This document shows positions 1 through 64,000 of a stretch of 64,000 bases of DNA, piece by piece. The notes under the pieces were generated by a model. That model saw nothing but the letters and a program-made list of their open reading frames with translations, did no database searches and had not been told where the DNA came from. Position 1 is the first letter of the stretch, and the number at the start of each line of letters is the position of its first letter. The position numbers were made by a program, and so were the translations under genes. Source of the stretch: Centipeda felix (GTDB lineage: Bacteria > Bacillota > Negativicutes > Selenomonadales > Selenomonadaceae); the NCBI RefSeq assembly GCF_900186465.1, contig NZ_LT891959.1, positions 1 through 64,000 on the forward strand, read 5' to 3'.

Positions 1-103
1 CCTTGGGGACACCGAGACGCAGCATCGCTTCGATCTGCCCGCGCTGATAGGCGTTTAAGTGCTTGAATGTGCGGCGTTTTGTGGTAGAATGAGTGTGGGA
101 CAT
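1..103 (-). CDS. IS30-type transposase, N-terminal part (cut by window edge)
   Basis: On the minus strand an ATG at 103 opens a frame of 34 codons that runs off the left edge. It is preceded by a strong AGGAGGT ribosome site at 109-117. The peptide begins MSHTHSTTKRRTFKHLNAYQ and continues with a helix of the type RGQIEAMLRLGVPK, the helix-turn-helix start typical of IS30-family transposases, which bind the element's ends and move it by a DDE reaction. Only the DNA-binding start is visible, so intactness of the element cannot be judged. The family call rests on this short N-terminus. Confidence 0.7.
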   Translation of the reverse strand, partial: MSHTHSTTKRRTFKHLNAYQRGQIEAMLRLGVPK

Positions 104-171
104 ACAGAACCTCCTGGTAGTGTTTGTGCAAAGATATTTTACCAGATTGATTCTGTATGTTCTACTTTTTT

Positions 172-200
172 ATGTGTCCGATTTCATTTTACAATAAACC
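172..200. repeat. possible terminal inverted repeat of the IS30-type element
   Basis: The A/T-rich stretch around 172-200 (core GTCCGATTTCATTTTACAAT) lies about 70-100 bp upstream of the transposase start, where IS30-family elements usually end. The partner end is outside the window, so neither the boundary nor the target duplication can be confirmed. Confidence 0.25.
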
Positions 201-235
201 GAAAAGTTTTTTCATCAACTTTCTTGTCGGTGCAC

Positions 236-264
236 TTGCTTTTCTGAAAGAAATATGATAGTAT
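236..264 (+). promoter_or_regulatory. candidate promoter of sepF
   Basis: TTGCTT at 236-241 and TAGTAT at 259-264 are separated by 17 bp, about 70 bp upstream of the sepF start. The match to the housekeeping consensus is moderate. Confidence 0.35.
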
Positions 265-336
265 GTCTGCGTTAGCAGGATGAGAATTTGTCGCCAATTT
301 TCGGCGGATGATACAGATCAAGGAAGGAAGAGGTAT

Positions 337-903
337 ATGGGGGCGGAATCTTTGTTTTCACGTGTGAAAGATATGGTTTCACACGTTGTGGACTCATTTA
401 TACCGATTGCTGAGGACGAAGAAGAGGAAGAGGCGATTCGCGCACAGCAGGCGTCACAGACTGCTCAGACGACGCAGGCAGCACAGCAGAGTTTTGCTTC
501 CCAGCGACGCGTTGCCAATGGGGGAACGGTGTCGTCATTCTCATCGCCTTCCTATGGCAACACCAGTTCCTTTCAATCTCCGCGTACGCCTGTGACAGGG
601 GAGGGGAGTTCGACGCCGCTGACGGTACATACGACGAAGGTATCGGAACTGCGCGTGCGGATTCATCGTCCGCGTCGTTACGATGATGCGGCCCCGGCGG
701 TGGTCCAGCTGAAACAGGGGATTGCGATCGCCGTGAATTTTGACTGCATGAGCGAGCCGGAACGCCGTCGTGTCTGTGACTTCCTGAATGGTGCCTGCTA
801 TGTGATGCATGGCACGGCACATGTCGTGTCGAGTACGATCATACTCTATGCACCGAAGGGTGTTGATGTGACGGATCCACTTGCAGCGACGAAGACCAAT
901 TGA
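337..903 (+). CDS. sepF: cell division protein SepF
   Basis: SepF is a membrane-associated protein that bundles and anchors FtsZ filaments at the division ring, partly replacing FtsA. The 188-residue product starts with an amphipathic N-terminal helix (MGAESLFSRVKDMV). A Gln/Ser/Thr-rich linker follows at about residues 30-100, then the compact C-terminal SepF domain with the conserved stretch IAVNFDCMSEPERRRVCDFL and a C-terminal GTAHVVSSTIILYAPKGVDV. The frame is open from 280, but the ATG at 337 is preferred because it follows GGAAGGAAGAGG and gives the family's usual N-terminus. sepF normally sits with ylm/divIVA genes. Here it stands alone between an insertion sequence and rpsB. Confidence 0.93.
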   Translation: MGAESLFSRVKDMVSHVVDSFIPIAEDEEEEEAIRAQQASQTAQTTQAAQQSFASQRRVANGGTVSSFSSPSYGNTSSFQSPRTPVTGEGSSTPLTVHTTKVSELRVRIHRPRRYDDAAPAVVQLKQGIAIAVNFDCMSEPERRRVCDFLNGACYVMHGTAHVVSSTIILYAPKGVDVTDPLAATKTN

Positions 904-915
904 ATGATAGGCAGA

Positions 916-963
916 GGAGCTCTACGCGAAGACCAACGTCTTCGTGCTGGAGCTCTTTTTTTT
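916..963 (+). terminator. rho-independent terminator after sepF
   Basis: A long hairpin (GGAGCTC...GAAGAC, loop CAAC, GTCTTC...GAGCTC) is followed by a run of nine T. Confidence 0.85.
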
Positions 964-984
964 GTAAAAAAATTCTGCAGGGCG

Positions 985-1013
985 TTGTTTTGGCGCCTAT
1001 GGTATGCTATAAT
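985..1013 (+). promoter_or_regulatory. promoter of rpsB-tsf
   Basis: TTGTTT at 985-990 and a perfect TATAAT at 1008-1013 are 17 bp apart. This implies a leader of about 95 nt before rpsB. Confidence 0.75.
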
Positions 1014-1019
1014 ACGCCC

Positions 1020-1090
1020 TAGTGTAAAAAACACGCGTTTTCGATAGCTGTTCTGTGCCGTATTTATGCGGTGGTACAGCGGATGAGAAG
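1020..1090 (+). promoter_or_regulatory. structured rpsB leader (candidate)
   Basis: The transcribed leader can form a stem GCTGT (1047-1051) with ACAGC (1076-1080). Nested inside it is CCGTA (1058-1062) with TGCGG (1067-1071), loop TTTA. Autoregulatory leaders bound by S2 are known in other bacteria. Whether this one acts that way is inference. Confidence 0.35.
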
Positions 1091-1116
1091 CGCGGAAGAA
1101 CAACAGGAGGTATTTT

Positions 1117-1821
1117 ATGGCAGTCATTTCTATGAAGCAGCTTCTGGAGGCAGGTGTCCATTTCGGACATCAGACGCGTCGCTGGAACCCGAAGATGGCA
1201 CGTTACATCTTCACAGAGCGCAATGGTATCTACATCATTGATCTGCAGAAGACGGTGCGCAAGGTGGATGAGGCGTACAATTTCCTTCGCAGCGTTGCGC
1301 AGGAAGGGAAGTCCGTGCTCTTCATCGGCACGAAGAAGCAGGCACAGGAGGCCATCCGCGAGGAGGCGCTCCGTGCGAATATGTACTACGTCAACGAGCG
1401 TTGGCTCGGCGGCATGCTGACGAACTTCCAGACGATTCAGCGTCGTATTCATCGTCTCAAGGCACTTGAGGAGATGGAGGAGAACGGCACGTTCGAGGTT
1501 CTCACGAAGAAGGAAGTGCAGGGGCTGCGCCACGAGAAGGAGAAGCTCGAGCGTTATCTGGGCGGTATTAAGGATATGAACCGTCTGCCGGGTGCACTCT
1601 TTGTCGTTGACCCGCGCAAGGAGCGTATTGCGGTTGCCGAGGCACGCAAGCTGAACATTCCCATCGTCGCGATTGTCGACACGAACTGTGACCCGGATGA
1701 GATCGACTATGTGATCCCGGGCAACGACGATGCGATCCGTGCCGTGAAGCTTCTCACGGGCTGCATGGCAGACGCTGTGCTCGAGGGAAATCAGGGCGGC
1801 GCACAGGAAGCGGCTGAGTAA
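1117..1821 (+). CDS. rpsB: 30S ribosomal protein S2
   Basis: Small-subunit protein S2, which joins late and helps dock S1 and mRNA at the back of the 30S subunit. The 234-residue product has the canonical opening ([20 protein letters not shown]), the [15 protein letters not shown] stretch and the coiled-coil middle. The family signature [12 protein letters not shown]...[22 protein letters not shown] is present. Length is normal. The ATG follows AACAGGAGG. It heads the classic rpsB-tsf-pyrH-frr order and has its own promoter. Confidence 0.98.
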
Positions 1822-1832
1822 TCAAAGACAGT

Positions 1833-1867
1833 GGGGTAAGGGAGCATTATCCCCTTACCCCTTTTTT
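1833..1867 (+). terminator. hairpin and T-run between rpsB and tsf
   Basis: GGGGTAAGGG (1833-1842) pairs perfectly with CCCTTACCCC (1852-1861) and is followed by six T. No promoter for tsf is obvious in the remaining 26 bp. It probably lets part of the transcripts through and so sets the S2 to EF-Ts ratio. Confidence 0.8.
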
Positions 1868-1893
1868 ATGGAACGATCATAGGAGGAACGATA

Positions 1894-2760
1894 ATGGCAA
1901 TTAGTGCAGCGATGGTAAAGGAACTGCGTGAGCGCACGGGCGCAGGTATGATGGACTGCAAGAAGGCTCTCGCAGAGACGAACGGCGATATGCAGCAGGC
2001 AATCGACTATCTGCGCGAGAAGGGGATTGCAAAGGCCGAGAAGAAGGCGGGACGCATCGCTGCTGAGGGCGCGGTGACAGCATATCTCTCGTCCGACGCG
2101 AAGGTCGGTGTCATTGTCGAGATCAACTGCGAGACGGACTTTGCTGCCAGCAATGAACAGTTCCGTGAGCTCAGTGCGAAGGTCGCAAAGCACATTGCAG
2201 AGACGAACCCGGCAGATCTCGATGCACTGAATGCAAGCACGCTGGATGGCAAGGATGTTGCCTCCCTCATTACCGAGGCAACGGCAACGATCGGGGAGAA
2301 GATTTCCCTTCGCCGCTTCGCCCGCTATGAGGATGCAGGCCGTGTGGCAACGTACATCCACATGGGCGGTAAGATCGGCGTCCTCGTTGAGCTTTCCGGT
2401 GGGGATGAGCAGCTCGGCAAGGATATTGCGATGCAGATTGCGGCAGCGGCGCCGCTCGCGATTGATCGTGCCGGCGTGACGGCTGATCATATCGAGCATG
2501 AGAAGGAAGTCCTCCGTAAACAGGCGCTTGAGGAGGGCAAGCCCGAGAAGATCATCGAGAAGATGGTTGAGGGGCGTATCAATAAGTTCTATGAGGAAGT
2601 CTGCCTGCTTGAGCAGAAATTCGTCAAGGATCCGGAGAAGAAGATTGCAGATGTGCTCGGCTCGGTAGAGATCAAGGCGTTTACGCGCTATCAGCTGGGC
2701 GAAGGCATCGAGAAGAAGCAGGAGGACTTCGCTGCAGAGGTCGCTGCTCAGATGAAGTAA
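1894..2760 (+). CDS. tsf: translation elongation factor Ts
   Basis: EF-Ts is the nucleotide exchange factor that removes GDP from EF-Tu. The 288-residue protein starts [20 protein letters not shown] and continues DCKKAL, the N-terminal UBA-like module and first signature. The second signature is visible as [17 protein letters not shown] (about residues 70-86), which contains the TDF residues that insert into EF-Tu. The C-terminal dimerisation part ends with an [10 protein letters not shown] tail. The start follows ATAGGAGGAACGATA. It lies 72 bp after rpsB with a hairpin between them. Confidence 0.98.
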
Positions 2761-2777
2761 GATGATATGAAGAGAGG

Positions 2778-2804
2778 AGAGCTGCCCGACGGCAGCTCTT
2801 TTTT
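2778..2804 (+). terminator. terminator after tsf
   Basis: GAGCTGCC, loop CGAC, GGCAGCTC, followed by six T. It separates rpsB-tsf from pyrH-frr. Confidence 0.88.
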
Positions 2805-2816
2805 GCAGATGGTCTG

Positions 2817-2845
2817 CGGATTTTTTTGGAAAAATGTGCTATAAT
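2817..2845 (+). promoter_or_regulatory. promoter of pyrH-frr
   Basis: A perfect TATAAT at 2840-2845 lies 35 bp before the pyrH TTG start. The -35 region at about 2817-2822 (CGGATT) is weak. Confidence 0.6.
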
Positions 2846-2879
2846 GGCGCAGAGAATGTGCGTGACAGGAGGAGTCGTC

Positions 2880-3605
2880 TTGGAAACGAAATATCGTCGC
2901 GTCGTGTTGAAGCTGAGCGGAGAAGCGCTCGCGGGAGATCAGGGATTCGGGATCAATCCACAGGTTGTCGAGGCAATTGCCGCGCAGATTAAGAAGGTAC
3001 GCGATCACGGTATCGATGTCGCCATTGTGGTCGGCGGAGGAAATATCTGGCGCGGACTCGCGGGCAGTGCGAAGGGGATGGACCGCACGACGGCAGACTA
3101 TATGGGGATGATGGCGACTGTGATGAACGCACTCGCCCTGCAGGATGCTCTCGAAAATCAGGACGTTGACACGCGTGTCCAGAGTGCCATTGAGATGCGT
3201 CAGGTGGCAGAACCGTATATTCGCCGCCGTGCCATCCGTCACATGGAGAAGGGGCGCGTGGTGATCTTCGGTGCAGGTACGGGGAATCCCTATTTTTCCA
3301 CGGATACGACGGCCGCTCTGCGCGCTGCGGAGATCGAGGCGGACGTTATTCTCATGGCGAAGAAGGGAACGGACGGCATCTACGATTCCGACCCGAATAA
3401 GAACCCCAATGCCAAGCGTTTTGAGAAACTGGCGTATATTGATATTCTGAACAAGGGACTCGCGGTCATGGACGCGACGGCGACTAGTCTCTGCATGGAG
3501 AATAACATCCCCATGGTGGTGTTTAATATTGATGTGCATGAAAATATTGCACGGGCAGCATTTGGCGAGCCGATTGGCACAACAGTAGGAGGCGAAGCAG
3601 TATGA
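2880..3605 (+). CDS. pyrH: UMP kinase
   Basis: PyrH phosphorylates UMP to UDP for RNA, DNA and UDP-sugar synthesis. It is a hexameric enzyme of the amino-acid kinase fold. The 241-residue product shows [10 protein letters not shown] near the start, the glycine-rich [45 protein letters not shown] and a C-terminal [15 protein letters not shown]. The start is the TTG at 2880. The frame is open back to 2826, but those codons overlap the -10 box, and TTG follows ACAGGAGGAG at good spacing. The stop overlaps the frr ATG (ATGA), so the two are coupled. Confidence 0.97.
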
Positions 3606-4159
3606 TCAAGGATATTCTGTCAAAGCATGAGGAGAGTATGAGTAAGGCGATCGAGGCGCTTCGCCGCGAGTTCTCTTCGCTGCGCGCAGGACGCGCAACG
3701 CCGAATCTCTTGGATAAGATCATGGTGCCCTACTATGGGACACCGACCTCGGTCAACCAGCTTGCCAAGGTGACGGTGCCGGAGCCGCACATGATCGTCA
3801 TTACGCCGTGGGAGAAGTCTATTCTGCATGAGATCGAAATCGCCATCTCAAAGTCTGATCTCGGTCTTTCGCCGAACTCTGACGGGAATGTGATTCGCCT
3901 TGCGATCCCTCAGCCGACGCAGGAGCGCCGCAAGGAGCTGATCAAGACGGTCGGCAAGAAGACGGAAGAGGCGAAGGTCGCTCTGCGCAATATCCGACGC
4001 GATGCAAACGAGGCGATCAAAAAGCTCGAGAAGGACAAGGAGATCAATGAGGACGAGTCCAAGCGCGGTCAGGACTCTGTGCAAAAGCTCGTCGATAAGT
4101 TCGTCAAGCAGATGGACGAGATGCGTGCAGCAAAGGAAAAAGAGGTCATGGAGATCTGA
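3602..4159 (+). CDS. frr: ribosome recycling factor
   Basis: RRF splits the post-termination ribosome together with EF-G. The 185-residue protein has the normal length. It opens with a long helix ([20 protein letters not shown]) and has the [13 protein letters not shown] motif. The hinge and beta domain follow ([31 protein letters not shown]), and the C-terminal helices contain [14 protein letters not shown]. It overlaps pyrH by 4 bp and the next small gene by 1 bp, so translation is likely coupled across the three. Confidence 0.98.
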
Positions 4160-4392
4160 TGGAGGATTCCTTTTCGGCACGTCCATGGGATGAGGTGCGA
4201 CGGGAGCTGGATGCCGAAGGCGCATCCTACACGATATCGGTATCGCGTGCATCACGTCCTTTTTTTCCCGTCGATGAGACGCAGTCCTATGTCATTCGTG
4301 TTCACCAGAATGGGGCTGTGCATCAGGTCACGCTCACGGAACTTCCGCTGTGCAGTCCGACTGTCGCCGCCTACGAAGAACATTTCCGCTGA
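4159..4392 (+). CDS. small conserved-context protein of unknown function (77 aa)
   Basis: The ATG at 4159 shares its A with the last base of the frr stop, so this frame is very probably translated by coupling. The product has 77 residues, no cysteine pair, no transmembrane segment and no signal peptide. It reads as a small mixed alpha/beta protein: an N-terminal helix (WDEVRRELDAEG) then strands (SYTISVSRA, SYVIRVHQNGAVHQVTLTEL). Codon use resembles the neighbours and a hairpin follows its stop. I do not recognise the family. Position in the frr-uppS gap suggests a link to translation or envelope precursor synthesis, but that is only context. Confidence 0.7.
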   Translation: MEDSFSARPWDEVRRELDAEGASYTISVSRASRPFFPVDETQSYVIRVHQNGAVHQVTLTELPLCSPTVAAYEEHFR

Positions 4393-4399
4393 ATGCGCG

Positions 4400-4433
4400 A
4401 CACCCCTTTCGGCATCCGCCGAAGGGGTGTTTT
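4400..4433 (+). terminator. hairpin after the frr operon
   Basis: ACACCCCTTTCGGC, loop ATCC, GCCGAAGGGGTGT, followed by only a short T run. Readthrough into uppS is likely because no clear promoter follows. Confidence 0.65.
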
Positions 4434-4474
4434 GGTAGAAGAGTAAAGGCATAGGAGAAGGGGAAAGATTTGAT

Positions 4475-5269
4475 ATGTGGAAGAGAATATTCGGCAAAAA
4501 AAATGATACGCCGGACATCGACAGCGATCACAGCCTTTCCAATCTTGCACTCGATCGTGCCAGTCTGCCACGTCATGTTGCCATCGTGATGGATGGCAAT
4601 GGAAGATGGGCAGAAGGGAAAGGAAAATCACGCTCGGCAGGCCATGAGGCGGGGGCGCGTACCTTGAAGCGTATTGTTCGTGCCGCTTCGCATATAGGCA
4701 TAGAGGTGCTGACCGTCTATGCCTTTTCAACAGAGAATTGGAAGCGCCCTCATCGGGAAGTCGATTTTCTGCTCAATCTCTTCGATTCTTTCCTGGAGAA
4801 GGAGATCACGGAGATGCATGAGCAAAATGTCCGTATGAGCTTCATCGGTCGGCGGGATCGCTTCTCTGATCGTTTCCTTGCCCGTATGGAGGATGCAGAG
4901 CAGCGTACGGCGCATAATACCGGCGTGCATTTTAATTTGGCGGCGAATTATGGCAGCCAGGATGAGATCGTGCGTGCTGTTCGCAAGTTGGCCACGCGTG
5001 TCGCAGAAGGGGAGCTTCGCCCCGAGGAAATCGACGAGGCACTCTTTTCCAATGCACTCGATACGGCGGGCGATCCGCCCGTGGATCTCTTCATCCGTAC
5101 GAGCGGCGATCTTCGCTTGAGCAACTTCCTCCTATGGCAGTCTGCCTATGCAGAGCTATATTTTACGGAGACGCATTGGCCGGATTTCACACCGGAAGAA
5201 CTTAAGCGTGCCATTGAGGACTTTGCAGGACGAAGTCGGCGCTTTGGCGGGCTTACTACAGAAGAATAA
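4475..5269 (+). CDS. uppS: undecaprenyl diphosphate synthase (isoprenyl transferase)
   Basis: UppS extends farnesyl diphosphate with isopentenyl units in cis to make the C55 carrier for peptidoglycan and other wall polymers. The 264-residue protein has the catalytic MDGNGRWA motif with Asp40. It also has the AGHEAGARTL stretch, VYAFSTENWKRP, and the C-terminal DLFIRTSGDLRLSNFLLWQS followed by YAELYFTETHWPDF, all family signatures. A charged N-terminal extension of about 30 residues precedes the core. The ATG follows GAAGGGGAAAG. It leads into cdsA and the membrane and isoprenoid genes. Confidence 0.97.
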   Translation: MWKRIFGKKNDTPDIDSDHSLSNLALDRASLPRHVAIVMDGNGRWAEGKGKSRSAGHEAGARTLKRIVRAASHIGIEVLTVYAFSTENWKRPHREVDFLLNLFDSFLEKEITEMHEQNVRMSFIGRRDRFSDRFLARMEDAEQRTAHNTGVHFNLAANYGSQDEIVRAVRKLATRVAEGELRPEEIDEALFSNALDTAGDPPVDLFIRTSGDLRLSNFLLWQSAYAELYFTETHWPDFTPEELKRAIEDFAGRSRRFGGLTTEE

Positions 5270-5284
5270 AGATGGAGGCTGTCT

Positions 5285-6106
5285 TTGATTACACGCATTA
5301 TCTCCGGCATTATCGGCATTGGTATTGCAGGATATGTTATACAGATGGGCGGAACAACGTTTACGGTTGCCGCAGCGGTGCTCGCAGCTCTCGCGTGGTT
5401 TGAGTATACACGTGCATTTTCGCACCGTGGAGGTAGTCCTGCCTTATTCTCCGGTATTCTTGGCATCGGGGGGATGCTGTATGGCGCGTTCATCGGGCAG
5501 GAGAGCGTGATTCTGCTTGCCTTGATCGCATCCTCGACGCTAGCCCTGATGACCTGCGTCCTCCTGCGCGGCGATGTGTCAGTTCACGATGCGACTGTTT
5601 CTGTGGCGGGGATCTGCTACATCGGCATGCCATTTGCACTGCTTATTCTCCTGCGGAATATGACGGGGCCTGTCTATACGACGCCGATTGAGACGTTTTC
5701 CTGCGGAGCAGCGATGGTCTGGGTGATGTTTATCGGGACATGGGCGAGTGACAGTTTCGCCTATTTTGCCGGGCGTGCGTTTGGCTCGCACAAGCTGGCA
5801 CCTGCTATTAGCCCGAATAAGACGATCGAGGGATTCTTTGGCGGCCTGATCGGTACGATTGCTGTCATTGTGGGGCTTGGCTGGCTTCTCGCAATGCCGC
5901 TGCCGCAGATGGCTGCACTGGGCGCAGCGATTGCCGTGCTCGGTACGCTTGGTGATCTTGTCGAGTCCATGATGAAGCGACAGACGGGCATCAAGGACTC
6001 GGGCGCGATTATCCCGGGGCACGGCGGTGTATGGGATCGCTTTGACAGTGTCCTCTTTACGGCGCCGCTGGTCTATTACTATACGGTATACATTGTCCTG
6101 CGCTGA
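5285..6106 (+). CDS. cdsA: phosphatidate cytidylyltransferase (CDP-diglyceride synthase)
   Basis: CdsA makes CDP-diacylglycerol from phosphatidate and CTP, the branch point for bacterial phospholipids. The 273-residue product is almost entirely hydrophobic, with about seven or eight membrane segments. It ends with the family signature KRQTGIKDSGAIIPGHGG followed by VWDRFDS (residues about 235-262), which holds the metal-binding Asp residues. TTG at 5285 is chosen because GGAGG lies 7 bp upstream and no better start exists. In most relatives dxr follows cdsA, but here rseP follows directly. Confidence 0.95.
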   Translation: MITRIISGIIGIGIAGYVIQMGGTTFTVAAAVLAALAWFEYTRAFSHRGGSPALFSGILGIGGMLYGAFIGQESVILLALIASSTLALMTCVLLRGDVSVHDATVSVAGICYIGMPFALLILLRNMTGPVYTTPIETFSCGAAMVWVMFIGTWASDSFAYFAGRAFGSHKLAPAISPNKTIEGFFGGLIGTIAVIVGLGWLLAMPLPQMAALGAAIAVLGTLGDLVESMMKRQTGIKDSGAIIPGHGGVWDRFDSVLFTAPLVYYYTVYIVLR

Positions 6107-6126
6107 GTGGGGCAAAAGGAGCTTGG

Positions 6127-7167
6127 ATGTTAGAGAAAATTGCTGCGACAGTCTTTGTCTTCGGACTGCTCGTCTTTGTGCACGAGCTGGGGCATTTTAT
6201 CACGGCAAAACTGACTGGGATGCGCGTGGATGAATTTGCCATCGGCTTTGGACCGCGTCTTGTGCATTTTCGCTATGGAGAGACAGTCTATTCGATCCGT
6301 CTGGTTCCGCTGGGCGGATTCAATGATATTGCCGGCATGGCAGCAGATGACAACGATGCCGGTGATCGCGGCTATTGCCGCAAGCCGATTCTCTCCCGCA
6401 TGATTGTGATTCTTGCTGGATCGGCGATGAATTTTATCCTGCCGATCGTTCTTTTTTTCGGGATCTTTTTCTTTGCCGGGGTGCAGACGCCGAATCCTGC
6501 GCCTGTTCTTGGCAAGGTGCTTGCCGATAATCCTGCTGCACAGGCGGGGCTCATGGCGAATGACCGCATCATTGCGATCGATGGTAAGCCCATCGAGACG
6601 TGGCAGGAGATGGTGGACGCCATTCGCACAAACCACGGAACAGTTCCGATGACGATGCAGGTGGAGCGCAATGAGCAGGAGCTGACGGTCAGTGTGACCC
6701 CACATTATGATGCCTCACAGCAGCGTGGATACATCGGCATTGTGAATGCCTATACCAGCACCTATCCTGGCTTCTTCCAGTCCATCTCGATGGCATTTGA
6801 GCGGACGGCGATGATTGTCGTGATGATGCTCGATGCGCTCTATCGGATCATTCTGGAGCTCTCCGGCTCGGAACTTGCGGGGCCAATCGGTGTGGCACAG
6901 ATGGCGGGAGAAGTCGCAGAGATGGGCATTGTCCCGCTCCTCAATTTCGCCGCACTCCTCAGTCTCAATCTTGCGATCATCAATCTTCTGCCTGTACCGG
7001 CACTGGACGGCGGACACTTTCTGACGCTCTGTGTTGAGGCGGTGCGTGGCAAGCCCCTGAGCCCGAAGGTCATGCACTATATCCAAAATGCGGGTGTGGG
7101 GCTGATTATTCTGTTGATGCTGCTCGCGATGAAGAATGATGTCGTACGTATTTTTGCAGGAGGCTGA
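6127..7167 (+). CDS. rseP: site-2 membrane metalloprotease RseP
   Basis: RseP cuts membrane-embedded substrates such as anti-sigma factors and leftover signal peptides. The 346-residue protein has the zinc motif HELGH at residues 19-23 in the first membrane helix. A periplasmic PDZ domain follows at about residues 120-200 (VLADNPAAQAGLMANDRIIA). The second active-site motif is NLLPVPALDGGHFL near the C-terminus. It sits 20 bp after cdsA and 8 bp before ispG, so all three are likely on one message. Confidence 0.95.
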   Translation: MLEKIAATVFVFGLLVFVHELGHFITAKLTGMRVDEFAIGFGPRLVHFRYGETVYSIRLVPLGGFNDIAGMAADDNDAGDRGYCRKPILSRMIVILAGSAMNFILPIVLFFGIFFFAGVQTPNPAPVLGKVLADNPAAQAGLMANDRIIAIDGKPIETWQEMVDAIRTNHGTVPMTMQVERNEQELTVSVTPHYDASQQRGYIGIVNAYTSTYPGFFQSISMAFERTAMIVVMMLDALYRIILELSGSELAGPIGVAQMAGEVAEMGIVPLLNFAALLSLNLAIINLLPVPALDGGHFLTLCVEAVRGKPLSPKVMHYIQNAGVGLIILLMLLAMKNDVVRIFAGG

Positions 7168-7175
7168 CCCGCGTC

Positions 7176-8255
7176 ATGTCAACACTTGAACGCCGCCGCA
7201 CGCGGCAGATTCATATTGGGAATATCCCCATCGGGGGTGGTGCACCGATCTCCGTGCAGTCCATGTGCAACACGAAGACGACGGATACGGAGGCTACAGT
7301 AAGGCAGATCCGCGAACTCGCGGCGGCAGGCTGTGATATCGTACGCCTCGCTGTGCCAGATATGGCGGCGGCAAAGAACCTCGGCAATATCATTCGCCAG
7401 GTGAAAACTCCGCTTGTCGCCGATATCCACTTTGACTACAAGCTTGCGCTTGAGGCGATGGCACAGGGGATTGCGGCTCTGCGCATCAATCCCGGCAATA
7501 TCGGTGGGACGGAGCGCGTGAAAAAGGTCGTAGCGGCGGCACGTGAGGGGGGGATCCCCATTCGCATCGGCGTGAATGCCGGCTCACTTGACCATAAAAT
7601 GCTCAAGAAGTATGGTGGCGTCACGGCGGAGGCCTTGGTTGAATCTGCCATGGAACACGTGCGCATTCTGGAGGAGCTGGATTTTCATGACATGAAGATT
7701 TCGCTCAAGGCACATGATGTCCCGCTGACACTTGCGGCCTACCGTCTGATGAGTGAACGCACAGACTACCCGCTGCATCTCGGTATCACGGAAGCGGGCA
7801 CGGCGGGGACGGGCATCATTAAGTCTGCTGTCGGTGTCGGGGCTCTCCTCGCCGAGGGAATTGGCGATACGATACGCATCTCGCTGACAGGTGATCCCGT
7901 CGTCGAAGTTCGTACGGCAAATGAGATTCTGAAGGCGCTCGGTCTGAAGGAGTATGGGCCAACGCTCGTCGCTTGTCCTACGTGCGGGCGGACGAGCATC
8001 GATCTCGCCTCCATCGCGGAGAAGGTCGAGGAACGTCTGCGCGGCATGGAGGATCCCATCGAGGTGGCTGTGATGGGCTGTGTCGTCAATGGTCCCGGTG
8101 AGGCACGCGGTGCGGATGTCGGTATTGCCGGCGGCAATGGCGAGGGGCTGATCTTCCGCAAGGGAGAGGTCATTCGCAAGGTAAAGGAAGAAGAACTGCT
8201 GCCCGAACTTTTTCGGGAGATTGATGCGATATTGGAGGAACGGAAACGGTCATGA
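7176..8255 (+). CDS. ispG: 4-hydroxy-3-methylbut-2-enyl diphosphate synthase (MEP pathway)
   Basis: IspG reduces methylerythritol cyclodiphosphate to HMBPP using a 4Fe-4S cluster, the sixth step of the non-mevalonate isoprenoid route. The 359-residue protein has the TIM-barrel start (IGGGAPISVQSMCNTKTTDT). Cluster ligands Cys267 and Cys270 lie in ACPTCGRTS, and Cys302 and Glu309 lie in GCVVNGPGE with the spacing of the E. coli enzyme. Its stop overlaps the proS ATG by 4 bp. It supplies precursors for UppS encoded nearby. Confidence 0.97.
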   Translation: MSTLERRRTRQIHIGNIPIGGGAPISVQSMCNTKTTDTEATVRQIRELAAAGCDIVRLAVPDMAAAKNLGNIIRQVKTPLVADIHFDYKLALEAMAQGIAALRINPGNIGGTERVKKVVAAAREGGIPIRIGVNAGSLDHKMLKKYGGVTAEALVESAMEHVRILEELDFHDMKISLKAHDVPLTLAAYRLMSERTDYPLHLGITEAGTAGTGIIKSAVGVGALLAEGIGDTIRISLTGDPVVEVRTANEILKALGLKEYGPTLVACPTCGRTSIDLASIAEKVEERLRGMEDPIEVAVMGCVVNGPGEARGADVGIAGGNGEGLIFRKGEVIRKVKEEELLPELFREIDAILEERKRS

Positions 8256-9961
8256 GAGCAACGAATCTGTACGCGCCTACCCTTAGAAATACGCCTGCGG
8301 AGGCGGAGATTGCGAGCCATCAGCTCATGTACCGCGCTGGTCTCATTCGCAAGTCTGCCGGCGGGATGTATACCTATCTGCCGCTCGCGTGGCGCACCAT
8401 CCGAAAGATTGAGCAGATCATCCGTGAGGAGATGGATGCCGCAGGCGGACAGGAGATCATGATGCCAATCCTGCAGCCGTCCGAACTCTGGGAGGAGAGC
8501 GGCCGCTGGGGAGCATACGGCGCGGAGATGATTCGCGTGAAGGATCGCCATGGCCGCGAGTTCTGCATGGGACCGACGCATGAGGAGATGATTACGGCGC
8601 TCGTGCGTGATGAGGTGCGCTCGTACAAGCAGCTCCCGCTCATGCTCTATCAGATTCAGGACAAGTTCCGTGATGAGCGTCGCCCACGTTTTGGAGTGAT
8701 GCGCAGCCGTGAGTTCATCATGAAGGATCTCTATTCCTTTGACAAGGATATCGCGGGGATGAACGAGTCCTATCGCAAGATGGCCGTGGCCTATACGAAT
8801 ATTTTCACGCGCTGCGGACTGAACTTCCGTGCGGTGGAGGCCGACAGCGGTGCAATCGGCGGCGGGCACTCGGAGGAGTTTACCGTTCTTGCCCCTGAGG
8901 GGGAGTCGCGTATTGCCTGCTGTGATGCGTGCAGCTATGCTGCGAGTGACGAGAAGGCGGCACTGCGTCCCATCGATGCCGCTGCGGAGGAAGCACTGCC
9001 GCTTGAAAAAGTGGCAACGCCCGATGCTCATACGATTGCCATGCTTGCTGAGTATCTCAGGATTCCTGTCGAGAAGACGATCAAGGCAGTCGCCTATCAG
9101 ACCGAGGAGGATGTACTCGTCCTCGCATTCCTGCGCGGCGACCACGAAGTCAATGAAGTGAAGCTTGCGAATGCCGTTGGGGCACAGGAGCTGTGTATGG
9201 CGGATGAGGCGGCCATTCGCGCGGCTGGCGGGTGCCCGGGCTTTATGAGCCCGATTGGCATCAAAGAGGGCACGTGTATCGTGGTTGATGAGACGGCCAT
9301 GCGGATGCACAATGCGGTCTCTGGCGCCAATGAACAGGACTTTCACTATATTAACGTCAACCCGCAGCGCGACTTTGGGTCAGTGACCGTGACGGATATT
9401 CGCCTTGTTGCAGAGGGCGATCTGTGCCCTTCCTGCGGAGTAGGACATCTTCATATCGGACGGGGCATTGAGGCAGGACAGATCTTTGCGCTCGGCACGA
9501 AGTACAGTGAGGCAATGGGGGCGACGTTCCTCGATGAGTCTGGGAAGACGCAGCCCCTACAGATGGGCTGCTATGGTATCGGTGTCGGGCGCACGATGGC
9601 GGCGGCAATCGAACAGAACCACGATGCACATGGCATCATTTGGCCGCGTGCGATTGCACCGTACGAAGTCGTCGTCGTGGCAGTAAACGCCAAGGTGGAG
9701 GAACAGCTCGCATACGCTGAGGAGATTTACGAGGAGCTGCGTGCTGCAGGTGTCGATGTACTGCTCGATGACCGTCGTGAGCGTGCGGGCGTGAAGTTCA
9801 ACGACTGTGATCTCATCGGTTATCCTGTGCGCATTGCGATCGGACCCAAGACCATAGAAAATGGAACGATTGAGGTGAAGATCCGCCAATCCGGTGAACT
9901 CGTGAACTTTGCGCGGGATACGTACCTGAAGGGCGTGAAGGATATGCTGGCAGTACTTTGA
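8252..9961 (+). CDS. proS: prolyl-tRNA synthetase, bacterial type
   Basis: ProS charges tRNA-Pro. The 569-residue length and domain order mark the bacterial (ProS type 1) form. A class II catalytic core contains MCM-type motif residues GPTHEEMITAL, DKFRDERRPRFGVMRSREF and the serine/glutamate-rich SGAIGGGHSEEF. The inserted editing domain (about residues 235-390, YbaK-like fold) hydrolyses Ala-tRNA-Pro. The core then returns with GCYGIGVGRTMAAAIEQ and ends in an anticodon-binding domain (DVLLDDRRERAGVKFND). It overlaps ispG by ATGA. Confidence 0.98.
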   Translation: MRATNLYAPTLRNTPAEAEIASHQLMYRAGLIRKSAGGMYTYLPLAWRTIRKIEQIIREEMDAAGGQEIMMPILQPSELWEESGRWGAYGAEMIRVKDRHGREFCMGPTHEEMITALVRDEVRSYKQLPLMLYQIQDKFRDERRPRFGVMRSREFIMKDLYSFDKDIAGMNESYRKMAVAYTNIFTRCGLNFRAVEADSGAIGGGHSEEFTVLAPEGESRIACCDACSYAASDEKAALRPIDAAAEEALPLEKVATPDAHTIAMLAEYLRIPVEKTIKAVAYQTEEDVLVLAFLRGDHEVNEVKLANAVGAQELCMADEAAIRAAGGCPGFMSPIGIKEGTCIVVDETAMRMHNAVSGANEQDFHYINVNPQRDFGSVTVTDIRLVAEGDLCPSCGVGHLHIGRGIEAGQIFALGTKYSEAMGATFLDESGKTQPLQMGCYGIGVGRTMAAAIEQNHDAHGIIWPRAIAPYEVVVVAVNAKVEEQLAYAEEIYEELRAAGVDVLLDDRRERAGVKFNDCDLIGYPVRIAIGPKTIENGTIEVKIRQSGELVNFARDTYLKGVKDMLAVL

Positions 9962-9990
9962 AATAGCTGCTTCGAGAAGGGGAGGGGAAT

Positions 9991-11382
9991 GTGGCAAAGG
10001 CATATCCAGGAGTAATTCTTCGCGTGCCGGAGGGAAGCCTTGCCGATGAGCTGGGGCTTGTGGCGGGGGATAAGATCCTTGCGATCAACGATATGCCGCT
10101 GCGCGATATTATTGACGTCAGCTTTGCGATGGCGGACGAGGAGATTGAGCTTCTCGTTGAACATGCCGATGGGACGCAGGAGTGCATTGCATTCGACAAG
10201 GACTATGACGAGGAGCTCGGCGTGGAGTTTGAGAGCGCCGTATTCGACGGGATTCGTGAATGTGCGAATCACTGCTATTTCTGCTTTGTCGATATGATTG
10301 CCCCGCACATGCGCCACAGCCTTTCTGTGAAGGATGACGATTACCGCCTGTCCTTTCTCTATGGTAATTTTGTGACACTGACCAACATGGGGGAGGCGGA
10401 TTACGCGCGTATTGCACGGCTGCATCTCTCTCCTCTCTACGTATCGGTGCAGTGTACGAATCCCGTCCTGCGTGCGGAGATACTGCGATGTTCGTGGGCA
10501 GGGGATATTCTTGGGCAGCTCGCGCGGCTCGAAGAGGCGGGCGTGGAGTATCATACGCAGGTGGTGCTCTGTGCCGGGCTGAATGACGGAGAGGAACTCG
10601 AGCGGACGATTCGTGACATTACGGCGCGGCGTCCTCATGCACTTTCGCTCGCCATCGTACCCGTTGGACTGACAAAGCATCGAACGGATCCGTTCCCGCT
10701 CGTTCAGTTTGATCGGGACGGTGCAGCGCGCGTGATCGACCAGGTCGAGCCGTGGCAGGAAAAAATGCGTGCAGAAGAAGGGCGTACCTTCATCTACCTT
10801 GCCGATGAATTTTACTTTCTGGCAGGGCGCGAGGTTCCGCCTGCCGCAATGTACGATGGCTTTCCCCAGCTCGACAATGGGATTGGGCTGACGCGCAGCT
10901 TCATCGGGGAGTGGGATGCGGCAAAGGAGCGCGGCGCCGCATGCGACGCTCACCTCGCCGTCGTGAGCGGAACGGCGGTTGCTCCCGTTCTGGCGGCAAA
11001 GGCGCGGGAGCTTGATCCTCTGGAGCAGAATATTTTCGTCTTGCCCGTTGAAAATCGTCATTTCGGTGCGATGGTCAATGTGTCGGGCCTCCTCATCGGT
11101 GCAGATATTGCAGCGGCCCTGCGAAAGATGCCCCGTGACGTTGACGGTGTACTCATTCCCGCATCGGCATTGCGTGAGGGGGAGGATGTCTTTCTGGATG
11201 ATATGACTCTTGATGCCCTACGGACGGAATTTCCTGCCCTGCGCATCGAGCCGGTAGCGACGGGCGCGGACTACTATGCGGCACTTTCGGATTGGGCACA
11301 TTATCATCGCACACGTGCGAGCGGTGGTTATACATGGCAGAGCAACGCGGGCTATACAAAGCCTGTGGCAGGAAATCGCTGA
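9991..11382 (+). CDS. DUF512 protein with PDZ-like and radical-SAM-like cysteine motif
   Basis: The 463-residue product starts at GTG 9991 behind AAGGGGAGGGG. Residues about 1-65 form a PDZ-like module (VPEGSLADELGLVAGDKILA). Next comes a cysteine motif ECANHCYFCFVD with CX3CX2C spacing at about residues 89-99, which is the cluster site of radical SAM-like enzymes. Then comes a TIM-barrel-like middle, and a DUF512 C-terminal half containing GREVPPAAMYDGFPQLDNGI. The family is widespread in Firmicutes and cyanobacteria and usually lies next to der, as here. Its reaction is not known, so no function is assigned beyond a probable FeS oxidoreductase. Confidence 0.85.
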   Translation: MAKAYPGVILRVPEGSLADELGLVAGDKILAINDMPLRDIIDVSFAMADEEIELLVEHADGTQECIAFDKDYDEELGVEFESAVFDGIRECANHCYFCFVDMIAPHMRHSLSVKDDDYRLSFLYGNFVTLTNMGEADYARIARLHLSPLYVSVQCTNPVLRAEILRCSWAGDILGQLARLEEAGVEYHTQVVLCAGLNDGEELERTIRDITARRPHALSLAIVPVGLTKHRTDPFPLVQFDRDGAARVIDQVEPWQEKMRAEEGRTFIYLADEFYFLAGREVPPAAMYDGFPQLDNGIGLTRSFIGEWDAAKERGAACDAHLAVVSGTAVAPVLAAKARELDPLEQNIFVLPVENRHFGAMVNVSGLLIGADIAAALRKMPRDVDGVLIPASALREGEDVFLDDMTLDALRTEFPALRIEPVATGADYYAALSDWAHYHRTRASGGYTWQSNAGYTKPVAGNR

Positions 11383-11408
11383 GGATGCAGGGAGAGGAGT
11401 GAGGGATC

Positions 11409-12737
11409 ATGAGCAAACCTATTGTGGCAGTGGTCGGGCGGCCCAATGTCGGGAAGTCAACGCTGTTCAATCAGATCGGCAAAAAGCGTGTCTCCATTGT
11501 CGATGATATGCCGGGCGTGACGCGTGACCGCATCTATCTGGATGCGGAGTGGCTGAACCATGAGTTTACGATCATTGACACCGGCGGCATAGAGTTCGAT
11601 GAGAGCGACCATATCCTGCGTTCGATGCGTTCTCAGGCAGAGCTGGCGATGGAGGAGGCAGATGTTATCCTCTTTCTCGTCGATGGGCGGGCAGGACTGA
11701 CAACTTCGGATGAGGAGGTCGCACGTCTTCTGCGGCGGACGAAAAAACCCGTGATTCTGGCGGTCAACAAGATCGACAGTTTTGAGCGTGAGGCGCTGAT
11801 CTACGATTTCTATTCGCTTGGGCTCGGTGACCCGATTCCCATCTCTGCCTCCAATGCGATGAATCTCGGCGATCTGCTGGATGCCGTCGTCGCGGCGTTC
11901 CCGGAAGAGCCGGCGGAGTCACAGGAGACGGATGAGATCGCTATTGCCGTCGTCGGTCGTCCAAATGTCGGCAAATCATCGCTCGTGAATCGTCTGCTCG
12001 GTGAGGAGCGCGTGATCGTCAGTGATGTGCCGGGGACGACCCGCGATGCGATTGACACACATTTTACCAAAGACGGTGCAAAGTATCTTCTCATTGATAC
12101 GGCAGGGATGCGGCGCAAGGGAAAGATCACTCTGCCTGTGGAGCGGTACAGCGTGATGCGCTCCCTGCGCGCGATCGACCGTGCGGGGGTTGTCCTCATG
12201 GTCATCAACGCTGCCGAGGGGATTCTGGAACAGGATACGAAGATTGCGGGCTATGTGCACGAGTCGGGCAAGGGTGTCATCATCGTCGTGAATAAATGGG
12301 ATATTTTCCCAGAGAAGAACGACAAGTCGACGCTGCGCTTTACAGATGATCTGCGCGAAAAGCTTGGCTTCCTCCAGTATGCCCCTGTCCTCTATACGTC
12401 GGCCTTGACGGGACAGCGTGTGGAGCGTGTGACGGAGCTCGTGAAATATGTGGCGGAGCAGCAGTCGATGCGCATCAAGACGAGTGTACTCAATGAGCTA
12501 ATTCGCGATGCGGTATCGGTCAATCCGCCGCCGACGAAGAAGGGCAAGCAGCTCAAGATTCTGTTTGTCACGCAGGTGAGTATTGTCCCGCCGACGTTCA
12601 TTATTTTCGTCAATGACCCCGAACTCATGCACTTCTCCTATCTGCGCTTTATCGAAAATCGTCTGCGCGAGAGCTTCGGTTTCGAGGGAACGCCGATCCG
12701 CCTCGTGGTGCGCGCGCGCAAGGAGGAAGAACAATGA
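11409..12737 (+). CDS. der: ribosome-assembly GTPase Der (EngA)
   Basis: Der is an essential GTPase with two tandem G domains that helps mature the 50S subunit. The 442-residue protein shows P-loop GRPNVGKST near residue 10, DTGG in the first switch region and NKID. A second set lies at about residues 180-300 (GRPNVGKSSL, DTAGMRRKGKI, NKWD), followed by a C-terminal KH-like domain (PPTFIIFVNDPELMHFSYLR). The ATG follows a GAGAGGAGTGAGGG site. The last codons overlap plsY (ATGA). Confidence 0.98.
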   Translation: MSKPIVAVVGRPNVGKSTLFNQIGKKRVSIVDDMPGVTRDRIYLDAEWLNHEFTIIDTGGIEFDESDHILRSMRSQAELAMEEADVILFLVDGRAGLTTSDEEVARLLRRTKKPVILAVNKIDSFEREALIYDFYSLGLGDPIPISASNAMNLGDLLDAVVAAFPEEPAESQETDEIAIAVVGRPNVGKSSLVNRLLGEERVIVSDVPGTTRDAIDTHFTKDGAKYLLIDTAGMRRKGKITLPVERYSVMRSLRAIDRAGVVLMVINAAEGILEQDTKIAGYVHESGKGVIIVVNKWDIFPEKNDKSTLRFTDDLREKLGFLQYAPVLYTSALTGQRVERVTELVKYVAEQQSMRIKTSVLNELIRDAVSVNPPPTKKGKQLKILFVTQVSIVPPTFIIFVNDPELMHFSYLRFIENRLRESFGFEGTPIRLVVRARKEEEQ

Positions 12738-13312
12738 TGTATCTCGCCGCAGCCATCGCCGCCTATCTCATCGGATCGATTCCGAGTGGACTGATTCTTG
12801 GAAAACTGATCTGGCATAAGGATCTGCGCGACTATGGCAGTCACAATATCGGTGCGACGAATGCGTGGCGCACGCTCGGAAAGGGCGCGGGCATTGCCGT
12901 ATTTGTTGCGGACAGCCTGAAAGGGCAGGCGGGCGTTATGCTTGGACTGCTCCTTGTCAGTACGCCGCTCGCTGCAGTCGTCGGAGGATTGTGTGCCATT
13001 CTCGGGCACAGCTTTTCGCTCTTTCTCCGCTTTCACGGCGGCAAAGGCGTTGCAACTTCACTTGGCGTTCTGACGATGCTGATGGGGCAGGTGACGTTTA
13101 TCATCTTTGTCATCTGGCTGACAATCGTCTATGTGTCACGCTATGTCTCCCTCGGCTCTGTCGTCGCGGCATTTCTTGCACCGTTTCTTGCGGCACTTTA
13201 CGGGTATCCGACAGAGTACGTTCTCTTTACGGCTGTGGCGGCGATTCTCGTTATTCTCCGTCACCGTGAGAACATCGGACGGCTGATGCACGGAACCGAA
13301 AATAAAATCTGA
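12734..13312 (+). CDS. plsY: glycerol-3-phosphate acyltransferase PlsY
   Basis: PlsY transfers the acyl group of acyl-phosphate to glycerol-3-phosphate, the first step in phosphatidate synthesis. The 192-residue membrane protein has the three conserved cytoplasmic motifs: GSIPSGLILGKL, DYGSHNIGATNAWRTLGKG, and GHSFSLFLRFHGGKGVATSLG. The last segment HRENIGRLMHGTENKI is the usual end. Length is typical and five membrane helices are visible. The ATG overlaps the der stop. A second ATG lies one codon later and cannot be excluded as the start. Confidence 0.96.
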   Translation: MMYLAAAIAAYLIGSIPSGLILGKLIWHKDLRDYGSHNIGATNAWRTLGKGAGIAVFVADSLKGQAGVMLGLLLVSTPLAAVVGGLCAILGHSFSLFLRFHGGKGVATSLGVLTMLMGQVTFIIFVIWLTIVYVSRYVSLGSVVAAFLAPFLAALYGYPTEYVLFTAVAAILVILRHRENIGRLMHGTENKI

Positions 13313-13321
13313 CGCTATCGT

Positions 13322-13349
13322 TTGTGATACTGGGTGTGTATGGTATGAT
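13322..13349 (+). promoter_or_regulatory. promoter of hom-thrB
   Basis: TTGTGA at 13322-13327 and TATGAT at 13344-13349 are 16 bp apart, about 55 bp before the hom start. Confidence 0.55.
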
Positions 13350-13403
13350 ATACTTGGACTGAGATAGTGCATCAGCAGCAGTGGTCAGGGAGGATGGGAT
13401 TCT

Positions 13404-14705
13404 GTGAATACAGTCAAGATAGCTCTTTTGGGTGCGGGGACAGTCGGCTCCGGCGTTATCCGCACCCTGTCTATGAACGGGGAGACGATTGCAGGACGCT
13501 GTGGCGCACGCATCGAGATCAAGAAGATTCTCGTCCGCGATGCGAAGAAATATCGTCCGGAGGCAGAGGGAATTGCCCTCACGGACAACTTTGAGGAGAT
13601 CCTGAACGACCCGGAGATCTCGATTGTCGTCGAGGTGATGGGCGGGCTCATGCCGGCAAAGGACTACATGCTGCGTGCCATGCGTGCGGGCAAACATGTC
13701 GTCACCGCCAACAAGGATGTCATTGCCGAACATTTGCGGGAGCTCTATGGTATAGCGGATAAGCATCACGTCGATTTCCTCTATGAGGGCAGTGTCGGCG
13801 GCGGCATCCCGATCATCAAGCCGTTGAAGGAATGTCTGACGGCGAACGAAATCTCCGAGGTCATGGGCGTCATCAACGGAACGACGAACTATATGCTGAC
13901 GAAGATGACGGAGAAGCATATCAGCTACGATGCTGTACTGCGACGTGCACAGGAAAAGGGCTATGCTGAGGCAAATCCGTCGGCGGATGTAGACGGCTTG
14001 GATGCCGCGCGTAAGGCGGCGATTCTGGCGTCACTTGCCTTTGATACCATCGTCGAGTTCGAGGATGTCTCCGTCGAGGGAATCTCACATATTACGGAAG
14101 ATGACATTGAGTACGGGCTGAACCTTGGCTACGTCATCAAACTCCTCGCAGTGGGACGCAATACGGAGGAGGGAATCGATGTGCGTGTGCATCCCGTGTT
14201 CCTCCCAAAGACGCATCCGCTCGCCTCAATCAACGGCGTATTCAATGCGGTCTTTGTGCGCGGCAATGTGATCGGTGAGGCGATGTTCTACGGCCGCGGT
14301 GCAGGCTCGCTTCCTACGGCATCTGCTGTGGTCGCGGATGTCATTGAGGTTGCGCGCGATATCGTTGCAGGGACGACGGGGCGCATGAAGTATCGGATTG
14401 GTGCGAAGAAAAAACTCTGCCCTGTGGAGAAGACGCGCTCCTCTTATTATCTGCGCCTTGTCGTCGCCGATGAGCCGGGCGTACTCGGTGAGATCGCCAC
14501 GACATTTGGACGCGCGGGGGTCAGTCTGCGGTCGGTCATTCAGGCAAGGTCGACGGTGAGCGGAGATGCGGAGATCGTTGCTGTGACACACGTTGTGACA
14601 CATGCGGCTGCCTCTGCCGCTGCTGCATCACTGCAGGCACTTCCTGTCGTACGCGAGGTGCGCAGCCTGATCCGTGTGGCGGACGGGCAGGAGGATACAC
14701 TATGA
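13404..14705 (+). CDS. hom: homoserine dehydrogenase
   Basis: Hom reduces aspartate semialdehyde to homoserine, the branch to threonine and methionine. The 433-residue protein has the N-terminal Rossmann motif LLGAGTVGSGVIRTL, the catalytic region GKHVVTANKDVIAEH, FLYEGSVGGGIPIIKPL and VMGVINGTTNYMLTKM, and YAEANPSADVDGLDAARKAA. A C-terminal ACT domain (about residues 350-430, YYLRLVVADEPGVLGEIA) suggests allosteric inhibition, in this family by threonine. GTG at 13404 is the start, after GGGAGGATGGG. The stop overlaps the thrB ATG. Confidence 0.97.
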   Translation: MNTVKIALLGAGTVGSGVIRTLSMNGETIAGRCGARIEIKKILVRDAKKYRPEAEGIALTDNFEEILNDPEISIVVEVMGGLMPAKDYMLRAMRAGKHVVTANKDVIAEHLRELYGIADKHHVDFLYEGSVGGGIPIIKPLKECLTANEISEVMGVINGTTNYMLTKMTEKHISYDAVLRRAQEKGYAEANPSADVDGLDAARKAAILASLAFDTIVEFEDVSVEGISHITEDDIEYGLNLGYVIKLLAVGRNTEEGIDVRVHPVFLPKTHPLASINGVFNAVFVRGNVIGEAMFYGRGAGSLPTASAVVADVIEVARDIVAGTTGRMKYRIGAKKKLCPVEKTRSSYYLRLVVADEPGVLGEIATTFGRAGVSLRSVIQARSTVSGDAEIVAVTHVVTHAAASAAAASLQALPVVREVRSLIRVADGQEDTL

Positions 14706-15652
14706 CAGAGCGCAGTGTACGCGTACGTGTCCCTGCGACGAGCGCGAATCTCGGCCCCGGCTTTGATGCGCTCGGCCTTGCCTGCACGCTGTATAACGAA
14801 ATGACCCTGACGCTTACGCGTGAGCCGGGGCTTTTGATCGTGGCACGCGGTGAGGGCGCCGCCTACATTCCGGGCGACGAGCGCAATATCGTCTGGAAGT
14901 CCATCCGCTATCTCTTGGATAAAGCGGGGCGTGCGGAGGAATTTCGCGGTGCACAGATCCGCATGAGCAACCGTATTCCGCTCTCGCGTGGGCTTGGCAG
15001 CAGTGCGACAGCGATTGTCGCAGGACTGACAGCAGCAAATGCGCTCATTGGCAGTCCGTTTGACCGTCATGCGCTGCTGCAGTTTGCGACGGACATTGAG
15101 GGGCACCCGGACAATGTGGCACCAGCGATCTATGGCGGCTTTACGGTAAATACCGTGACGGATGGAACGGTGGAATGCTTTTCCTTCCTGCCGCGTATTT
15201 TTCTGCGGTTCGTCGTCATGGTGCCGGACTTTTACCTCTCGACGAAGTCGGCGCGTGAGGTGCTCCCTGCCGAGGTGCCGATGAAGGATGCTGTCTTTAA
15301 CATCAGCCATGCGGCCATGCTTGTGGCGGCTCTGTCGCGCGGATCTGAGAAGCATCTGTGCAACGCCTTTGCGGATGCACTGCATCAAAACTACCGTGCG
15401 CCGCTCATCCCGGGGATGTTCGATGTCTTTGCCGCTGCAAATAAGGCGGGGGCATGCGGCGCGGCGCTCAGCGGAGCGGGTCCCTGTCTCATCGCCTTTG
15501 TTCCGGAGAAACGGAACTGCACCGAGGATGTTGCCCATGCGATGCGCGAGGCATTCCGTTCGCACGAGATCGAAGCACGTCCCCTGCAGCTTCGTCTCGA
15601 TACGAAGGGAGCGCGTGTCCTCCATCGCAGGAATGCGAATGTAAAATCATAG
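14702..15652 (+). CDS. thrB: homoserine kinase
   Basis: ThrB phosphorylates homoserine, the step before threonine synthase. The 316-residue GHMP kinase opens with RVRVPATSANLGPGFDALGL, has the ATP loop RIPLSRGLGSSATAIVAGL at about residues 92-110, and ends with a GHMP C-terminal domain containing GACGAALSGAGPCLIAF. It overlaps hom by ATGA, so the two form an operon. thrC is not next to it. The TAG stop abuts the left end of a repeat element. Confidence 0.97.
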   Translation: MTERSVRVRVPATSANLGPGFDALGLACTLYNEMTLTLTREPGLLIVARGEGAAYIPGDERNIVWKSIRYLLDKAGRAEEFRGAQIRMSNRIPLSRGLGSSATAIVAGLTAANALIGSPFDRHALLQFATDIEGHPDNVAPAIYGGFTVNTVTDGTVECFSFLPRIFLRFVVMVPDFYLSTKSAREVLPAEVPMKDAVFNISHAAMLVAALSRGSEKHLCNAFADALHQNYRAPLIPGMFDVFAAANKAGACGAALSGAGPCLIAFVPEKRNCTEDVAHAMREAFRSHEIEARPLQLRLDTKGARVLHRRNANVKS

Positions 15653-15812
15653 GAATCACTGATAAAATGAGGTCTGCCGGATTGGCGTAGATTTTTTCGT
15701 CCGAACGAGGTGGAAAACCGGACGCAGAGTGGTGCTCTGTGGAGGATTTTCCGCCGAAGTGCGGGCAAAAGAGATGCGTCAAGATGATTGTGCCGAATTT
15801 ATCAGTGATTCC
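15652..15812. repeat. structured repeat element, copy 1 (161 bp, inverted ends)
   Basis: The element has perfect 15-nt inverted ends, GGAATCACTGATAAA at 15652-15666 and its reverse complement at 15798-15812. Inside, GGTCT/GGATT (15671-15683), CGTCCG/CGGACG (15698-15724) and CAGAG/CTCTG (15725-15739) can form three hairpins. It shares long identical blocks with 42198-42361, notably the stretch from TTTTTTCGTCCG to CGGACGCAGAGTG and the block GATGCGTCAAGATGAT near the right end. No believable protein is encoded. It starts on the last base of the thrB stop codon. The form resembles a MITE or a large REP-type element. Confidence 0.8.
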
Positions 15813-15819
15813 CGTAGTA

Positions 15820-15865
15820 TATGCCCCCACTCCATGCAATAGAGGAAGTGGGGGCATAATATTTA
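15820..15865 (+). terminator. terminator-like hairpin before argC
   Basis: TATGCCCCCACT (15820-15831) pairs perfectly with AGTGGGGGCATA (15847-15858). The following run is AATATTT, a weak U-tract. It separates the threonine genes from the arginine genes. Confidence 0.7.
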
Positions 15866-15873
15866 AAAAAATA

Positions 15874-15891
15874 CTTGCAAGAATATGCATA
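15874..15891. promoter_or_regulatory. candidate ArgR (AhrC) operator over the argC -35 box
   Basis: Read on the minus strand the 18-mer is TATGCATATTCTTGCAAG. By eye it agrees with the Bacillus ARG box consensus (CATGAATAAAAATKCAAK) at 12 of 18 positions, mainly in the two half-sites. It covers the -35 box, as expected for a repressor site. The mismatches cluster in the centre, so this stays tentative. Confidence 0.35.
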
Positions 15892-15904
15892 AAGGATGTA
15901 TAAT
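15875..15904 (+). promoter_or_regulatory. promoter of argCJBD
   Basis: TTGCAA at 15875-15880 and a perfect TATAAT at 15899-15904 are 18 bp apart, 35 bp upstream of argC. Confidence 0.75.
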
Positions 15905-15939
15905 CATAAACATCTTTTTAGGGAGATGGGGGAACAGTC

Positions 15940-16974
15940 ATGAAGGTCAGTATCATCGGTGCATCTGGCTATGCAGGGGAAGAACTCATCCGACTTCTTC
16001 ATGGCCACCCGCATGCCGAGATTGTACATCTGACATCGGAGCGCCATACGGGCGAGCGAATATCGAAACTTTATCCACATTTAACGCATATTTATGACAA
16101 TATACTGGACTCGATGGAGGATATCCACCGTATGGCAGAGGACAGCGATGTTCTCTTTATCGCACTTCCGCATGGACATGCAATGAAATTGGTCAAGGCG
16201 ATTGCTGATCTGCCGGTGCGTATCATTGATCTCGGGGCAGATTATCGCTTTGCCGACACATCGGTCTATGAGGCATGGTATCATGTCCCGCACACGGATC
16301 CGGAGGCAGAGCGGGTCTATGGACTTGCCGAGCTGTACCGCGATGCAATCCGTGGGGCGCATCTCATCGGCAATGCAGGCTGCTATACGACGGCAGGCAT
16401 TCTCGCACTGACCCCGCTCGTGCAGGAGCATCTCGTACAGATGGATTCAATTCTCGTCGATGCGGTTTCCGGTGCCTCCGGCGCAGGGCGTACACCGAAG
16501 GAGAGCACGCATTTCCCGGAGTTCTATGACAGCTTCACGGCGTATGGCGCAGTCAGTCATCGACACACCCCAGAAATCGAGCAAGCGCTCTCCGAGCAGG
16601 CAGGTGAGCCGGTTACGATTAACTTTACGCCACATCTTGCCCCGATAGTACGCGGTATCCTTGCCACGTGCTATGCACGCCTTGCGGATGGCGTAACGGA
16701 AGAGGATGTCGACGCGGCGTTTGCGGCTCAGTATGCAGATGAGTTTTTCATCCGTCTGCTTGGGCGTGGCGCGTATCCATCGACGAAGTATGTGCGCGGA
16801 ACAAATTACTGCGATATCGCATGGCATATTGATCCGCGTACGCATCGTGTTATTGTTTTTTCCGCGATTGACAATCTCGTCAAGGGAGCGGCAGGGCAGG
16901 CGATTCAGAACATGAACATCGCGCTTGATTTGGATGAGCGCACAGGACTCGACCTTGTGCCGATGTATCCATAA
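15940..16974 (+). CDS. argC: N-acetyl-gamma-glutamyl-phosphate reductase
   Basis: ArgC reduces N-acetylglutamyl phosphate to the semialdehyde with NADPH, the third step of arginine synthesis. The 344-residue protein has the Rossmann start IIGASGYAGEELIRLL, the active cysteine Cys148 in GNAGCYTTAG, and SGASGAGRTPKE. It also has the HRHTPEIEQ stretch and the FTPHLAPIVRGI motif near residue 230. It begins the argC-argJ-argB-argD run. The start follows GGGAGATGGGGGA. Confidence 0.97.
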   Translation: MKVSIIGASGYAGEELIRLLHGHPHAEIVHLTSERHTGERISKLYPHLTHIYDNILDSMEDIHRMAEDSDVLFIALPHGHAMKLVKAIADLPVRIIDLGADYRFADTSVYEAWYHVPHTDPEAERVYGLAELYRDAIRGAHLIGNAGCYTTAGILALTPLVQEHLVQMDSILVDAVSGASGAGRTPKESTHFPEFYDSFTAYGAVSHRHTPEIEQALSEQAGEPVTINFTPHLAPIVRGILATCYARLADGVTEEDVDAAFAAQYADEFFIRLLGRGAYPSTKYVRGTNYCDIAWHIDPRTHRVIVFSAIDNLVKGAAGQAIQNMNIALDLDERTGLDLVPMYP

Positions 16975-16995
16975 ACGGGAATGGAGGATATTGAT

Positions 16996-18207
16996 ATGTT
17001 CAGCGAGCAGAATGCAAAAGCCGGGGTTACATTCCCGCAGGGATTTAAGGCAGCGGGGGTAAAGGCGGGCATCAAGAAGAGCGGCAATCTCGATGTTGCT
17101 GTGATCTATACAGAGCGGGAGGCGGCTGTTGCAGGTGTATTTACGCAGAATGCCGTTGCCGCTGCACCGGTATTCGCCTCGAAGAAGGTCGTTGCTACGG
17201 GGGCAGCGCATGCGATTGCAGCAAATGCAGGCTGTGCGAATGCCTGCACCGGTGCACAAGGGGAAAAGGATGCGCGCGCGATGCAGGAGATCACGGCGGC
17301 AGCACTCGGCTGCACGCCGGAGGACGTTCTCGTCGCCTCAACGGGTGTGATTGGCATAAATCTTCCGATGGACAAGATGGAGGCGGGACTGAAAGCCGCA
17401 GTTGCCGCACTTTCGACGGACGGCAGTGCCAGTGCGGGCAACGCCATTATCACGACGGATACCTACTCCAAGTCGTGTGCCACGGAGGTGACACTCGGCG
17501 GCAAGCAGGTACGGTTTGGTGCAATCGCAAAGGGCTCGGGGATGATTCAGCCGAATATGGCGACGATGCTCGCCTTCATCACGACAGATGCAGCGATTGA
17601 CGGCAAGCTTCTCCAAAAGGCACTCTCCGAGGTCGTTGAAATTTCGTTCAACATGATTTCGATTGATGGCGATATGAGCACGAACGATATGGCCGTTGTG
17701 CTCGCCAACGGTGCGGCAGGAAATGCGAAGATCACGGCAGAGGGGGCGGACTACGAGACATTCAAGGCAACGCTCGCAGAGATCTGCAAAGGTCTTTCAC
17801 AGCGCATCGCCTCCGACGGTGAAGGTGCAACGAAGTTCCTGACGGTTCATGTGGCGGGGACGAAGAGCTTTGCCGATGCCAAGACAATTGCGATGAGCGT
17901 GGCAAAGAGTCCGCTCGTCAAGACGGCGTTCTTCGGTGAGGATCCGAACTGGGGTCGCGTGATCTGTGCGGTCGGCTATGCAGGTGTTCCGATGAATCCC
18001 GAGACAACCGTTGTGAAGTTCGGCGGCATCCCCGTCTACGCGCACGGTGTCGGTGCAGACTACGATGAGGCAGCGCTCAAGAAGGTCATGGGCGAACATG
18101 ATATTGTGATTGACATCGACATGGGGATGGGCGCACAGGAAGCAACTGTCTGGACCTGTGATTTCTCCTATGAGTACGTCAAGATCAATGGCGAGTATCA
18201 TACCTGA
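16996..18207 (+). CDS. argJ: glutamate N-acetyltransferase / amino-acid acetyltransferase (ornithine acetyltransferase)
   Basis: ArgJ moves the acetyl group from N-acetylornithine to glutamate, making the arginine route cyclic. Bifunctional forms also use acetyl-CoA. The 403-residue proprotein has the self-cleavage site ATML, with the nucleophile Thr190 inside KGSGMIQPNMATMLAFITTD. It also shows STGVIGINLPMDK and DPNWGRVICAVGYAG. ATG 16996 is chosen over the in-frame ATG at 16981 because GGAGG lies between them. No argA or argE is seen here, which agrees with a cyclic pathway. Confidence 0.96.
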   Translation: MFSEQNAKAGVTFPQGFKAAGVKAGIKKSGNLDVAVIYTEREAAVAGVFTQNAVAAAPVFASKKVVATGAAHAIAANAGCANACTGAQGEKDARAMQEITAAALGCTPEDVLVASTGVIGINLPMDKMEAGLKAAVAALSTDGSASAGNAIITTDTYSKSCATEVTLGGKQVRFGAIAKGSGMIQPNMATMLAFITTDAAIDGKLLQKALSEVVEISFNMISIDGDMSTNDMAVVLANGAAGNAKITAEGADYETFKATLAEICKGLSQRIASDGEGATKFLTVHVAGTKSFADAKTIAMSVAKSPLVKTAFFGEDPNWGRVICAVGYAGVPMNPETTVVKFGGIPVYAHGVGADYDEAALKKVMGEHDIVIDIDMGMGAQEATVWTCDFSYEYVKINGEYHT

Positions 18208-18217
18208 GGTGAGGGCT

Positions 18218-19102
18218 ATGTATAGCGATAAGGACAAGGCAGAGATCTTGGTTGATGCCCTCCCGTACATCCAGGAGTTCTCGGGCACGACGGTCGTCAT
18301 AAAGTACGGCGGCAACGCGATGGTGAGCGATGTGCTGAAGGAAAACGTCATGCGCGACGTGGCACTGATGAAGTATGTCGGCATCCGTCCTGTCATCATC
18401 CATGGCGGGGGACCGGAGATCACGGGCTTTTTGGAAAAGGTCGGAAAGGAGTCCTCTTTCGTCGCCGGGCTCCGCGTGACGGATGAGGAGACCGTTGAGA
18501 TCGCCGAGATGGTGCTCGACGGCAAGATCAACTCGGAGATTGTCAATCTCCTGAACCAGCGCGGCGTTCGTGCCGTCGGCCTCTCGGGAAAGGATGCAGG
18601 GCTGATCCGTGCGCGCAAGAAGATGGCGACCGTATACAAGAACGATACGGTGCATGAGGTGGACATTGGCTTCGTGGGCGCAGTGGAAACAATCGATGTC
18701 TCTGTAATTGAAGATCTGCTGGATCACGGCTATGTGCCGGTTATTGCGCCAATCGGCGTAGGGATGGACGGCGAGAGCTACAACATCAACGCCGACTACG
18801 TTGCGGCGGAGATCGCAGGGGCCCTTGCGGCGGAGAAGCTGCTTCTCCTGACGGACATCGAGGGCATCTATAAAGATTTTAACGACAAGAGTTCGTTTCT
18901 CTCGACCATCCATCTGCAGGAGGCGCGCGACTACATCCGCGACGGCATCATCTCGGGCGGGATGATTCCCAAGGTAGAGGCGTGTCTGACGGCACTGGAG
19001 CGCGGCGCGGCAAAGACGCACATTATCGATGGACGTCTGCCGCACGCCATTATCCTTGAGATTTTTACGTCGACTGGTGTTGGTACACAGGTTGTACGAT
19101 AG
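18218..19102 (+). CDS. argB: acetylglutamate kinase
   Basis: ArgB phosphorylates N-acetylglutamate and is the usual feedback point of the cyclic pathway. The 294-residue amino-acid kinase shows VVIKYGGNAM, PVIIHGGGPEITGFLEKVGK, VGLSGKDAGLIRARK, NINADYVAAEIAGAL and the C-terminal GGMIPKVEACLTALERGA. The N-terminal extension (MYSDKDKAEILVDALPYIQE) is of the kind that, in arginine-sensitive hexameric ArgB, forms the mobile helix. Feedback sensitivity is therefore likely. The frame is open upstream, but ATG 18218 follows GAGGTGAGGG and lies 10 bp after argJ. Confidence 0.96.
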   Translation: MYSDKDKAEILVDALPYIQEFSGTTVVIKYGGNAMVSDVLKENVMRDVALMKYVGIRPVIIHGGGPEITGFLEKVGKESSFVAGLRVTDEETVEIAEMVLDGKINSEIVNLLNQRGVRAVGLSGKDAGLIRARKKMATVYKNDTVHEVDIGFVGAVETIDVSVIEDLLDHGYVPVIAPIGVGMDGESYNINADYVAAEIAGALAAEKLLLLTDIEGIYKDFNDKSSFLSTIHLQEARDYIRDGIISGGMIPKVEACLTALERGAAKTHIIDGRLPHAIILEIFTSTGVGTQVVR

Positions 19103-19111
19103 GGAGTATAT

Positions 19112-20317
19112 ATGAGCGAAGCAGAGAAGAAAATTTTTGAAATCGATGAGAAAGACTATCTCCCCGTATTCAATCGCTATAAAATCGTGCTCGATCATGG
19201 TGAGGGCGTTTATGTTTGGGATGTTGCGGGCAGAAAGTATCTTGACTTTCTCGGCGGCATCGCTGTCAATGTTCTCGGGCATCATTATCCGCCGCTTGTC
19301 GAGGCAATTGCATCGCAGGCGGCAAAGATCATCCATGCCTCGAACCTTTACTACACGAAGCCGCAGGCGGACGCAGCGGCAAAACTCACGGCACTCAGCG
19401 GGCTCGGCAAAGTATTCTTCTGCAACTCGGGAGCAGAGGCAAATGAGGGGGCAATAAAGATTGCACGTAAGTACGCCTGCCAAATCCATCCCGGGAAATC
19501 GCAGATTCTCACGGCGTGGGACAGTTTTCATGGTCGTACGCTTGCGACACTGACCGCGACGGGGCAGCCGAAGTATCACGAGGGTCTTGGGCCACTACCG
19601 GCAGGCTTTGACTATATCCGCTACAATGATATTGCAGATCTCAAGACGAAGATCAGCGATAAGACGGCAGCGGTCATGCTCGAGACGATTCAGGGGGAGG
19701 GTGGCGTCTATCCGCCGGAGGACAACTATTTGAAAAAAGTTCGTGCCCTCTGCGACCAGCATGGTGCGCTCCTCATCCTCGATGAGATTCAGGCGGGCAT
19801 CGGGCGCGCGGGGATGTTCTTCGCCTATGAGAAATACGGCATAAAGCCCGATATTGTGACGCTTGCAAAAGGTCTTGCTGGCGGCGTGCCGATCGGTGCC
19901 TTTGCTGTCACGAATGAAGTCGCAGCTGCGTTCCATGCAGGGGATCACGGCACGACATTTGGCGGCAACCCCCTTGCCTGTGCGGCGGCGAACGTTGTCC
20001 TCGATACAGTCCCGAAAAAGGAGTTCTTGGCACGTGTCGCGGTACTCGGCGCGTACTTCAAGCAGAAGCTCGTAGAGCTGCAGAAGAAGTATCCGGCTTT
20101 CATCGTCGACGTGCGCGGCACGGGGCTGATACTTGGCGCGGAACTCGCATCGGATGCACATGGACGTGATATTGTGAATGTGTGTCTTGAAAAGGGAATC
20201 ATCATCAATTGTACGGTGGGGAAGGTGCTGCGTTTCCTGCCGCCGCTCATCATCACCGAGCCGCAGATCGACGAGGTCGTCAGTGTTCTTGATGATGTGA
20301 TCTCGCACTATGCGTGA
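19112..20317 (+). CDS. argD: acetylornithine aminotransferase
   Basis: ArgD transfers an amino group from glutamate to N-acetylglutamate semialdehyde using PLP. The 401-residue class III aminotransferase shows FCNSGAEANEGAIKIARK, SFHGRTLATLTATGQ, LLILDEIQAGIGRAG and the PLP lysine Lys253 in TLAKGLAGGVPIGAF, then HGTTFGGNPLACAAANVVL. The start follows ATAGGGAGTATAT, 9 bp after argB. It could also serve in lysine synthesis as in enteric bacteria, which the sequence cannot decide. Confidence 0.95.
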   Translation: MSEAEKKIFEIDEKDYLPVFNRYKIVLDHGEGVYVWDVAGRKYLDFLGGIAVNVLGHHYPPLVEAIASQAAKIIHASNLYYTKPQADAAAKLTALSGLGKVFFCNSGAEANEGAIKIARKYACQIHPGKSQILTAWDSFHGRTLATLTATGQPKYHEGLGPLPAGFDYIRYNDIADLKTKISDKTAAVMLETIQGEGGVYPPEDNYLKKVRALCDQHGALLILDEIQAGIGRAGMFFAYEKYGIKPDIVTLAKGLAGGVPIGAFAVTNEVAAAFHAGDHGTTFGGNPLACAAANVVLDTVPKKEFLARVAVLGAYFKQKLVELQKKYPAFIVDVRGTGLILGAELASDAHGRDIVNVCLEKGIIINCTVGKVLRFLPPLIITEPQIDEVVSVLDDVISHYA

Positions 20318-20329
20318 TGTGCTGTTTTC

Positions 20330-20358
20330 TTTACGGCGATGCTGTAATACGATATAAT
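20330..20358 (+). promoter_or_regulatory. promoter of argFGH
   Basis: TTTACG at 20330-20335 and a perfect TATAAT at 20353-20358 are 17 bp apart. An inverted repeat CTGTA (20342-20346) and TACAG (20358-20362) brackets the -10 box and may be an operator. Confidence 0.65.
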
Positions 20359-20378
20359 ACAGAAATGGGAGGGGTTAT

Positions 20379-21314
20379 ATGCTGAAAGGGAAGGACTTAT
20401 TGTCCATTCATGAACTCAGTCGAGATGAGGTCGAGGAGATTCTCTCCCTCGCGCAAGAGCTCAAGGAAAAGCAGAAGGCGGGGATACCGCACCGCCTTCT
20501 GGAGGGCAAGTCGCTCGGCATGATCTTTGAGAAGTCCTCAACGCGGACACGCGTGTCCTTCGAGGTGGGGATGTATCAGCTTGGCGGCCAGGCACTGTTC
20601 CTCAGCAGCCGTGATCTGCAGCTCGGGCGCGGTGAGCCGATCAAGGATACGGCGCGCGTGCTCTCACGCTACCTTGACGGAATTATGATCCGTACGTATG
20701 GACATGACCGTATCGAGGAACTTGCGGAGTGGGCGGATGTTCCCGTGATCAACGCGCTCAGTGACCTCCTGCATCCGTGCCAGGCGCTTACCGATCTCCT
20801 CACGATCCGTGAGTATAAGGGCAAGAATCTCACGGGGCTGAAGATGGCATACGTTGGCGACGGAAATAATATGACGCACTCGCTTATGTATGCGGCGGCA
20901 AAGGTCGGCATGAACTTCGCGGCAGCGACCCCCGAGGGATATGAGCCGAATGCCGAAGTTGTGGCAAACGCCAAGGCTGATGCTGCAGCGACGGGTGCGA
21001 CTGTTACGATCACGCACAATCCGATGGAAGCGGTTGTGGGCGCAGATGTCATCGTCACGGACACGTGGGCGAGCATGGGCCAGGAGGCGGAGCACGACGC
21101 ACGCACAGCGGTATTCCGGCCCTATCAGGTGAATTGGGAGCTCGTTGCCGAGTCGGGCGATGCGCGCTGCATCGTTATGCACTGTCTGCCCGCCTACCGA
21201 GGAGAGGAGATCGCGGAGGATGTCTTTGAAGAATTTGCCGATGTGATCTTTGACGAGGCGGAGAACCGTCTCCATGTTCAGAAGGCAATCATGGCACTCA
21301 CCATGGGAAATTAA
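20379..21314 (+). CDS. argF: ornithine carbamoyltransferase, anabolic
   Basis: ArgF joins carbamoyl phosphate and ornithine to citrulline. The 311-residue protein has the carbamoyl-phosphate loop [25 protein letters not shown] and the ornithine-binding motif [12 protein letters not shown]. Length is typical of the trimeric enzyme. It has its own promoter and follows argD by 61 bp. It directly precedes argG and argH, which favours a biosynthetic rather than degradative role. Confidence 0.97.
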
Positions 21315-21328
21315 GGAGTTGTTTTATT

Positions 21329-22540
21329 ATGGCTAAACAGATCAAAAAAGTCGTTCTTGCCTATTCCGGCGGTCTTGATACGTCGGTGATCATTCCTTGG
21401 CTGAAAGAGCACTATGATGGCTGTGAGGTTATCGCTGCCTGTGCCGATGTCGGACAGGGCGATGAGCTGAGTGTCGTTCACGACAAAGCACTCGCCTCTG
21501 GTGCATCGAAGGTGTTCATCGTCGATCTTACGAAGGAGTTCCTTGAGGAGTATGTCTGGCCGACACTGAAGGCTGGTGCGGTCTACGAGGGCAAGTATCT
21601 GCTCGGTACCTCCTTTGCCCGCCCTGTGATTGCCAAGGCACTCGTTGACATCGCGAAGCGTGAGGGGGCGGATGCCATTGCTCACGGCGCGACAGGCAAG
21701 GGCAACGATCAGGTGCGCTTTGAGCTGACGGTCAAGGCACTTGCTCCCAATCTCCAGATCATCGCACCGTGGCGTGAATGGGATCTTGACTCGCGTACGG
21801 CAGAGATCGCCTATGCGAAGAAACACGGAATCCCTGTCGCGACGGAGAATAAGACGTACAGCATGGACCGCAACATCTGGCATCTCTCGCATGAGGGCTC
21901 AGACCTCGAGGATCCTGCGAACGAACCGAAGAACTCCATGTTCCTCATCTCCTGTGCGCCTGAGGATGCACCGGATGCGCCGGAGTATGTCTCCATTTCC
22001 TTTGAGAAAGGGATCCCCGTCGCTGTCAACGGTGAGAAGATGGGGGCAGTCGAATTGCTGACGAAACTCAATGAGGTCGGTGCACGCAATGGTGTCGGCA
22101 TTGTCGATATCTGCGAGAACCGCCTCGTCGGCATGAAGTCGCGCGGTGTCTATGAGAACCCGGGCGGATCGATTCTCTACTATGCGCATCGTGAGCTGGA
22201 ATACCTCTGCCTCGACCGCTCTACCTTCCACTACAAGGAGGGACTTGCCATCCGTTATGGCGAGCTGGTCTATGACGGCATGTGGTTCTGTCAGCTGCGC
22301 GAGGCACTCGCCGCCTTCGTGGACAGCACGCAGGAGACCGTGACGGGTGAGGTACGCCTGAAGCTCTACAAGGGCAACATCATCTCTGCCGGTGCGAAGT
22401 CTCCATACTCCCTCTATAGTCAGGAGTTCGTTACCTTCGAACATGATGACGTTTACGATCAGGCGGATGCAACGGGCTTTATCAACCTCTTCGGCCTGCC
22501 GCTCAAGGTGCGTGCACTCATGCAGGAGGGGCAGAAATAA
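21329..22540 (+). CDS. argG: argininosuccinate synthase
   Basis: ArgG condenses citrulline and aspartate with ATP. The 403-residue protein has the PP-loop [15 protein letters not shown], the [14 protein letters not shown] stretch and [13 protein letters not shown]. The C-terminal tetramer-forming part contains [18 protein letters not shown]. The start follows TTAAGGAGTTGT. Its stop shares a base with the argH start (TAATG), so the two are coupled. Confidence 0.98.
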
Positions 22541-23967
22541 TGAGCGAAAAGCTCTGGGGCGGCCGCTTCTCCAAGACGACCGATGAGATGATCAATGAGT
22601 TTCAGGCATCCATCGGATTTGACCGCCGTATGTACCGCGAGGATATTGCGGGATCTCTTGCCCATGCTGCCATGCTCGCCAAGGTCGGCATTCTCTCAGA
22701 GGAGGATCACGCGGCAATCGAGAAGGGGCTGAAGGACATCCTTGCTCAGATCGAGCACGGAGATTTTGATTTCAGTGTAGCACTTGAAGATATTCACATG
22801 AATATCGAAAAGCGTCTCACGGACGCAATCGGCGATGCGGGCAGCCGCCTGCACACGGCACGCAGCCGCAACGATCAGGTGGCACTCGATACGCATCTCT
22901 TTGTACGCCATGCTGTCGTGGACGTGATGGCACATATTCGCGCGCTGCAGCAGGCCCTCACGGAGTCCGCCGCACAGTATCGGGATGTGATTATGCCAGG
23001 CTATACGCATCTCCAGCGTGCGCAGCCCATCCTCTTTTCCCACCATCTCATGGCGTATTTTGGAATGCTCGCACGCGACTTTGAGCGGTTTCAGGGCGTC
23101 TATGCGCGTACGGATATCATGCCGCTCGGTGCCGGAGCACTTGCGGGGACGACACTGCCGATCGATCGACAGTTCGTGGCACAGCGGCTGCACTTCGAAC
23201 GCATCTACACAAATAGTCTGGATGCTGTCAGCGACCGTGACTATATCATCGAGTTCCTCTCTGCCGCATCAATTCTCATGGTGCATCTCTCGCGCCTCTC
23301 AGAGGAGATCATCCTCTGGTGCTCACGAGAGTTCTCGTTTGTCGAGTTGGACGACGCGCACTGTACGGGATCGTCGATGATGCCGCAGAAGAAAAATCCT
23401 GATGTCTCCGAGCTTGTGCGTGGAAAGACCGGCCGCGTTGTCGGACATCTCATGGCGATACTCATGGCGGTCAAGGGGCTTCCTCTTGCCTATAACAAGG
23501 ACTTGCAGGAGGATAAGGAGGGGCTGTTTGACACCATCGACACGGTGAAATTCAGCCTTGCGGTATATGCACAGTTGATACGGGGCATGAAACTGCGTGA
23601 GGACGTCATGCGTCATGCGGTCGAAGCGGACTACTCGAATGCCACGGATCTCGCGGACTACCTTGTGCGCAAGGGATTGCCGTTCCGTAAGGCACACGCC
23701 GTCGCGGGGCAGGCAGTAGCACAGTGCATCGCACGCGGGATCTATCTCGCGGATCTGCCGATCGCGGACTATCAGCAGCTCTCACCGCTCTTTGCGGAGG
23801 ATATCTATGATGCCATTTCTCCTGAGACTTGCGTTTCCTGCCGCAACTCTTACGGCGGTACATCGTACGAGCAGGCAGAAATGCAGCTTGAGGCTGCGAA
23901 AAACCTCATGACGGAGGAGAAGCGCATCGTCTCCGTACTGACGGAAAAACAGAATATATTGTCGTAA
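22540..23967 (+). CDS. argH: argininosuccinate lyase
   Basis: ArgH splits argininosuccinate into arginine and fumarate. The 475-residue protein of the fumarase superfamily starts EKLWGGRFSKTTDEM. It has LHTARSRNDQVALDTHLFVR, the MPGYTHLQRAQPILFSHHL stretch, and the superfamily signature GSSMMPQKKNPDVSELVRG with the catalytic serine. A terminator follows the stop, closing the arginine block. Confidence 0.98.
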   Translation: MSEKLWGGRFSKTTDEMINEFQASIGFDRRMYREDIAGSLAHAAMLAKVGILSEEDHAAIEKGLKDILAQIEHGDFDFSVALEDIHMNIEKRLTDAIGDAGSRLHTARSRNDQVALDTHLFVRHAVVDVMAHIRALQQALTESAAQYRDVIMPGYTHLQRAQPILFSHHLMAYFGMLARDFERFQGVYARTDIMPLGAGALAGTTLPIDRQFVAQRLHFERIYTNSLDAVSDRDYIIEFLSAASILMVHLSRLSEEIILWCSREFSFVELDDAHCTGSSMMPQKKNPDVSELVRGKTGRVVGHLMAILMAVKGLPLAYNKDLQEDKEGLFDTIDTVKFSLAVYAQLIRGMKLREDVMRHAVEADYSNATDLADYLVRKGLPFRKAHAVAGQAVAQCIARGIYLADLPIADYQQLSPLFAEDIYDAISPETCVSCRNSYGGTSYEQAEMQLEAAKNLMTEEKRIVSVLTEKQNILS

Positions 23968-23977
23968 TTTCAATGAG

Positions 23978-24019
23978 AAGGACTTGCTGATTGTTTTTTT
24001 ATCAGCAAGTCCTTAAATT
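23978..24019 (+). terminator. terminator of the arginine block
   Basis: AAGGACTTGCTGAT (23978-23991) pairs perfectly with ATCAGCAAGTCCTT (24001-24014), with a T-rich loop and AAATTTTA after it. Confidence 0.85.
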
Positions 24020-24023
24020 TTAT

Positions 24024-24052
24024 TTGCATTGTCACTGTACAGATGGTACAAT
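24024..24052 (+). promoter_or_regulatory. promoter of rnj
   Basis: TTGCAT at 24024-24029 and TACAAT at 24047-24052 are exactly 17 bp apart, with a TG dinucleotide before the -10. The implied leader is about 220 nt long. Confidence 0.7.
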
Positions 24053-24059
24053 AGCACCA

Positions 24060-24279
24060 AGTGACTGGATCGGATTATTTTTTTGCGATTTTCGTATTTG
24101 CTGTGCGGACGTATTTTCACGGCAATGACATCGAAAATGGCTCTTTTCCGTATAGCGACAGGCGTATAGGACGTGTGGTCGCTGTGTTTTCGTGCGGATG
24201 AATTCTGATTTCATGATCGAAAGACTGAGAAAAATATAGGAAGGGGATTTTTCCCGAAGGATTTATGGAGGTGTGTTTT
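24060..24279 (+). promoter_or_regulatory. long untranslated leader of rnj, no known riboswitch recognised
   Basis: From the predicted start of transcription to the rnj start there are about 220 nt without a plausible gene. The stretch has a short GGGGAT...TTCCC hairpin near 24243-24255 and several T-runs. I recognise no riboswitch or T-box core. Confidence 0.4.
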
Positions 24280-25968
24280 TTGTCGTTCAATCGTAATGGC
24301 AACCATGGAAAAGGCGGACAAAAGGTACAGGTTATCCCGTTGGGCGGATTGGGTGAGATCGGAAAGAATATGACGGCCATCCGCGTGGATGATGAAATCC
24401 TCGTGGTAGACTCTGGGCTGATGTTCCCGGAGGAAGATATGCTGGGGATTGATCTTGTTATCCCGGATATTACCTATCTCATCGAGAACCGTGATATGGT
24501 CAAAGCAATCGTGCTGACGCACGGACATGAGGATCATATCGGTGCTCTCCCGTATGTGATGAAGCAGATTCCGTGCCCCGTGTATGGTACACGTCTGACG
24601 CTCGGCATACTGGAGGGACGCCTGAAGGAGAATGGGGTAGACTCGACCAATCTGCACTCCGTCATGGCGGGGGACATCATCAATATTGGCTGTTTCAGCG
24701 TCGGATTTATCCGCGTGAACCACTCCATTCCCGATGCGGTCGGACTTTCGATCAAGACCCCTGTAGGAATGATCGTCCATACGGGCGACTTCAAACTCGA
24801 CTATACGCCGGTAGATGGGCAGATGACGGATTTCCGCCGTTTCTCCGATCTTGGCAATAAGGGTGTGCTCCTTCTGCTCGCCGACAGTACGAACGCCGAG
24901 CGCGAGGGACATACGGCAAGTGAACGTACGGTGGGAGCCGCGTTTGATAAGGCGTTCCACAATGTGCGTGGGCGCATTATTGTCGCCACATTTTCCTCGA
25001 ATGTGCACCGCATTCAGCAGGTCATTGATACGGCGGTCAAGTACAAGCGGCGCGTTGCCGTTCTCGGACGCAGTATGGAAAACGTCGTCGGTATCTCACT
25101 TGAGCTTGGCTATCTGACTGCTCCTGAGGGGACGATCATCGGTATCGATGAGGTCAATAACTACCGTCCGGAACAGATCGTCATCGTGACAACGGGCAGT
25201 CAGGGTGAGCCGATGTCTGCACTCTCACGCATGGCTGCATCCGATCATCGTAAAATCACGATTGTACCGGGCGATACAGTCATTATCTCGGCAACGCCGA
25301 TCCCGGGGAATGAGAAGCTGGTCTCCAAGACGGTGGATAATCTGATGAAGCTCGGTGCAAACGTCATCTATGGGCGCGATAAAGGGATCCATGTCTCAGG
25401 GCATGGCAGCCGTGAGGAACTGAAGCTGATGCACAACCTCGTACGACCGAAGTTCTTCATGCCCGTACACGGTGAGTATCATCATCTCGTTCAGCATGCA
25501 GGTCTTGCCCGCGAGCTCGGAATGCCGAAGGAAAATATCTTCATCAGTGAGAACGGGCAGGTGCTCGAGTTTACGAAGGAGAAAGGCCAGGTTGTCGGGC
25601 GCGTGCAGTCTGGCATGGTTATGGTCGATGGCCTTGGCGTCGGCGATGTCGGCAACATTGTTCTGCGGGATCGCCGTCAGCTCTCACAGGATGGCATCCT
25701 CATCGTTGTTGTGGCAATGAACCGTCAGAGCAATCGTGTTGTTTCGGGGCCTGACATCGTCTCGCGTGGCTTTGTCTACGTACGCGAGTCGGAAGCCCTG
25801 ATGGATGAGGCACGAGCTCGTGTTCAGCAGGCGCTTGACCGCTGTGAGGACGAGAATGTGCGTGAGTGGTCGGCGATCAAGTCGAATGTACGCGATGCGC
25901 TCAGCCGTTATCTCTTTGATAAGACGCGCCGCCGTCCGATGATCCTCCCGATCATTATGGATGTTTAA
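24280..25968 (+). CDS. rnj: ribonuclease J
   Basis: RNase J is a metallo-beta-lactamase nuclease with 5'-3' exonuclease and endonuclease action on mRNA and rRNA precursors. The 562-residue protein has the zinc motif HGHEDH at residues 81-86, HTGDFKLDYTP in the lactamase domain and a beta-CASP domain (ATFSSNVHRIQQVIDTA, HVSGHGSREELKLM). It then has FFMPVHGEYHHLVQHA and a C-terminal domain. TTG 24280 is preferred to the ATG at 24265 because the GGAGG site begins inside that ATG. The long leader may be a control region. Confidence 0.93.
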   Translation: MSFNRNGNHGKGGQKVQVIPLGGLGEIGKNMTAIRVDDEILVVDSGLMFPEEDMLGIDLVIPDITYLIENRDMVKAIVLTHGHEDHIGALPYVMKQIPCPVYGTRLTLGILEGRLKENGVDSTNLHSVMAGDIINIGCFSVGFIRVNHSIPDAVGLSIKTPVGMIVHTGDFKLDYTPVDGQMTDFRRFSDLGNKGVLLLLADSTNAEREGHTASERTVGAAFDKAFHNVRGRIIVATFSSNVHRIQQVIDTAVKYKRRVAVLGRSMENVVGISLELGYLTAPEGTIIGIDEVNNYRPEQIVIVTTGSQGEPMSALSRMAASDHRKITIVPGDTVIISATPIPGNEKLVSKTVDNLMKLGANVIYGRDKGIHVSGHGSREELKLMHNLVRPKFFMPVHGEYHHLVQHAGLARELGMPKENIFISENGQVLEFTKEKGQVVGRVQSGMVMVDGLGVGDVGNIVLRDRRQLSQDGILIVVVAMNRQSNRVVSGPDIVSRGFVYVRESEALMDEARARVQQALDRCEDENVREWSAIKSNVRDALSRYLFDKTRRRPMILPIIMDV

Positions 25969-25980
25969 TATCTATTATAT

Positions 25981-26024
25981 GGGGTTGTTATGCGAAGAAG
26001 CGAACTTCGTATAACGGCCCCATT
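25981..26024 (+). terminator. terminator after rnj
   Basis: GGGGTTGTTATGCGAAG (25981-25997) pairs with CTTCGTATAACGGCCCC over 17 positions with some G-U pairs. The T-run is short. Confidence 0.65.
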
Positions 26025-26128
26025 TGCGTATTTCTTTCAACACCCCCTCATGTCTGAGCTGTGATTGGTATCGTGTGTAATAGAGATTTCATTCGCTAAT
26101 ATTTTGATGATATTGCTGTATTGGCAGC

Positions 26129-26157
26129 TTGCAGTTGTTCACAAAATGAGATAGAAT
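26129..26157 (+). promoter_or_regulatory. promoter of the transketolase pair
   Basis: TTGCAG at 26129-26134 and TAGAAT at 26152-26157 are 17 bp apart. Confidence 0.5.
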
Positions 26158-26201
26158 AATCGTGGTTTATCGTCTTTTTGATGTGGATGAGGAGGAGTTT
26201 T

Positions 26202-27053
26202 ATGACGGCGGCTGAACAGAAAGAGCTGCGGCTCTTTGCGGTAAAGGTGCGCGAGGGGATTCTGCGCGGCACGCATGCGGCGAAAAGTGGACATCCGGGT
26301 GGATCACTTTCGTCAGCGGATTATTTCACCTATCTCTACAAGAAGGAAATTCGTGTCGATCCGAAAAATCCGCATGATCCAAACCGCGACCGCTTCGTTC
26401 TTTCCAAGGGACACGTTGCACCGGGGCTCTATGCGACACTGGCGAACTGTGGATTTTTCCCCGTGGAGGAACTGCTGACCCTCCGTCATATCGGCTCGCG
26501 CCTGCAGGGACATCCGAATATGAACCTCACGCCCGGCATCGATATGTCTACAGGCTCTCTTGGTCAGGGACTTTCGACGGCTGCGGGCATGGCCAAGGGC
26601 GCGAAGTATCTTGGCAAGGATATCAACGTCTACACGCTGCTCGGCGACGGCGAGCTTGCCGAAGGACAGATCTGGGAGGCGACGATGTTCGCCGCGCACT
26701 ATGGGCTCGACAATCTCTGCATCGCTGTGGATGTCAACGGACTTCAGATCGACGGAAAAACAGCAGATGTCATGAATAGCGCCCCCGTAGATAAGAAATT
26801 CGAGGCGTTCGGCTGTGCCGTTCAGTGGATTGATGGACATGATTTCACTGCTCTTGCATCGGCTTTCCACACCTTCCATGAGAATCAGGGCCGCAAGAAA
26901 CCAACGGTGATTCTGATGAAGACGGTCAAGGGCAAGGATGTCTCCTTTATGGAGAATCAGGCGGGCTGGCATGGCAAAGCGCCCAATGATGCCGAACTTG
27001 CTCGGGGGCTGGAGGACTTGGCTGCGGTTCGAAAGAGCATCGAGGAGGCATGA
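26202..27053 (+). CDS. transketolase, N-terminal (thiamine diphosphate) subunit
   Basis: This is the N-terminal half of a split transketolase, which moves two-carbon units between sugar phosphates in the pentose phosphate pathway. The 283-residue protein has AAKSGHPGGSLSSADYFTYL, the SKGHVAPGLYATLANCGF region, and the TPP/magnesium motif GDGELAEGQIWEATMFA with a downstream VDVNGLQIDG. ATG 26202 follows GAGGAGGAG and is chosen over an upstream in-frame ATG at 26178. The stop overlaps the next gene. Splitting into two subunits is common in Firmicutes and archaea. Confidence 0.95.
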   Translation: MTAAEQKELRLFAVKVREGILRGTHAAKSGHPGGSLSSADYFTYLYKKEIRVDPKNPHDPNRDRFVLSKGHVAPGLYATLANCGFFPVEELLTLRHIGSRLQGHPNMNLTPGIDMSTGSLGQGLSTAAGMAKGAKYLGKDINVYTLLGDGELAEGQIWEATMFAAHYGLDNLCIAVDVNGLQIDGKTADVMNSAPVDKKFEAFGCAVQWIDGHDFTALASAFHTFHENQGRKKPTVILMKTVKGKDVSFMENQAGWHGKAPNDAELARGLEDLAAVRKSIEEA

Positions 27054-27055
27054 GC

Positions 27056-27997
27056 ATGGCAGAGGTAAAGAAAATCGCAACCCGTGAGAGCTACGGCAAC
27101 GGATTGGTGGAGCTAGGAAAAGAACACGATAACGTCGTCGTGCTGGATGCGGATCTTGCCGGTGCAACCAAGACGGCAATCTTTAAGAAGGCATTCCCCG
27201 ATCGTCACTTTAACTGCGGTATTGCGGAGTGCAACCTGGTAGATGTCGGCGCAGGTCTGTCGACCATGGGACTCGTGCCGTTTGTCTCGACATTTGCCAT
27301 GTTTGCGGCGGGGCGTGCCTATGAGCAGGTGCGCAATACAATCGGATACCCTCATCTGAACGTTAAGATCTGTGCCACGCACGGCGGTATCTCCGTTGGC
27401 GAAGACGGTGCATCGCATCAGTGCTGTGAGGATTTTGCTCTCATGCGTACGATCCCCGGCATGACGGTCATGTGCCCTTCGGATGATGTGGAGGCGCGCA
27501 AAATGCTGCATGCTGCCTACGAGATGGATGGTCCTGTCTACATCCGCTTTGGCCGTGCAGCAACGCCGGTCTACCATGCAGAGGATTTTCCTTTTGTTGT
27601 TGGCAAGGGAGAGGTGCTGCAGGATGGCACGGATATCGCGGTCATTGCCACGGGGATTCTCGTGCCGGAGGCGATCGAGGCAGGAAAACGTCTTGCGGCC
27701 GAGGGCATCAGCACACGTGTGATCAACATGGCGACGATCAAGCCGCTCGATACAGAGATCGTTCTCCGTGCAGCGCGTGAATGCGGGAAGATTGTCACGG
27801 TAGAGGAACATAACATCATCGGCGGACTTGGCGAAGCGGTCTGCGCTACGCTTGCGGAAGGATGCCCCGTTCCTGTCCGCCGTGTCGGTGTCAATGATGC
27901 GTTCGGACACTCTGGCCCTGCGGCCGAGCTCCTGAAGGAGTTTGGTCTGACTGCAGACCATATTGCCGAGGCGGCACGCACGCTGGCGGAAAAATAA
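27056..27997 (+). CDS. transketolase, C-terminal subunit
   Basis: This is the pyrimidine-binding and C-terminal half that pairs with the preceding gene to form one active transketolase. The 313-residue protein has VVVLDADLAGATKT, the conserved glutamate in CGIAECNLVDVGAGL, and FVSTFAMFAAGRAYEQVR. It also has CATHGGISVGEDGASHQCCE and a transketolase C domain (IVTVEEHNIIGGLGEAV). ATG 27056 is favoured because GGAGG lies only 2 nt before the other candidate at 27050. The fold also fits 1-deoxyxylulose synthase halves, but the gene pair matches split transketolase better. Confidence 0.94.
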   Translation: MAEVKKIATRESYGNGLVELGKEHDNVVVLDADLAGATKTAIFKKAFPDRHFNCGIAECNLVDVGAGLSTMGLVPFVSTFAMFAAGRAYEQVRNTIGYPHLNVKICATHGGISVGEDGASHQCCEDFALMRTIPGMTVMCPSDDVEARKMLHAAYEMDGPVYIRFGRAATPVYHAEDFPFVVGKGEVLQDGTDIAVIATGILVPEAIEAGKRLAAEGISTRVINMATIKPLDTEIVLRAARECGKIVTVEEHNIIGGLGEAVCATLAEGCPVPVRRVGVNDAFGHSGPAAELLKEFGLTADHIAEAARTLAEK

Positions 27998-28008
27998 TAT
28001 CCATGCAG

Positions 28009-28045
28009 AAGATGTTCTCTTTCATTGGAGAACATCTTTTGTTTT
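28009..28045 (+). terminator. terminator after transketolase genes
   Basis: AAGATGTTCTC (28009-28019) pairs with GAGAACATCTT (28028-28038), followed by TTGTTTTA. Confidence 0.82.
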
Positions 28046-28062
28046 ATCCGTGCTTTCCTAGA

Positions 28063-28091
28063 TTGCGCGATATTCCTTTTTCCCTTATAAT
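28063..28091 (+). promoter_or_regulatory. promoter of the HAD gene
   Basis: TTGCGC at 28063-28068 and a perfect TATAAT at 28086-28091 are 17 bp apart. Confidence 0.65.
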
Positions 28092-28131
28092 AGGAATAAG
28101 AGTCATAAGAGTTATATGAAATGAGGATGTT

Positions 28132-28845
28132 ATGAGAACACAGGGCGTAGTGTTTGACGTTGATGACACGCTGTATGATATGGCTCAGCCATTCTATGCT
28201 GCATTACGAAGGCTCTATGGAGAGCGCAGTGAGTTCGACTTGCCATCTCTCTTTCTATCCTTTCGCCGCCATAGCGATGAGCGGTTTGAGGAGTCACAAA
28301 CAGGGAAAATCAGTATGGAGCAATTCTATATTTATCGCATCCAAAAAACGCTAGAAGAAGCTGACGTTCAGACGACGGATGCGCAGGCGTTGGCCTTTCA
28401 GCGCGTCTATATGGGGCTCCAGTATCAGATTCGGCTCTCGCCGATGATGATCCGTATGTTCAACGAGCTTCGTCCGCGCGCCAAACTCGGTGTGATTACC
28501 AATGGCGAATCTGCACACCAGAGAAAAAAGATAGCCTCCCTCGGTCTCTCAAAATGGATACCGGAAGAGACGATGATCGTATCAGGTGACCACAAGTTTC
28601 GTAAACCAGACCCCCGCATTTTCCAACTGATGGAGGAACGTATGGATCTGGATAAAGCAGGGCTTCTCTATGTCGGTGATGCGTTTGAGATGGATGTGAA
28701 AGGTGCGATAGAGGCAGGCTGGAGTGCTGTTTGGTACAATCGTCGTGATCGTGCCGTGCCGACGGATGCTGCGGGTCTGTCATTCACCGAGGTTTCGTCC
28801 GAGGATAAATTGCTTTCGGTCGTTGTGAAAGCCGTGCGCGGATGA
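28132..28845 (+). CDS. HAD-superfamily phosphohydrolase
   Basis: The 237-residue protein is a haloacid dehalogenase-type hydrolase. Motif I is FDVDDTLYD with the nucleophile Asp near residue 9. A helical cap lies at about residues 20-90, motif II is VITNGESAHQ, motif III is KFRKPDPRIF and motif IV is YVGDAFEMDVKGAIEAG. Members of this type dephosphorylate small metabolites, often nucleotides or sugar phosphates, but the substrate cannot be read from sequence. It is a single gene with its own promoter. A solo repeat end follows its stop. Confidence 0.9.
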   Translation: MRTQGVVFDVDDTLYDMAQPFYAALRRLYGERSEFDLPSLFLSFRRHSDERFEESQTGKISMEQFYIYRIQKTLEEADVQTTDAQALAFQRVYMGLQYQIRLSPMMIRMFNELRPRAKLGVITNGESAHQRKKIASLGLSKWIPEETMIVSGDHKFRKPDPRIFQLMEERMDLDKAGLLYVGDAFEMDVKGAIEAGWSAVWYNRRDRAVPTDAAGLSFTEVSSEDKLLSVVVKAVRG

Positions 28846-28856
28846 TTTGAACAGCA

Positions 28857-28871
28857 TTTATCAGTGATTCC
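28857..28871. repeat. solo end of the structured repeat
   Basis: TTTATCAGTGATTCC is identical over all 15 nt to the right end of the element at 15798-15812. No matching left end is nearby. It lies 12 bp after the HAD gene stop. Confidence 0.6.
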
Positions 28872-28890
28872 TGAAACCTGAAATAACATA

Positions 28891-28922
28891 AAAATAGCTC
28901 ATCCTTATGGATGAGCTATTTT
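28891..28922. terminator. bidirectional terminator between HAD gene and fba
   Basis: AAAATAGCTCATCC, loop TTAT, GGATGAGCTATTTT. It has T-runs on both strands and serves both convergent genes. Confidence 0.85.
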
Positions 28923-28942
28923 GTACTGCTTAAGTCGCAGAA

Positions 28943-29941
28943 TTACTTATTCTGGTCGATGAGAGCCTGAACTTCGGGTGCCTTTCCATCCGAGCCGAGG
29001 ACTTCCTTGATCTTGTGAGCAACGAGCTCCTTGATGTAGTTACGACCATCGGACAGGTACTGACGCGGGTCGAAGTGCGACGGCTCCTTCTTGAAGTGCT
29101 CGCGGATGCCTGCCGTCATCGCAAGACGCAGATCAGAATCGATGTTGATCTTGCAGACAGCCGACTTTGCGGCACGGCGGAGCTGATCCTCGGGAATGCC
29201 GACCGCATCCGGCATGTGGCCACCGTTCTCGTTGATGATCTTGACGTACTTCGGAATAACAGAGGATGCACCATGGAGCACGATGGGGAACCCGGGGATG
29301 CGCGTCTCGATATCCGCAAGGATGTCGAAACGGAGCGGCGGCGGGACAAGAACGCCATCCGCATTGCGCGTGCACTGATCCGGCGTGAACTTAAATGCGC
29401 CGTGCGAGGTGCCGATCGCGATGGCGAGGGAGTCAACGCCCGTCTTCTCGACGAAGTCCTGGACTTCCTCCGGCTTCGTGTAGGACGCATTTTCTGCCGA
29501 GACGTTGACATCGTCTTCGATCCCTGCCAGCTGACCAAGCTCCGCCTCGACAACAACGCCGTGCGCATGTGCATACTCGGCAACGCGCTTAGCAAGTGCC
29601 ACGTTTTCTGTGTAGGGGAGATGCGAGCCGTCGATCATGACGGAGGTGAAACCGCCATCGATGCACGCCTTGCAGATGTCAAAATCTGCGCCGTGATCGA
29701 GGTGAAGCGCAATGGGAATATCGTTGATTTCGAGTGCTGCCTTGACGAGATGAACAAGGTACTCATGACGGGCATACTTGCGTGCACCTGCGGAGACCTG
29801 CAGAATCAGCGGAGACTTTAACTCTCCGGCGGCATCCGTAATCCCCTGGACAATCTCCATGTTGTTGACGTTGAAAGCGCCGATGGCATATCCGCCGTCG
29901 TAGGCTTTCTTAAACATTTCTTTTGTTCCGACGAGTGGCAT
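28943..29941 (-). CDS. fba: fructose-bisphosphate aldolase, class II
   Basis: Fba reversibly splits fructose 1,6-bisphosphate in glycolysis and gluconeogenesis with a zinc ion. The 332-residue protein shows AIGAFNVNNMEIVQGITDAA and the first zinc histidine in ALHLDHGADFDICKACIDGG. It also has TSVMIDGSHLPYTENV, the glycine-rich IAIGTSHGAFKFT, and IVLHGASSVIPKY. It is about 20-25 residues longer than short class II forms, with extra sequence near the C-terminus. ATG 29941 follows AGGGGG at 8 bp; the frame is open further upstream but lacks family sequence there. Confidence 0.95.
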   Translation of the reverse strand: MPLVGTKEMFKKAYDGGYAIGAFNVNNMEIVQGITDAAGELKSPLILQVSAGARKYARHEYLVHLVKAALEINDIPIALHLDHGADFDICKACIDGGFTSVMIDGSHLPYTENVALAKRVAEYAHAHGVVVEAELGQLAGIEDDVNVSAENASYTKPEEVQDFVEKTGVDSLAIAIGTSHGAFKFTPDQCTRNADGVLVPPPLRFDILADIETRIPGFPIVLHGASSVIPKYVKIINENGGHMPDAVGIPEDQLRRAAKSAVCKINIDSDLRLAMTAGIREHFKKEPSHFDPRQYLSDGRNYIKELVAHKIKEVLGSDGKAPEVQALIDQNK

Positions 29942-29987
29942 GTGATTACCCCCTAAACAGATTAACAATGATTCATCGAATGTCTTA

Positions 29988-30016
29988 ATTATAGCATAGA
30001 TTATTGAGTGAAGATA
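29988..30016 (-). promoter_or_regulatory. promoter of fba
   Basis: On the minus strand TATAAT covers 29993-29988 with an extended TGC before it. The -35 box (TATCTT, 30016-30011) is weak, which is common with an extended -10. Confidence 0.55.
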
Positions 30017-30023
30017 CCGCTTT

Positions 30024-30052
30024 TTGAAATTTCCCATCGGTTCTGCTATAAT
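30024..30052 (+). promoter_or_regulatory. promoter of smc
   Basis: TTGAAA at 30024-30029 and TATAAT at 30047-30052 are 17 bp apart with an extended TGC. It is divergent from the fba promoter only about 10 bp away, so the two -35 boxes nearly touch. Confidence 0.75.
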
Positions 30053-30085
30053 GGGAACACTAATCGGTAAAGGCGGGTGCATCGC

Positions 30086-33000
30086 GTGCAGTTAAAGCGC
30101 TTGGAGGCTTATGGATTCAAGTCATTCGCCGAGCGAATTGTCGTCCAGTTTGATCAGGGAATCACAGCGGTTGTGGGTCCGAATGGCAGTGGAAAAAGCA
30201 ATATTACCGACGCAGTGCGCTGGGTTCTGGGGGAACAGAATATCCGTATGCTGCGTGGGCTGCGTGCCGAGGACATCATCTTTGCCGGCTCTTCTGCACG
30301 GCGTGCGTTGAGTGTGGCAGAGGTAATTCTTGTATTTGACAATACGGATAAGACGCTGCCCATTGACTACGAGGAGGTTGTGGTCAAGCGCCGACTGTAT
30401 CGCAATGGGGACAGTGAAATATACCTGAATGACTCCCGCTGTCGTATCAAGGATATATATCAGTTGTTTGCCGACACAGGGATTGGACACGATGGTATGA
30501 GCATCATCGGACAGAATCGCCTGAACGATATCCTTGACAGCCGTCCGGAAGATCGGCGCGTTTTTTTCGAGGAAACTGCGGGGATCACAAAATACCGCAC
30601 GCGCAAACAGGAGGCACTCCGCAAGCTGCGTGACAATGATGCTGACCTCGTGCGCTTGAGTGACATTATGCACGCGCAGGCCACAGAGCTTCAGCCGTTG
30701 TCCCAACAGGCGGAAAAGACCAAACAGTTCCGTGGACTGGATTCAGAGCGACGGAGCTACCAGCTGACTGCCCTTGTCCACCAGCACGAAAGCCTGCAAA
30801 AAGAGCAAGAATCCGCTGATCGAGATCTGCATGTGCACGAAGAGGCAGAGATACGTGCGATGCAGGAGAGGAAAGAAAAAGAAGATCAGAAGACTGCACT
30901 CGAAGAGAAAATGGCTGCCATTGATCTCCGTATGGGAGAACAGGAGCAAAAGAGTACAGAGCTTCAATCTAAGCTGGATCATTTAACCAGAGAAGCTGCT
31001 CTCCTGGAAGGGCGCCGGGATGAAGGAGAGAAACGAAAAGCATATATTGAGCAACAACGCCAGTCTGCCGAAGTTAAGATTCAGACGACACTACAGGAAA
31101 TTGCTCAGATTGATGCTCTCCTCGTACGGAAAAGAGAGGAATGTACCGGAAAAGAACATGCGCTGCATGAGGCATGTGCTGAACTTGAACGCGTGCAGGC
31201 TCTCGTGCATACAGAGGAAAAGGAACAGGAGCGTAATGCGCATGCACGGCACGCCGTGCAGCGTGTGTTGGCACGCCTGCGTGAAAAACTTGCTGCCGTA
31301 TCGGGGGCGCATCAAGACAGCGACCATGCGGCATCGGCACAGGAGGAGCTTGCCCGAAGAAGGTCACTTTTGATAGAGACACAGTCTGAAATTACAGCAG
31401 CAGAGGATGCGGCCCGCCGTATCGAAGAAGAATTGTGCGGGGTGAAAGAAAAATGCAGCCGCATCCAACAAGAGATGGAAGAACTTCGCCGCGCACAGGA
31501 GAATGATGAACGGCAGATCAGACAGACTGAGGGCGAGATGCTCCGTGCACAGCAGAGTCTGGAGTTTCTTCGGCGTATGCAGGAGAGCTATGAGGGATTT
31601 GGCAAGGACGTACAGATCGTCCTCCGTGCCCAGGAGCCGTGGCGAAGCCACGTGGCGGGAACCGTCGCCGATCTCATACGTATTCCGCAGCGCTTCCTTG
31701 CGGCAATGGAGGCAGCGCTCGGTGGGAGTGTGCGCAATATTGTCACCGAAGATGCACAGACGGCAAAGGAAGCGATCGGCTATCTGAAACGGAATCATGG
31801 CGGACGCGTCACCTTTCTCCCACTGACGACGATTACGGTGCGCCCTCCACGGGATATAGATACCAAGCAGCATAAAGGCATTATCGGCTGGGCGAATACA
31901 CTTGTTCAGGCGGATGGACGATTCCAGAGGGTCGTGGATCATCTCCTTGGACAGACACTGGTGATGGAAACCCTTGACGATGCTCTTGTGACAGCGAAGA
32001 AGGAAGGATATCGTCTTCGCATCGTCACACTTACCGGAGAGTTGCTGAATCCCGGCGGGTCACTTTCGGGTGGAGGGCGAAGGAAACAGCAGACAATGCT
32101 GCTCAATCGCCATGCGGAGATCGAGACAACTGAGGCGAATCTTGCAGCGAAAAGCAAACTATGCGGCGAATATCGTGCTGCACGAGAAGCGCATCAGAAT
32201 GCGTGGCAAATAAAAGATCGTGACGTTCAGCGTTGTACGAAGCGAATCGAGCAACTGTCGGGTGAACTATTAAAAAACAATGGAAATCGTGAACTGCTGC
32301 AGGCGCGCGCACTGGATCATGCAGAGGCCGTTCAAAAGATGGAGCATGCTGAGCAGGAACGTGCCATATACTCCGCACAGCTCGCCAAGAAACGTGTGCA
32401 GTTGGAGCGTCATATTGCGCAGTGTGAGGCACATGAGTCTCGCTTTATCCATGAACAGGAGAAGCTGAATCAGGCTGGCAGGGAGTACGGTGCTGCATTA
32501 AAAAAGACAGCGGACGCCATCCATGCACTCGAAGTGGAGCTTGCCTCACTTCGAACCTCCATTGATACGGAGGAAATGCATCGTAAGTCCCGCGTATTGG
32601 AAGAGCAGGATGCCCGTAAGACACAAAGTGATATTACTGCCCAAGAGAAACAGCTGTCTGAGGAACTGACAGAGGGGACAGCGCGGATCGCATCGCTCTC
32701 AGAGGAGATATCTGCACAGGAGAAACTCCTTCGTGAGAGCAGGAAAAACAGCAGTGATCTCCGGGATGCACGTCTTGCCCACGAAGCAGACGTGCGCATT
32801 TTGGATGAGGCACTGAAGAAATGTCTCTTAAATTTGGAAGAGATCCGCTCCAAACGGCATGAGTGCGATAAGCTCGTGGAACGGATTCAGCTGCGCATGG
32901 AGGACTGTCGTGAGCGTTTACTGAGCGACTTTGGCCTCACGCCCGAATCAGCATCTGTCCAGGCAAAGCATGCAGAGCCGCAGGTAGTCAGCGCCTATCT

Positions 33001-33646
33001 GCACGAACTCGAATCCGCCATCCAATCGCTTGGCACAGTCAATCCGAATGCCATAGAGGAGTACGAAGAAAAGAAAGCGCGATACGAGGAAGAAGAACGT
33101 CAAGTAGAGGATCTGAAGTCGGCCAAACAGGATATCGAGCAGATCATTCAAAAGATAGACCAGGATATGACCCGGACATTCCGCGAAGCGTTCCGTCAGA
33201 TTCAGGAGTATTTCAACAAGATATTTGTGCGGCTCTTTGGCGGAGGAATCGCAGAATTGCGGCTGACGGACAAGGAAGATATTCTGAACAGCGGTGTTGA
33301 GATTCTCGTTACTCTGCCGGATAAGAAACGGCAGAATCTGTCTGCTCTATCTGGTGGTGAGCGTGCACTCACGGTGATCGCCTTGTTGTTTTCCTTTCTT
33401 CGCTATCGGCCGTCTCCATTTTCTATTCTCGACGAGATCGATGCGCCGCTGGATGAGGCAAATGTGTTGCGCTTCGGTGACTTCCTGCAGGAGTTTGCAA
33501 AACACACGCAGTTTATTGTGGTCACGCATCGAAAGGGAACCATGCGGGCAGCGGATACGATGTACGGCGTTACCGTGGAGGATGCCGGCGTCTCCAAGGT
33601 GCTGTCAATCCGCCTGAAGGATTATGAGGCAGAGCAGAGCGCCTAA
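30086..33646 (+). CDS. smc: chromosome condensation ATPase SMC
   Basis: SMC forms the ring-shaped condensin that compacts and separates chromosomes together with ScpA and ScpB, both encoded 6 kb downstream. The 1186-residue protein has the head start QLKRLEAYGFKSFAERI and the Walker A motif GPNGSGKSN. Two long coiled coils rich in Glu, Lys, Gln and Ala flank a hinge around residues 500-640 (VAGTVADLIRIPQRFLAAME). The C-terminal head has LSGGERALTVIALLFSF and Walker B ILDEIDAPLDEANV. GTG 30086 is preferred over GTG 30077 because it leaves proper spacing to AAGGCGG and matches the family N-terminus. Confidence 0.97.
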   Translation: MQLKRLEAYGFKSFAERIVVQFDQGITAVVGPNGSGKSNITDAVRWVLGEQNIRMLRGLRAEDIIFAGSSARRALSVAEVILVFDNTDKTLPIDYEEVVVKRRLYRNGDSEIYLNDSRCRIKDIYQLFADTGIGHDGMSIIGQNRLNDILDSRPEDRRVFFEETAGITKYRTRKQEALRKLRDNDADLVRLSDIMHAQATELQPLSQQAEKTKQFRGLDSERRSYQLTALVHQHESLQKEQESADRDLHVHEEAEIRAMQERKEKEDQKTALEEKMAAIDLRMGEQEQKSTELQSKLDHLTREAALLEGRRDEGEKRKAYIEQQRQSAEVKIQTTLQEIAQIDALLVRKREECTGKEHALHEACAELERVQALVHTEEKEQERNAHARHAVQRVLARLREKLAAVSGAHQDSDHAASAQEELARRRSLLIETQSEITAAEDAARRIEEELCGVKEKCSRIQQEMEELRRAQENDERQIRQTEGEMLRAQQSLEFLRRMQESYEGFGKDVQIVLRAQEPWRSHVAGTVADLIRIPQRFLAAMEAALGGSVRNIVTEDAQTAKEAIGYLKRNHGGRVTFLPLTTITVRPPRDIDTKQHKGIIGWANTLVQADGRFQRVVDHLLGQTLVMETLDDALVTAKKEGYRLRIVTLTGELLNPGGSLSGGGRRKQQTMLLNRHAEIETTEANLAAKSKLCGEYRAAREAHQNAWQIKDRDVQRCTKRIEQLSGELLKNNGNRELLQARALDHAEAVQKMEHAEQERAIYSAQLAKKRVQLERHIAQCEAHESRFIHEQEKLNQAGREYGAALKKTADAIHALEVELASLRTSIDTEEMHRKSRVLEEQDARKTQSDITAQEKQLSEELTEGTARIASLSEEISAQEKLLRESRKNSSDLRDARLAHEADVRILDEALKKCLLNLEEIRSKRHECDKLVERIQLRMEDCRERLLSDFGLTPESASVQAKHAEPQVVSAYLHELESAIQSLGTVNPNAIEEYEEKKARYEEEERQVEDLKSAKQDIEQIIQKIDQDMTRTFREAFRQIQEYFNKIFVRLFGGGIAELRLTDKEDILNSGVEILVTLPDKKRQNLSALSGGERALTVIALLFSFLRYRPSPFSILDEIDAPLDEANVLRFGDFLQEFAKHTQFIVVTHRKGTMRAADTMYGVTVEDAGVSKVLSIRLKDYEAEQSA

Positions 33647-33675
33647 TCAGTGCTTCCTCAGAGAAAGGAGTTGTC

Positions 33676-34608
33676 GTGGGATTCTTTGATCGCCTGAAAA
33701 AAGGCTTAACGAAGACGCGGGAGAATTTTACCCATAGCATTGAACGCTTGATTATTGGCTATGCTGATATTGATGACGATCTCATCGATGAGCTGGAAGA
33801 AACCCTTTTGATGGCCGATGTAGGCGTCAAGACGACGGAGATGCTGATTGCATCTGTACGAAAGGGGATCAGAAATAAGGAAATTCAGACGCCGGATGAC
33901 TTGATTCCTTTTCTGGAAAAAGAAATTGTTCGCATCTTGGATCGTGGAGAGAGTGATACGCCCATGGCGGATCAACCTCCAACGGTGATCTTGGTGGTTG
34001 GGACAAATGGTGTCGGCAAGACGACGACCATCGGGAAGTTGAGTGCCTACTATCGTCATCAGGGCAAAAGTGTTTTGCTGGCGGCGGCAGATACGTTTCG
34101 CGCGGCCGCCATCGAGCAGCTTGAGGTCTGGGGCAAGCGAGCGGATGTTCAGGTCATTAAACACGGCGAAGGATCGGATCCCGCCGCCGTTGTCTTTGAT
34201 GCGCTTCAGGCGGCAAAGGCACGCAGAACGGAGCTTGTCATCGTGGATACGGCGGGGCGCCTTCAGACAAAGTCCAATCTCATGCAGGAACTGGAGAAGA
34301 TCTACCGTGTGATCGGACGCGAGGTCCCGGGGGCTCCCCATGAGACACTGCTTGTTCTCGATGCAGGGACGGGGCAGAACGCGATTAGCCAGGCAGAATT
34401 GTTTTCACAGGTAGCCCCTGTCACCGGTGTCGTCCTCACCAAGCTGGACGGAACGGCGAAGGGCGGCGTCACGATCGGCATCACAGCGCAGCTCGACATT
34501 CCCATCAAGTGGATTGGCGTAGGCGAGGGCATTGACGACTTACGTCCCTTCCATGCGGAGGATTTCGTCAACGCACTGTTTGCCAAACGCGAAGATGCAG
34601 AAGCATAA
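33676..34608 (+). CDS. ftsY: signal recognition particle receptor FtsY
   Basis: FtsY is the GTPase receptor that brings SRP-bound ribosomes to the membrane. The 310-residue protein has only a short basic N-terminus (GFFDRLKKGLTKTRENF), as in Gram-positive forms lacking the acidic A domain. An N domain follows, and then the G domain with GTNGVGKTTTIGKLSAYY, the DTFRAAAIEQLEVW motif, VIVDTAGRLQTKSNLM, TKLDGTAKGG and a C-terminal GIDDLRPFHAEDFV. GTG 33676 follows GAAAGGAG. It lies 29 bp after smc, a common pairing. Confidence 0.97.
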   Translation: MGFFDRLKKGLTKTRENFTHSIERLIIGYADIDDDLIDELEETLLMADVGVKTTEMLIASVRKGIRNKEIQTPDDLIPFLEKEIVRILDRGESDTPMADQPPTVILVVGTNGVGKTTTIGKLSAYYRHQGKSVLLAAADTFRAAAIEQLEVWGKRADVQVIKHGEGSDPAAVVFDALQAAKARRTELVIVDTAGRLQTKSNLMQELEKIYRVIGREVPGAPHETLLVLDAGTGQNAISQAELFSQVAPVTGVVLTKLDGTAKGGVTIGITAQLDIPIKWIGVGEGIDDLRPFHAEDFVNALFAKREDAEA

Positions 34609-34645
34609 TAGAGACAGGTATCTGTAACGAAAGAAGGGATCGTCG

Positions 34646-35197
34646 ATGGATGAAGATCTGATCGAACATACCGTTCGCAGCGAGGATATATTTGACGGCA
34701 CGCTGCTTCATGTGCGCCGCGACATAGTGCGTCTGCCGAACGGAAAAGAGGGGGTGCGCGAGTGGATTCGCCATCCGGGGGCTGCGGCCGTACTTCCGCT
34801 CCTCCCCGATGGAAATGTTATTCTCGTGCGGCAGTATCGCCACCCGATCGGCAAGGTTACCTTGGAAGTCCCTGCCGGAAAGCTTGATGCCGAAGGGGAA
34901 GATCCACTGCACTGTGCGCGGCGGGAGCTGTCGGAGGAGACGGGCTACACGGCGGAGCAGTACGATAAACTGACGACGATTGCAACCACCGTCGGCTTTT
35001 CGAATGAGTACATTCATCTGTACCTCGCACGTCAGCTTTCCTCCGGACGACAGCATACGGATGAAGATGAGTTTGTCAATGTGGTACAAATGCCGCTAAA
35101 AGAAGCACTGCATCTGGTCAATACAGGAGAAATCATCGATGCCAAAACCATCATCTCGCTGATGATGGCAGCGCCGCATTGTCCCATCGAGTCATAG
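34646..35197 (+). CDS. nudF: Nudix hydrolase, ADP-ribose pyrophosphatase type
   Basis: The 183-residue protein has a Nudix box with GKLDAEGEDPLHCARREL followed by SEETGY, the catalytic helix that binds magnesium. The upstream VPAGKL and the N-terminal strand-rich part (VRREIV-like, REWIRHPGAAAVLPLLPDG) are typical of ADP-ribose pyrophosphatases, which hydrolyse ADP-ribose to AMP and ribose 5-phosphate. The substrate call is from family resemblance. It follows ftsY by 37 bp and precedes a protease gene by 9 bp. Confidence 0.88.
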   Translation: MDEDLIEHTVRSEDIFDGTLLHVRRDIVRLPNGKEGVREWIRHPGAAAVLPLLPDGNVILVRQYRHPIGKVTLEVPAGKLDAEGEDPLHCARRELSEETGYTAEQYDKLTTIATTVGFSNEYIHLYLARQLSSGRQHTDEDEFVNVVQMPLKEALHLVNTGEIIDAKTIISLMMAAPHCPIES

Positions 35198-35206
35198 GAG
35201 ATATTG

Positions 35207-35836
35207 ATGTTCGGATTTGATTTACAGGAAATGCTGCTCGGCATTCCCGGGCTTGTCATTGCAATGACCTTTCACGAGTATGCGCATGCGCGTGCCGCCG
35301 TCTCTCTGGGGGACTTTACCCCGCGTCTCATGGGGCGGTTGACGTTGAACCCAACGGCCCATATCGACCCCATTGGTCTCCTGATGCTCTTCTTGGTACG
35401 ATTCGGATGGGCAAAGCCGGTCATGATCAATCCAAGCAATTTTCGTCAACCCAAACGTGACGATATCCTCGTATCACTCGCGGGGCCGATGATGAATTTG
35501 TTCCTCGGCTTTGTGGCTTTTTACGTTATGCTGCTGATCAATGCACACCGCCTTGATGTCTCGCAGATCACCTATACGATCATACAGATGATCTTTGTCT
35601 ACAACGTGAACTTCGCCATTTTCAATATGCTTCCTATTCCGCCGCTCGATGGCTCGCATATTCTCCGCAACCTGCTGCCGCCGGATCTTGCTTATCGTTA
35701 TCAGTCGATAGAACGATACAGTATTCTCATCTTGATCGTATTTATTGCCACACCGATTCTGAGCGTTGTACTGATGCCGCTTTTTCGATTGGTTTACGGA
35801 TTCTATAAAGTGCTTGGGTCGGCACTCCTATTTTAG
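35207..35836 (+). CDS. site-2 protease family membrane protein
   Basis: A 209-residue intramembrane metalloprotease of the short YwhC type. The zinc motif HEYAH lies at residues 23-27 in the first hydrophobic helix. The second motif is NMLPIPPLDGSHIL at about residues 140-153. It has no PDZ domain, unlike RseP. Five or six membrane segments are visible. Its natural substrate is unknown. ATG 35207 is preferred to TTG 35204 because AGGAG lies 6 bp upstream. Members of this type commonly sit just before scpA, as here. Confidence 0.92.
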   Translation: MFGFDLQEMLLGIPGLVIAMTFHEYAHARAAVSLGDFTPRLMGRLTLNPTAHIDPIGLLMLFLVRFGWAKPVMINPSNFRQPKRDDILVSLAGPMMNLFLGFVAFYVMLLINAHRLDVSQITYTIIQMIFVYNVNFAIFNMLPIPPLDGSHILRNLLPPDLAYRYQSIERYSILILIVFIATPILSVVLMPLFRLVYGFYKVLGSALLF

Positions 35837-35844
35837 GTTGTGTC

Positions 35845-36573
35845 ATGAAGGACGACTATCTGGTCAAATTAGATGCGTTTGAAGGACCCATGGATCTGCT
35901 CATGCATCTTATTGAAAAGAATAAGATCGATCTCTACGATATTCCAATTGCCGATTTGACGCGCCAGTATCTAGATCATATTGACAAGCTCTACCAGTTC
36001 GATATTGAATATGCCAGCGAGTTCTTGGTCATGGCGGCAACATTGCTGCGGATTAAAGCCCGTATGCTGCTTCCTCCAGCCGAAACGGATGAGGAGCAGG
36101 AAGAAGATCCGCGCAGGGAACTTGTCGAACGTCTATTGGAGTATCGTCGATTTAAAGAAATCGCGTTGCTTCTCGCAACGATGAACGATGCACAAAGTCC
36201 CTATGTGGAACGCTCTCCCATGCCGCTCCCTGCGCATCGCATGCCGCTGCTTGGTCTTTCTCCTGATGCGCTGTTGCGGGCTTTTTCGGATGTCCTGCGC
36301 GCGCAGGAGAAGCCACGCATCCCGACGGTTGTCATTTCAGCGGAGGAGTATCGTGTGCAGGATAAGATGGCGGATATTCTGTCTCTTCTCCATACACATC
36401 ATGGCCGCATGAAACTGAGCGACGCGTTTCCCAGCGGAACGCGGGAAGAGCTGCTCTCTGCCTTTTTGGCACTGCTGGAGCTCGTCAAGATGCAGACGGT
36501 ACTCGTTACGCAGGAATGTCTGTATCATGTGATTACGATTTCAACAAAGGAGGGCAGCAGTGCAGTCTCTTAG
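35845..36573 (+). CDS. scpA: segregation and condensation protein A
   Basis: ScpA is the kleisin that bridges the two SMC heads and binds ScpB. The 242-residue protein starts VKLDAFEGPMDLLMHLIEKN and continues DLYDIPIADLTRQYL, the N-terminal SMC-binding part. FLVMAATLLRIKARMLLP follows, then an acidic linker and a winged-helix C-terminus (KLSDAFPSGTREELLSAFLA). The ribosome site is weak (TAGGTTG), so coupling to the upstream gene is likely. Its last 14 bp overlap the scpB start. Confidence 0.96.
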   Translation: MKDDYLVKLDAFEGPMDLLMHLIEKNKIDLYDIPIADLTRQYLDHIDKLYQFDIEYASEFLVMAATLLRIKARMLLPPAETDEEQEEDPRRELVERLLEYRRFKEIALLLATMNDAQSPYVERSPMPLPAHRMPLLGLSPDALLRAFSDVLRAQEKPRIPTVVISAEEYRVQDKMADILSLLHTHHGRMKLSDAFPSGTREELLSAFLALLELVKMQTVLVTQECLYHVITISTKEGSSAVS

Positions 36574-37153
36574 CCGCTCGAGTATTCTTGAAGCCGTTCT
36601 GTTTGCCGCAGGTGCACCGCTTCCACTCTCAAAACTGGCAGAGATCATCGAGGTTCCGGAGTGGGAGGTGCAGGAGGCGCTGACCGTCCTCGAACGCGAT
36701 ATCGCTGCGCAGGGGCGCGGAATATTTTTGCGCAGATCGGCAGGCGGCTATCAGCTCGTGACGCACCCCAGTGCCTTTCCGTGGGTGCAGAAGCTCGCTG
36801 AAAAAATACAGCCGACACTGTCCTCGTCTGCGATGGAAACCCTTTCCATTATTGCCTATCGGCAGCCCATCACCAAGCAGGAGGTAGAACACATCCGCGG
36901 GGTGCGCGCCGAACGCTCCATTGGACGGTTGATGGAGCTGGAACTTATCTGTGAAATGGGACGTAAACCCGTCGTCGGGCGTCCCATTCTGTATGGAACG
37001 ACAGATTTGTTTTTGCGCTCCTTTGGCCTAGCGCGGATAGAGGATCTTCCTGCCTTACCGAACATCGACGATATAAAGAAGACGCTGGATGATGACCAGC
37101 TGCGTCTATTTGAGGAGATGCAGGGGGCATCGGATTCTACGGAAGAAGAATAA
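36560..37153 (+). CDS. scpB: segregation and condensation protein B
   Basis: ScpB dimers bind the centre of ScpA and regulate the SMC ring. The 197-residue protein has two winged-helix domains: RSSILEAVLFAAGAPLPLSK at the start and SSSAMETLSIIAYRQPITKQ at about residue 90. VEHIRGVRAERSIGRLMEL follows. It ends with the usual GRPILYGTTDLFLRSFGL and an acidic tail. GTG 36560 follows AAGGAGGG and overlaps the scpA end by 14 bp, which ensures matched synthesis. Confidence 0.95.
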   Translation: MQSLSRSSILEAVLFAAGAPLPLSKLAEIIEVPEWEVQEALTVLERDIAAQGRGIFLRRSAGGYQLVTHPSAFPWVQKLAEKIQPTLSSSAMETLSIIAYRQPITKQEVEHIRGVRAERSIGRLMELELICEMGRKPVVGRPILYGTTDLFLRSFGLARIEDLPALPNIDDIKKTLDDDQLRLFEEMQGASDSTEEE

Positions 37154-37185
37154 CTTAGCTTATGCGAAATAAAGGGGTGGAATCA

Positions 37186-39666
37186 TTGGTAGAACTGCTC
37201 GCGCCTGCGGGAACGAAAGAGGCTTTTTATGCTGCTGTTGAAAATGGAGCGAATGCCGTCTATCTCGCGGGAAAAATGTTTGGTGCGCGTGCCTATGCGG
37301 CCAATTTTGACGAGCAGGAACTGAGCGATGTCATCCGCTATGCGCATCTGAAGAACGTTCAGGTACACGTCGCTGTCAATACGATCATCGACAATGAGGA
37401 ACTCCCTAAGTTAAAGGAATACCTATCCTTTCTTTCCTCGGTTGGAGCAGATGCTGTATTGGTACAGGATCTCGGCGCGGCACGTCTGGCACAGCAAATC
37501 GCACCGTCTCTTCCGCTGCATGCGAGTACGCAGATGACCATCCACAACAGTGAAGGGGTAAAGGCTCTTGCAGCGCTTGGGTTTTCCCGCGTCGTTCTCG
37601 CACGGGAATTGTCCATTCCTGAGATACAGAAGATATGCCGTGAGAGCAGTGTTGAGATCGAATGCTTTGTGCATGGCGCACTCTGTGTCTGTTACTCAGG
37701 ACAATGTCTGATGAGCAGCATGATCGGCGGGCGCAGTGGAAATCGTGGCCGCTGTGCACAGCCCTGCCGCCTTCCATATACACTGATCGATGAGGCAGGA
37801 CGAGATGTGCTCGGCGATTCTGCCGGGAATTTCTTGCTCTCTCCGCGCGATCTGAATGCCGTTGATCTGATTCCACAGCTGCTCGACGCAGGAATATATT
37901 CGCTGAAGATTGAGGGGCGGATGAAACGTCCTGAGTATGTTGCGACCATTGTCCGCACGTACCGAAAGGCGATCGATCACTATCTAGCTGAAAAAAATCC
38001 ACCGATCGACGATGATGATCGCGATCATCTGGCGCAGGTGTTTAATCGGGACTTCACAACAGCATACATGGAAAGATACCAAGGAAAGCAGATGATGAGT
38101 GACCGCCGTCCGAACAATCGGGGGCTCTTGGTCGGCCGTGTCGTCGATTATGATGCCCGTACGGAAATGGTGTCGCTGAAACTTGCCCGTGATCTTGCTG
38201 TTGGCGATCAGCTGGATTTCTGGGTCAAAGTCGGAGGACGCGTTTCTGCGGAGATCGAACATCTCTATGATAAAGAGGGGCGCGAGTGTCCGGCAGCATC
38301 CGCGGGGGATATTGTCTCCTTCCGGATCCGTGGACGTGTACGTATGCATGACCGAGCCTTCAAGGTCTATGATGCAAAACTGATGGAGGCAGCGCGTCGT
38401 TCCTATGCAGCGGATGCTCTTGCTAAGATTCCTGTCGCCATGCACCTTCATGCCAAAGTACAAGCTCCGCTGACCCTCCATATTGAAGATGATGCAGGAA
38501 ATTGTGTCGATGAAAAAAGTGAGTACCTGCCAGTGCGCGCGACAAAGCGTCCTCTCACCGACGAGATAGCAAAAGCACAGATGGAACGCCTGGGAACAAC
38601 GGCGTTTGTCATGAAAGAACTCACCTGCGAGATCGATCCGGAAGTAATGGTTCCCGTCAGCGAACTGAATAAACTTCGCAGAGCAGCTATTGCCGCACTA
38701 GAAGAGGTACGCACTAGCCGTTTTCAGGCGAAAAAAAAGATATGTCGAATCACAGTTCCTGTGCGAGAGAATGTGCCGCCTGCACCTCCTGCAAAATTGA
38801 TGGTCTCTGTGGATTCCCTAGCGGCTGCCGAAGCGGCAATTTCCGGCGGTGCAGATGGGCTTCTCTACGGCGGTGAGTCCTATGAGGGGCGCCATCTGCA
38901 GCCGCGTGATTATGATACTGTCTGGGACTATGCACAGGCGCATCACGTACGCATTGACTATAACACGCCACGTATCGTTCATGAAGGTGAGTGTTCTGCG
39001 TTAGTAGATCTTCTGGCACATTTTGAAAACAAATTGCCTGCTGCTCTTCATGTCCATAATATTGGAACTGCCCATCTCGCGCAGGAGCATTGTTCTGCTG
39101 CTCTTCATGCAGATGCATCAATGATCAGCTACAATAGGGCAACCATTGAGTTTTTGCAGTCTTATGGCTTTAAGGAAGCAACGATTTCGCCAGAGTTAAA
39201 CGAAAAACAGGCAGCGCGGCTCGCCCATGACTCTGCCATCCCGCTCAGCATGATGGTCAGCGGCCGCTTGCCGTTGATGGTATCGGAATACTGTGTGCTC
39301 GGAAGTTTTCTCGGCGATTTAGATAAGGGACAGTGCACGATGCCATGCCGAAAAGGAAGATATTCTTTGCATGACCGCAAGGGGATCGATTTTCCCATTG
39401 TAACCGATCAATTCTGTCGTATGCATATATTGAACAGCAAGAAGCTGTCGCTCCTCCCACATGTTCCGAAGATTTTACGTGCGGGGATTACGACCCTGCG
39501 CATCGAGGGACGCGGCACGGCACCGGATGAGCTGCGGCGTACGGTTTCTGCCTACAGGGATGCGATGAAATTATCTCTGCCATTAACTGAGGAAGAAGAA
39601 AAGCGCCTGCAAATGCAGGAAGGAAATGACATTACACGCGGTCATTACTTTCGTGGAATCTTGTAG
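37186..39666 (+). CDS. U32 peptidase family protein, long form with duplicated U32-like part
   Basis: The 826-residue product starts VELLAPAGTKEAFYAAVENG and has the U32 signature EIECFVHGALCVCYSGQCLM followed by GGRSGNRGRCAQPCR at about residues 160-200. A middle DUF3656-like region follows. From about residue 540 a second, degenerate U32-like half contains MVSGRLPLMVSEYCVLG and a cysteine pair in KGQCTMPCRKGRY. Some relatives hydroxylate 23S rRNA (RlhA) or tRNA (TrhP) rather than cut protein, so peptidase is only the family name. TTG 37186 is preferred because AAAGGGGTGG lies at ideal distance; ATG 37162 has no ribosome site. Confidence 0.87.
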   Translation: MVELLAPAGTKEAFYAAVENGANAVYLAGKMFGARAYAANFDEQELSDVIRYAHLKNVQVHVAVNTIIDNEELPKLKEYLSFLSSVGADAVLVQDLGAARLAQQIAPSLPLHASTQMTIHNSEGVKALAALGFSRVVLARELSIPEIQKICRESSVEIECFVHGALCVCYSGQCLMSSMIGGRSGNRGRCAQPCRLPYTLIDEAGRDVLGDSAGNFLLSPRDLNAVDLIPQLLDAGIYSLKIEGRMKRPEYVATIVRTYRKAIDHYLAEKNPPIDDDDRDHLAQVFNRDFTTAYMERYQGKQMMSDRRPNNRGLLVGRVVDYDARTEMVSLKLARDLAVGDQLDFWVKVGGRVSAEIEHLYDKEGRECPAASAGDIVSFRIRGRVRMHDRAFKVYDAKLMEAARRSYAADALAKIPVAMHLHAKVQAPLTLHIEDDAGNCVDEKSEYLPVRATKRPLTDEIAKAQMERLGTTAFVMKELTCEIDPEVMVPVSELNKLRRAAIAALEEVRTSRFQAKKKICRITVPVRENVPPAPPAKLMVSVDSLAAAEAAISGGADGLLYGGESYEGRHLQPRDYDTVWDYAQAHHVRIDYNTPRIVHEGECSALVDLLAHFENKLPAALHVHNIGTAHLAQEHCSAALHADASMISYNRATIEFLQSYGFKEATISPELNEKQAARLAHDSAIPLSMMVSGRLPLMVSEYCVLGSFLGDLDKGQCTMPCRKGRYSLHDRKGIDFPIVTDQFCRMHILNSKKLSLLPHVPKILRAGITTLRIEGRGTAPDELRRTVSAYRDAMKLSLPLTEEEEKRLQMQEGNDITRGHYFRGIL

Positions 39667-39724
39667 AAGCACCGATTAGTTCTGTCGCATTATTTTGACG
39701 CATTCTCGATAAAAAGAGGTACTT

Positions 39725-42082
39725 ATGGACACGGAGTCATTTAAGGTTTTAGAATACGAAAAAATAAAAACCAGACTCGCATCGTATGCCGCCACAGCCT
39801 ATGGGAAAGAACGATGCAGAAGTATCATGCCATCTTCCGACTATGATCACGTTGCACGGCTTCAGAGGGAGACCGAAGAGGCAGTGCGGGTTGCGCAGAT
39901 TCAGCCGCCTCCATTTGATGACATCCATCATCTGCAGGAGATTCTTAAAAGGGCAGGTCGTGGTATTCTGCTGGAGCTGGATGAGCTGCGCTTGGTCAAG
40001 AGCACCATTGGCGGCATGAGAGACGTGAAGTGTTTTTTCCGCGATCTGTCTGCTGATGCAGAGCTGCTGAAAGACTTGGCACGGCGCATTGAAATCTTGG
40101 GCATGTTGGAACGGAATCTTAAGGCAGCGATTGACGAATACGGAAATTTTCGCGATGATGCCAGCCCCGTCCTTCGTCGCATCGCGAATGAGCTGCGTAC
40201 GGCGCAGTCGCGGGTAAAGGAGCGGCTTTCTTCCATTCTTCACGATGCAGCCTATCAAAAAATGTTTCAGGAAGCTATTGTCACCGTGCGCGATGAACGC
40301 TATGTCATCCCGGTCAAGCAGGAATATCGCAGCCAATTTCCAGGTGTCATTCACGATCAATCTGCAAGCGGCGCGACACTGTTTATCGAACCACTCGCCA
40401 TTGTCGAGCTGAATAACACTGTGCGTCAGATGGGGATTGCACGCGAGCAGGAAATCCTGCGTATTATGCAGCGATTGACCGGTGAAATTGCCCGTTCTGC
40501 TGATGTTTTGTCTGCCAACTGCACGATTTTGTCCGATCTCGATCTCATTTTTGCTCGTGCTTCTTTGGCGCGTGAGATGAGCGCCTATCCACCGATTTTG
40601 AACAGAGACGGGTATGTGCATCTGCGAAGAGTGCGGCATCCGCTGCTCCCTCCGGACAAGGTCGTTCCAATTGATATAGAGCTGGGGAAAACTTTTTCCA
40701 CACTGCTGATCACGGGGCCGAATACCGGCGGTAAGACGGTTAGCATGAAGACCCTCGGCATTCTTGCGCTGATGTCCCAGTCCGGCTGTTTTCTTCCGGC
40801 TGAGTCAGGCTCGGAGATACCGATCTATCAAAATATTTTTGCGGACATTGGAGATGAGCAGAGCATCGAGCAGAGTTTATCCACGTTTTCCGCGCATACC
40901 CGCAATATTGTACGCATCATCGATCGAGCGACATTTGGCGACCTGGTGCTCCTAGATGAGGTCGGCGCGGGAACTGATCCTGATGAGGGCGCTGCTCTTG
41001 CGCGGAGTATCATCGAACACTTCCTTATGAATCGCATTGCTACTGTTGCGACAACGCATTATGCCGATCTCAAAACGTATGCATATACACAGCAAGGCGT
41101 TGAAAATGCATCGGTTGAATTTGACATCAAGACGCTCCGTCCGACCTATCGTTTGCTCATCGGTATACCGGGGGCAAGCAACGCCTTTTCCATCAGCCGC
41201 CAACTCGGTCTGCCGGAGGAGATCGTTGCACGGGCGGAAGAATATGTAAGCGAGGATCATGCCCAGTTTGAAACCGTTGTTCACGATTTGGAACGTGCCA
41301 AGACGATTTATGAGGAAAAAAATCAGCTCCTTTATAAAAAAGAAACGGATGTTTGCAGGGCTGAGTCACGCCTTCGTGCAGAACGTGCTGCATTTGAGCA
41401 GTCGAAGCAGGAACTCCTCCATAAGGCACGCGAAGAAGCCAACAACATTGTACGTGAGGCAAGACGAAGTGCCGAGGAGACCATTCAGTCGCTCAAGGAA
41501 CAGTTTGATGACCATGGCATCAAGGAACGTCAAAAAGCGATTCAAGCAGCACGGTCAAGACTGAATGAGGCCTATGTGCACAATATATCGCCGAAAATTC
41601 CTGCGGAGGGGAGACCCGTTCGCCCCGGTGAGATCCAAAGCGGGGATACGGTTTACATCCGTACGCTTGCCCAGGAGGGTACAGTGCTTTCCGTGCAGGG
41701 CAAGGAGCTCAGTGTTCAAGTTGGCGGTCTGCGTACCATGGTCAAGATGGATGCGTGCACATTTGTCGGACACCCAAAGCGTAAAAAAAAGATCAACAAG
41801 ATACGCATCGGCGGTTCATTGGCGCAAAAATCGGCAGAGGTTCGCCCACAGATTGATGTGCGTGGCATGACCGTATTGGAGGCTGAGGCAGTTCTTGAGA
41901 AATTCATCGACGATGCTGTCTTTGCAGGGCTTTCCACTGTGCTGGTCATTCATGGAAAGGGGACAGGCGCGCTGCGCCTTGGGCTGCGTGATTACTTTAA
42001 GCGAAATAAATCCATCCGCTCGTTCTCCTTTGCTGATATTGCTGAGGGTGGTACGGGTGCAACCGTTGTTACACTGAAATAG
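39725..42082 (+). CDS. mutS2: MutS2 ATPase/nuclease
   Basis: MutS2 acts in suppression of recombination and in rescue of collided ribosomes (the latter shown in Bacillus as RqcU). The 785-residue protein has a clamp and lever region, the ABC ATPase with TGPNTGGKTVSMKTLG, LSTFSAHTRNIV and LLDEVGAGTDPDEGAALARS. A coiled coil of about 120 residues follows, then a KOW-like segment and the C-terminal Smr nuclease domain with IDVRGMTVLEAEAVLEKF and LVIHGKGTGALR. The start follows AAAGAGG. Length is normal. Confidence 0.97.
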   Translation: MDTESFKVLEYEKIKTRLASYAATAYGKERCRSIMPSSDYDHVARLQRETEEAVRVAQIQPPPFDDIHHLQEILKRAGRGILLELDELRLVKSTIGGMRDVKCFFRDLSADAELLKDLARRIEILGMLERNLKAAIDEYGNFRDDASPVLRRIANELRTAQSRVKERLSSILHDAAYQKMFQEAIVTVRDERYVIPVKQEYRSQFPGVIHDQSASGATLFIEPLAIVELNNTVRQMGIAREQEILRIMQRLTGEIARSADVLSANCTILSDLDLIFARASLAREMSAYPPILNRDGYVHLRRVRHPLLPPDKVVPIDIELGKTFSTLLITGPNTGGKTVSMKTLGILALMSQSGCFLPAESGSEIPIYQNIFADIGDEQSIEQSLSTFSAHTRNIVRIIDRATFGDLVLLDEVGAGTDPDEGAALARSIIEHFLMNRIATVATTHYADLKTYAYTQQGVENASVEFDIKTLRPTYRLLIGIPGASNAFSISRQLGLPEEIVARAEEYVSEDHAQFETVVHDLERAKTIYEEKNQLLYKKETDVCRAESRLRAERAAFEQSKQELLHKAREEANNIVREARRSAEETIQSLKEQFDDHGIKERQKAIQAARSRLNEAYVHNISPKIPAEGRPVRPGEIQSGDTVYIRTLAQEGTVLSVQGKELSVQVGGLRTMVKMDACTFVGHPKRKKKINKIRIGGSLAQKSAEVRPQIDVRGMTVLEAEAVLEKFIDDAVFAGLSTVLVIHGKGTGALRLGLRDYFKRNKSIRSFSFADIAEGGTGATVVTLK

Positions 42083-42125
42083 AAGTGAAAAACTCCTCTT
42101 GACGCGCGCTTTTTGAGAAAATCTC

Positions 42126-42154
42126 CTTACAAAATACAAACTTTGTGTTACAAT
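42126..42154 (+). promoter_or_regulatory. promoter of the class A PBP gene
   Basis: CTTACA at 42126-42131 and TACAAT at 42149-42154 are 17 bp apart. The transcript would begin near 42161 and run through the whole repeat element before the gene. Confidence 0.6.
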
Positions 42155-42197
42155 AGAGAAATTGAGTGCACAAAGCGCCTCCAATGGACACATCTTG

Positions 42198-42361
42198 GGA
42201 ATCACTGACAAAATGAAATCTGTCAGATTGGCGTATTTTTTCGTCCGAACGAGGTGGAAAACCGGACGCAGAGTGAGACTCTGCACTAGATTCCCCCCCC
42301 CCCCCAAAGTACGGGCGATAAAGATGCGTCAAGATGATGGCACTAAAATTATCGTGCTTCC
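42198..42361. repeat. structured repeat element, copy 2 (with C13 tract)
   Basis: This copy shares with 15652-15812 the left end GGAATCACTGAYAAAATG, the core TTTTTTCGTCCGAACGAGGT through CGGACGCAGAGTG, and the right block GATGCGTCAAGATGAT. The hairpin arms have changed in step: AATCT/AGATT here against GGTCT/GGATT, and CAGAGT/ACTCTG here against CAGAG/CTCTG. The right end is degenerate (TTATCGTGCTTCC). A run of 13 C at 42293-42305 replaces the TTTTCCGCCG of copy 1. The element sits between a promoter and the PBP start codon. Confidence 0.8.
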
Positions 42362-42380
42362 CTAGGTTAGGAAGGTATCC

Positions 42381-44468
42381 ATGCAGAAGAGCGAAAAGAA
42401 AGCAACGAAGAAGTCGTCAGGGTTTTCCCTGGGAAAGATGCTCCTCGTCGTAGGACTGGTTTTGTTCGTCATGGTCATCGGCGTCGGTTGTGGTTTCCTG
42501 ACGGCGAGTCTGAATACCAGATCAAATCTTGCAGAGGACATTGTTCCGCCGGCATCGTCGCAGATCTACGATATTCATGGAAATGAGATTGCGAATATCC
42601 ATGCGGCGGAGAATCGTCGTCCGATTGGCATCAATGAAATCCCCAAAAACCTCCAAAATGCTTTTATTGCGGTGGAGGACAATCGATTCTATGATCATAT
42701 CGGTATTGACCCACGTGGCATTGTACGTGCGATCTGGGCAAATATTCGCGGCCGGACTGTCACGGAAGGCGGCTCTACGATTACGCAGCAGCTTGCGAAG
42801 AATGCCTACCTGACACAGGATCGCACACTGAAGCGCAAGGTACAGGAAGTATTCCTCGCGCTGCAGCTGGAACGGCAGTATACGAAGCAGGAAATTCTTG
42901 AGCTCTACATGAACCAGATCTACTTTGGACAGGGAGCCTACGGTGTTCAGGCAGCGGCACGCACCTATTTTGGCAAGGATGCCAAGGATTTGACACTCAA
43001 TGAGTGTGCCATGCTTGCGGGGATTCCAAAGAGTCCGAACTATTACTCGCCGGTCAACAATATGGATGCGGCGACAGAGCGCAAGGCTGTCGTGCTCGAT
43101 CAGATGGTTAAGTACGGCTATATCAGTGACAGTGAAGCCGCAGCGGCAAAGAAGGAGCCGCTGCATATTGCAAAAAATACAAATGATGGCGGCAAGAGTG
43201 CCTCCTATTTTGTGGACTACGTTCTCCAGCAGCTGGCAGAGAAATATGGAGATGATGCGATCTACAAGGACGGTCTGAAGATATATACAACCATCGACAT
43301 GGATATGCAGGCCGCGGCAGAGACGGCGATGAAGAATCTGCCGACCTACTTTACGGATGTTAATGGGATCGTTCAGCCACAGGGAGCATTGGTCGCCATC
43401 GATCCGCATACGGGCTATATTAAAGCGATGGTTGGCGGACGTGGAACGGATCAGTTCAATCGTGCGACACAGGCAGTCAGACAGCCTGGCTCAGCGTTTA
43501 AGCCCTTCGTTTTTGCCGCTGCTCTCGAGAACAAGTATACGCCGGAATCCATCATCGAAGACAAGCCGCTGAAGGTCGGTTCTTGGGAGCCGCAAAACTA
43601 CAGCCGCAACTTCTCCGGCAAGGTTCGCCTGCGCGATGTTGTACGCTGGTCGCTCAATGTTCCAACCGTTCGTATCGCACAGGATATTGGCATCGATAAA
43701 GCAATTTTTTACGCGCAGGAGATGGGAATTTCCACATTTGTCCTGGATGGTGCGACGAATGACCGTAATCTGGCAACAGCCCTGGGCGGAATGACGCGCG
43801 GTGTAACCCCGCTGGAACTGACCAGCGCCTATGGTACATTTGCCAACCGTGGCATCCACGTCAAACCCGTTGCTATTCTGCGTGTCGTATCGCGTACCGG
43901 GAAGGTACTCGAAGAAGCAGAGCGCAAAGAAAAGAGTGTTATGTCAGCGGACAATGCGGCGGCACTGACGGCGATGCTTGAAGATGTCATTCGGCGCGGG
44001 ACGGGTACGCGCGCCAACATCGGACGCCCGGCCGCAGGAAAGACCGGCACAACGAGCGACTATCATGATGCATGGTTCGTCGGTTATATACCGGATCTGG
44101 TTGCCGGCGTGTGGATCGGAAATGACAGTGTCAGTGACTTGCACGGCATGTCCGGTGGTATGACCCCCGCCGTTATTTGGCAGGCATTTATGCAGAAAGC
44201 ATTGGCTCAGATGCCCATACGAAGCTTCGCTGGGAGTTCGGCCCATTCTGACACGTCTGCCAAAGAGGAGACGGCAGTCGATCATGAGAAGTCCTCTGGT
44301 GAGAAAAAGGCAGCGGATGAAAAAAAGAAGGAGCAGGGAAAGACCTCTGGAAGCACTTCCAAGGGCGGGGGAAATACTGCTCCTGCGGAACCCGTACGTT
44401 CTGCACCGGTCGAGTCTCAAGGAGCTGCGCCTGAACCTGGCATGGGGATAGAAAAAGGACAAAACTAG
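42381..44468 (+). CDS. class A penicillin-binding protein (PBP1A family)
   Basis: A bifunctional murein synthase. The 695-residue protein has one N-terminal membrane anchor (residues about 20-45). The glycosyltransferase domain has the catalytic region AFIAVEDNRFYDHIGIDPRG and the motifs GGSTITQQLAKNAYL and RKVQEVFLALQLE. The transpeptidase domain has the SXXK motif in PGSAFKPFVFAAALE, the SXN motif in RWSLNVPTV and KTGT in AAGKTGTTSDYHDAWFVG. A Lys/Ser/Glu-rich, low-complexity tail of about 85 residues follows. The ATG lies after TTAGGAAGG. The leader carries the repeat with the C13 run. Confidence 0.95.
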   Translation: MQKSEKKATKKSSGFSLGKMLLVVGLVLFVMVIGVGCGFLTASLNTRSNLAEDIVPPASSQIYDIHGNEIANIHAAENRRPIGINEIPKNLQNAFIAVEDNRFYDHIGIDPRGIVRAIWANIRGRTVTEGGSTITQQLAKNAYLTQDRTLKRKVQEVFLALQLERQYTKQEILELYMNQIYFGQGAYGVQAAARTYFGKDAKDLTLNECAMLAGIPKSPNYYSPVNNMDAATERKAVVLDQMVKYGYISDSEAAAAKKEPLHIAKNTNDGGKSASYFVDYVLQQLAEKYGDDAIYKDGLKIYTTIDMDMQAAAETAMKNLPTYFTDVNGIVQPQGALVAIDPHTGYIKAMVGGRGTDQFNRATQAVRQPGSAFKPFVFAAALENKYTPESIIEDKPLKVGSWEPQNYSRNFSGKVRLRDVVRWSLNVPTVRIAQDIGIDKAIFYAQEMGISTFVLDGATNDRNLATALGGMTRGVTPLELTSAYGTFANRGIHVKPVAILRVVSRTGKVLEEAERKEKSVMSADNAAALTAMLEDVIRRGTGTRANIGRPAAGKTGTTSDYHDAWFVGYIPDLVAGVWIGNDSVSDLHGMSGGMTPAVIWQAFMQKALAQMPIRSFAGSSAHSDTSAKEETAVDHEKSSGEKKAADEKKKEQGKTSGSTSKGGGNTAPAEPVRSAPVESQGAAPEPGMGIEKGQN

Positions 44469-44486
44469 AGAAGAGAGGATCATTCA

Positions 44487-45689
44487 TTGAATGCTGTTGA
44501 TATTTTAAAGGAGCGCGGGTTTCTTGCACAGTGCACAGACGAAGCTGCACTGCGCGACCTGCTCGATCATGAACAGGTGACATTCTACACAGGATTCGAT
44601 CCGACGGCAGACAGCCTCCACGCAGGACATTTGATTGCACTTATGGCCATGTCCCACATGCAGCGTGCAGGACATCGTCCCATTTGTCTTGTCGGTGGCG
44701 GCACGGGGACAGTAGGTGATCCTTCAGGACGAACAGATATGCGCAAGGTCATGACTGATGAAACCATTGCGCATAATTGCGATTGTTTTCGGGCACAGAT
44801 CTCGCACTTTATCGATTTTACGGATGGACGTGCCATCATGGTCGATAACGGCGACTGGCTGCGCAAGCTCAATTATATTGATCTGCTCCGCGATGTTGGA
44901 GCACACTTTACAGTAAATCGTATGCTTGCTGCAGAAAGCTATAAACAGCGGTGGGAGAAAGGGCTTACCTTCCTTGAGTTCAACTACATGATTATGCAGG
45001 CGTATGATTTCCTAGAGCTCAACCGACGCTACGGCTGTCGCCTTGAAATGGGCGGCGACGACCAGTGGTCGAATATTATCGCCGGTGTCGAACTCTGCCG
45101 TCGCAAGAAGAATATTACCGTATTTGGCCTAACCAATAAGCTGCTGACCAAAAGCGATGGAAAGAAAATGGGCAAAACGGCGGGCGGAGCACTTTGGCTT
45201 GACCCGAAGAAGACTTCTCCCTATGATTTCTATCAGTATTGGCGGAACGTCGATGATACGGATGTTTTGACCTGTCTCTCTCTGCTCACATTCCTCCCCA
45301 TGGAGGAAGTGCATCGTCTGACGTCCGTTGAAGGGCAGGAGATGAATCACTCGAAGGAAGTGCTTGCCTACGAGGTGACGAAGATCGTTCATGGAGAGCA
45401 GGAAGCACATAAGGCACAGGAGATGGCGCGGGCTCTGTTCGGTGGTGGTGTCTCTGAACAGGTTCCACAGATCCATGTGACATGTGGAGAGAAGCTGATT
45501 GATGCACTGACGCGCGAGGGCGTCTTTTCTTCCAAAGGAGAGGCGCGCCGCTTGATTCAGCAGGGCGGTGTCACGCTCAATGAGACGCGCGTCTCGGATG
45601 AACATTATGTCTTACAGGCAGATGTTTTTTCAGAGGGGAAAGCACTGCTGAAAAAAGGAAAAAAGAAGCACTATCAGTTGGTTTGCTGA
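44487..45689 (+). CDS. tyrS: tyrosyl-tRNA synthetase
   Basis: TyrS charges tRNA-Tyr. The 400-residue class I enzyme has TFYTGFDPTADSLHAGHLIA (HIGH-like motif HAGH), GDDQWSNIIAGVELCRR and the KMSKS counterpart LLTKSDGKKMGKTAGGALWL. A C-terminal S4 RNA-binding domain contains FSSKGEARRLIQQGGVTLNE. TTG 44487 lies after AGAGAGGAT; no nearby ATG gives the full N-terminus. It follows the PBP gene by 18 bp, so it is probably co-transcribed. No T-box leader is seen, consistent with that arrangement. Confidence 0.96.
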   Translation: MNAVDILKERGFLAQCTDEAALRDLLDHEQVTFYTGFDPTADSLHAGHLIALMAMSHMQRAGHRPICLVGGGTGTVGDPSGRTDMRKVMTDETIAHNCDCFRAQISHFIDFTDGRAIMVDNGDWLRKLNYIDLLRDVGAHFTVNRMLAAESYKQRWEKGLTFLEFNYMIMQAYDFLELNRRYGCRLEMGGDDQWSNIIAGVELCRRKKNITVFGLTNKLLTKSDGKKMGKTAGGALWLDPKKTSPYDFYQYWRNVDDTDVLTCLSLLTFLPMEEVHRLTSVEGQEMNHSKEVLAYEVTKIVHGEQEAHKAQEMARALFGGGVSEQVPQIHVTCGEKLIDALTREGVFSSKGEARRLIQQGGVTLNETRVSDEHYVLQADVFSEGKALLKKGKKKHYQLVC

Positions 45690-45721
45690 ATACTACGTTG
45701 ACGATGGGAAGGAGATAAATA

Positions 45722-46450
45722 ATGTCCGGGCATTCAAAATGGGCAAATATCAAGCGTAAAAAAGGTGCAAATGATGCAATCCGCGGAAAAATCACGACGA
45801 AGATTGGGCGCGAAATCACGATTGCTGTCCGTATGGGTGGCGCGGATCCAACGGGAAATATGCGTCTGAAATTGGCGCTTTCCAAGGCAAAGGCCAATAA
45901 TATTCCGAAGGACAATATCAATCGCGCCATTCAAAAAGGACTCGGAGCAACCGAGGGCAGCAATTACGAAGAGGTGATCTACGAGGGTTACGGTCCGGGT
46001 GGTACAGCGGTAATGCTCGATATTCTGACCGACAACCGTAACCGCACTGCTGCGGATGTGCGTCATCTTTTTTCGAAGTATGGCGGAAACCTTGGACAGG
46101 ATGGTTGTGTCTCATGGATGTTCAAAAAGAAAGCTGTTTTCGTGGTCGAACGAGATACCTTTGATGATGAGGACGCACTTCTGGAGCTCGTTTTGGAGGC
46201 GGGTGCTGAGGACATGCGCTCCGAGGACGATGTCTTTGAGATCGTCGCTGAGCCGGATGCCTACGATGCCATTGAGACTGTATTGGGCGAAAAGGGGATT
46301 GAAACGGCATCAGCAGAGGTGACGATGGTTCCTGACACGACGGTTCACCTCGTTGACAAAGATGCGGAGAAAATGCAGACGCTGATTGATGCGCTGGAAG
46401 ACAATGACGATGTTCAAAACGTCTACAGCAACTATGAAATGGATGAGTAG
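45722..46450 (+). CDS. yebC: YebC/TACO1-family protein
   Basis: The 242-residue protein starts SGHSKWANIKRKKGANDAIR, the family hallmark. KANNIPKDNINRAIQKGLG, YEGYGPGGTAVMLDILTDNR and the acidic C-terminal domain (DALEDNDDVQNVYSNYEM) follow. YebC proteins were annotated as DNA-binding regulators, often of ruvC, and more recently linked to translation of difficult sequences such as proline runs. It lies directly before ruvC, but a terminator separates them. Confidence 0.95.
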   Translation: MSGHSKWANIKRKKGANDAIRGKITTKIGREITIAVRMGGADPTGNMRLKLALSKAKANNIPKDNINRAIQKGLGATEGSNYEEVIYEGYGPGGTAVMLDILTDNRNRTAADVRHLFSKYGGNLGQDGCVSWMFKKKAVFVVERDTFDDEDALLELVLEAGAEDMRSEDDVFEIVAEPDAYDAIETVLGEKGIETASAEVTMVPDTTVHLVDKDAEKMQTLIDALEDNDDVQNVYSNYEMDE

Positions 46451-46467
46451 ACGACAACCTTCCTTGA

Positions 46468-46494
46468 GTGCAGACATCGTGTCTGCACTTTTTT
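46468..46494 (+). terminator. terminator between yebC and ruvC
   Basis: GTGCAGACA, loop TCG, TGTCTGCAC, followed by six T. Only about 22 bp remain before ruvC, so some readthrough is likely. Confidence 0.85.
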
Positions 46495-46516
46495 AGGAAT
46501 CGCATAGGAATATACA

Positions 46517-47011
46517 ATGTTAGTACTTGGTATTGATCCAGGAACAGCTATTTGCGGCTACGGATTTGTAGAGCAAAATGGGTCGCGTTTACATGCACAT
46601 GCCTATGGAGCTGTTACAACACCATCAAAAATGCCTGTGGAACAGCGCTTGTTAAAAATCCATACAGTGCTCGATGGACTCATCCAAAAATATCGCCCCG
46701 ATGCAATGGGCGTGGAACAGCTCTTCTTCAATCGCAATGTTACGACAGCCATACCGGTCGGACAGGCGCGTGGGGTCGTACTTCTCGCCGCGGCAAAAAA
46801 TAACCTTCTGTTGATTGAGAGAACGCCGCTTCAGGTGAAACAATCCGTTACGGGATACGGAAAGGCAACAAAGGAGCAGGTCATCTACATGGTGACAAAA
46901 CTCCTCCATCTGCCCGAGGCTCCTCATCCTGATGACACGGCGGATGCTCTCGCTGTCGCGATCAGTGCTGCACACTGCATGGACACAATTGCCTTGCGCA
47001 ATCGATTGTAG
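46517..47011 (+). CDS. ruvC: Holliday junction resolvase RuvC
   Basis: RuvC nicks Holliday junctions as a dimer within the RuvABC complex. The 164-residue RNase H-like protein starts LVLGIDPGTAICGYGFVE with the first catalytic Asp7. It has GVEQLFFNRNVTTAIPVGQA with the catalytic glutamate, VKQSVTGYGKATKEQV, and the acidic pair in HPDDTADALAVAI. Length is normal. The start follows a modest TAGGAAT site. ruvA follows after 72 bp. Confidence 0.97.
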   Translation: MLVLGIDPGTAICGYGFVEQNGSRLHAHAYGAVTTPSKMPVEQRLLKIHTVLDGLIQKYRPDAMGVEQLFFNRNVTTAIPVGQARGVVLLAAAKNNLLLIERTPLQVKQSVTGYGKATKEQVIYMVTKLLHLPEAPHPDDTADALAVAISAAHCMDTIALRNRL

Positions 47012-47083
47012 GCTCATGTTGACCGAGATGAAATGAAGGCTGAACTTCGCGAGGATTTGTTTTGACAGGAGCAGAGTAGATTT

Positions 47084-47683
47084 ATGATCGGATTTCTAAA
47101 AGGAAAAGCAACGCATATCACATCCGACTATTGCCTTCTTGATGTGCATGATGTAGGTTATCGCGTATTCATTTCCAATCAGACGCGTGCACATATCAGT
47201 CCAAGTGCGGAAGTCATGCTTTACATTCATACAAATGTACGAGAGGACGCCATTCTTCTCTATGGTTTCTTTTCGCGGGAAGAATATGATCTGTTCCTCC
47301 ATTTGATCGGCATTTCAGGCATCGGACCAAAAGTCGCTCAGGGAATCCTCTCTTCGGCAACAGTAAATGATTTCTACCGTATGGTGCAGCAAAAGGACGT
47401 AAAAGGTATCACAAAACTTCCCGGTATTGGAAAGAAGACGGCTGAGCGTATTCTATTGGAGCTGAAAGACAAGCTATCAGATGTCTCGGTTGCAGATCTG
47501 CCGGAAGGTGACAACAACGTCGGAACAAAGACCGAAAATAGTATGATCGCTGAAGCGACAGAAGCGCTTCTCACGCTTGGTTTTCAAGATAGTGAGATTC
47601 AGCGTGTATTCCGACAGAGGCATTCCTGCCAAAATACGGAGGAGCTGATCCGGTATGCATTGGCAGAACTACAGCGACTCTGA
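47084..47683 (+). CDS. ruvA: Holliday junction DNA helicase subunit RuvA
   Basis: RuvA tetramers bind the four-way junction and load RuvB. The 199-residue protein has the N-terminal OB fold (MIGFLKGKATHITSDYCLLD), two helix-hairpin-helix motifs (LIGISGIGPKVAQGIL, ITKLPGIGKKTAERILLELK), a flexible linker and a C-terminal UBA-like domain (EALLTLGFQDSEIQRVFRQ) that contacts RuvB. It lies 21 bp before ruvB. Confidence 0.97.
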   Translation: MIGFLKGKATHITSDYCLLDVHDVGYRVFISNQTRAHISPSAEVMLYIHTNVREDAILLYGFFSREEYDLFLHLIGISGIGPKVAQGILSSATVNDFYRMVQQKDVKGITKLPGIGKKTAERILLELKDKLSDVSVADLPEGDNNVGTKTENSMIAEATEALLTLGFQDSEIQRVFRQRHSCQNTEELIRYALAELQRL

Positions 47684-47704
47684 TCCAGGAGAGGAGGGAA
47701 CACA

Positions 47705-48742
47705 ATGCCTGAGATGGGGGAAGATGAAGAAATCATTTCCTATGAAGAGCAGTCCACCGATGGCTGGCAGTATAGTCTGCGGCCGCGGCGGCTCAGTGAA
47801 TACATCGGACAGGATAGAGTAAAGTCCAATTTATCCAAATTTATACAAGCGGCGCTGTCGCGGGGAGAAGCGCTCGACCATGTCCTCCTTTGTGGCCCGC
47901 CGGGACTTGGAAAGACGACGCTCGCGGCCATTATTGCCAATGAGATGGGGGCTAATTTTCGCCAGACATCGGCGCCTGCCATCGAACGGCAGGGAGATCT
48001 CGCCTCCCTGTTGACCAATTTACAAGAACACGATGTTCTCTTCATCGATGAGATCCATCGTCTTTCCCATCATGTTGAGGAAATACTCTATTCTGCCATG
48101 GAAGATCACGCCATTGATATTATCATAGGAAAAGGGCCAAGTGCGCGATCCATCCGTTTAGACCTCGCACCGTTTACGCTGGTTGGGGCAACGACGAAGA
48201 CCGGATCTCTATCGGCACCGCTGCGCGACCGATTTGGGATACAGGCGCGGTTAGAGTACTATACGACCGACGCTCTCCTGCTCATCATCGAACGTACCGC
48301 TGAGATTCTTTCCGTTCATATTGAACGAGACGGTGCACTTGAGATTGCACGTCGCTCGCGTGGAACGCCGCGCGTTGCCAACCGTATTCTAAAGCGCGTG
48401 CGTGATATTGCACAAGTGGCAGGCGAGGAAATTATTTCGCGTTCCGTTACCATCGATGCACTGGATGCATTGGAAGTCGACGAATGTGGTCTAGAGAACA
48501 AAGACCGTTATATGCTTGAAGTCATGATTCAGAAATTCTCCGGTGGCCCCGTCGGACTCAAGACCCTTGCGGCGGCACTGAGTGAGATGACAGAGACCAT
48601 AGAGGATGTCTATGAGCCGTATTTGATCCAGCTTGGCTTTATCGCTCGTACTGCGCGCGGACGTGTTGTGACACAGGGTGGGTATGAACACATCGGGGCA
48701 CCGTATCCACGCGGTGATGACAGACAGGGAGAGTTACTCTAA
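47705..48742 (+). CDS. ruvB: Holliday junction branch migration ATPase RuvB
   Basis: RuvB is the hexameric AAA+ motor of branch migration. The 345-residue protein has [18 protein letters not shown], Walker [20 protein letters not shown], Walker [39 protein letters not shown] and a winged-helix C-terminus ([14 protein letters not shown]). The segment [15 protein letters not shown] differs slightly from the commoner SGPAIEKPGDLA form. The start follows AGGAGAGGAGGGAA. Confidence 0.97.
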
Positions 48743-48743
48743 C

Positions 48744-49346
48744 ATGAAAATGCTTTTGCATATGTGCTGCGGTCCATGTTCCTGCTATCCGGTAAAAAAA
48801 TTACGCAGCGACGGCATAGAGCCGACCGGGTATTTCTTTAACCCGAACATCCATCCATATCAGGAGTGGAAAGCACGGATGCAGGGGGCAGCACAGTTTG
48901 CGGAAATGGTGCAGATGCCGATTGTCATTGATCGGGAATATCAGATGCGTTCATTCCTGAAAAAAGCTCTTCCTGCAGAGGATACGCGCGGTGGACGATG
49001 CCGTATGTGCTATACATGGCGCCTGCAGGAAACTGCCGCCTATGCGGCACAGAACGGATTCGATGCCTTTACATCAACCCTGTTCTACAGTATCTACCAA
49101 CAGCATGATCTCATGCGCTCTGTTGCAGAATATTTTGCAGATCAGTACTGCATCACGTTCTACTACGAAGACTTTCGTATCGGATGGCAGGAAGGTATTG
49201 ATATGAGCAAGGATATGGAGCTCTACCGTCAATCCTACTGTGGATGTATTTTTAGTGAAGAAGAACGATACAGCAAGGAACTGCAAAAAATTCGTCGAAA
49301 GGAAAATCGGGAGAAGAAACGACAACGCCAAATGCTTTCCGTATGA
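48744..49346 (+). CDS. queH: epoxyqueuosine reductase QueH
   Basis: QueH reduces epoxyqueuosine to queuosine in the tRNA anticodon; it is the cobalamin-independent alternative to QueG. The 200-residue protein starts KMLLHMCCGPCSCYP with the adjacent cysteines that bind iron. Further cysteines lie in GRCRMCYTWRL and SYCGCIFSEEE. A basic C-terminal tail ends the protein. The upstream open frame from 48678 overlaps ruvB. ATG 48744, one base after the ruvB stop, gives the family N-terminus. queA lies 1.2 kb downstream, so two steps of queuosine synthesis are grouped. Confidence 0.93.
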   Translation: MKMLLHMCCGPCSCYPVKKLRSDGIEPTGYFFNPNIHPYQEWKARMQGAAQFAEMVQMPIVIDREYQMRSFLKKALPAEDTRGGRCRMCYTWRLQETAAYAAQNGFDAFTSTLFYSIYQQHDLMRSVAEYFADQYCITFYYEDFRIGWQEGIDMSKDMELYRQSYCGCIFSEEERYSKELQKIRRKENREKKRQRQMLSV

Positions 49347-49361
49347 AAAGGGAGTGCAGCA

Positions 49362-50513
49362 ATGAAATTGTATTTGCGGTGCAGTATTCTTGTCATCAGT
49401 ACATTTCTGTTCGTTGTTCCTGGCATTGTGTCCGCATCGTGGCAGCCGGAAATTACGGTAGGAATCAGCCAGGGTGTCGCGGAAGCAGAATTTTCCGGAA
49501 GGAATGCACCGCTTTATGTATACACAGACGAGCAGCAAAAGAGCCCCATTCTGACGATTCCACAAAAGGAAAAACTGCGGGTTCGATTCCTTCATAATAC
49601 ATTTGAACTCAATGGAAAATTGTATGAGGCTAAGCAGTTATACATTCAGGCAGGCGAAGATGAATCCATTTACATCAACGATATGCCATATCGTGGTTAT
49701 GTTACATTGCTGAAACAAAACGGTATGACTGTTATCAACCATGTTTTGACGGAGGATTATTTGTACGGAGTTGTGCCCAAAGAAATGCCTTCGACGTGGC
49801 CGATGGGCGCTTTACGTGCGCAGAGTATTGCAGCACGAACGTTTGCCCTGAAGAACAGAAATCGCCATAGCGAGCAAGGATTCGATCTGTGTAATACTGC
49901 GCATTGTCAAGTTTATGAAGGAAGTTCGGCAGAGACGAAGGAAACGACGGAAGCTGTTGATCGTACGTGCGGAGAAGTGATGTTTTATCACGGCGCCATC
50001 ATTGATGCTGTATTTCATACGGATTCCGGCGGTATGACTGAGTCCGCCGAACAGGTGTGGGGGAGCTATGTACCTTATCTGCGTGCCGTATCCGAACTGC
50101 AGACGAAAACCAAGCCGTGGACGCAACGTGTTTCAACGGCACTGTTCATGAAAAAAATGGAGGAGAACGGAAAAAAGATTGGTCGTATGAAGTCGATTCA
50201 TCTTTCTCCTCTCAGTATCGGCAAGGGGAGCAAAGATCGGAGTCCGAGCGGCCGCGTCCAGTTTATTGAAGTTCTTGGTGACAAAGGAAATTGTGTTGTT
50301 TCAGGAAGTGACTTGCGCAGGCTGTTTGCTCTGCCAAGCACACTATTTGACGTGCAGCGTGAATCGTCCGATATTGTCTTTCACGGCTATGGCGGAGGGC
50401 ATGGTCTCGGTCTCTCGCAGTGGGGGGCCAAGGCATTTGCCGACCGGGGGAAGACCGACCGAGAGATCCTATCGCACTACTATACGGATATAACCATCGA
50501 GAAAATATACTAA
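49362..50513 (+). CDS. secreted SpoIID/LytB-domain protein
   Basis: The 383-residue protein has a signal peptide (MKLYLRCSILVISTFLFVVP then SASW) and a SpoIID domain. The domain shows LTEDYLYGVVPKEMPSTWPM, RAQSIAARTFALKNRNRHSE, AVFHTDSGGMTESAEQVWGS, and the end motif YGGGHGLGLSQWGAKAFADR. SpoIID of spore formers is a lytic transglycosylase that trims denuded glycan strands. The catalytic glutamate region (PKEMP) is kept. A vegetative wall-remodelling role is inferred, because no sporulation gene is visible. It lies between queH and queA. Confidence 0.9.
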   Translation: MKLYLRCSILVISTFLFVVPGIVSASWQPEITVGISQGVAEAEFSGRNAPLYVYTDEQQKSPILTIPQKEKLRVRFLHNTFELNGKLYEAKQLYIQAGEDESIYINDMPYRGYVTLLKQNGMTVINHVLTEDYLYGVVPKEMPSTWPMGALRAQSIAARTFALKNRNRHSEQGFDLCNTAHCQVYEGSSAETKETTEAVDRTCGEVMFYHGAIIDAVFHTDSGGMTESAEQVWGSYVPYLRAVSELQTKTKPWTQRVSTALFMKKMEENGKKIGRMKSIHLSPLSIGKGSKDRSPSGRVQFIEVLGDKGNCVVSGSDLRRLFALPSTLFDVQRESSDIVFHGYGGGHGLGLSQWGAKAFADRGKTDREILSHYYTDITIEKIY

Positions 50514-50579
50514 ATGAACTACGGATACACCGAGCCACACATTGTATTATGCAGTCCGTAGTCATATAAGGTGAGATCT

Positions 50580-51611
50580 ATGAATATTTCTGATTTCGAT
50601 TACTTTCTTCCAGAGGAGCAAATTGCACAAGTTCCGGCAGACCCGCGGGACTCTTCACGATTGATGGTGCTGTCCCCCCAAAAACAGACCATCGAACATC
50701 GGCACTTTTATGAGCTGGATGAATATCTGACGGATGGAGATGTTCTGATATTCAATGATACCCGAGTAATCCCAGCGCGCCTCATTGGTGTAAGACAGCC
50801 TACGGGGGGAAAGGCTGAGGTGTTTTTACTGCGCCAACTGGAACGGGATCAATGGGAAGTTCTTGTGAAGCCCGGCAAAAAAATGCGTGTCGGCTCTGTG
50901 ACTACGTTTGGTCATGAGCTGTCCTGCGAGGTGCTTGCACATACGAATTTTGGCGGACGAATTGTGAAATTCTCCTATGAGGGAATCTTTGAGGAGATTC
51001 TGGATCGTTTGGGAACGATGCCTCTTCCACCTTACATTCATGAGACACTGCAGGACCCAGAGCGTTACCAAACGATTTACAGCCGAGAGAAAGGCTCTGC
51101 GGCAGCACCGACGGCAGGGCTGCATTTTACGGAGTCTCTTATGGATCGGCTGCGGAAAAAGGGGGTGCACCTTGGCTTCGTCACGCTACATGTGGGTCTC
51201 GGTACATTTCGTCCGGTTCAAGTCGATGAGGTCGAAGATCATGTAATGCACAGTGAATTTTATTCCATACCGACCGAGACAGCGGACCTGATCCGTATGG
51301 CAAAGCAGGAAGGCCGACGAGTAATTGCAGTGGGGACGACCTCCATCCGAACACTGGAGTCTGCGGCGGTCGACCATGGAATGATCGAAGCAAAGCAGGG
51401 ATGGACGAATATTTTCATCTATCCGGGGTACCAGTTCAAAATCGTTGATGCTGTGATTACAAACTTTCATCTTCCAAAATCCACACTGATTATGTTGGTC
51501 AGTGCATTTGCCGGACGAGAATTTACCCTGAAGGCGTACCGAACAGCCGTCGAGGAGAACTACCGATTCTTTTCATTCGGCGATGCCATGCTGATTCAAT
51601 CACGAGCATAA
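50580..51611 (+). CDS. queA: tRNA preQ1(34) S-adenosylmethionine ribosyltransferase-isomerase
   Basis: QueA transfers and rearranges the ribosyl part of SAM onto preQ1 in tRNA, forming epoxyqueuosine, which QueH then reduces. The 343-residue protein starts [20 protein letters not shown] and has [23 protein letters not shown], the [20 protein letters not shown] motif and [10 protein letters not shown]-type sequence ([20 protein letters not shown]). ATG 50580 follows AAGGTGAG. tgt is not adjacent here. Confidence 0.97.
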
Positions 51612-51616
51612 AGAAA

Positions 51617-51656
51617 GGACAGTCATACGAAGGTGTTGCTCTTCGTATGACTGTCC
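51617..51656. terminator. bidirectional terminator between queA and the SGNH gene
   Basis: GGACAGTCATACGAAG (51617-51632) pairs perfectly with CTTCGTATGACTGTCC (51641-51656). T-rich tracts flank both sides, and the minus strand has the better one. Confidence 0.8.
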
Positions 51657-51657
51657 C

Positions 51658-53283
51658 TTACTTTTCCGGAAGCTCGCTCAGGAGGTCATGGTGCTGATTG
51701 ATCAAATCGGCCATCATTCTCTTACCGTTGACATCCGGATGCAGTCCGTCGGTTGACAGAAGTGGATTTAGGACACTCCACTTTGCATCATAGAAATATG
51801 GCTCTATGTCAATGTAATACTCCTGTGATCGAATCCACGCATTGATGAGACTTAACTTCATTTTCCACGTGGGATCCGTTTCAGTATGAAATGCCAGCTG
51901 GATACGTTCCGGATTCAGCGGCAGCAGCGTTAAGAAAATAGGACGTATACCATGCAGAGAACATTTCTTTCGGATGGCATCCAGATCCTTTATAATTTCC
52001 TGTGCAGGCGTATCCGCACGCAGACTGTTGGAGCCTGTGAGAATCAAAAGATTGGCCGGGTGTAGGGGGAGCACGTCTTGGTCAAAGCGCTCCAGTGTCG
52101 TGTGCGATGTATCCCCGCTGCGGCCAAGGTTGAGACATTCAAAGGACAGATATGTCGTATAGCTGTACTCTAGGAATGCGGGGGAGCTCGATATCGCACC
52201 GCCTCCATGAGTGATGCTGTCTCCGAGTGCCGCAGCGTAAACATGTCCCGATGGAGCTGGATTCACTGTAAATGATGCCACATCCGACCATGTTCCAACG
52301 GTATGACCTTTGGCATCCAGCCCGCGTACACGCCAGTAGTAGGTACCGGCATAGGGGCGTGCGTATTCATCGTAAATGGCATTAACATCGGAGATGGTTT
52401 GTGCCCAGGCACGGTGTGGATCAGGTTTTGTTCCGTGGTCGTGCTTTGGTTTTTCCGTCAGAAGTTCAACCTCGTACGTATGGACGCCATTCATCGGAAT
52501 CCATTGGTAGACTGGGTAGATTGGCTGATGGAAATTCATGACCTGATCGAAAATATTCGGTAGGGGACGATCGGGAATCGCTGCATTTTGATCGATGACA
52601 AGCGGCTCAGCGGAAGAAAACTCGCCGATGGGTTCCTGCTTTAATCCCAAGGCACGGACTCTCCAATAGATTGTTTTATGGGAGGAAAACTTCCGCAGGT
52701 CTGCCTGCCAACCATTCGTGAATACATCGCGAGTGCTGGTCAAATGGTATTTCGTGGAAAGTACGATGCCGCCTTCTTGCTCCGGGGGAGCAGAGAGCAG
52801 CTCCACTTCGTAGAGAACCGCGTTAGGAATGCTGTGCCAAACGAGAAAGGGCATAAGACTTGCTGGATGTTCTTTTGTATAATGGTAGATTGGAATAGGT
52901 GCCTGTGCAGCGAAATAGGGGGAAGCAATCTCCGTCGATGGAGATGTCAGAGCACCGAACATACCGTATGCGGTGATCCGATAATAAAAGGGAATCGGCG
53001 CCGAGGAGATCCGGTAGGAAGGTGTTGTTGTAAATTCCGTCTTAACAAGCTCAAATTCAGCTTTGTCTGTGCCCATTCCCGTTGTCTTGATATAGGTATC
53101 CACACGATAGTAGCATGGATATGCAGGGCGTTCCCAACGCAATGTGACGATGCCGTCTTCCTCGTATACCTTGGCAGAAATGTCAAGTTCACGAAAATGC
53201 AGGAAATCGGTTTTCTCAAGAAAAAAAATGCATCCGATAACGATAAAAAAGATGAGACTTGTAAAAAACAAATATTGCTTCAT
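51658..53283 (-). CDS. membrane-anchored SGNH/GDSL hydrolase with fibronectin-III-like repeats
   Basis: The 541-residue protein has one N-terminal membrane anchor (about residues 4-21). Three beta-rich modules of 85-100 residues follow, each with a hallmark such as VTLRWERPAYPCYYRVD, TIYWRVRALGL and TYYWRVRGLDAKG. From about residue 350 comes a SGNH esterase domain with ALGDSITHGGG (Ser356), LGRSGDTS, LTGSNSLR at about 415-422 and the Asp-His pair in TDGLHPDVNG (Asp512, His515). It probably deacylates a cell-surface polymer, which is inference. ATG 53283 is chosen over TTG 53295. It is the only minus-strand gene in this part. Confidence 0.85.
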   Translation of the reverse strand: MKQYLFFTSLIFFIVIGCIFFLEKTDFLHFRELDISAKVYEEDGIVTLRWERPAYPCYYRVDTYIKTTGMGTDKAEFELVKTEFTTTPSYRISSAPIPFYYRITAYGMFGALTSPSTEIASPYFAAQAPIPIYHYTKEHPASLMPFLVWHSIPNAVLYEVELLSAPPEQEGGIVLSTKYHLTSTRDVFTNGWQADLRKFSSHKTIYWRVRALGLKQEPIGEFSSAEPLVIDQNAAIPDRPLPNIFDQVMNFHQPIYPVYQWIPMNGVHTYEVELLTEKPKHDHGTKPDPHRAWAQTISDVNAIYDEYARPYAGTYYWRVRGLDAKGHTVGTWSDVASFTVNPAPSGHVYAAALGDSITHGGGAISSSPAFLEYSYTTYLSFECLNLGRSGDTSHTTLERFDQDVLPLHPANLLILTGSNSLRADTPAQEIIKDLDAIRKKCSLHGIRPIFLTLLPLNPERIQLAFHTETDPTWKMKLSLINAWIRSQEYYIDIEPYFYDAKWSVLNPLLSTDGLHPDVNGKRMMADLINQHHDLLSELPEK

Positions 53284-53307
53284 AGATTCACCCAAAGATG
53301 ATATGAT
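53279..53307 (+). promoter_or_regulatory. candidate promoter of the first CobA-type gene
   Basis: TTCATA at 53279-53284 and TATGAT at 53302-53307 are 17 bp apart. It overlaps the start of the divergent SGNH gene. Confidence 0.35.
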
Positions 53308-53337
53308 AGAAAACTCCTTAGAAAGGCAGGGGTCAAT

Positions 53338-53874
53338 ATGAAAAAAAAAGGTCTAATTATCGTTCACACCGGTGACGGTAAGGGAAAGACAACGGCAGCC
53401 CTTGGAATGGCGATGCGTGCGTGGGGAAATGGCATGCGCGTATTGATCCTCCAATTCATTAAAGGAAGCCGAACCTACGGTGAATTGGAGGCGATCAAGG
53501 CACTTCATTCGCTGCAGGGGCGGATTGAGATTCGACAAGGGGGCCTTGGCTTTTCTCAGCGCGGAGACAATAGGGAGGAAAAGCATCGTCAGGCCGCGCA
53601 GGAGCTTCTCCATACGGCAAAGAATGAAATCCAACGGGGAATGTGGGATATGGTCATCCTCGACGAATTCAATTATGCATATTCCTTTGGATTTATCCAA
53701 CGAAATGAATTGGATGATCTGATCGCCGCACGACCTTCCTGTATGCACCTTATTTTCACAGGCAGGAATGCCGCACAGGAACTCATTGAGCGGGCGGATC
53801 TTGTCACAGAGATGAAGCTGATCAAACATCCTTATCAACAGGGAATCAAGGCGCAAGAAGGGATCGAATTCTAA
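53338..53874 (+). CDS. cob(I)yrinic acid a,c-diamide adenosyltransferase (CobA/CobO family), copy 1
   Basis: Members adenosylate the cobalt of corrinoids using ATP. The 178-residue protein starts with the P-loop GLIIVHTGDGKGKTTAALGM, then MRVLILQFIKGSRTYGEL. The strand MVILDEFNYAYSFGFI and the LIFTGRNAAQELIERADLVT segment are both family features. It ends HPYQQGIKAQEGIEF. It stands alone between a divergent gene and ilvD, with no corrinoid gene next to it. A paralogue lies at 60741-61310. Confidence 0.93.
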   Translation: MKKKGLIIVHTGDGKGKTTAALGMAMRAWGNGMRVLILQFIKGSRTYGELEAIKALHSLQGRIEIRQGGLGFSQRGDNREEKHRQAAQELLHTAKNEIQRGMWDMVILDEFNYAYSFGFIQRNELDDLIAARPSCMHLIFTGRNAAQELIERADLVTEMKLIKHPYQQGIKAQEGIEF

Positions 53875-53890
53875 TCCGATTATAGCATAT

Positions 53891-53920
53891 TTGACAACAG
53901 CGTGCTATGAAAGATATACA
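53891..53920 (+). promoter_or_regulatory. upstream candidate promoter of ilvD
   Basis: A perfect TTGACA at 53891-53896 is 18 bp from TATACA at 53915-53920. Confidence 0.45.
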
Positions 53921-53938
53921 TACTGCAGCAATATTCGG

Positions 53939-53967
53939 TTGAAAAAAATGGAGGAATGCGCTAAAAT
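53939..53967 (+). promoter_or_regulatory. proximal promoter of ilvD
   Basis: TTGAAA at 53939-53944 and TAAAAT at 53962-53967 are 17 bp apart, leaving a leader of about 75 nt. No T-box or leader peptide was recognised. Confidence 0.6.
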
Positions 53968-54048
53968 CTCTGTCATGTATTTGTTATCTTCACTTGTGCT
54001 GAAAAAATTCTTCCTGCATGAGCGAAGTGGAAGTGGGGGAGAATCCTT

Positions 54049-55701
54049 ATGAGAAGCGATGTTGTAAAAAAAGGAGCGACGCGCTGTGCGCATCGTTCAC
54101 TTTTTCATGCCAATGGATATGGAAAGGAAGATCTTGCAAAGCCACTGATTGGTGTCTGCAATTCATTCAACGAGATTATTCCCGGTCATTTTCATCTCAA
54201 TACGATTGCGGAAGCCGTAAAACTCGGCGTGGCTGCAGCCGGCGGCACACCGATTGAATTTCCGTCCATCGGTGTGTGTGATGGAATTGCAATGGGGCAT
54301 ACAGGGATGAAATACTCCCTTGCCAGCCGTGAGCTGATCGCCGATTCGATAGAGGCCGTTACCATGGCATCCGGCTTTGATGGACTTGTTCTGATCCCAA
54401 ACTGCGACAAAGTTGTTCCGGGAATGTTGATGGCGGCAGCGCGTTTGAACATTCCAGCCATTTTGGTCAGCGGCGGACCGATGCTGGCAGGTCGCCATCA
54501 CGGGCGTAACATCAGTGTCAGTCAGGCATTCGAGGCCGCCGGCATGTTTGCCGCCGGCAAGATGGACGCAGAGGAAATGACGGCGATCGAGGAACATGCC
54601 TGTCCCAGCTGTGGCTCTTGCTCTGGGCTTTTTACCGCAAACACCATGAACTCTTTGACCGAGGTGCTCGGCATGGGGCTTCCCGGGAACGGGACAATAC
54701 CTGCACCGTATACCGGAGAACGTCGTCTGCTCGCCAAGATGGCAGGTACCATTATTCTCGATCTCGTTCGAAAGAATATTTGCCCGCGCGATATAATGAC
54801 ACGTGATGCATTCGAGAATGCCATCACCGTTGATATGGGGATTGGCGGATCGTCCAACACCGTCCTCCACCTTACGGCAATCGCACACGAAGCAGGTATT
54901 GAGCTTCCTACGCCTCTCTTTGATGAGATCAGCCGACGCACTCCGTACATTACGAAGTTGAGCCCTGCCGGTACACATCACATGCAGGATCTGAACGAGG
55001 CGGGAGGCATCTCTGCGGTGATGAAGGAACTGTCCAAGAAGAATTTGCTTCATCTGGACGCATTGACAGTGACGGGGACTGTACGCGAGCGGATTGCACA
55101 CGCAGAAGTCCTGGATCCCACGGTCATCCACAGCGTTGATCATCCCTATCGCACTGAGGGCGGTCTTGCCATACTGAGCGGTAATCTTGCACCGGACTAT
55201 GCTGTCGTGAAAGCATCTGCCGTGTCAGATGATATGCTTACCTATCGCGGATCGGCGAAATGCTTTAACTCCGAAGAAGAGGGAGTAAATGCCATCATGG
55301 AGGGGAAGATCCATGATGGTGATGTCGTTGTCATACGCTACGAGGGCCCAAAAGGCGGACCCGGGATGCAGGAAATGCTGAATCCAACTGCCGTGATTAC
55401 AGGCATGGGGCTCAAGGTTGGGCTCATCACTGACGGACGTTTCAGTGGTGCAAGTCAGGGTGCCTGTGTAGGGCATGTGTCTCCCGAAGCTATGTCAGGT
55501 GGTCCTATCGCACTGATCGAAGATGGGGATATGATTACCATCGACATTCCGAATCGCAGACTTGAACTCGAAGTCAGTGATGAAGAACTTGAAAAACGGC
55601 GTAAGAATTGGGTAAAACCAGAACAAAAAATCAAAACGGGATACCTTGCGCGTTATGCTAAGTTAACAACATCGGCCAACACCGGCGCAATTCTGCAGTG
55701 A
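54049..55701 (+). CDS. ilvD: dihydroxy-acid dehydratase
   Basis: IlvD dehydrates the dihydroxy acids that become the keto-acids of valine, leucine and isoleucine. It carries an iron-sulfur cluster. The 550-residue protein has the [20 protein letters not shown] region, [36 protein letters not shown] with a cluster cysteine, and [19 protein letters not shown] with further cysteines. It ends with [20 protein letters not shown]. The start follows GGGGGAGAA. No other ilv gene is near, which is unusual for a pathway often kept as an operon. Confidence 0.97.
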
Positions 55702-55711
55702 TTTTGATTCG

Positions 55712-55746
55712 ACCCATGGGAGATTCTCCTCCTATGGGTTGTTTTT
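55712..55746 (+). terminator. terminator after ilvD
   Basis: ACCCATGGGAG pairs with CTCCTATGGGT with one mismatch and is followed by TGTTTTT. Confidence 0.75.
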
Positions 55747-55767
55747 ATGATGCCGATTCGATATAAT
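55739..55767 (+). promoter_or_regulatory. promoter of trmL-murB-ribF
   Basis: TTGTTT at 55739-55744 and a perfect TATAAT at 55762-55767 are 17 bp apart. The -35 box overlaps the T-run of the ilvD terminator. Confidence 0.6.
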
Positions 55768-55808
55768 GTCGTTGCGTTGTTCAGGAAAAGAATGGAGAAG
55801 CGAACAAT

Positions 55809-56306
55809 ATGCATATTGTTCTCGTCGAGCCCGAGATCCCTGGAAATACCGGAAATATTGCACGGCTGTGCGCGGGGACAGGAATGGAGCTGCATCTGGT
55901 ACAGCCACTCGGATTTTCAACCGATGATAAGCACTTAAAGCGCGCCGGGCTCGATTATTGGCATCTTGTCCGCGTTCACTATCACGATTCCTTTGCGGCG
56001 CTCCACCAACAATATCATGAGCATACATTTTACTTCTGCAGTACAAAAGCGCGCCACAGCTACTGTGACATATCCTACAAAATAGACGATTTTCTCGTTT
56101 TTGGGAAGGAAAGTGCGGGACTGCCGGAGTCTTTATTGACAGATTACGAAGCCAATACTATCCGCATTCCGATGCGGGAAGAAGCACGCTCGTTAAATTT
56201 ATCCAATGCTGTTGCCGTCGTGGCGTTTGAAGCTCTGCGGCAGCATCGATTTGCCGACTTGCGTATATACGGAAACGGCTGCCACGGAAGGAGCACACAG
56301 ATATGA
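55809..56306 (+). CDS. trmL: tRNA (cytidine/uridine(34)-2'-O)-methyltransferase TrmL
   Basis: TrmL methylates the ribose at wobble position 34 of tRNA-Leu species using SAM. The 165-residue SPOUT protein has the trefoil knot features HIVLVEPEIPGNTGNIARLC at the start and FLVFGKESAGLPESLL. It ends with IPMREEARSLNLSNAVAVVA. Length matches the minimal dimeric family. Its stop overlaps the murB ATG (ATGA). Confidence 0.95.
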   Translation: MHIVLVEPEIPGNTGNIARLCAGTGMELHLVQPLGFSTDDKHLKRAGLDYWHLVRVHYHDSFAALHQQYHEHTFYFCSTKARHSYCDISYKIDDFLVFGKESAGLPESLLTDYEANTIRIPMREEARSLNLSNAVAVVAFEALRQHRFADLRIYGNGCHGRSTQI

Positions 56307-57214
56307 ATGAAGCATTCATTCATTCCTGTTATCAGGAGTTTGAACGGACAAGACTCTTTGAAAACGCTCCCATGCGCTTCCATACAACGTTTCGTATCGG
56401 CGGACCTGCGGATCTTCTATTTTATCCGCATAACACAGAAGAAGTGCGCGCGATTATACAGAAAGCGAAACACTATGATATTCCGGTCACCGTACTTGGC
56501 AATGGGTCCAATCTGCTGATCCGAGACGGCGGTATACGAGGCCTGGTGATTCGTTTTAGTCGTCAGATGTCAGCTATCACGCAGGAGGGGACAACGCTTA
56601 TTGTCTGCTCTGGAGCTCTTCTGAAAGATATTGCATCATTTGCACAAAAGAAGGGCCTCTCTGGCTTGGAGTTTGCTTGTGGGATACCAGGAAGTATCGG
56701 CGGTGCTATCTTTATGAATGCAGGCGCCTACGACGGTGAAGTGAAATCTGTCGTCATGGCAGTCAAGACCATTTCACCAGATGGAGAGGTACGGCGGTAT
56801 TCTGCGGATGAGCTGGACTTCGGCTATCGTCACAGTGTTTTTCACACGAATAATGAGGCGATTTGCGAAGCCCACCTGTGTCTTCGTACGGATGATCCAT
56901 CGTCTATCTTGGAGAGAATGTCTGACCTCAATCAGCGTCGTGAAAGTAAACAGCCGCTTTCCTATCCCAGCGCCGGCAGTACGTTTAAACGACCGCCCGG
57001 ATATTTTGCCGGCACGCTGATTGACCAGACAGGCCTTAAGGGGCTTACATACGGGGGGGCACAGGTCTCACAGAAACATGCCGGCTTTATTATCAATATA
57101 GGCGGTGCGACAGCGCGTGATGTACAGCAGCTCATACACTCTGTACAGAATCGTGTATATGCTAAGCATCACGTAAGACTGTTTCCGGAGCTTCGCATCA
57201 TTGGAGAACCATAA
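56303..57214 (+). CDS. murB: UDP-N-acetylenolpyruvoylglucosamine reductase
   Basis: MurB is the FAD enzyme that makes UDP-MurNAc for peptidoglycan. The 303-residue protein is the type II form. It has TTFRIGGPADLLFYPHNTEE, the FAD motif VTVLGNGSNLLIRDGGIRGL, and EFACGIPGSIGGAIFMNAGA. YPSAGSTFKRPPGYFAGTLI carries the catalytic serine, and AQVSQKHAGFIINIGGATA is near the end. It is translated in overlap with trmL and followed by ribF. Confidence 0.97.
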   Translation: MNEAFIHSCYQEFERTRLFENAPMRFHTTFRIGGPADLLFYPHNTEEVRAIIQKAKHYDIPVTVLGNGSNLLIRDGGIRGLVIRFSRQMSAITQEGTTLIVCSGALLKDIASFAQKKGLSGLEFACGIPGSIGGAIFMNAGAYDGEVKSVVMAVKTISPDGEVRRYSADELDFGYRHSVFHTNNEAICEAHLCLRTDDPSSILERMSDLNQRRESKQPLSYPSAGSTFKRPPGYFAGTLIDQTGLKGLTYGGAQVSQKHAGFIINIGGATARDVQQLIHSVQNRVYAKHHVRLFPELRIIGEP

Positions 57215-57231
57215 GGAGAATGTTTTCCCCC

Positions 57232-58191
57232 ATGAAAACATACCATCAGCTGGTTGATTTTGCGTCAAAATACAAAAATATCGTCGTTGCACTTGGCATG
57301 TTTGACGGACTGCATATCGGACACCAAAAGATCATCCGCACAGCAGCTGAACAGGCAAGCAGGATTCATGGCACTACGTTTGTTTTTTCCTTTACGAATC
57401 ATCCGCGGACCATCGTTGATTCCTTGGGAGCCCCACGCCGCATCAGCAGCGAACAGGTAAGTCTGCGGATTCTGCGAAATTTGGGTGTCGATGTCTTGGT
57501 TGAAATTCCTTTCACACATGATTTTGCTGACACGTCGCCCGAGGAATTTATTCACCTGCTGTACCGCCATTTTTCACCGCGATACATTGTTGTCGGTGAA
57601 AACTATACGTTTGGAAAAAAAGGTGCAGGAACACCACAGCTCCTGCACGATATGGGAAAACGGTATACCATAGAGACCATTGTGTGTTCATCCGTTTTGT
57701 ACGATGGGGAACCAATCAGCAGTACGCGCATTCGGACCTATATCGAACAGGGGGATATAACGCACGTAAATGAGCTTCTTGGATACCCTTTTACGATGAT
57801 TGGGACGGTAATACACGGGCAGGCACGTGGACGGCTGCTTGGCTTTCCCACAGCCAATATTGCACTCCGCGAATCCTATGAGATTCTGCCGAACGGCGTA
57901 TACGCGGTAACGGTTGTATATCATCACCGTATCTATTCAGCCGTTGCCAATATAGGAAATAATCCAACGTTTGGGCTATGTGATCGGCGCATGGAAGTTC
58001 ACATTATGGACTTTGACGGAGATCTTTACGGAAAGAAGATTCTTGTATCGTTTCATAAAAGGATACGGAGTGAGACGCGATTTGATTCCGTTGAGGCGCT
58101 TATTTCACAAATTAAATCTGATAAAGAATGCGCGGAATGCGTATTTCAGAAAACTTTTCATTTACAAGAAAAAATTTCTATGGTAATATGA
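57232..58191 (+). CDS. ribF: bifunctional riboflavin kinase / FAD synthetase
   Basis: RibF turns riboflavin into FMN and then FAD, cofactor of MurB just upstream. The 319-residue protein has the nucleotidyl-transfer motif GMFDGLHIGHQKIIRTA and ISSTRIRTYIEQGDI in the N-terminal half. The C-terminal flavokinase domain has GRLLGFPTANIALRE and NGVYAVTVVYHHRIY. The start is uncertain: ATG 57220 has AAGGAG only 1 nt away, while ATG 57232 has it 13 nt away and gives the usual N-terminus length. Confidence 0.94.
   Translation: MKTYHQLVDFASKYKNIVVALGMFDGLHIGHQKIIRTAAEQASRIHGTTFVFSFTNHPRTIVDSLGAPRRISSEQVSLRILRNLGVDVLVEIPFTHDFADTSPEEFIHLLYRHFSPRYIVVGENYTFGKKGAGTPQLLHDMGKRYTIETIVCSSVLYDGEPISSTRIRTYIEQGDITHVNELLGYPFTMIGTVIHGQARGRLLGFPTANIALRESYEILPNGVYAVTVVYHHRIYSAVANIGNNPTFGLCDRRMEVHIMDFDGDLYGKKILVSFHKRIRSETRFDSVEALISQIKSDKECAECVFQKTFHLQEKISMVI
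58161..58189 (+). promoter_or_regulatory. promoter of rpsO
   Basis: TTTACA at 58161-58166 and TAATAT at 58184-58189, preceded by TGG, are 17 bp apart, inside the end of ribF. The leader is about 85 nt and may hold the S15 autoregulatory site, which I cannot define. Confidence 0.5.
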
Positions 58192-58278
58192 ATAACGCAG
58201 TTGTATCCATGACTCAGATAGCGAGTAATCCGACGTTTTCTTGGTTATTGGTTATTTATTTTATGAGGAGGATTTTTT

Positions 58279-58545
58279 ATGATCACACAGGAACAGAAGC
58301 AAGACATTATCAAGAAATATGCAGTGCACGAGGGGGATACGGGCTCTCCTGAAGTACAGATCGCTGTTTTAACTGCCCGCATTCAGTATCTCACTGAGCA
58401 TCTGAAAGAGCATAAGAAGGATCATCATTCACGCCGTGGTCTACTGAAGATGGTCGGACATCGTCGTCGTCTTCTTGGATATCTCTATCAGACGGATATT
58501 GAGCGGTATCGCTCCATCATCACGAAACTTAATCTTCGCAAGTAA
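58279..58545 (+). CDS. rpsO: 30S ribosomal protein S15
   Basis: S15 is a primary 16S rRNA-binding protein of the small subunit. The 88-residue protein has full normal length, with [20 protein letters not shown], the rRNA-contact segment [20 protein letters not shown] and the end [12 protein letters not shown]. The start follows a strong GAGGAGG site. It pairs with pnp as in most bacteria. A terminator separates the two. Confidence 0.98.
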
Positions 58546-58567
58546 CTTCTTAGCGGAGCAAAAATAC

Positions 58568-58594
58568 AGGACGGGGGATTCCCGTCCTTTTTTA
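58568..58594 (+). terminator. terminator between rpsO and pnp
   Basis: AGGACGGG, loop GGATT, CCCGTCCT, followed by a run of T. Confidence 0.87.
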
Positions 58595-58671
58595 TTGTGA
58601 AAACAAGGATTCTGCAATGTTTTGTCGAATGGATTAACTGTACGCGTATGTGAGAATCCGAGGAGGGTACT

Positions 58672-60741
58672 ATGCAGAGTTTCGAGATCGACCTGGGCGG
58701 ACGTAAACTGACGGTCGAACATGGAAAAATGGCGAAGCAGGCAAACGGTGCTGTTTTAGTTCGATATGGTGATACGGTTGTATTAGTAACAGCCACAGCA
58801 TCAAAAGCACCAAGGGAAGGTGTTGATTTTTTCCCATTAACCGTAGACTACGAAGAAAAAATGTATGCCGCAGGAAAGATTCCCGGTGGCTTTATCAAGC
58901 GGGAAGGACGTCCCAGCAGCGATGCTGTCCTTTGTGCGCGTTTGATTGACCGTCCCATCCGTCCGCTGTTTCCGGATGGATTTCGCAATGACGTACAGAT
59001 TGTAGCCACGGTTCTTTCCGTGGAACAGGACAATCCTCCTGAAATCGCAGCGATGTTCGGAGCCTCCTGTGCTCTGACGGTGTCTGACATCCCCTTTATG
59101 GGGCCGATTGCCGGGGTACGTGTTGGTTATATCAATGGTGAATTTGTCATCAATCCGACAGAGGAGCAGCGCGCTGACTCTGACTTGAACTTAACCGTCG
59201 CGGGTTCATACGATGCTGTCATGATGGTAGAAGCCGGAGCAAATGAGCTGTCGGAAGAAATCGTTTTGGATGCTATCCTTTTTGGACATGCAGAGATCCG
59301 GCGACTGGTCGAGTTCCAGCAGAACATACAACAGACCTGTGGGAAAGAGAAACAGATTCCTTCGGTATTCAAAGTATCCGAAGAACTCGAAGAAAAAGTG
59401 CGCTCCTATGCAGAAGCCCGTCTCGACACTGCAACACGAAACAGCGATAAACTTTCCCGTGATGCAGATATTTCTGCCATCAAGGAAGAGACCATAGCCC
59501 ATTTCGCTGAGGAATACCCGGATGCTGTGAAGGAAATTGCCCAGATCCTGTACCATATCGAGAAGGGAATCGTGCGCCATATGATTACGCACGAGAAGAT
59601 ACGTCCGGACGGGCGCGCCTTGGATGAAGTTCGTCCGGTCAGCTGCGAAGTAGGCATTCTGCCGCGTGTCCATGGCTCAGGCCTTTTCACAAGAGGTCAG
59701 ACGCAAGTGCTCACGGTAACGACATTGGGGGCTATTGGCGATGAGCAGATCATCGACGGACTTGGCCCTGAGACAACCAAACACTACCTGCATCATTATA
59801 ATTTCCCAGGCTACAGTGTTGGAGAAGCACGCCCCATGCGAAGTCCCGGACGCCGTGAGATCGGTCATGGAGCGTTGGCGGAACGCGCTCTTTTTCCGAT
59901 GATTCCATCGATTGAGGATTTCCCCTATACCATACGGCTGGTCTCAGAAATATTGGAATCCAATGGCTCCAGTTCGATGGGCAGCGTGTGTGGAAGCACA
60001 CTCTCCCTTATGTGTGCCGGTGTCCCCATTAAGCGTCCGGTCTCCGGCGTGGCGATGGGCTTGGTGCGCGATGGTGATGACTATTCCATCCTGACGGATA
60101 TACAGGGGATGGAAGATGCTCTCGGAGATATGGACTTTAAGGTGGCTGGCACATCGAAGGGGATTACAGCCATTCAGATGGATATTAAGATTGCCGGGAT
60201 CACGCGAGATATTCTTGCCTCAGCCCTTGAGCAGGCAAAGCAGGGAAGAGCCTTTATCCTCTCCAAAATGCTTGAGTGTATCGATAAGCCGGCAGAAGAG
60301 CTCTCGCCTTATGCACCGCGTGTAGAAACAATTAGCATCGACATTGAGAAAATACGCGATGTCATCGGTACCGGCGGCAAGGTCGTACGCAAAATCATCG
60401 ATGAGACTGGGGTAGATATCGACATCCATGAAGATGGGAATATCTTTATTACATCTCCCAACACAGAGGCCATGAATCTCGCACGCAAGATGATTGAGGA
60501 TATCGTCCGTGAAGTACAGGTGGGAGAGGTATACACCGGTCGTGTGACGCGTTTCTTGAAGTTTGGGGCATTTGTCGAACTCCTCCCTGGAAAGGAAGGC
60601 CTCTGTCATATTTCTCAGCTTGCCAAGCACCGCGTTGAAAACATTGAGGATGTTGTTCATATTGGCGATCAACTTGAAGTCAAGGTCGTCGAAATCGATG
60701 AAAAAGGGCGTATCAACGTCAGTCACAAGGTACTGCTCTAA
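58672..60741 (+). CDS. pnp: polynucleotide phosphorylase
   Basis: PNPase is the phosphate-dependent 3'-5' exoribonuclease of RNA turnover. The 689-residue protein has two RNase PH domains: the first with [20 protein letters not shown] and [20 protein letters not shown], the second from about residue 310 with [15 protein letters not shown] and the metal site in [23 protein letters not shown] domain ([20 protein letters not shown]) and an S1 domain ([20 protein letters not shown]) follow. Its stop shares a base with the next start (TAATG). Confidence 0.98.
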
Positions 60742-61310
60742 TGCTTCAAGTTTACACCGGAAACGGTAAGGGGAAGACGACCGCTGCAATTGGATTGGCA
60801 ATTCGTTCTTTAGGGGCTGGGCATCGTGTATACATGATGCAGTTTATGAAAAGCCTTGCATACGCAGAGCAGCATATTCTAAAGGACTTAGCGAATATGA
60901 TGCTGGAGACAACGGGAAAGCCCTTCTTTATTGCTGAGGAAGGGATGGTGGACGAAAAGACGAGGCTTGCTTTTGGGGATGATCTCGTCATTTTTCCACA
61001 CGGACAACCACCACATGACTATCTTGCTATGATGGTTGACGGCATGGAGCATGTCACCGAACTCCTGCGCAAACAGGTCTTTGATCTCGTCATTTTGGAT
61101 GAGATCAATGTGGCACTCTCGTTTGGACTGATTCAGCGAGAGCAAATGGAAGCACTGTTGGATATTGTTCCTGTGGAGACAGAGGTCGTCTGCACGGGGC
61201 GAAATGCTCCTTCATGGCTTCAGGATCGGGCAGATCTGATCACCAATATGGAAGAGGTGCGGCACTACTACCGACATGGTGTTGACGCGCGTAAGGGAAT
61301 TGAAAACTAG
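60741..61310 (+). CDS. CobA/CobO-family corrinoid adenosyltransferase, copy 2
   Basis: The 189-residue paralogue of the gene at 53338 starts LQVYTGNGKGKTTAAIGLAI and has VYMMQFMKSLAYAEQHILKD, LVILDEINVALSFGLIQREQ and VVCTGRNAPSWLQDRADLIT. It ends HGVDARKGIEN. It differs from copy 1 by a longer middle segment (about residues 55-95, including FPHGQPPHDYLAMMVDG). It is coupled to pnp and lies 14 bp before ahcY, so in this cluster it may serve corrinoid- or SAM-linked one-carbon metabolism. That role is inference. Confidence 0.9.
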   Translation: MLQVYTGNGKGKTTAAIGLAIRSLGAGHRVYMMQFMKSLAYAEQHILKDLANMMLETTGKPFFIAEEGMVDEKTRLAFGDDLVIFPHGQPPHDYLAMMVDGMEHVTELLRKQVFDLVILDEINVALSFGLIQREQMEALLDIVPVETEVVCTGRNAPSWLQDRADLITNMEEVRHYYRHGVDARKGIEN

Positions 61311-61324
61311 AGGAGATGAATGTA

Positions 61325-62566
61325 ATGACATCCATGATTCGTGATATTAAATTGGCACCGTCCGGTCATGCAAAAATTGACTGGGTAAAGCGCTTTATGC
61401 CTGTCATGGCGGCTGCAGATAAAGAGTATTCCGTGACGAAGCCGTTTGCAGGGATTAAGATGGTTATCACGCTGCACTTAGAGGCAAAGACGGCATACAT
61501 GGCCACGATCTTTAAGCATGCCGGAGCAGACGTTGCCGTGACGGGGAGCAACCCTCTGTCCACGCAGGATGACGTTGCTGCAGCGCTGGTTGAGGAAGGT
61601 ATCCACGTATTTGCATGGCATGGCTGTACCGATGAGGAGTATGCCGAATTCCTGAACAAGGCGCTCGATATACACCCGGATATTGTCATCGACGACGGCG
61701 GTGATTTGGTCGATATGCTTCATACCACACGGCGCGAACTGCTTCCGTCGCTGATTGGCGGATCAGAGGAAACCACGACGGGCGTTCATCGCCTTCATGC
61801 ATTGGCGCGACAGGGAAAACTTGAGTTCCCGATGATTGCTGCTAATGATGCATACTGCAAATACTTGTTTGACAACCGATATGGAACGGGGCAGTCCACT
61901 TGGGACGGCATCATGCGTACGACAAATTTGGTCATTGCTGGAAAGACTGTGGTCATCGCGGGTTACGGATGGTGCGGCAAAGGCGGTGCAATGCGTGCAC
62001 GCGGCCTAGGGGCAGACGTTATCATTACGGAAGTCGATCCAATCAAAGCAATTGAAGCCGTATTCGATGGATTCAGAGTCATGCCGATGGATGAGGCGGC
62101 AAAGGTTGGCGATATCTTCTTAACACTGACAGGCAATAAAGACATTCTTAGAAAGCATCACTTTGATGTGATGAAGGATGGCGCGATGATGGCAAATTCA
62201 GGTCATTTTGATGTTGAAATCAACATTCCGGAACTGACCGAAGCCTCTGTATCGAATGCTGTTGTGCGTGAAAATATCCGCGAATTTGTTCAGAAGGATG
62301 GTCGACGCCTCTACCTCTTGGCAGAAGGGCGCCTGGTCAACCTCGCAGCAGGGGATGGACACCCGGCAGAGATCATGGATCTTTCCTTCGGCGTTCAATT
62401 TTTCTCAGCCCTTCATTTGATTCGTCATGGACGGGAAATGGAAAAAGGCGTTCATCTCATGCCGGAGGAGATCAACGTGGAGATTGCAAATATCAAACTG
62501 AAATCGCTTGGTATCGCAATCGATGAACTCAGTGCAGACCAGAAGAGCTATCTTGGCCTGGCATAA
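61325..62566 (+). CDS. ahcY: adenosylhomocysteinase
   Basis: AhcY reversibly splits S-adenosylhomocysteine into adenosine and homocysteine, removing the product inhibitor of methylases. The 413-residue protein has AGIKMVITLHLEAKTAYMAT, GSNPLSTQDDVAAALVEEGI, and DDGGDLVDMLH with catalytic Asp residues. It also has AANDAYCKYLFDNRYGTGQS and the NAD motif VVIAGYGWCGKGGAMRARGL. It is the short form without the insert and the Tyr-rich tail of eukaryotic enzymes. ATG 61325 is preferred, as AGGAG directly abuts the ATG at 61316. Confidence 0.96.
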   Translation: MTSMIRDIKLAPSGHAKIDWVKRFMPVMAAADKEYSVTKPFAGIKMVITLHLEAKTAYMATIFKHAGADVAVTGSNPLSTQDDVAAALVEEGIHVFAWHGCTDEEYAEFLNKALDIHPDIVIDDGGDLVDMLHTTRRELLPSLIGGSEETTTGVHRLHALARQGKLEFPMIAANDAYCKYLFDNRYGTGQSTWDGIMRTTNLVIAGKTVVIAGYGWCGKGGAMRARGLGADVIITEVDPIKAIEAVFDGFRVMPMDEAAKVGDIFLTLTGNKDILRKHHFDVMKDGAMMANSGHFDVEINIPELTEASVSNAVVRENIREFVQKDGRRLYLLAEGRLVNLAAGDGHPAEIMDLSFGVQFFSALHLIRHGREMEKGVHLMPEEINVEIANIKLKSLGIAIDELSADQKSYLGLA

Positions 62567-62577
62567 GGAGATATACC

Positions 62578-63855
62578 TTGAATACGCTGATTCAGAATGT
62601 AACGGCACTTCTCCCGGATGGGACAACGGATGTTGTCAATATTGCCGTCGCCAACGATGAAATCTTTTCTGTCGGTGATGTTCCTGATGACTTCAGCGTA
62701 CAGAAAGTGATCGATGGAACGAAACACTTTGCCGTTCCAGGATTTGTCAATGCCCATACACATGCTTCGATGACACTGCTCCGCAGTTACGCAGATGACA
62801 TGAAGCTAATGGACTGGCTGCAGCAGATGATATGGCCAATAGAGGCGAAGCTTTGCTCAGATGATATATACTGGGGCGCGATGCTTGCTGCTGTCGAGAT
62901 GATTCGCAGCGGAACAACGACGTTTGCCGATATGTATGGTCCGGATATGGAACGTGTTGCTGAAGTCGTTGAGATTTCCGGCTTGCGCGGCGTACTATCC
63001 AGAGGGCTCATCGGGCTTGCTCCCGATGCTGAGCAAAAACTCGATGAAAACGCGCATCTCTACGAAAATTTTCACGGCACAGCAGATGGACGCATCACGG
63101 TCATGTTTGGTCCTCATGCGCTTTATACATGTCCGCCGGACTATCTAAAAAAAGTTGCTGAAAAAGCACAGTCTCTCGGTGCTGAGGTTCACATCCACAT
63201 GTCAGAGACCATCGGAGAAGTTGAAGATTGCATGAAGAAATACGGGAAACGCCCGTTTGCCCATGTGGCTTCTACCGGTCTCTTTGAAAATGGAACACTG
63301 GCAGCACATTGTGTGCATTTGGATGATGAGGACATTGATATCATCAAAAAGTATCACATTCGTGTGGCACACAACCCGGGCAGCAATATGAAGCTGGCGA
63401 GTGGAACGGCACCTGTTCCACGGCTTCTAGTAGAGGGTGTCTGCGTTGCACTCGGCACAGATGGCGCATCCAGCAACAATAATCTGGATATGCTCGATGA
63501 GATCCAGCTGGCAGCGCTCCTTCATAAGGTAAATACATTAGATCCATTGGCTGTCCCGGCATTGACCGCCATAAAAATGGGGACGGAATATGGTGCTCAA
63601 GCACTCTCCCTTCCTCGCGTTGGAAAGCTTCAAAAGGGGTATAAAGCAGATATCGTGCTCTTCTCGATGCACGGTGCAGAGTGGACGCCATGTTATCATC
63701 CGGCTTCCCTTCTTGCCTATTCGGCAAAGTCCTCATCGATTGACACAGTGATGGTCAATGGCTCACTTCTGATGGAAAAGGGCGCTCTGACAACACTCGA
63801 TGAAGAGCGTATTCTCTATGAGGCGCAAAGGGTTGCAGATCGCCTGACAAAATAG
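62578..63855 (+). CDS. mtaD: 5-methylthioadenosine / S-adenosylhomocysteine deaminase
   Basis: MtaD-type amidohydrolases deaminate MTA and SAH to inosyl compounds with one metal. The 425-residue protein has the metal motif PGFVNAHTHASMTLLRSYAD, then LMDWLQQMIWPIEAKL, EVHIHMSETIGEVEDCMKKY, HCVHLDDEDIDIIKKY and LGTDGASSNNNLDMLDEIQL. TTG 62578 follows AAGGAGATATACC, the best ribosome site available. It is the third gene of the cobA-ahcY-deaminase set. Other amidohydrolases share the fold, but the neighbours support this substrate. Confidence 0.92.
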   Translation: MNTLIQNVTALLPDGTTDVVNIAVANDEIFSVGDVPDDFSVQKVIDGTKHFAVPGFVNAHTHASMTLLRSYADDMKLMDWLQQMIWPIEAKLCSDDIYWGAMLAAVEMIRSGTTTFADMYGPDMERVAEVVEISGLRGVLSRGLIGLAPDAEQKLDENAHLYENFHGTADGRITVMFGPHALYTCPPDYLKKVAEKAQSLGAEVHIHMSETIGEVEDCMKKYGKRPFAHVASTGLFENGTLAAHCVHLDDEDIDIIKKYHIRVAHNPGSNMKLASGTAPVPRLLVEGVCVALGTDGASSNNNLDMLDEIQLAALLHKVNTLDPLAVPALTAIKMGTEYGAQALSLPRVGKLQKGYKADIVLFSMHGAEWTPCYHPASLLAYSAKSSSIDTVMVNGSLLMEKGALTTLDEERILYEAQRVADRLTK

Positions 63856-63886
63856 TATACTGTTTCCCAGATCAATGGGGTATGCA

Positions 63887-63920
63887 TTATGCCTCCGTTC
63901 TGTCAAGAACGGAGGCATAA
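63887..63920 (+). terminator. hairpin after the deaminase gene
   Basis: TTATGCCTCCGTTCT (63887-63901) pairs with AGAACGGAGGCATAA (63906-63920). No T-run follows, so it may be a processing or partial stop site. Confidence 0.55.
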
Positions 63921-63941
63921 TATGATATGGGGGGATTCTTT

Positions 63942-64000
63942 TTGAAAAAGAAAAGTTCTGGTCGGCGACCGTCTAAATCTGTTTCTGCAAAACGTGGAAA
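63942..64000 (+). CDS. start of a further protein gene, basic N-terminus (cut by window edge)
   Basis: TTG at 63942 follows GGGGGGA and opens a frame of 19 codons reading MKKKSSGRRPSKSVSAKRGK-like, strongly basic. A basic cytoplasmic tail of this kind is seen at the start of FtsK/SpoIIIE DNA translocases, which often follow pnp clusters. The visible part is too short to name the protein, so FtsK is only a guess. Confidence 0.5.
   Translation, partial: MKKKSSGRRPSKSVSAKRG

Follow-up and report, generated by a model that had tools for sequence, protein, structure and literature searches.

A MITE family of Selenomonadaceae whose hairpin core is kept by compensatory changes across genera

Two related repeats in a 64,000-nt stretch of a Centipeda felix contig (NZ_LT891959.1), which we refer to as the window, are copies of a MITE of Selenomonadaceae that is about 160 bp long and bounded by inverted ends of 15 to 17 bp. 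Its core is one hairpin of about 115 nt that is kept by compensatory changes across genera. The conservation of this fold suggests that the element harbors a folded RNA or single-stranded DNA (ssDNA) with a function and is more than spreading junk. We consider it probable that it represents a MITE moved by IS5-family transposases, the core of which is selected as a single-strand fold of the plus strand, most likely as RNA. The MITE family is new and unusually structured, MITEs as such being already known.

Both copies that a sequence-only reading of the window had proposed were recovered with a covariance model, R1 (Table 1), and are 78% identical to each other. The 15-nt perfect inverted ends described in that reading are true of copy 1; the ends of copy 2 match over 4 nt only. 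A run of 13 C residues in copy 2 also stands in for part of one hairpin arm, and this decayed copy is therefore a poor witness for pairing. The stop codon of a GHMP-kinase-type gene (14702-15652) shares its final base with the start of copy 1, which is followed by a semialdehyde-dehydrogenase-type gene (15940-16974), which we take to be argC-like, while copy 2 lies between a gene coding for MutS and Smr domains and one coding for transglycosylase and transpeptidase domains. A 33-nt core sequence has two matches in the window and none in 100 shuffles. Internally deleted versions of 56-115 bp are present elsewhere in the C. felix genome.

Table 1. Coordinates of the element, its parts, and related features (window positions unless a locus is named)
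Feature	Position	Strand	Remarks
Full-length element, copy 1	15652-15812	+	Model R1: 166.3 bits on +, 47.7 bits on -
Left terminal inverted repeat GGAATCACTGATAAA	15652-15666	+	Ends the same, or nearly so, on relatives' IS5-family elements
TGATAAAAT, extended -10-like sequence, putative promoter	15660-15668	+	In 187 of 245 unique copies
Structured core, single long imperfect hairpin	15675-15790	+	Model positions 24-138
Outer AGAU/AGAU internal loop (tandem G.A), 5' half	15679-15682	+	Columns 28-31; GGAU in copy 1
Inner AGAU/AGAU internal loop (tandem G.A), 5' half	15689-15692	+	Columns 38-41, 94-96% conserved
Apical helix CGCAGAGTGGTGCTCTGTG	15723-15741	+	97-100% pairing at five central pairs; G-C to U-A covariation
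Inner AGAU/AGAU loop, 3' half	15772-15775	+	Columns 120-123, 95-100% conserved
Outer AGAU/AGAU loop, 3' half	15782-15785	+	Columns 130-133
Right terminal inverted repeat	15798-15812	-	Pairs with left end of copy 1
Candidate internally deleted remnant	23980-24012	.	33-bp end-to-end model match, 19.8 bits, E 0.006
Lone end sequence, 17 nt with 2 mismatches	28855-28871	-	Second end absent from scan output
Decayed full-length copy 2	42198-42361	+	Model R1: 101.1 bits; 13-C run at 42293-42305
End-less hairpins, S10 operon and before rplJ	L330 7907-8022; L330 5734-5844; L331 5474-5588	+; -; -	

R1 was built from an alignment (A2) of 45 diverse copies, from which five odd ones, window copy 2 included, were omitted. 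In the C. felix genome it returned at least 135 matches with 150 of 1072 candidates scored; 13 of these are other-strand duplicates of one place, which leaves about 122 sites as a lower bound. BLAST gave at least 43 matches (40 of 143 candidates scored), and the end pattern alone gave 135 + 135 matches in this genome versus 2 + 1 for a reversed-pattern control. The objection that copies might prove few, raised when a wider copy search was proposed, thus fails. DNA searches detected the element in 13 of 14 genomes of the genus and, in a family-wide sample, in 16 of 61 genomes and 10 of 30 genera, and R1 detected it in 71 of 151 genomes and 19 of 30 genera of an order-wide sample, every genome among the matches listed being one of Selenomonadaceae. 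Because loci L073-L168 come from the matches listed for an exact core pattern, some of their alignment columns are fixed. Plasmid and phage collections gave no element match at E 1e-5. Separately, at least two copies (L169 and L170) occur in IMG/VR record 649989997 (114 kb, classed as viral), which may represent a prophage or a fragment of chromosome.

The copies have the hallmarks of transposition. Length is 157-163 bp in 258 of 269 full copies, with lengths differing by single bases, and the element, lacking a transposase gene, is too short to hold one. The flanking target duplications that were to be looked for are present: exact 4-bp duplications flank 142 of the 269 full copies (near-duplicates removed, pattern-selected loci kept), as against a mean of 18.7 and a maximum of 29 in 200 shuffles that re-pair the flanks. 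TTAA, TTAG, CTAA, and TATA lead among them; YTAR-type duplications (TTAA, TTAG, CTAA, or CTAG) account for 72 of the 142 exact cases and other sequences for 70 (e.g., TATA, 14; TTTA, 12; TAAA, 11). Empty orthologous sites contain the 4 bp once (offset -4), as in the pairs L116/L132 and L060/L059. Hence, of the MITE-like or REP-like origin suggested earlier, the MITE half is borne out by the inverted ends, duplications, and empty sites, and the REP half falls with the 4-bp duplications, REP/REPIN-RAYT systems having a short REP hairpin without target duplication. Membership in the Correia, ERIC, or RUP families was also rejected, as GGAA...TTCC ends with a 4-bp duplication do not match the TA found at the termini of those repeats (PMC2229807, Table 1), and an identity as a terminator was rejected because the long hairpin has no T-run after it. 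Two of the promoter scans flag a weak 5-pair stem within the 5' arm. One intergenic site carries the element in opposite orientations in two species (L001 and L063), with genome G008 having it there in the orientation opposite to that of L001, which suggests repeated, independent insertion at this site.

Similar ends were found on transposase-bearing elements of relatives. A 1263-bp element in G015, with ends GGAAACACTGATTAA and GGAAATACTGATTAA and TTAA on both sides, contains a 333-aa gene; G011, G001, G005, and G010 have elements of 1244-1247 bp that contain an open frame and whose ends fit GGAA.C[A/G]CTGAT[A/T]AA with zero to one mismatch, and two broken ones occur in G013, the partner transposase gene or pieces of it being present in 8 of the 14 genus genomes. 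The ends of the partner elements, including that of G015, agree with those of the MITE with zero to one mismatch in 15, and the three partner proteins that were scanned are IS5-family transposases (NF033581, 305-318 bits with a cut-off of 140; PF01609 and PF05598). Their flanking 4 bp are T/A-rich in seven of seven cases and identical in two (that of G015 and one in G013), differing by one or two bases in the other five; IS5 duplications are described as YTAR (PMC10359306). Of three MITE representatives from the same genus as G015, two (L252 and L181) read CTGATTAA as the IS does, and L178 differs. The MITE thus resembles IS5-group ISs in its ends and target type, the partner elements having the transposase of that family. 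Unlike them, it has no transposase gene, and by eye only the ends are common to both (about 15 bases and somewhat more at one G015 end). On the basis of these sequence similarities, we infer that IS5-family transposases would mobilize the MITE in trans via its 15- to 17-bp ends, with insertion at YTAR-like sites generating the 4-bp duplication. Our search of the C. felix genome found no partner transposase, and movement in trans is therefore put forward conditionally; this assembly being a draft, the gene may be missing from it or may have been lost.

The reverse situation is observed in G001, where the IS is present and the MITE is nearly absent (none by DNA search, one by R1); at the same locus as its IS with an open transposase frame is a 59-bp end-to-end remnant (L292 3708-3766). 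Two ends lying 1.02 kb from each other on contig C5 were considered as a further IS and discarded, as one of them is part of another MITE copy and none of the frames there resembles an IS5 transposase. Between the MITE copies on this contig, an open frame (L070 1600-2270) looks by eye like a PD-(D/E)XK nuclease-family gene (Rpn-type).

Because any inverted repeat folds on both strands, we tested for covariation. RNAalifold predicted a single long hairpin from 50 copies, with 13 of 49 pairs compensated. In the 45 copies of A2, which come from many genera, 35 of 49 pairs are compensated and 94.3% of the cells are paired; none of 500 shuffles matches any of five measures, and slid structures pair 39-48%. 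On a tree of 115 representatives, 74 double events (counted by branch and pair as changes of both sides with pairing retained) fall on 32 of 46 pairs, as against a mean of 5.7 and a maximum of 15 in 400 runs of a tree-based null (5.3 and 11 in 100 runs), and 11 of the 46 pairs singly have E<0.05. With the pattern-selected copies (L073-L168) and L169-L170 removed, 54 double events remain against a null mean of 4.1 and a maximum of 10 (200 runs). The signal is weaker in a harsher all-pairs test, where E<=0.05 is seen in 2 of 12,246 pairs, both of which are within the structure. Selection on an RNA or ssDNA fold, as proposed in the sequence-only reading, is thus upheld by covariation well above a phylogeny-aware null, and the counterargument that arms might vary without compensation does not stand. 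Base-pair covariation beyond phylogeny is also what, the transcript apart, is looked for in a functional structured RNA.

The shape of the fold differs from that first drawn. Among the three hairpins proposed, the apical helix CAGAG/CTCTG was retained, having 98% of its cells paired in the 115 representatives and covarying from G-C to U-A. The other two, GGTCT/GGATT and CGTCCG/CGGACG, have 81% of their cells paired each (76% and 62%, respectively, in other-genus rows) and are outdone by one long hairpin joining the halves of the element, which has 96% (95% in the 42 other-genus rows). Conservation is 94-100% at the unpaired positions of the AGAU/AGAU loops. Rfam 15 gave no match at the gathering cut-off in the window and none at E<=1 in seven loci.

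Further analysis points to one strand as the folded one. With a pair set obtained by plus-strand folding, Watson-Crick pairs that change on one side become G.U in 135 cases and A.C in 60 (47 and 5 on inner branches), where the tree null predicts 111 and 94. Since that pair set was itself derived from the plus strand, we repeated the count with interior pairs chosen by Watson-Crick content alone, obtaining 147 versus 70, or 66 versus 27 without pattern-selected copies; an alignment folded without G.U was tried as a strand-neutral structure and dropped, as it retained just 5 pairs. The excess of G.U over A.C among changes from Watson-Crick pairs indicates that the plus strand is the folded form. 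G.U makes up 12% of the cells in pairs. Predicted RNA energies, calculated for every second of 49 representatives, average -75.5 kcal/mol (z -9.8) on the plus strand and -51.8 (z -5.9) on the minus strand, predicted DNA energies are -33.2 versus -25.4 kcal/mol, and tandem G.A pairs would stabilize the AGAU/AGAU loops on the plus strand only. At the left end of 187 of 245 copies, TGATAAAAT lies six bases ahead of the hairpin and resembles an extended -10 sequence; a consensus sigma-70 scan of three sites (window copy 1 and the rplB-rpsS hairpin of two genomes) yielded no element promoter.

Some of the hairpins have no ends. Apart from a match at a contig edge, three R1 matches in the C. felix genome span only model positions 24-138, and all three are in ribosomal-protein operons, namely, between rplB and rpsS, between rpmC and rpsQ, and directly before rplJ, as we presume from the translations of these genes. 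The last of these is downstream of a weak match to the known L10 leader (36.7 bits, below its cut-off of 44), which is the sole related Rfam match near rplJ. The rplB-rpsS hairpin is found in 6 of 14 genus genomes, the rpmC-rpsQ hairpin in 3 of 14, and the rplJ hairpin in 3 of the 4 examined; at rplB-rpsS, five other genus genomes show only a short stem rich in GC, which may be what is left of the hairpin, and three have a 66-base spacer. Comparison of six species reveals that 11 of 94 paired versus 12 of 29 unpaired core columns of the rplB-rpsS hairpin vary, with compensatory G-C/A-U, C-G/G-C, and A-U/G-C replacements and, in small numbers, one-sided changes of which four are of the G.U type and one is A.C. 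Its fold reaches -70 on the plus strand, which is antisense to the operon, versus -41 on the minus strand. In the rplJ hairpin, three paired columns vary and no pair is broken; the rpmC-rpsQ hairpin varies at 19 of 74 paired and 23 of 46 unpaired columns, with several of its pairs broken between species. Among 96 further 8-kb loci, the only uncut, free-standing interior-only matches are two in the S10 operon of S. noxia, a pair that is probably G006 again, given its identical scores.

In the reading that we prefer, the core would be a conserved plus-strand fold, i.e., a long imperfect hairpin containing G.U pairs and two tandem G.A loops (AGAU/AGAU), which selection would retain in spreading lineages and, seemingly, in copies that are stationary; in ribosomal-protein operons, the ends would have been lost and the hairpin retained. 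Our guess is that the structured RNA, which might bind a protein or be a substrate of RNase III, would help the element or help the host to tolerate it. As the plus-strand bias is independent of gene direction and the plus strand is antisense at the ribosomal operon, an RNA made by the element is favored over a role in read-through mRNA, and our best guess is that the functional form is an RNA produced from the element's own plus strand. A more specific possibility, which we offer tentatively, is that this is a mobile RNA gene, whose discrete strand-specific RNA would act in trans throughout the family, having been spread by the transposon to about 120 sites in the C. felix genome and fixed without ends more than once in ribosomal-protein operons.

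It is doubtful that the hairpin instead serves the host as an insulator, rendering insertions in transcribed spacers harmless by forming an RNase III-type structure in read-through mRNA. The placement of the copies is what such a function would predict: by our simple home-made gene calling, 165 of 190 copies with two gene neighbors overlap no gene, some insertions, such as copy 1, are at stop codons, and the lower-quartile gap to the upstream gene is 1 base in copies codirectional with both neighbors, i.e., a quarter of these start at most one base from its end. The retention of end-less hairpins in ribosomal operons, the small divergence in place of most orthologous pairs (see below), and the reported cutting of Correia RNAs by RNase III (PMC10969869) are also consistent with it. 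However, the same gene calls place 63 copies in the direction of their neighbors and 58 against them, and antisense copies in general retain the G.U bias: terminal changes to G.U and A.C number 28 and 22 in sense copies, 26 and 13 in antisense copies, 17 and 10 in mixed ones, and 43 and 24 in unplaced ones. With orientation random and no stronger bias in sense copies, a host-mRNA role is unsupported. Moreover, the rplB-rpsS hairpin folds better on its plus strand and favors G.U-type changes there (in the small numbers given above) though that strand is antisense to the S10 operon.

We regard it as unlikely that the selected form is a plus-strand ssDNA hairpin acting in replication or transposition. 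Such a hairpin would account for a strand-specific fold regardless of gene direction, and the DNA energies also favor the plus strand, but the proportion of G.U cells fits RNA better, and hairpins persist where the ends, and hence mobility, have been lost. Further, no ssDNA hairpin is known to be required for DDE transposition with target duplication. It is more improbable still that no selection is involved and that template switching in the quasi-palindrome of an ordinary MITE keeps its arms complementary. Template-switch correction does produce paired changes, and the ends are themselves near-perfect repeats; yet correction would restore Watson-Crick pairs from G.U and A.C alike, at odds with the inner-branch counts, and would not predict the conservation of the unpaired AGAU/AGAU bases. 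That an old host RNA of ribosomal operons gained IS5 ends and became mobile, as the end-less hairpins in three ribosomal spacers might hint, is highly improbable, since in other genera no match was obtained at 26 rplB loci and one at 26 rplJ loci, the latter over the full model with its end positions, and a copy in the S10 operon of G037 (L260, outside these 26 + 26 loci) has ends, so that the ribosomal copies of other genera look like insertions.

The claim that the family is undescribed agrees with the literature searched, a partial coverage of work on Selenomonas together with MITEs, structured RNAs or covariation, and inverted repeats or transposases, in which we found no account of the element; a term search of a 2024 review of prokaryotic MITEs returned neither Selenomonas nor "compensatory." Several known families are comparable. 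QMITE1 and QMITE2 of Coxiella burnetii are likewise MITEs, of 150-400 bp with about 50 copies each, that are conserved among strains and give rise to small RNAs, but they have duplications of 2-3 and 7-11 nt and another host, and the abstract mentions no covariation test (PMC5896051). Correia/NEMIS, ERIC, and RUP are mostly 100-200 bp long, with terminal repeats, intergenic locations, and stable stem-loop transcripts (PMC2229807, PMC10969869), and the Correia and ERIC hairpins are reported or proposed to be compact RNase III-type structures in read-through mRNA. Pneumococcal BOX, RUP, and SPRITE are folded repeats with 30-125 copies, the RUP ends being IS-like (PMC3049150). The present element is set apart from Correia, ERIC, RUP, BOX, and SPRITE by its YTAR-like 4-bp duplication, IS5-family partner, presence in 19 genera, tested covariation, and end-less derivatives. 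IStrons similarly combine a DNA transposon with a structured RNA that makes insertions harmless, but that RNA is a self-splicing group I intron and the transposon parts are those of IS200/IS605 or IS607 (PMC4227781), and nothing points to splicing in the MITE.

Bacterial MITEs are often said to fold, yet any inverted repeat should; here, support for the fold comes from many compensatory changes across genera, from a strand preference, and from hairpins that outlive the ends. The question of whether a miniature transposon can harbor a working RNA, disseminate it, and donate it is thereby opened to experiment. The element also marks intergenic sites throughout the genome and has likely given rise to structured spacers and untranslated regions in Selenomonas and its relatives.

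Copies that stay in place change little. Over ten orthologous pairs, differences number 26 in 1600 positions of the element, 128 in 2127 of the intergenic flank, and 566 in 5487 of the coding flank; three of these pairs come from one species triplet, and the coding flank of L140/L153 aligns poorly. L003/L062, with 30 mismatches at one site, was omitted as a probable independent insertion, and L001/L043 and L176/L177, whose elements are identical, dropped out with the removal of duplicates. In most of the ten pairs, divergence is lower in the element than in its flanks; L032/L091 goes the opposite way, with 6 differences in 160 element positions versus 3 in 288 of the intergenic flank. The low divergence in place could result from gene conversion between copies.
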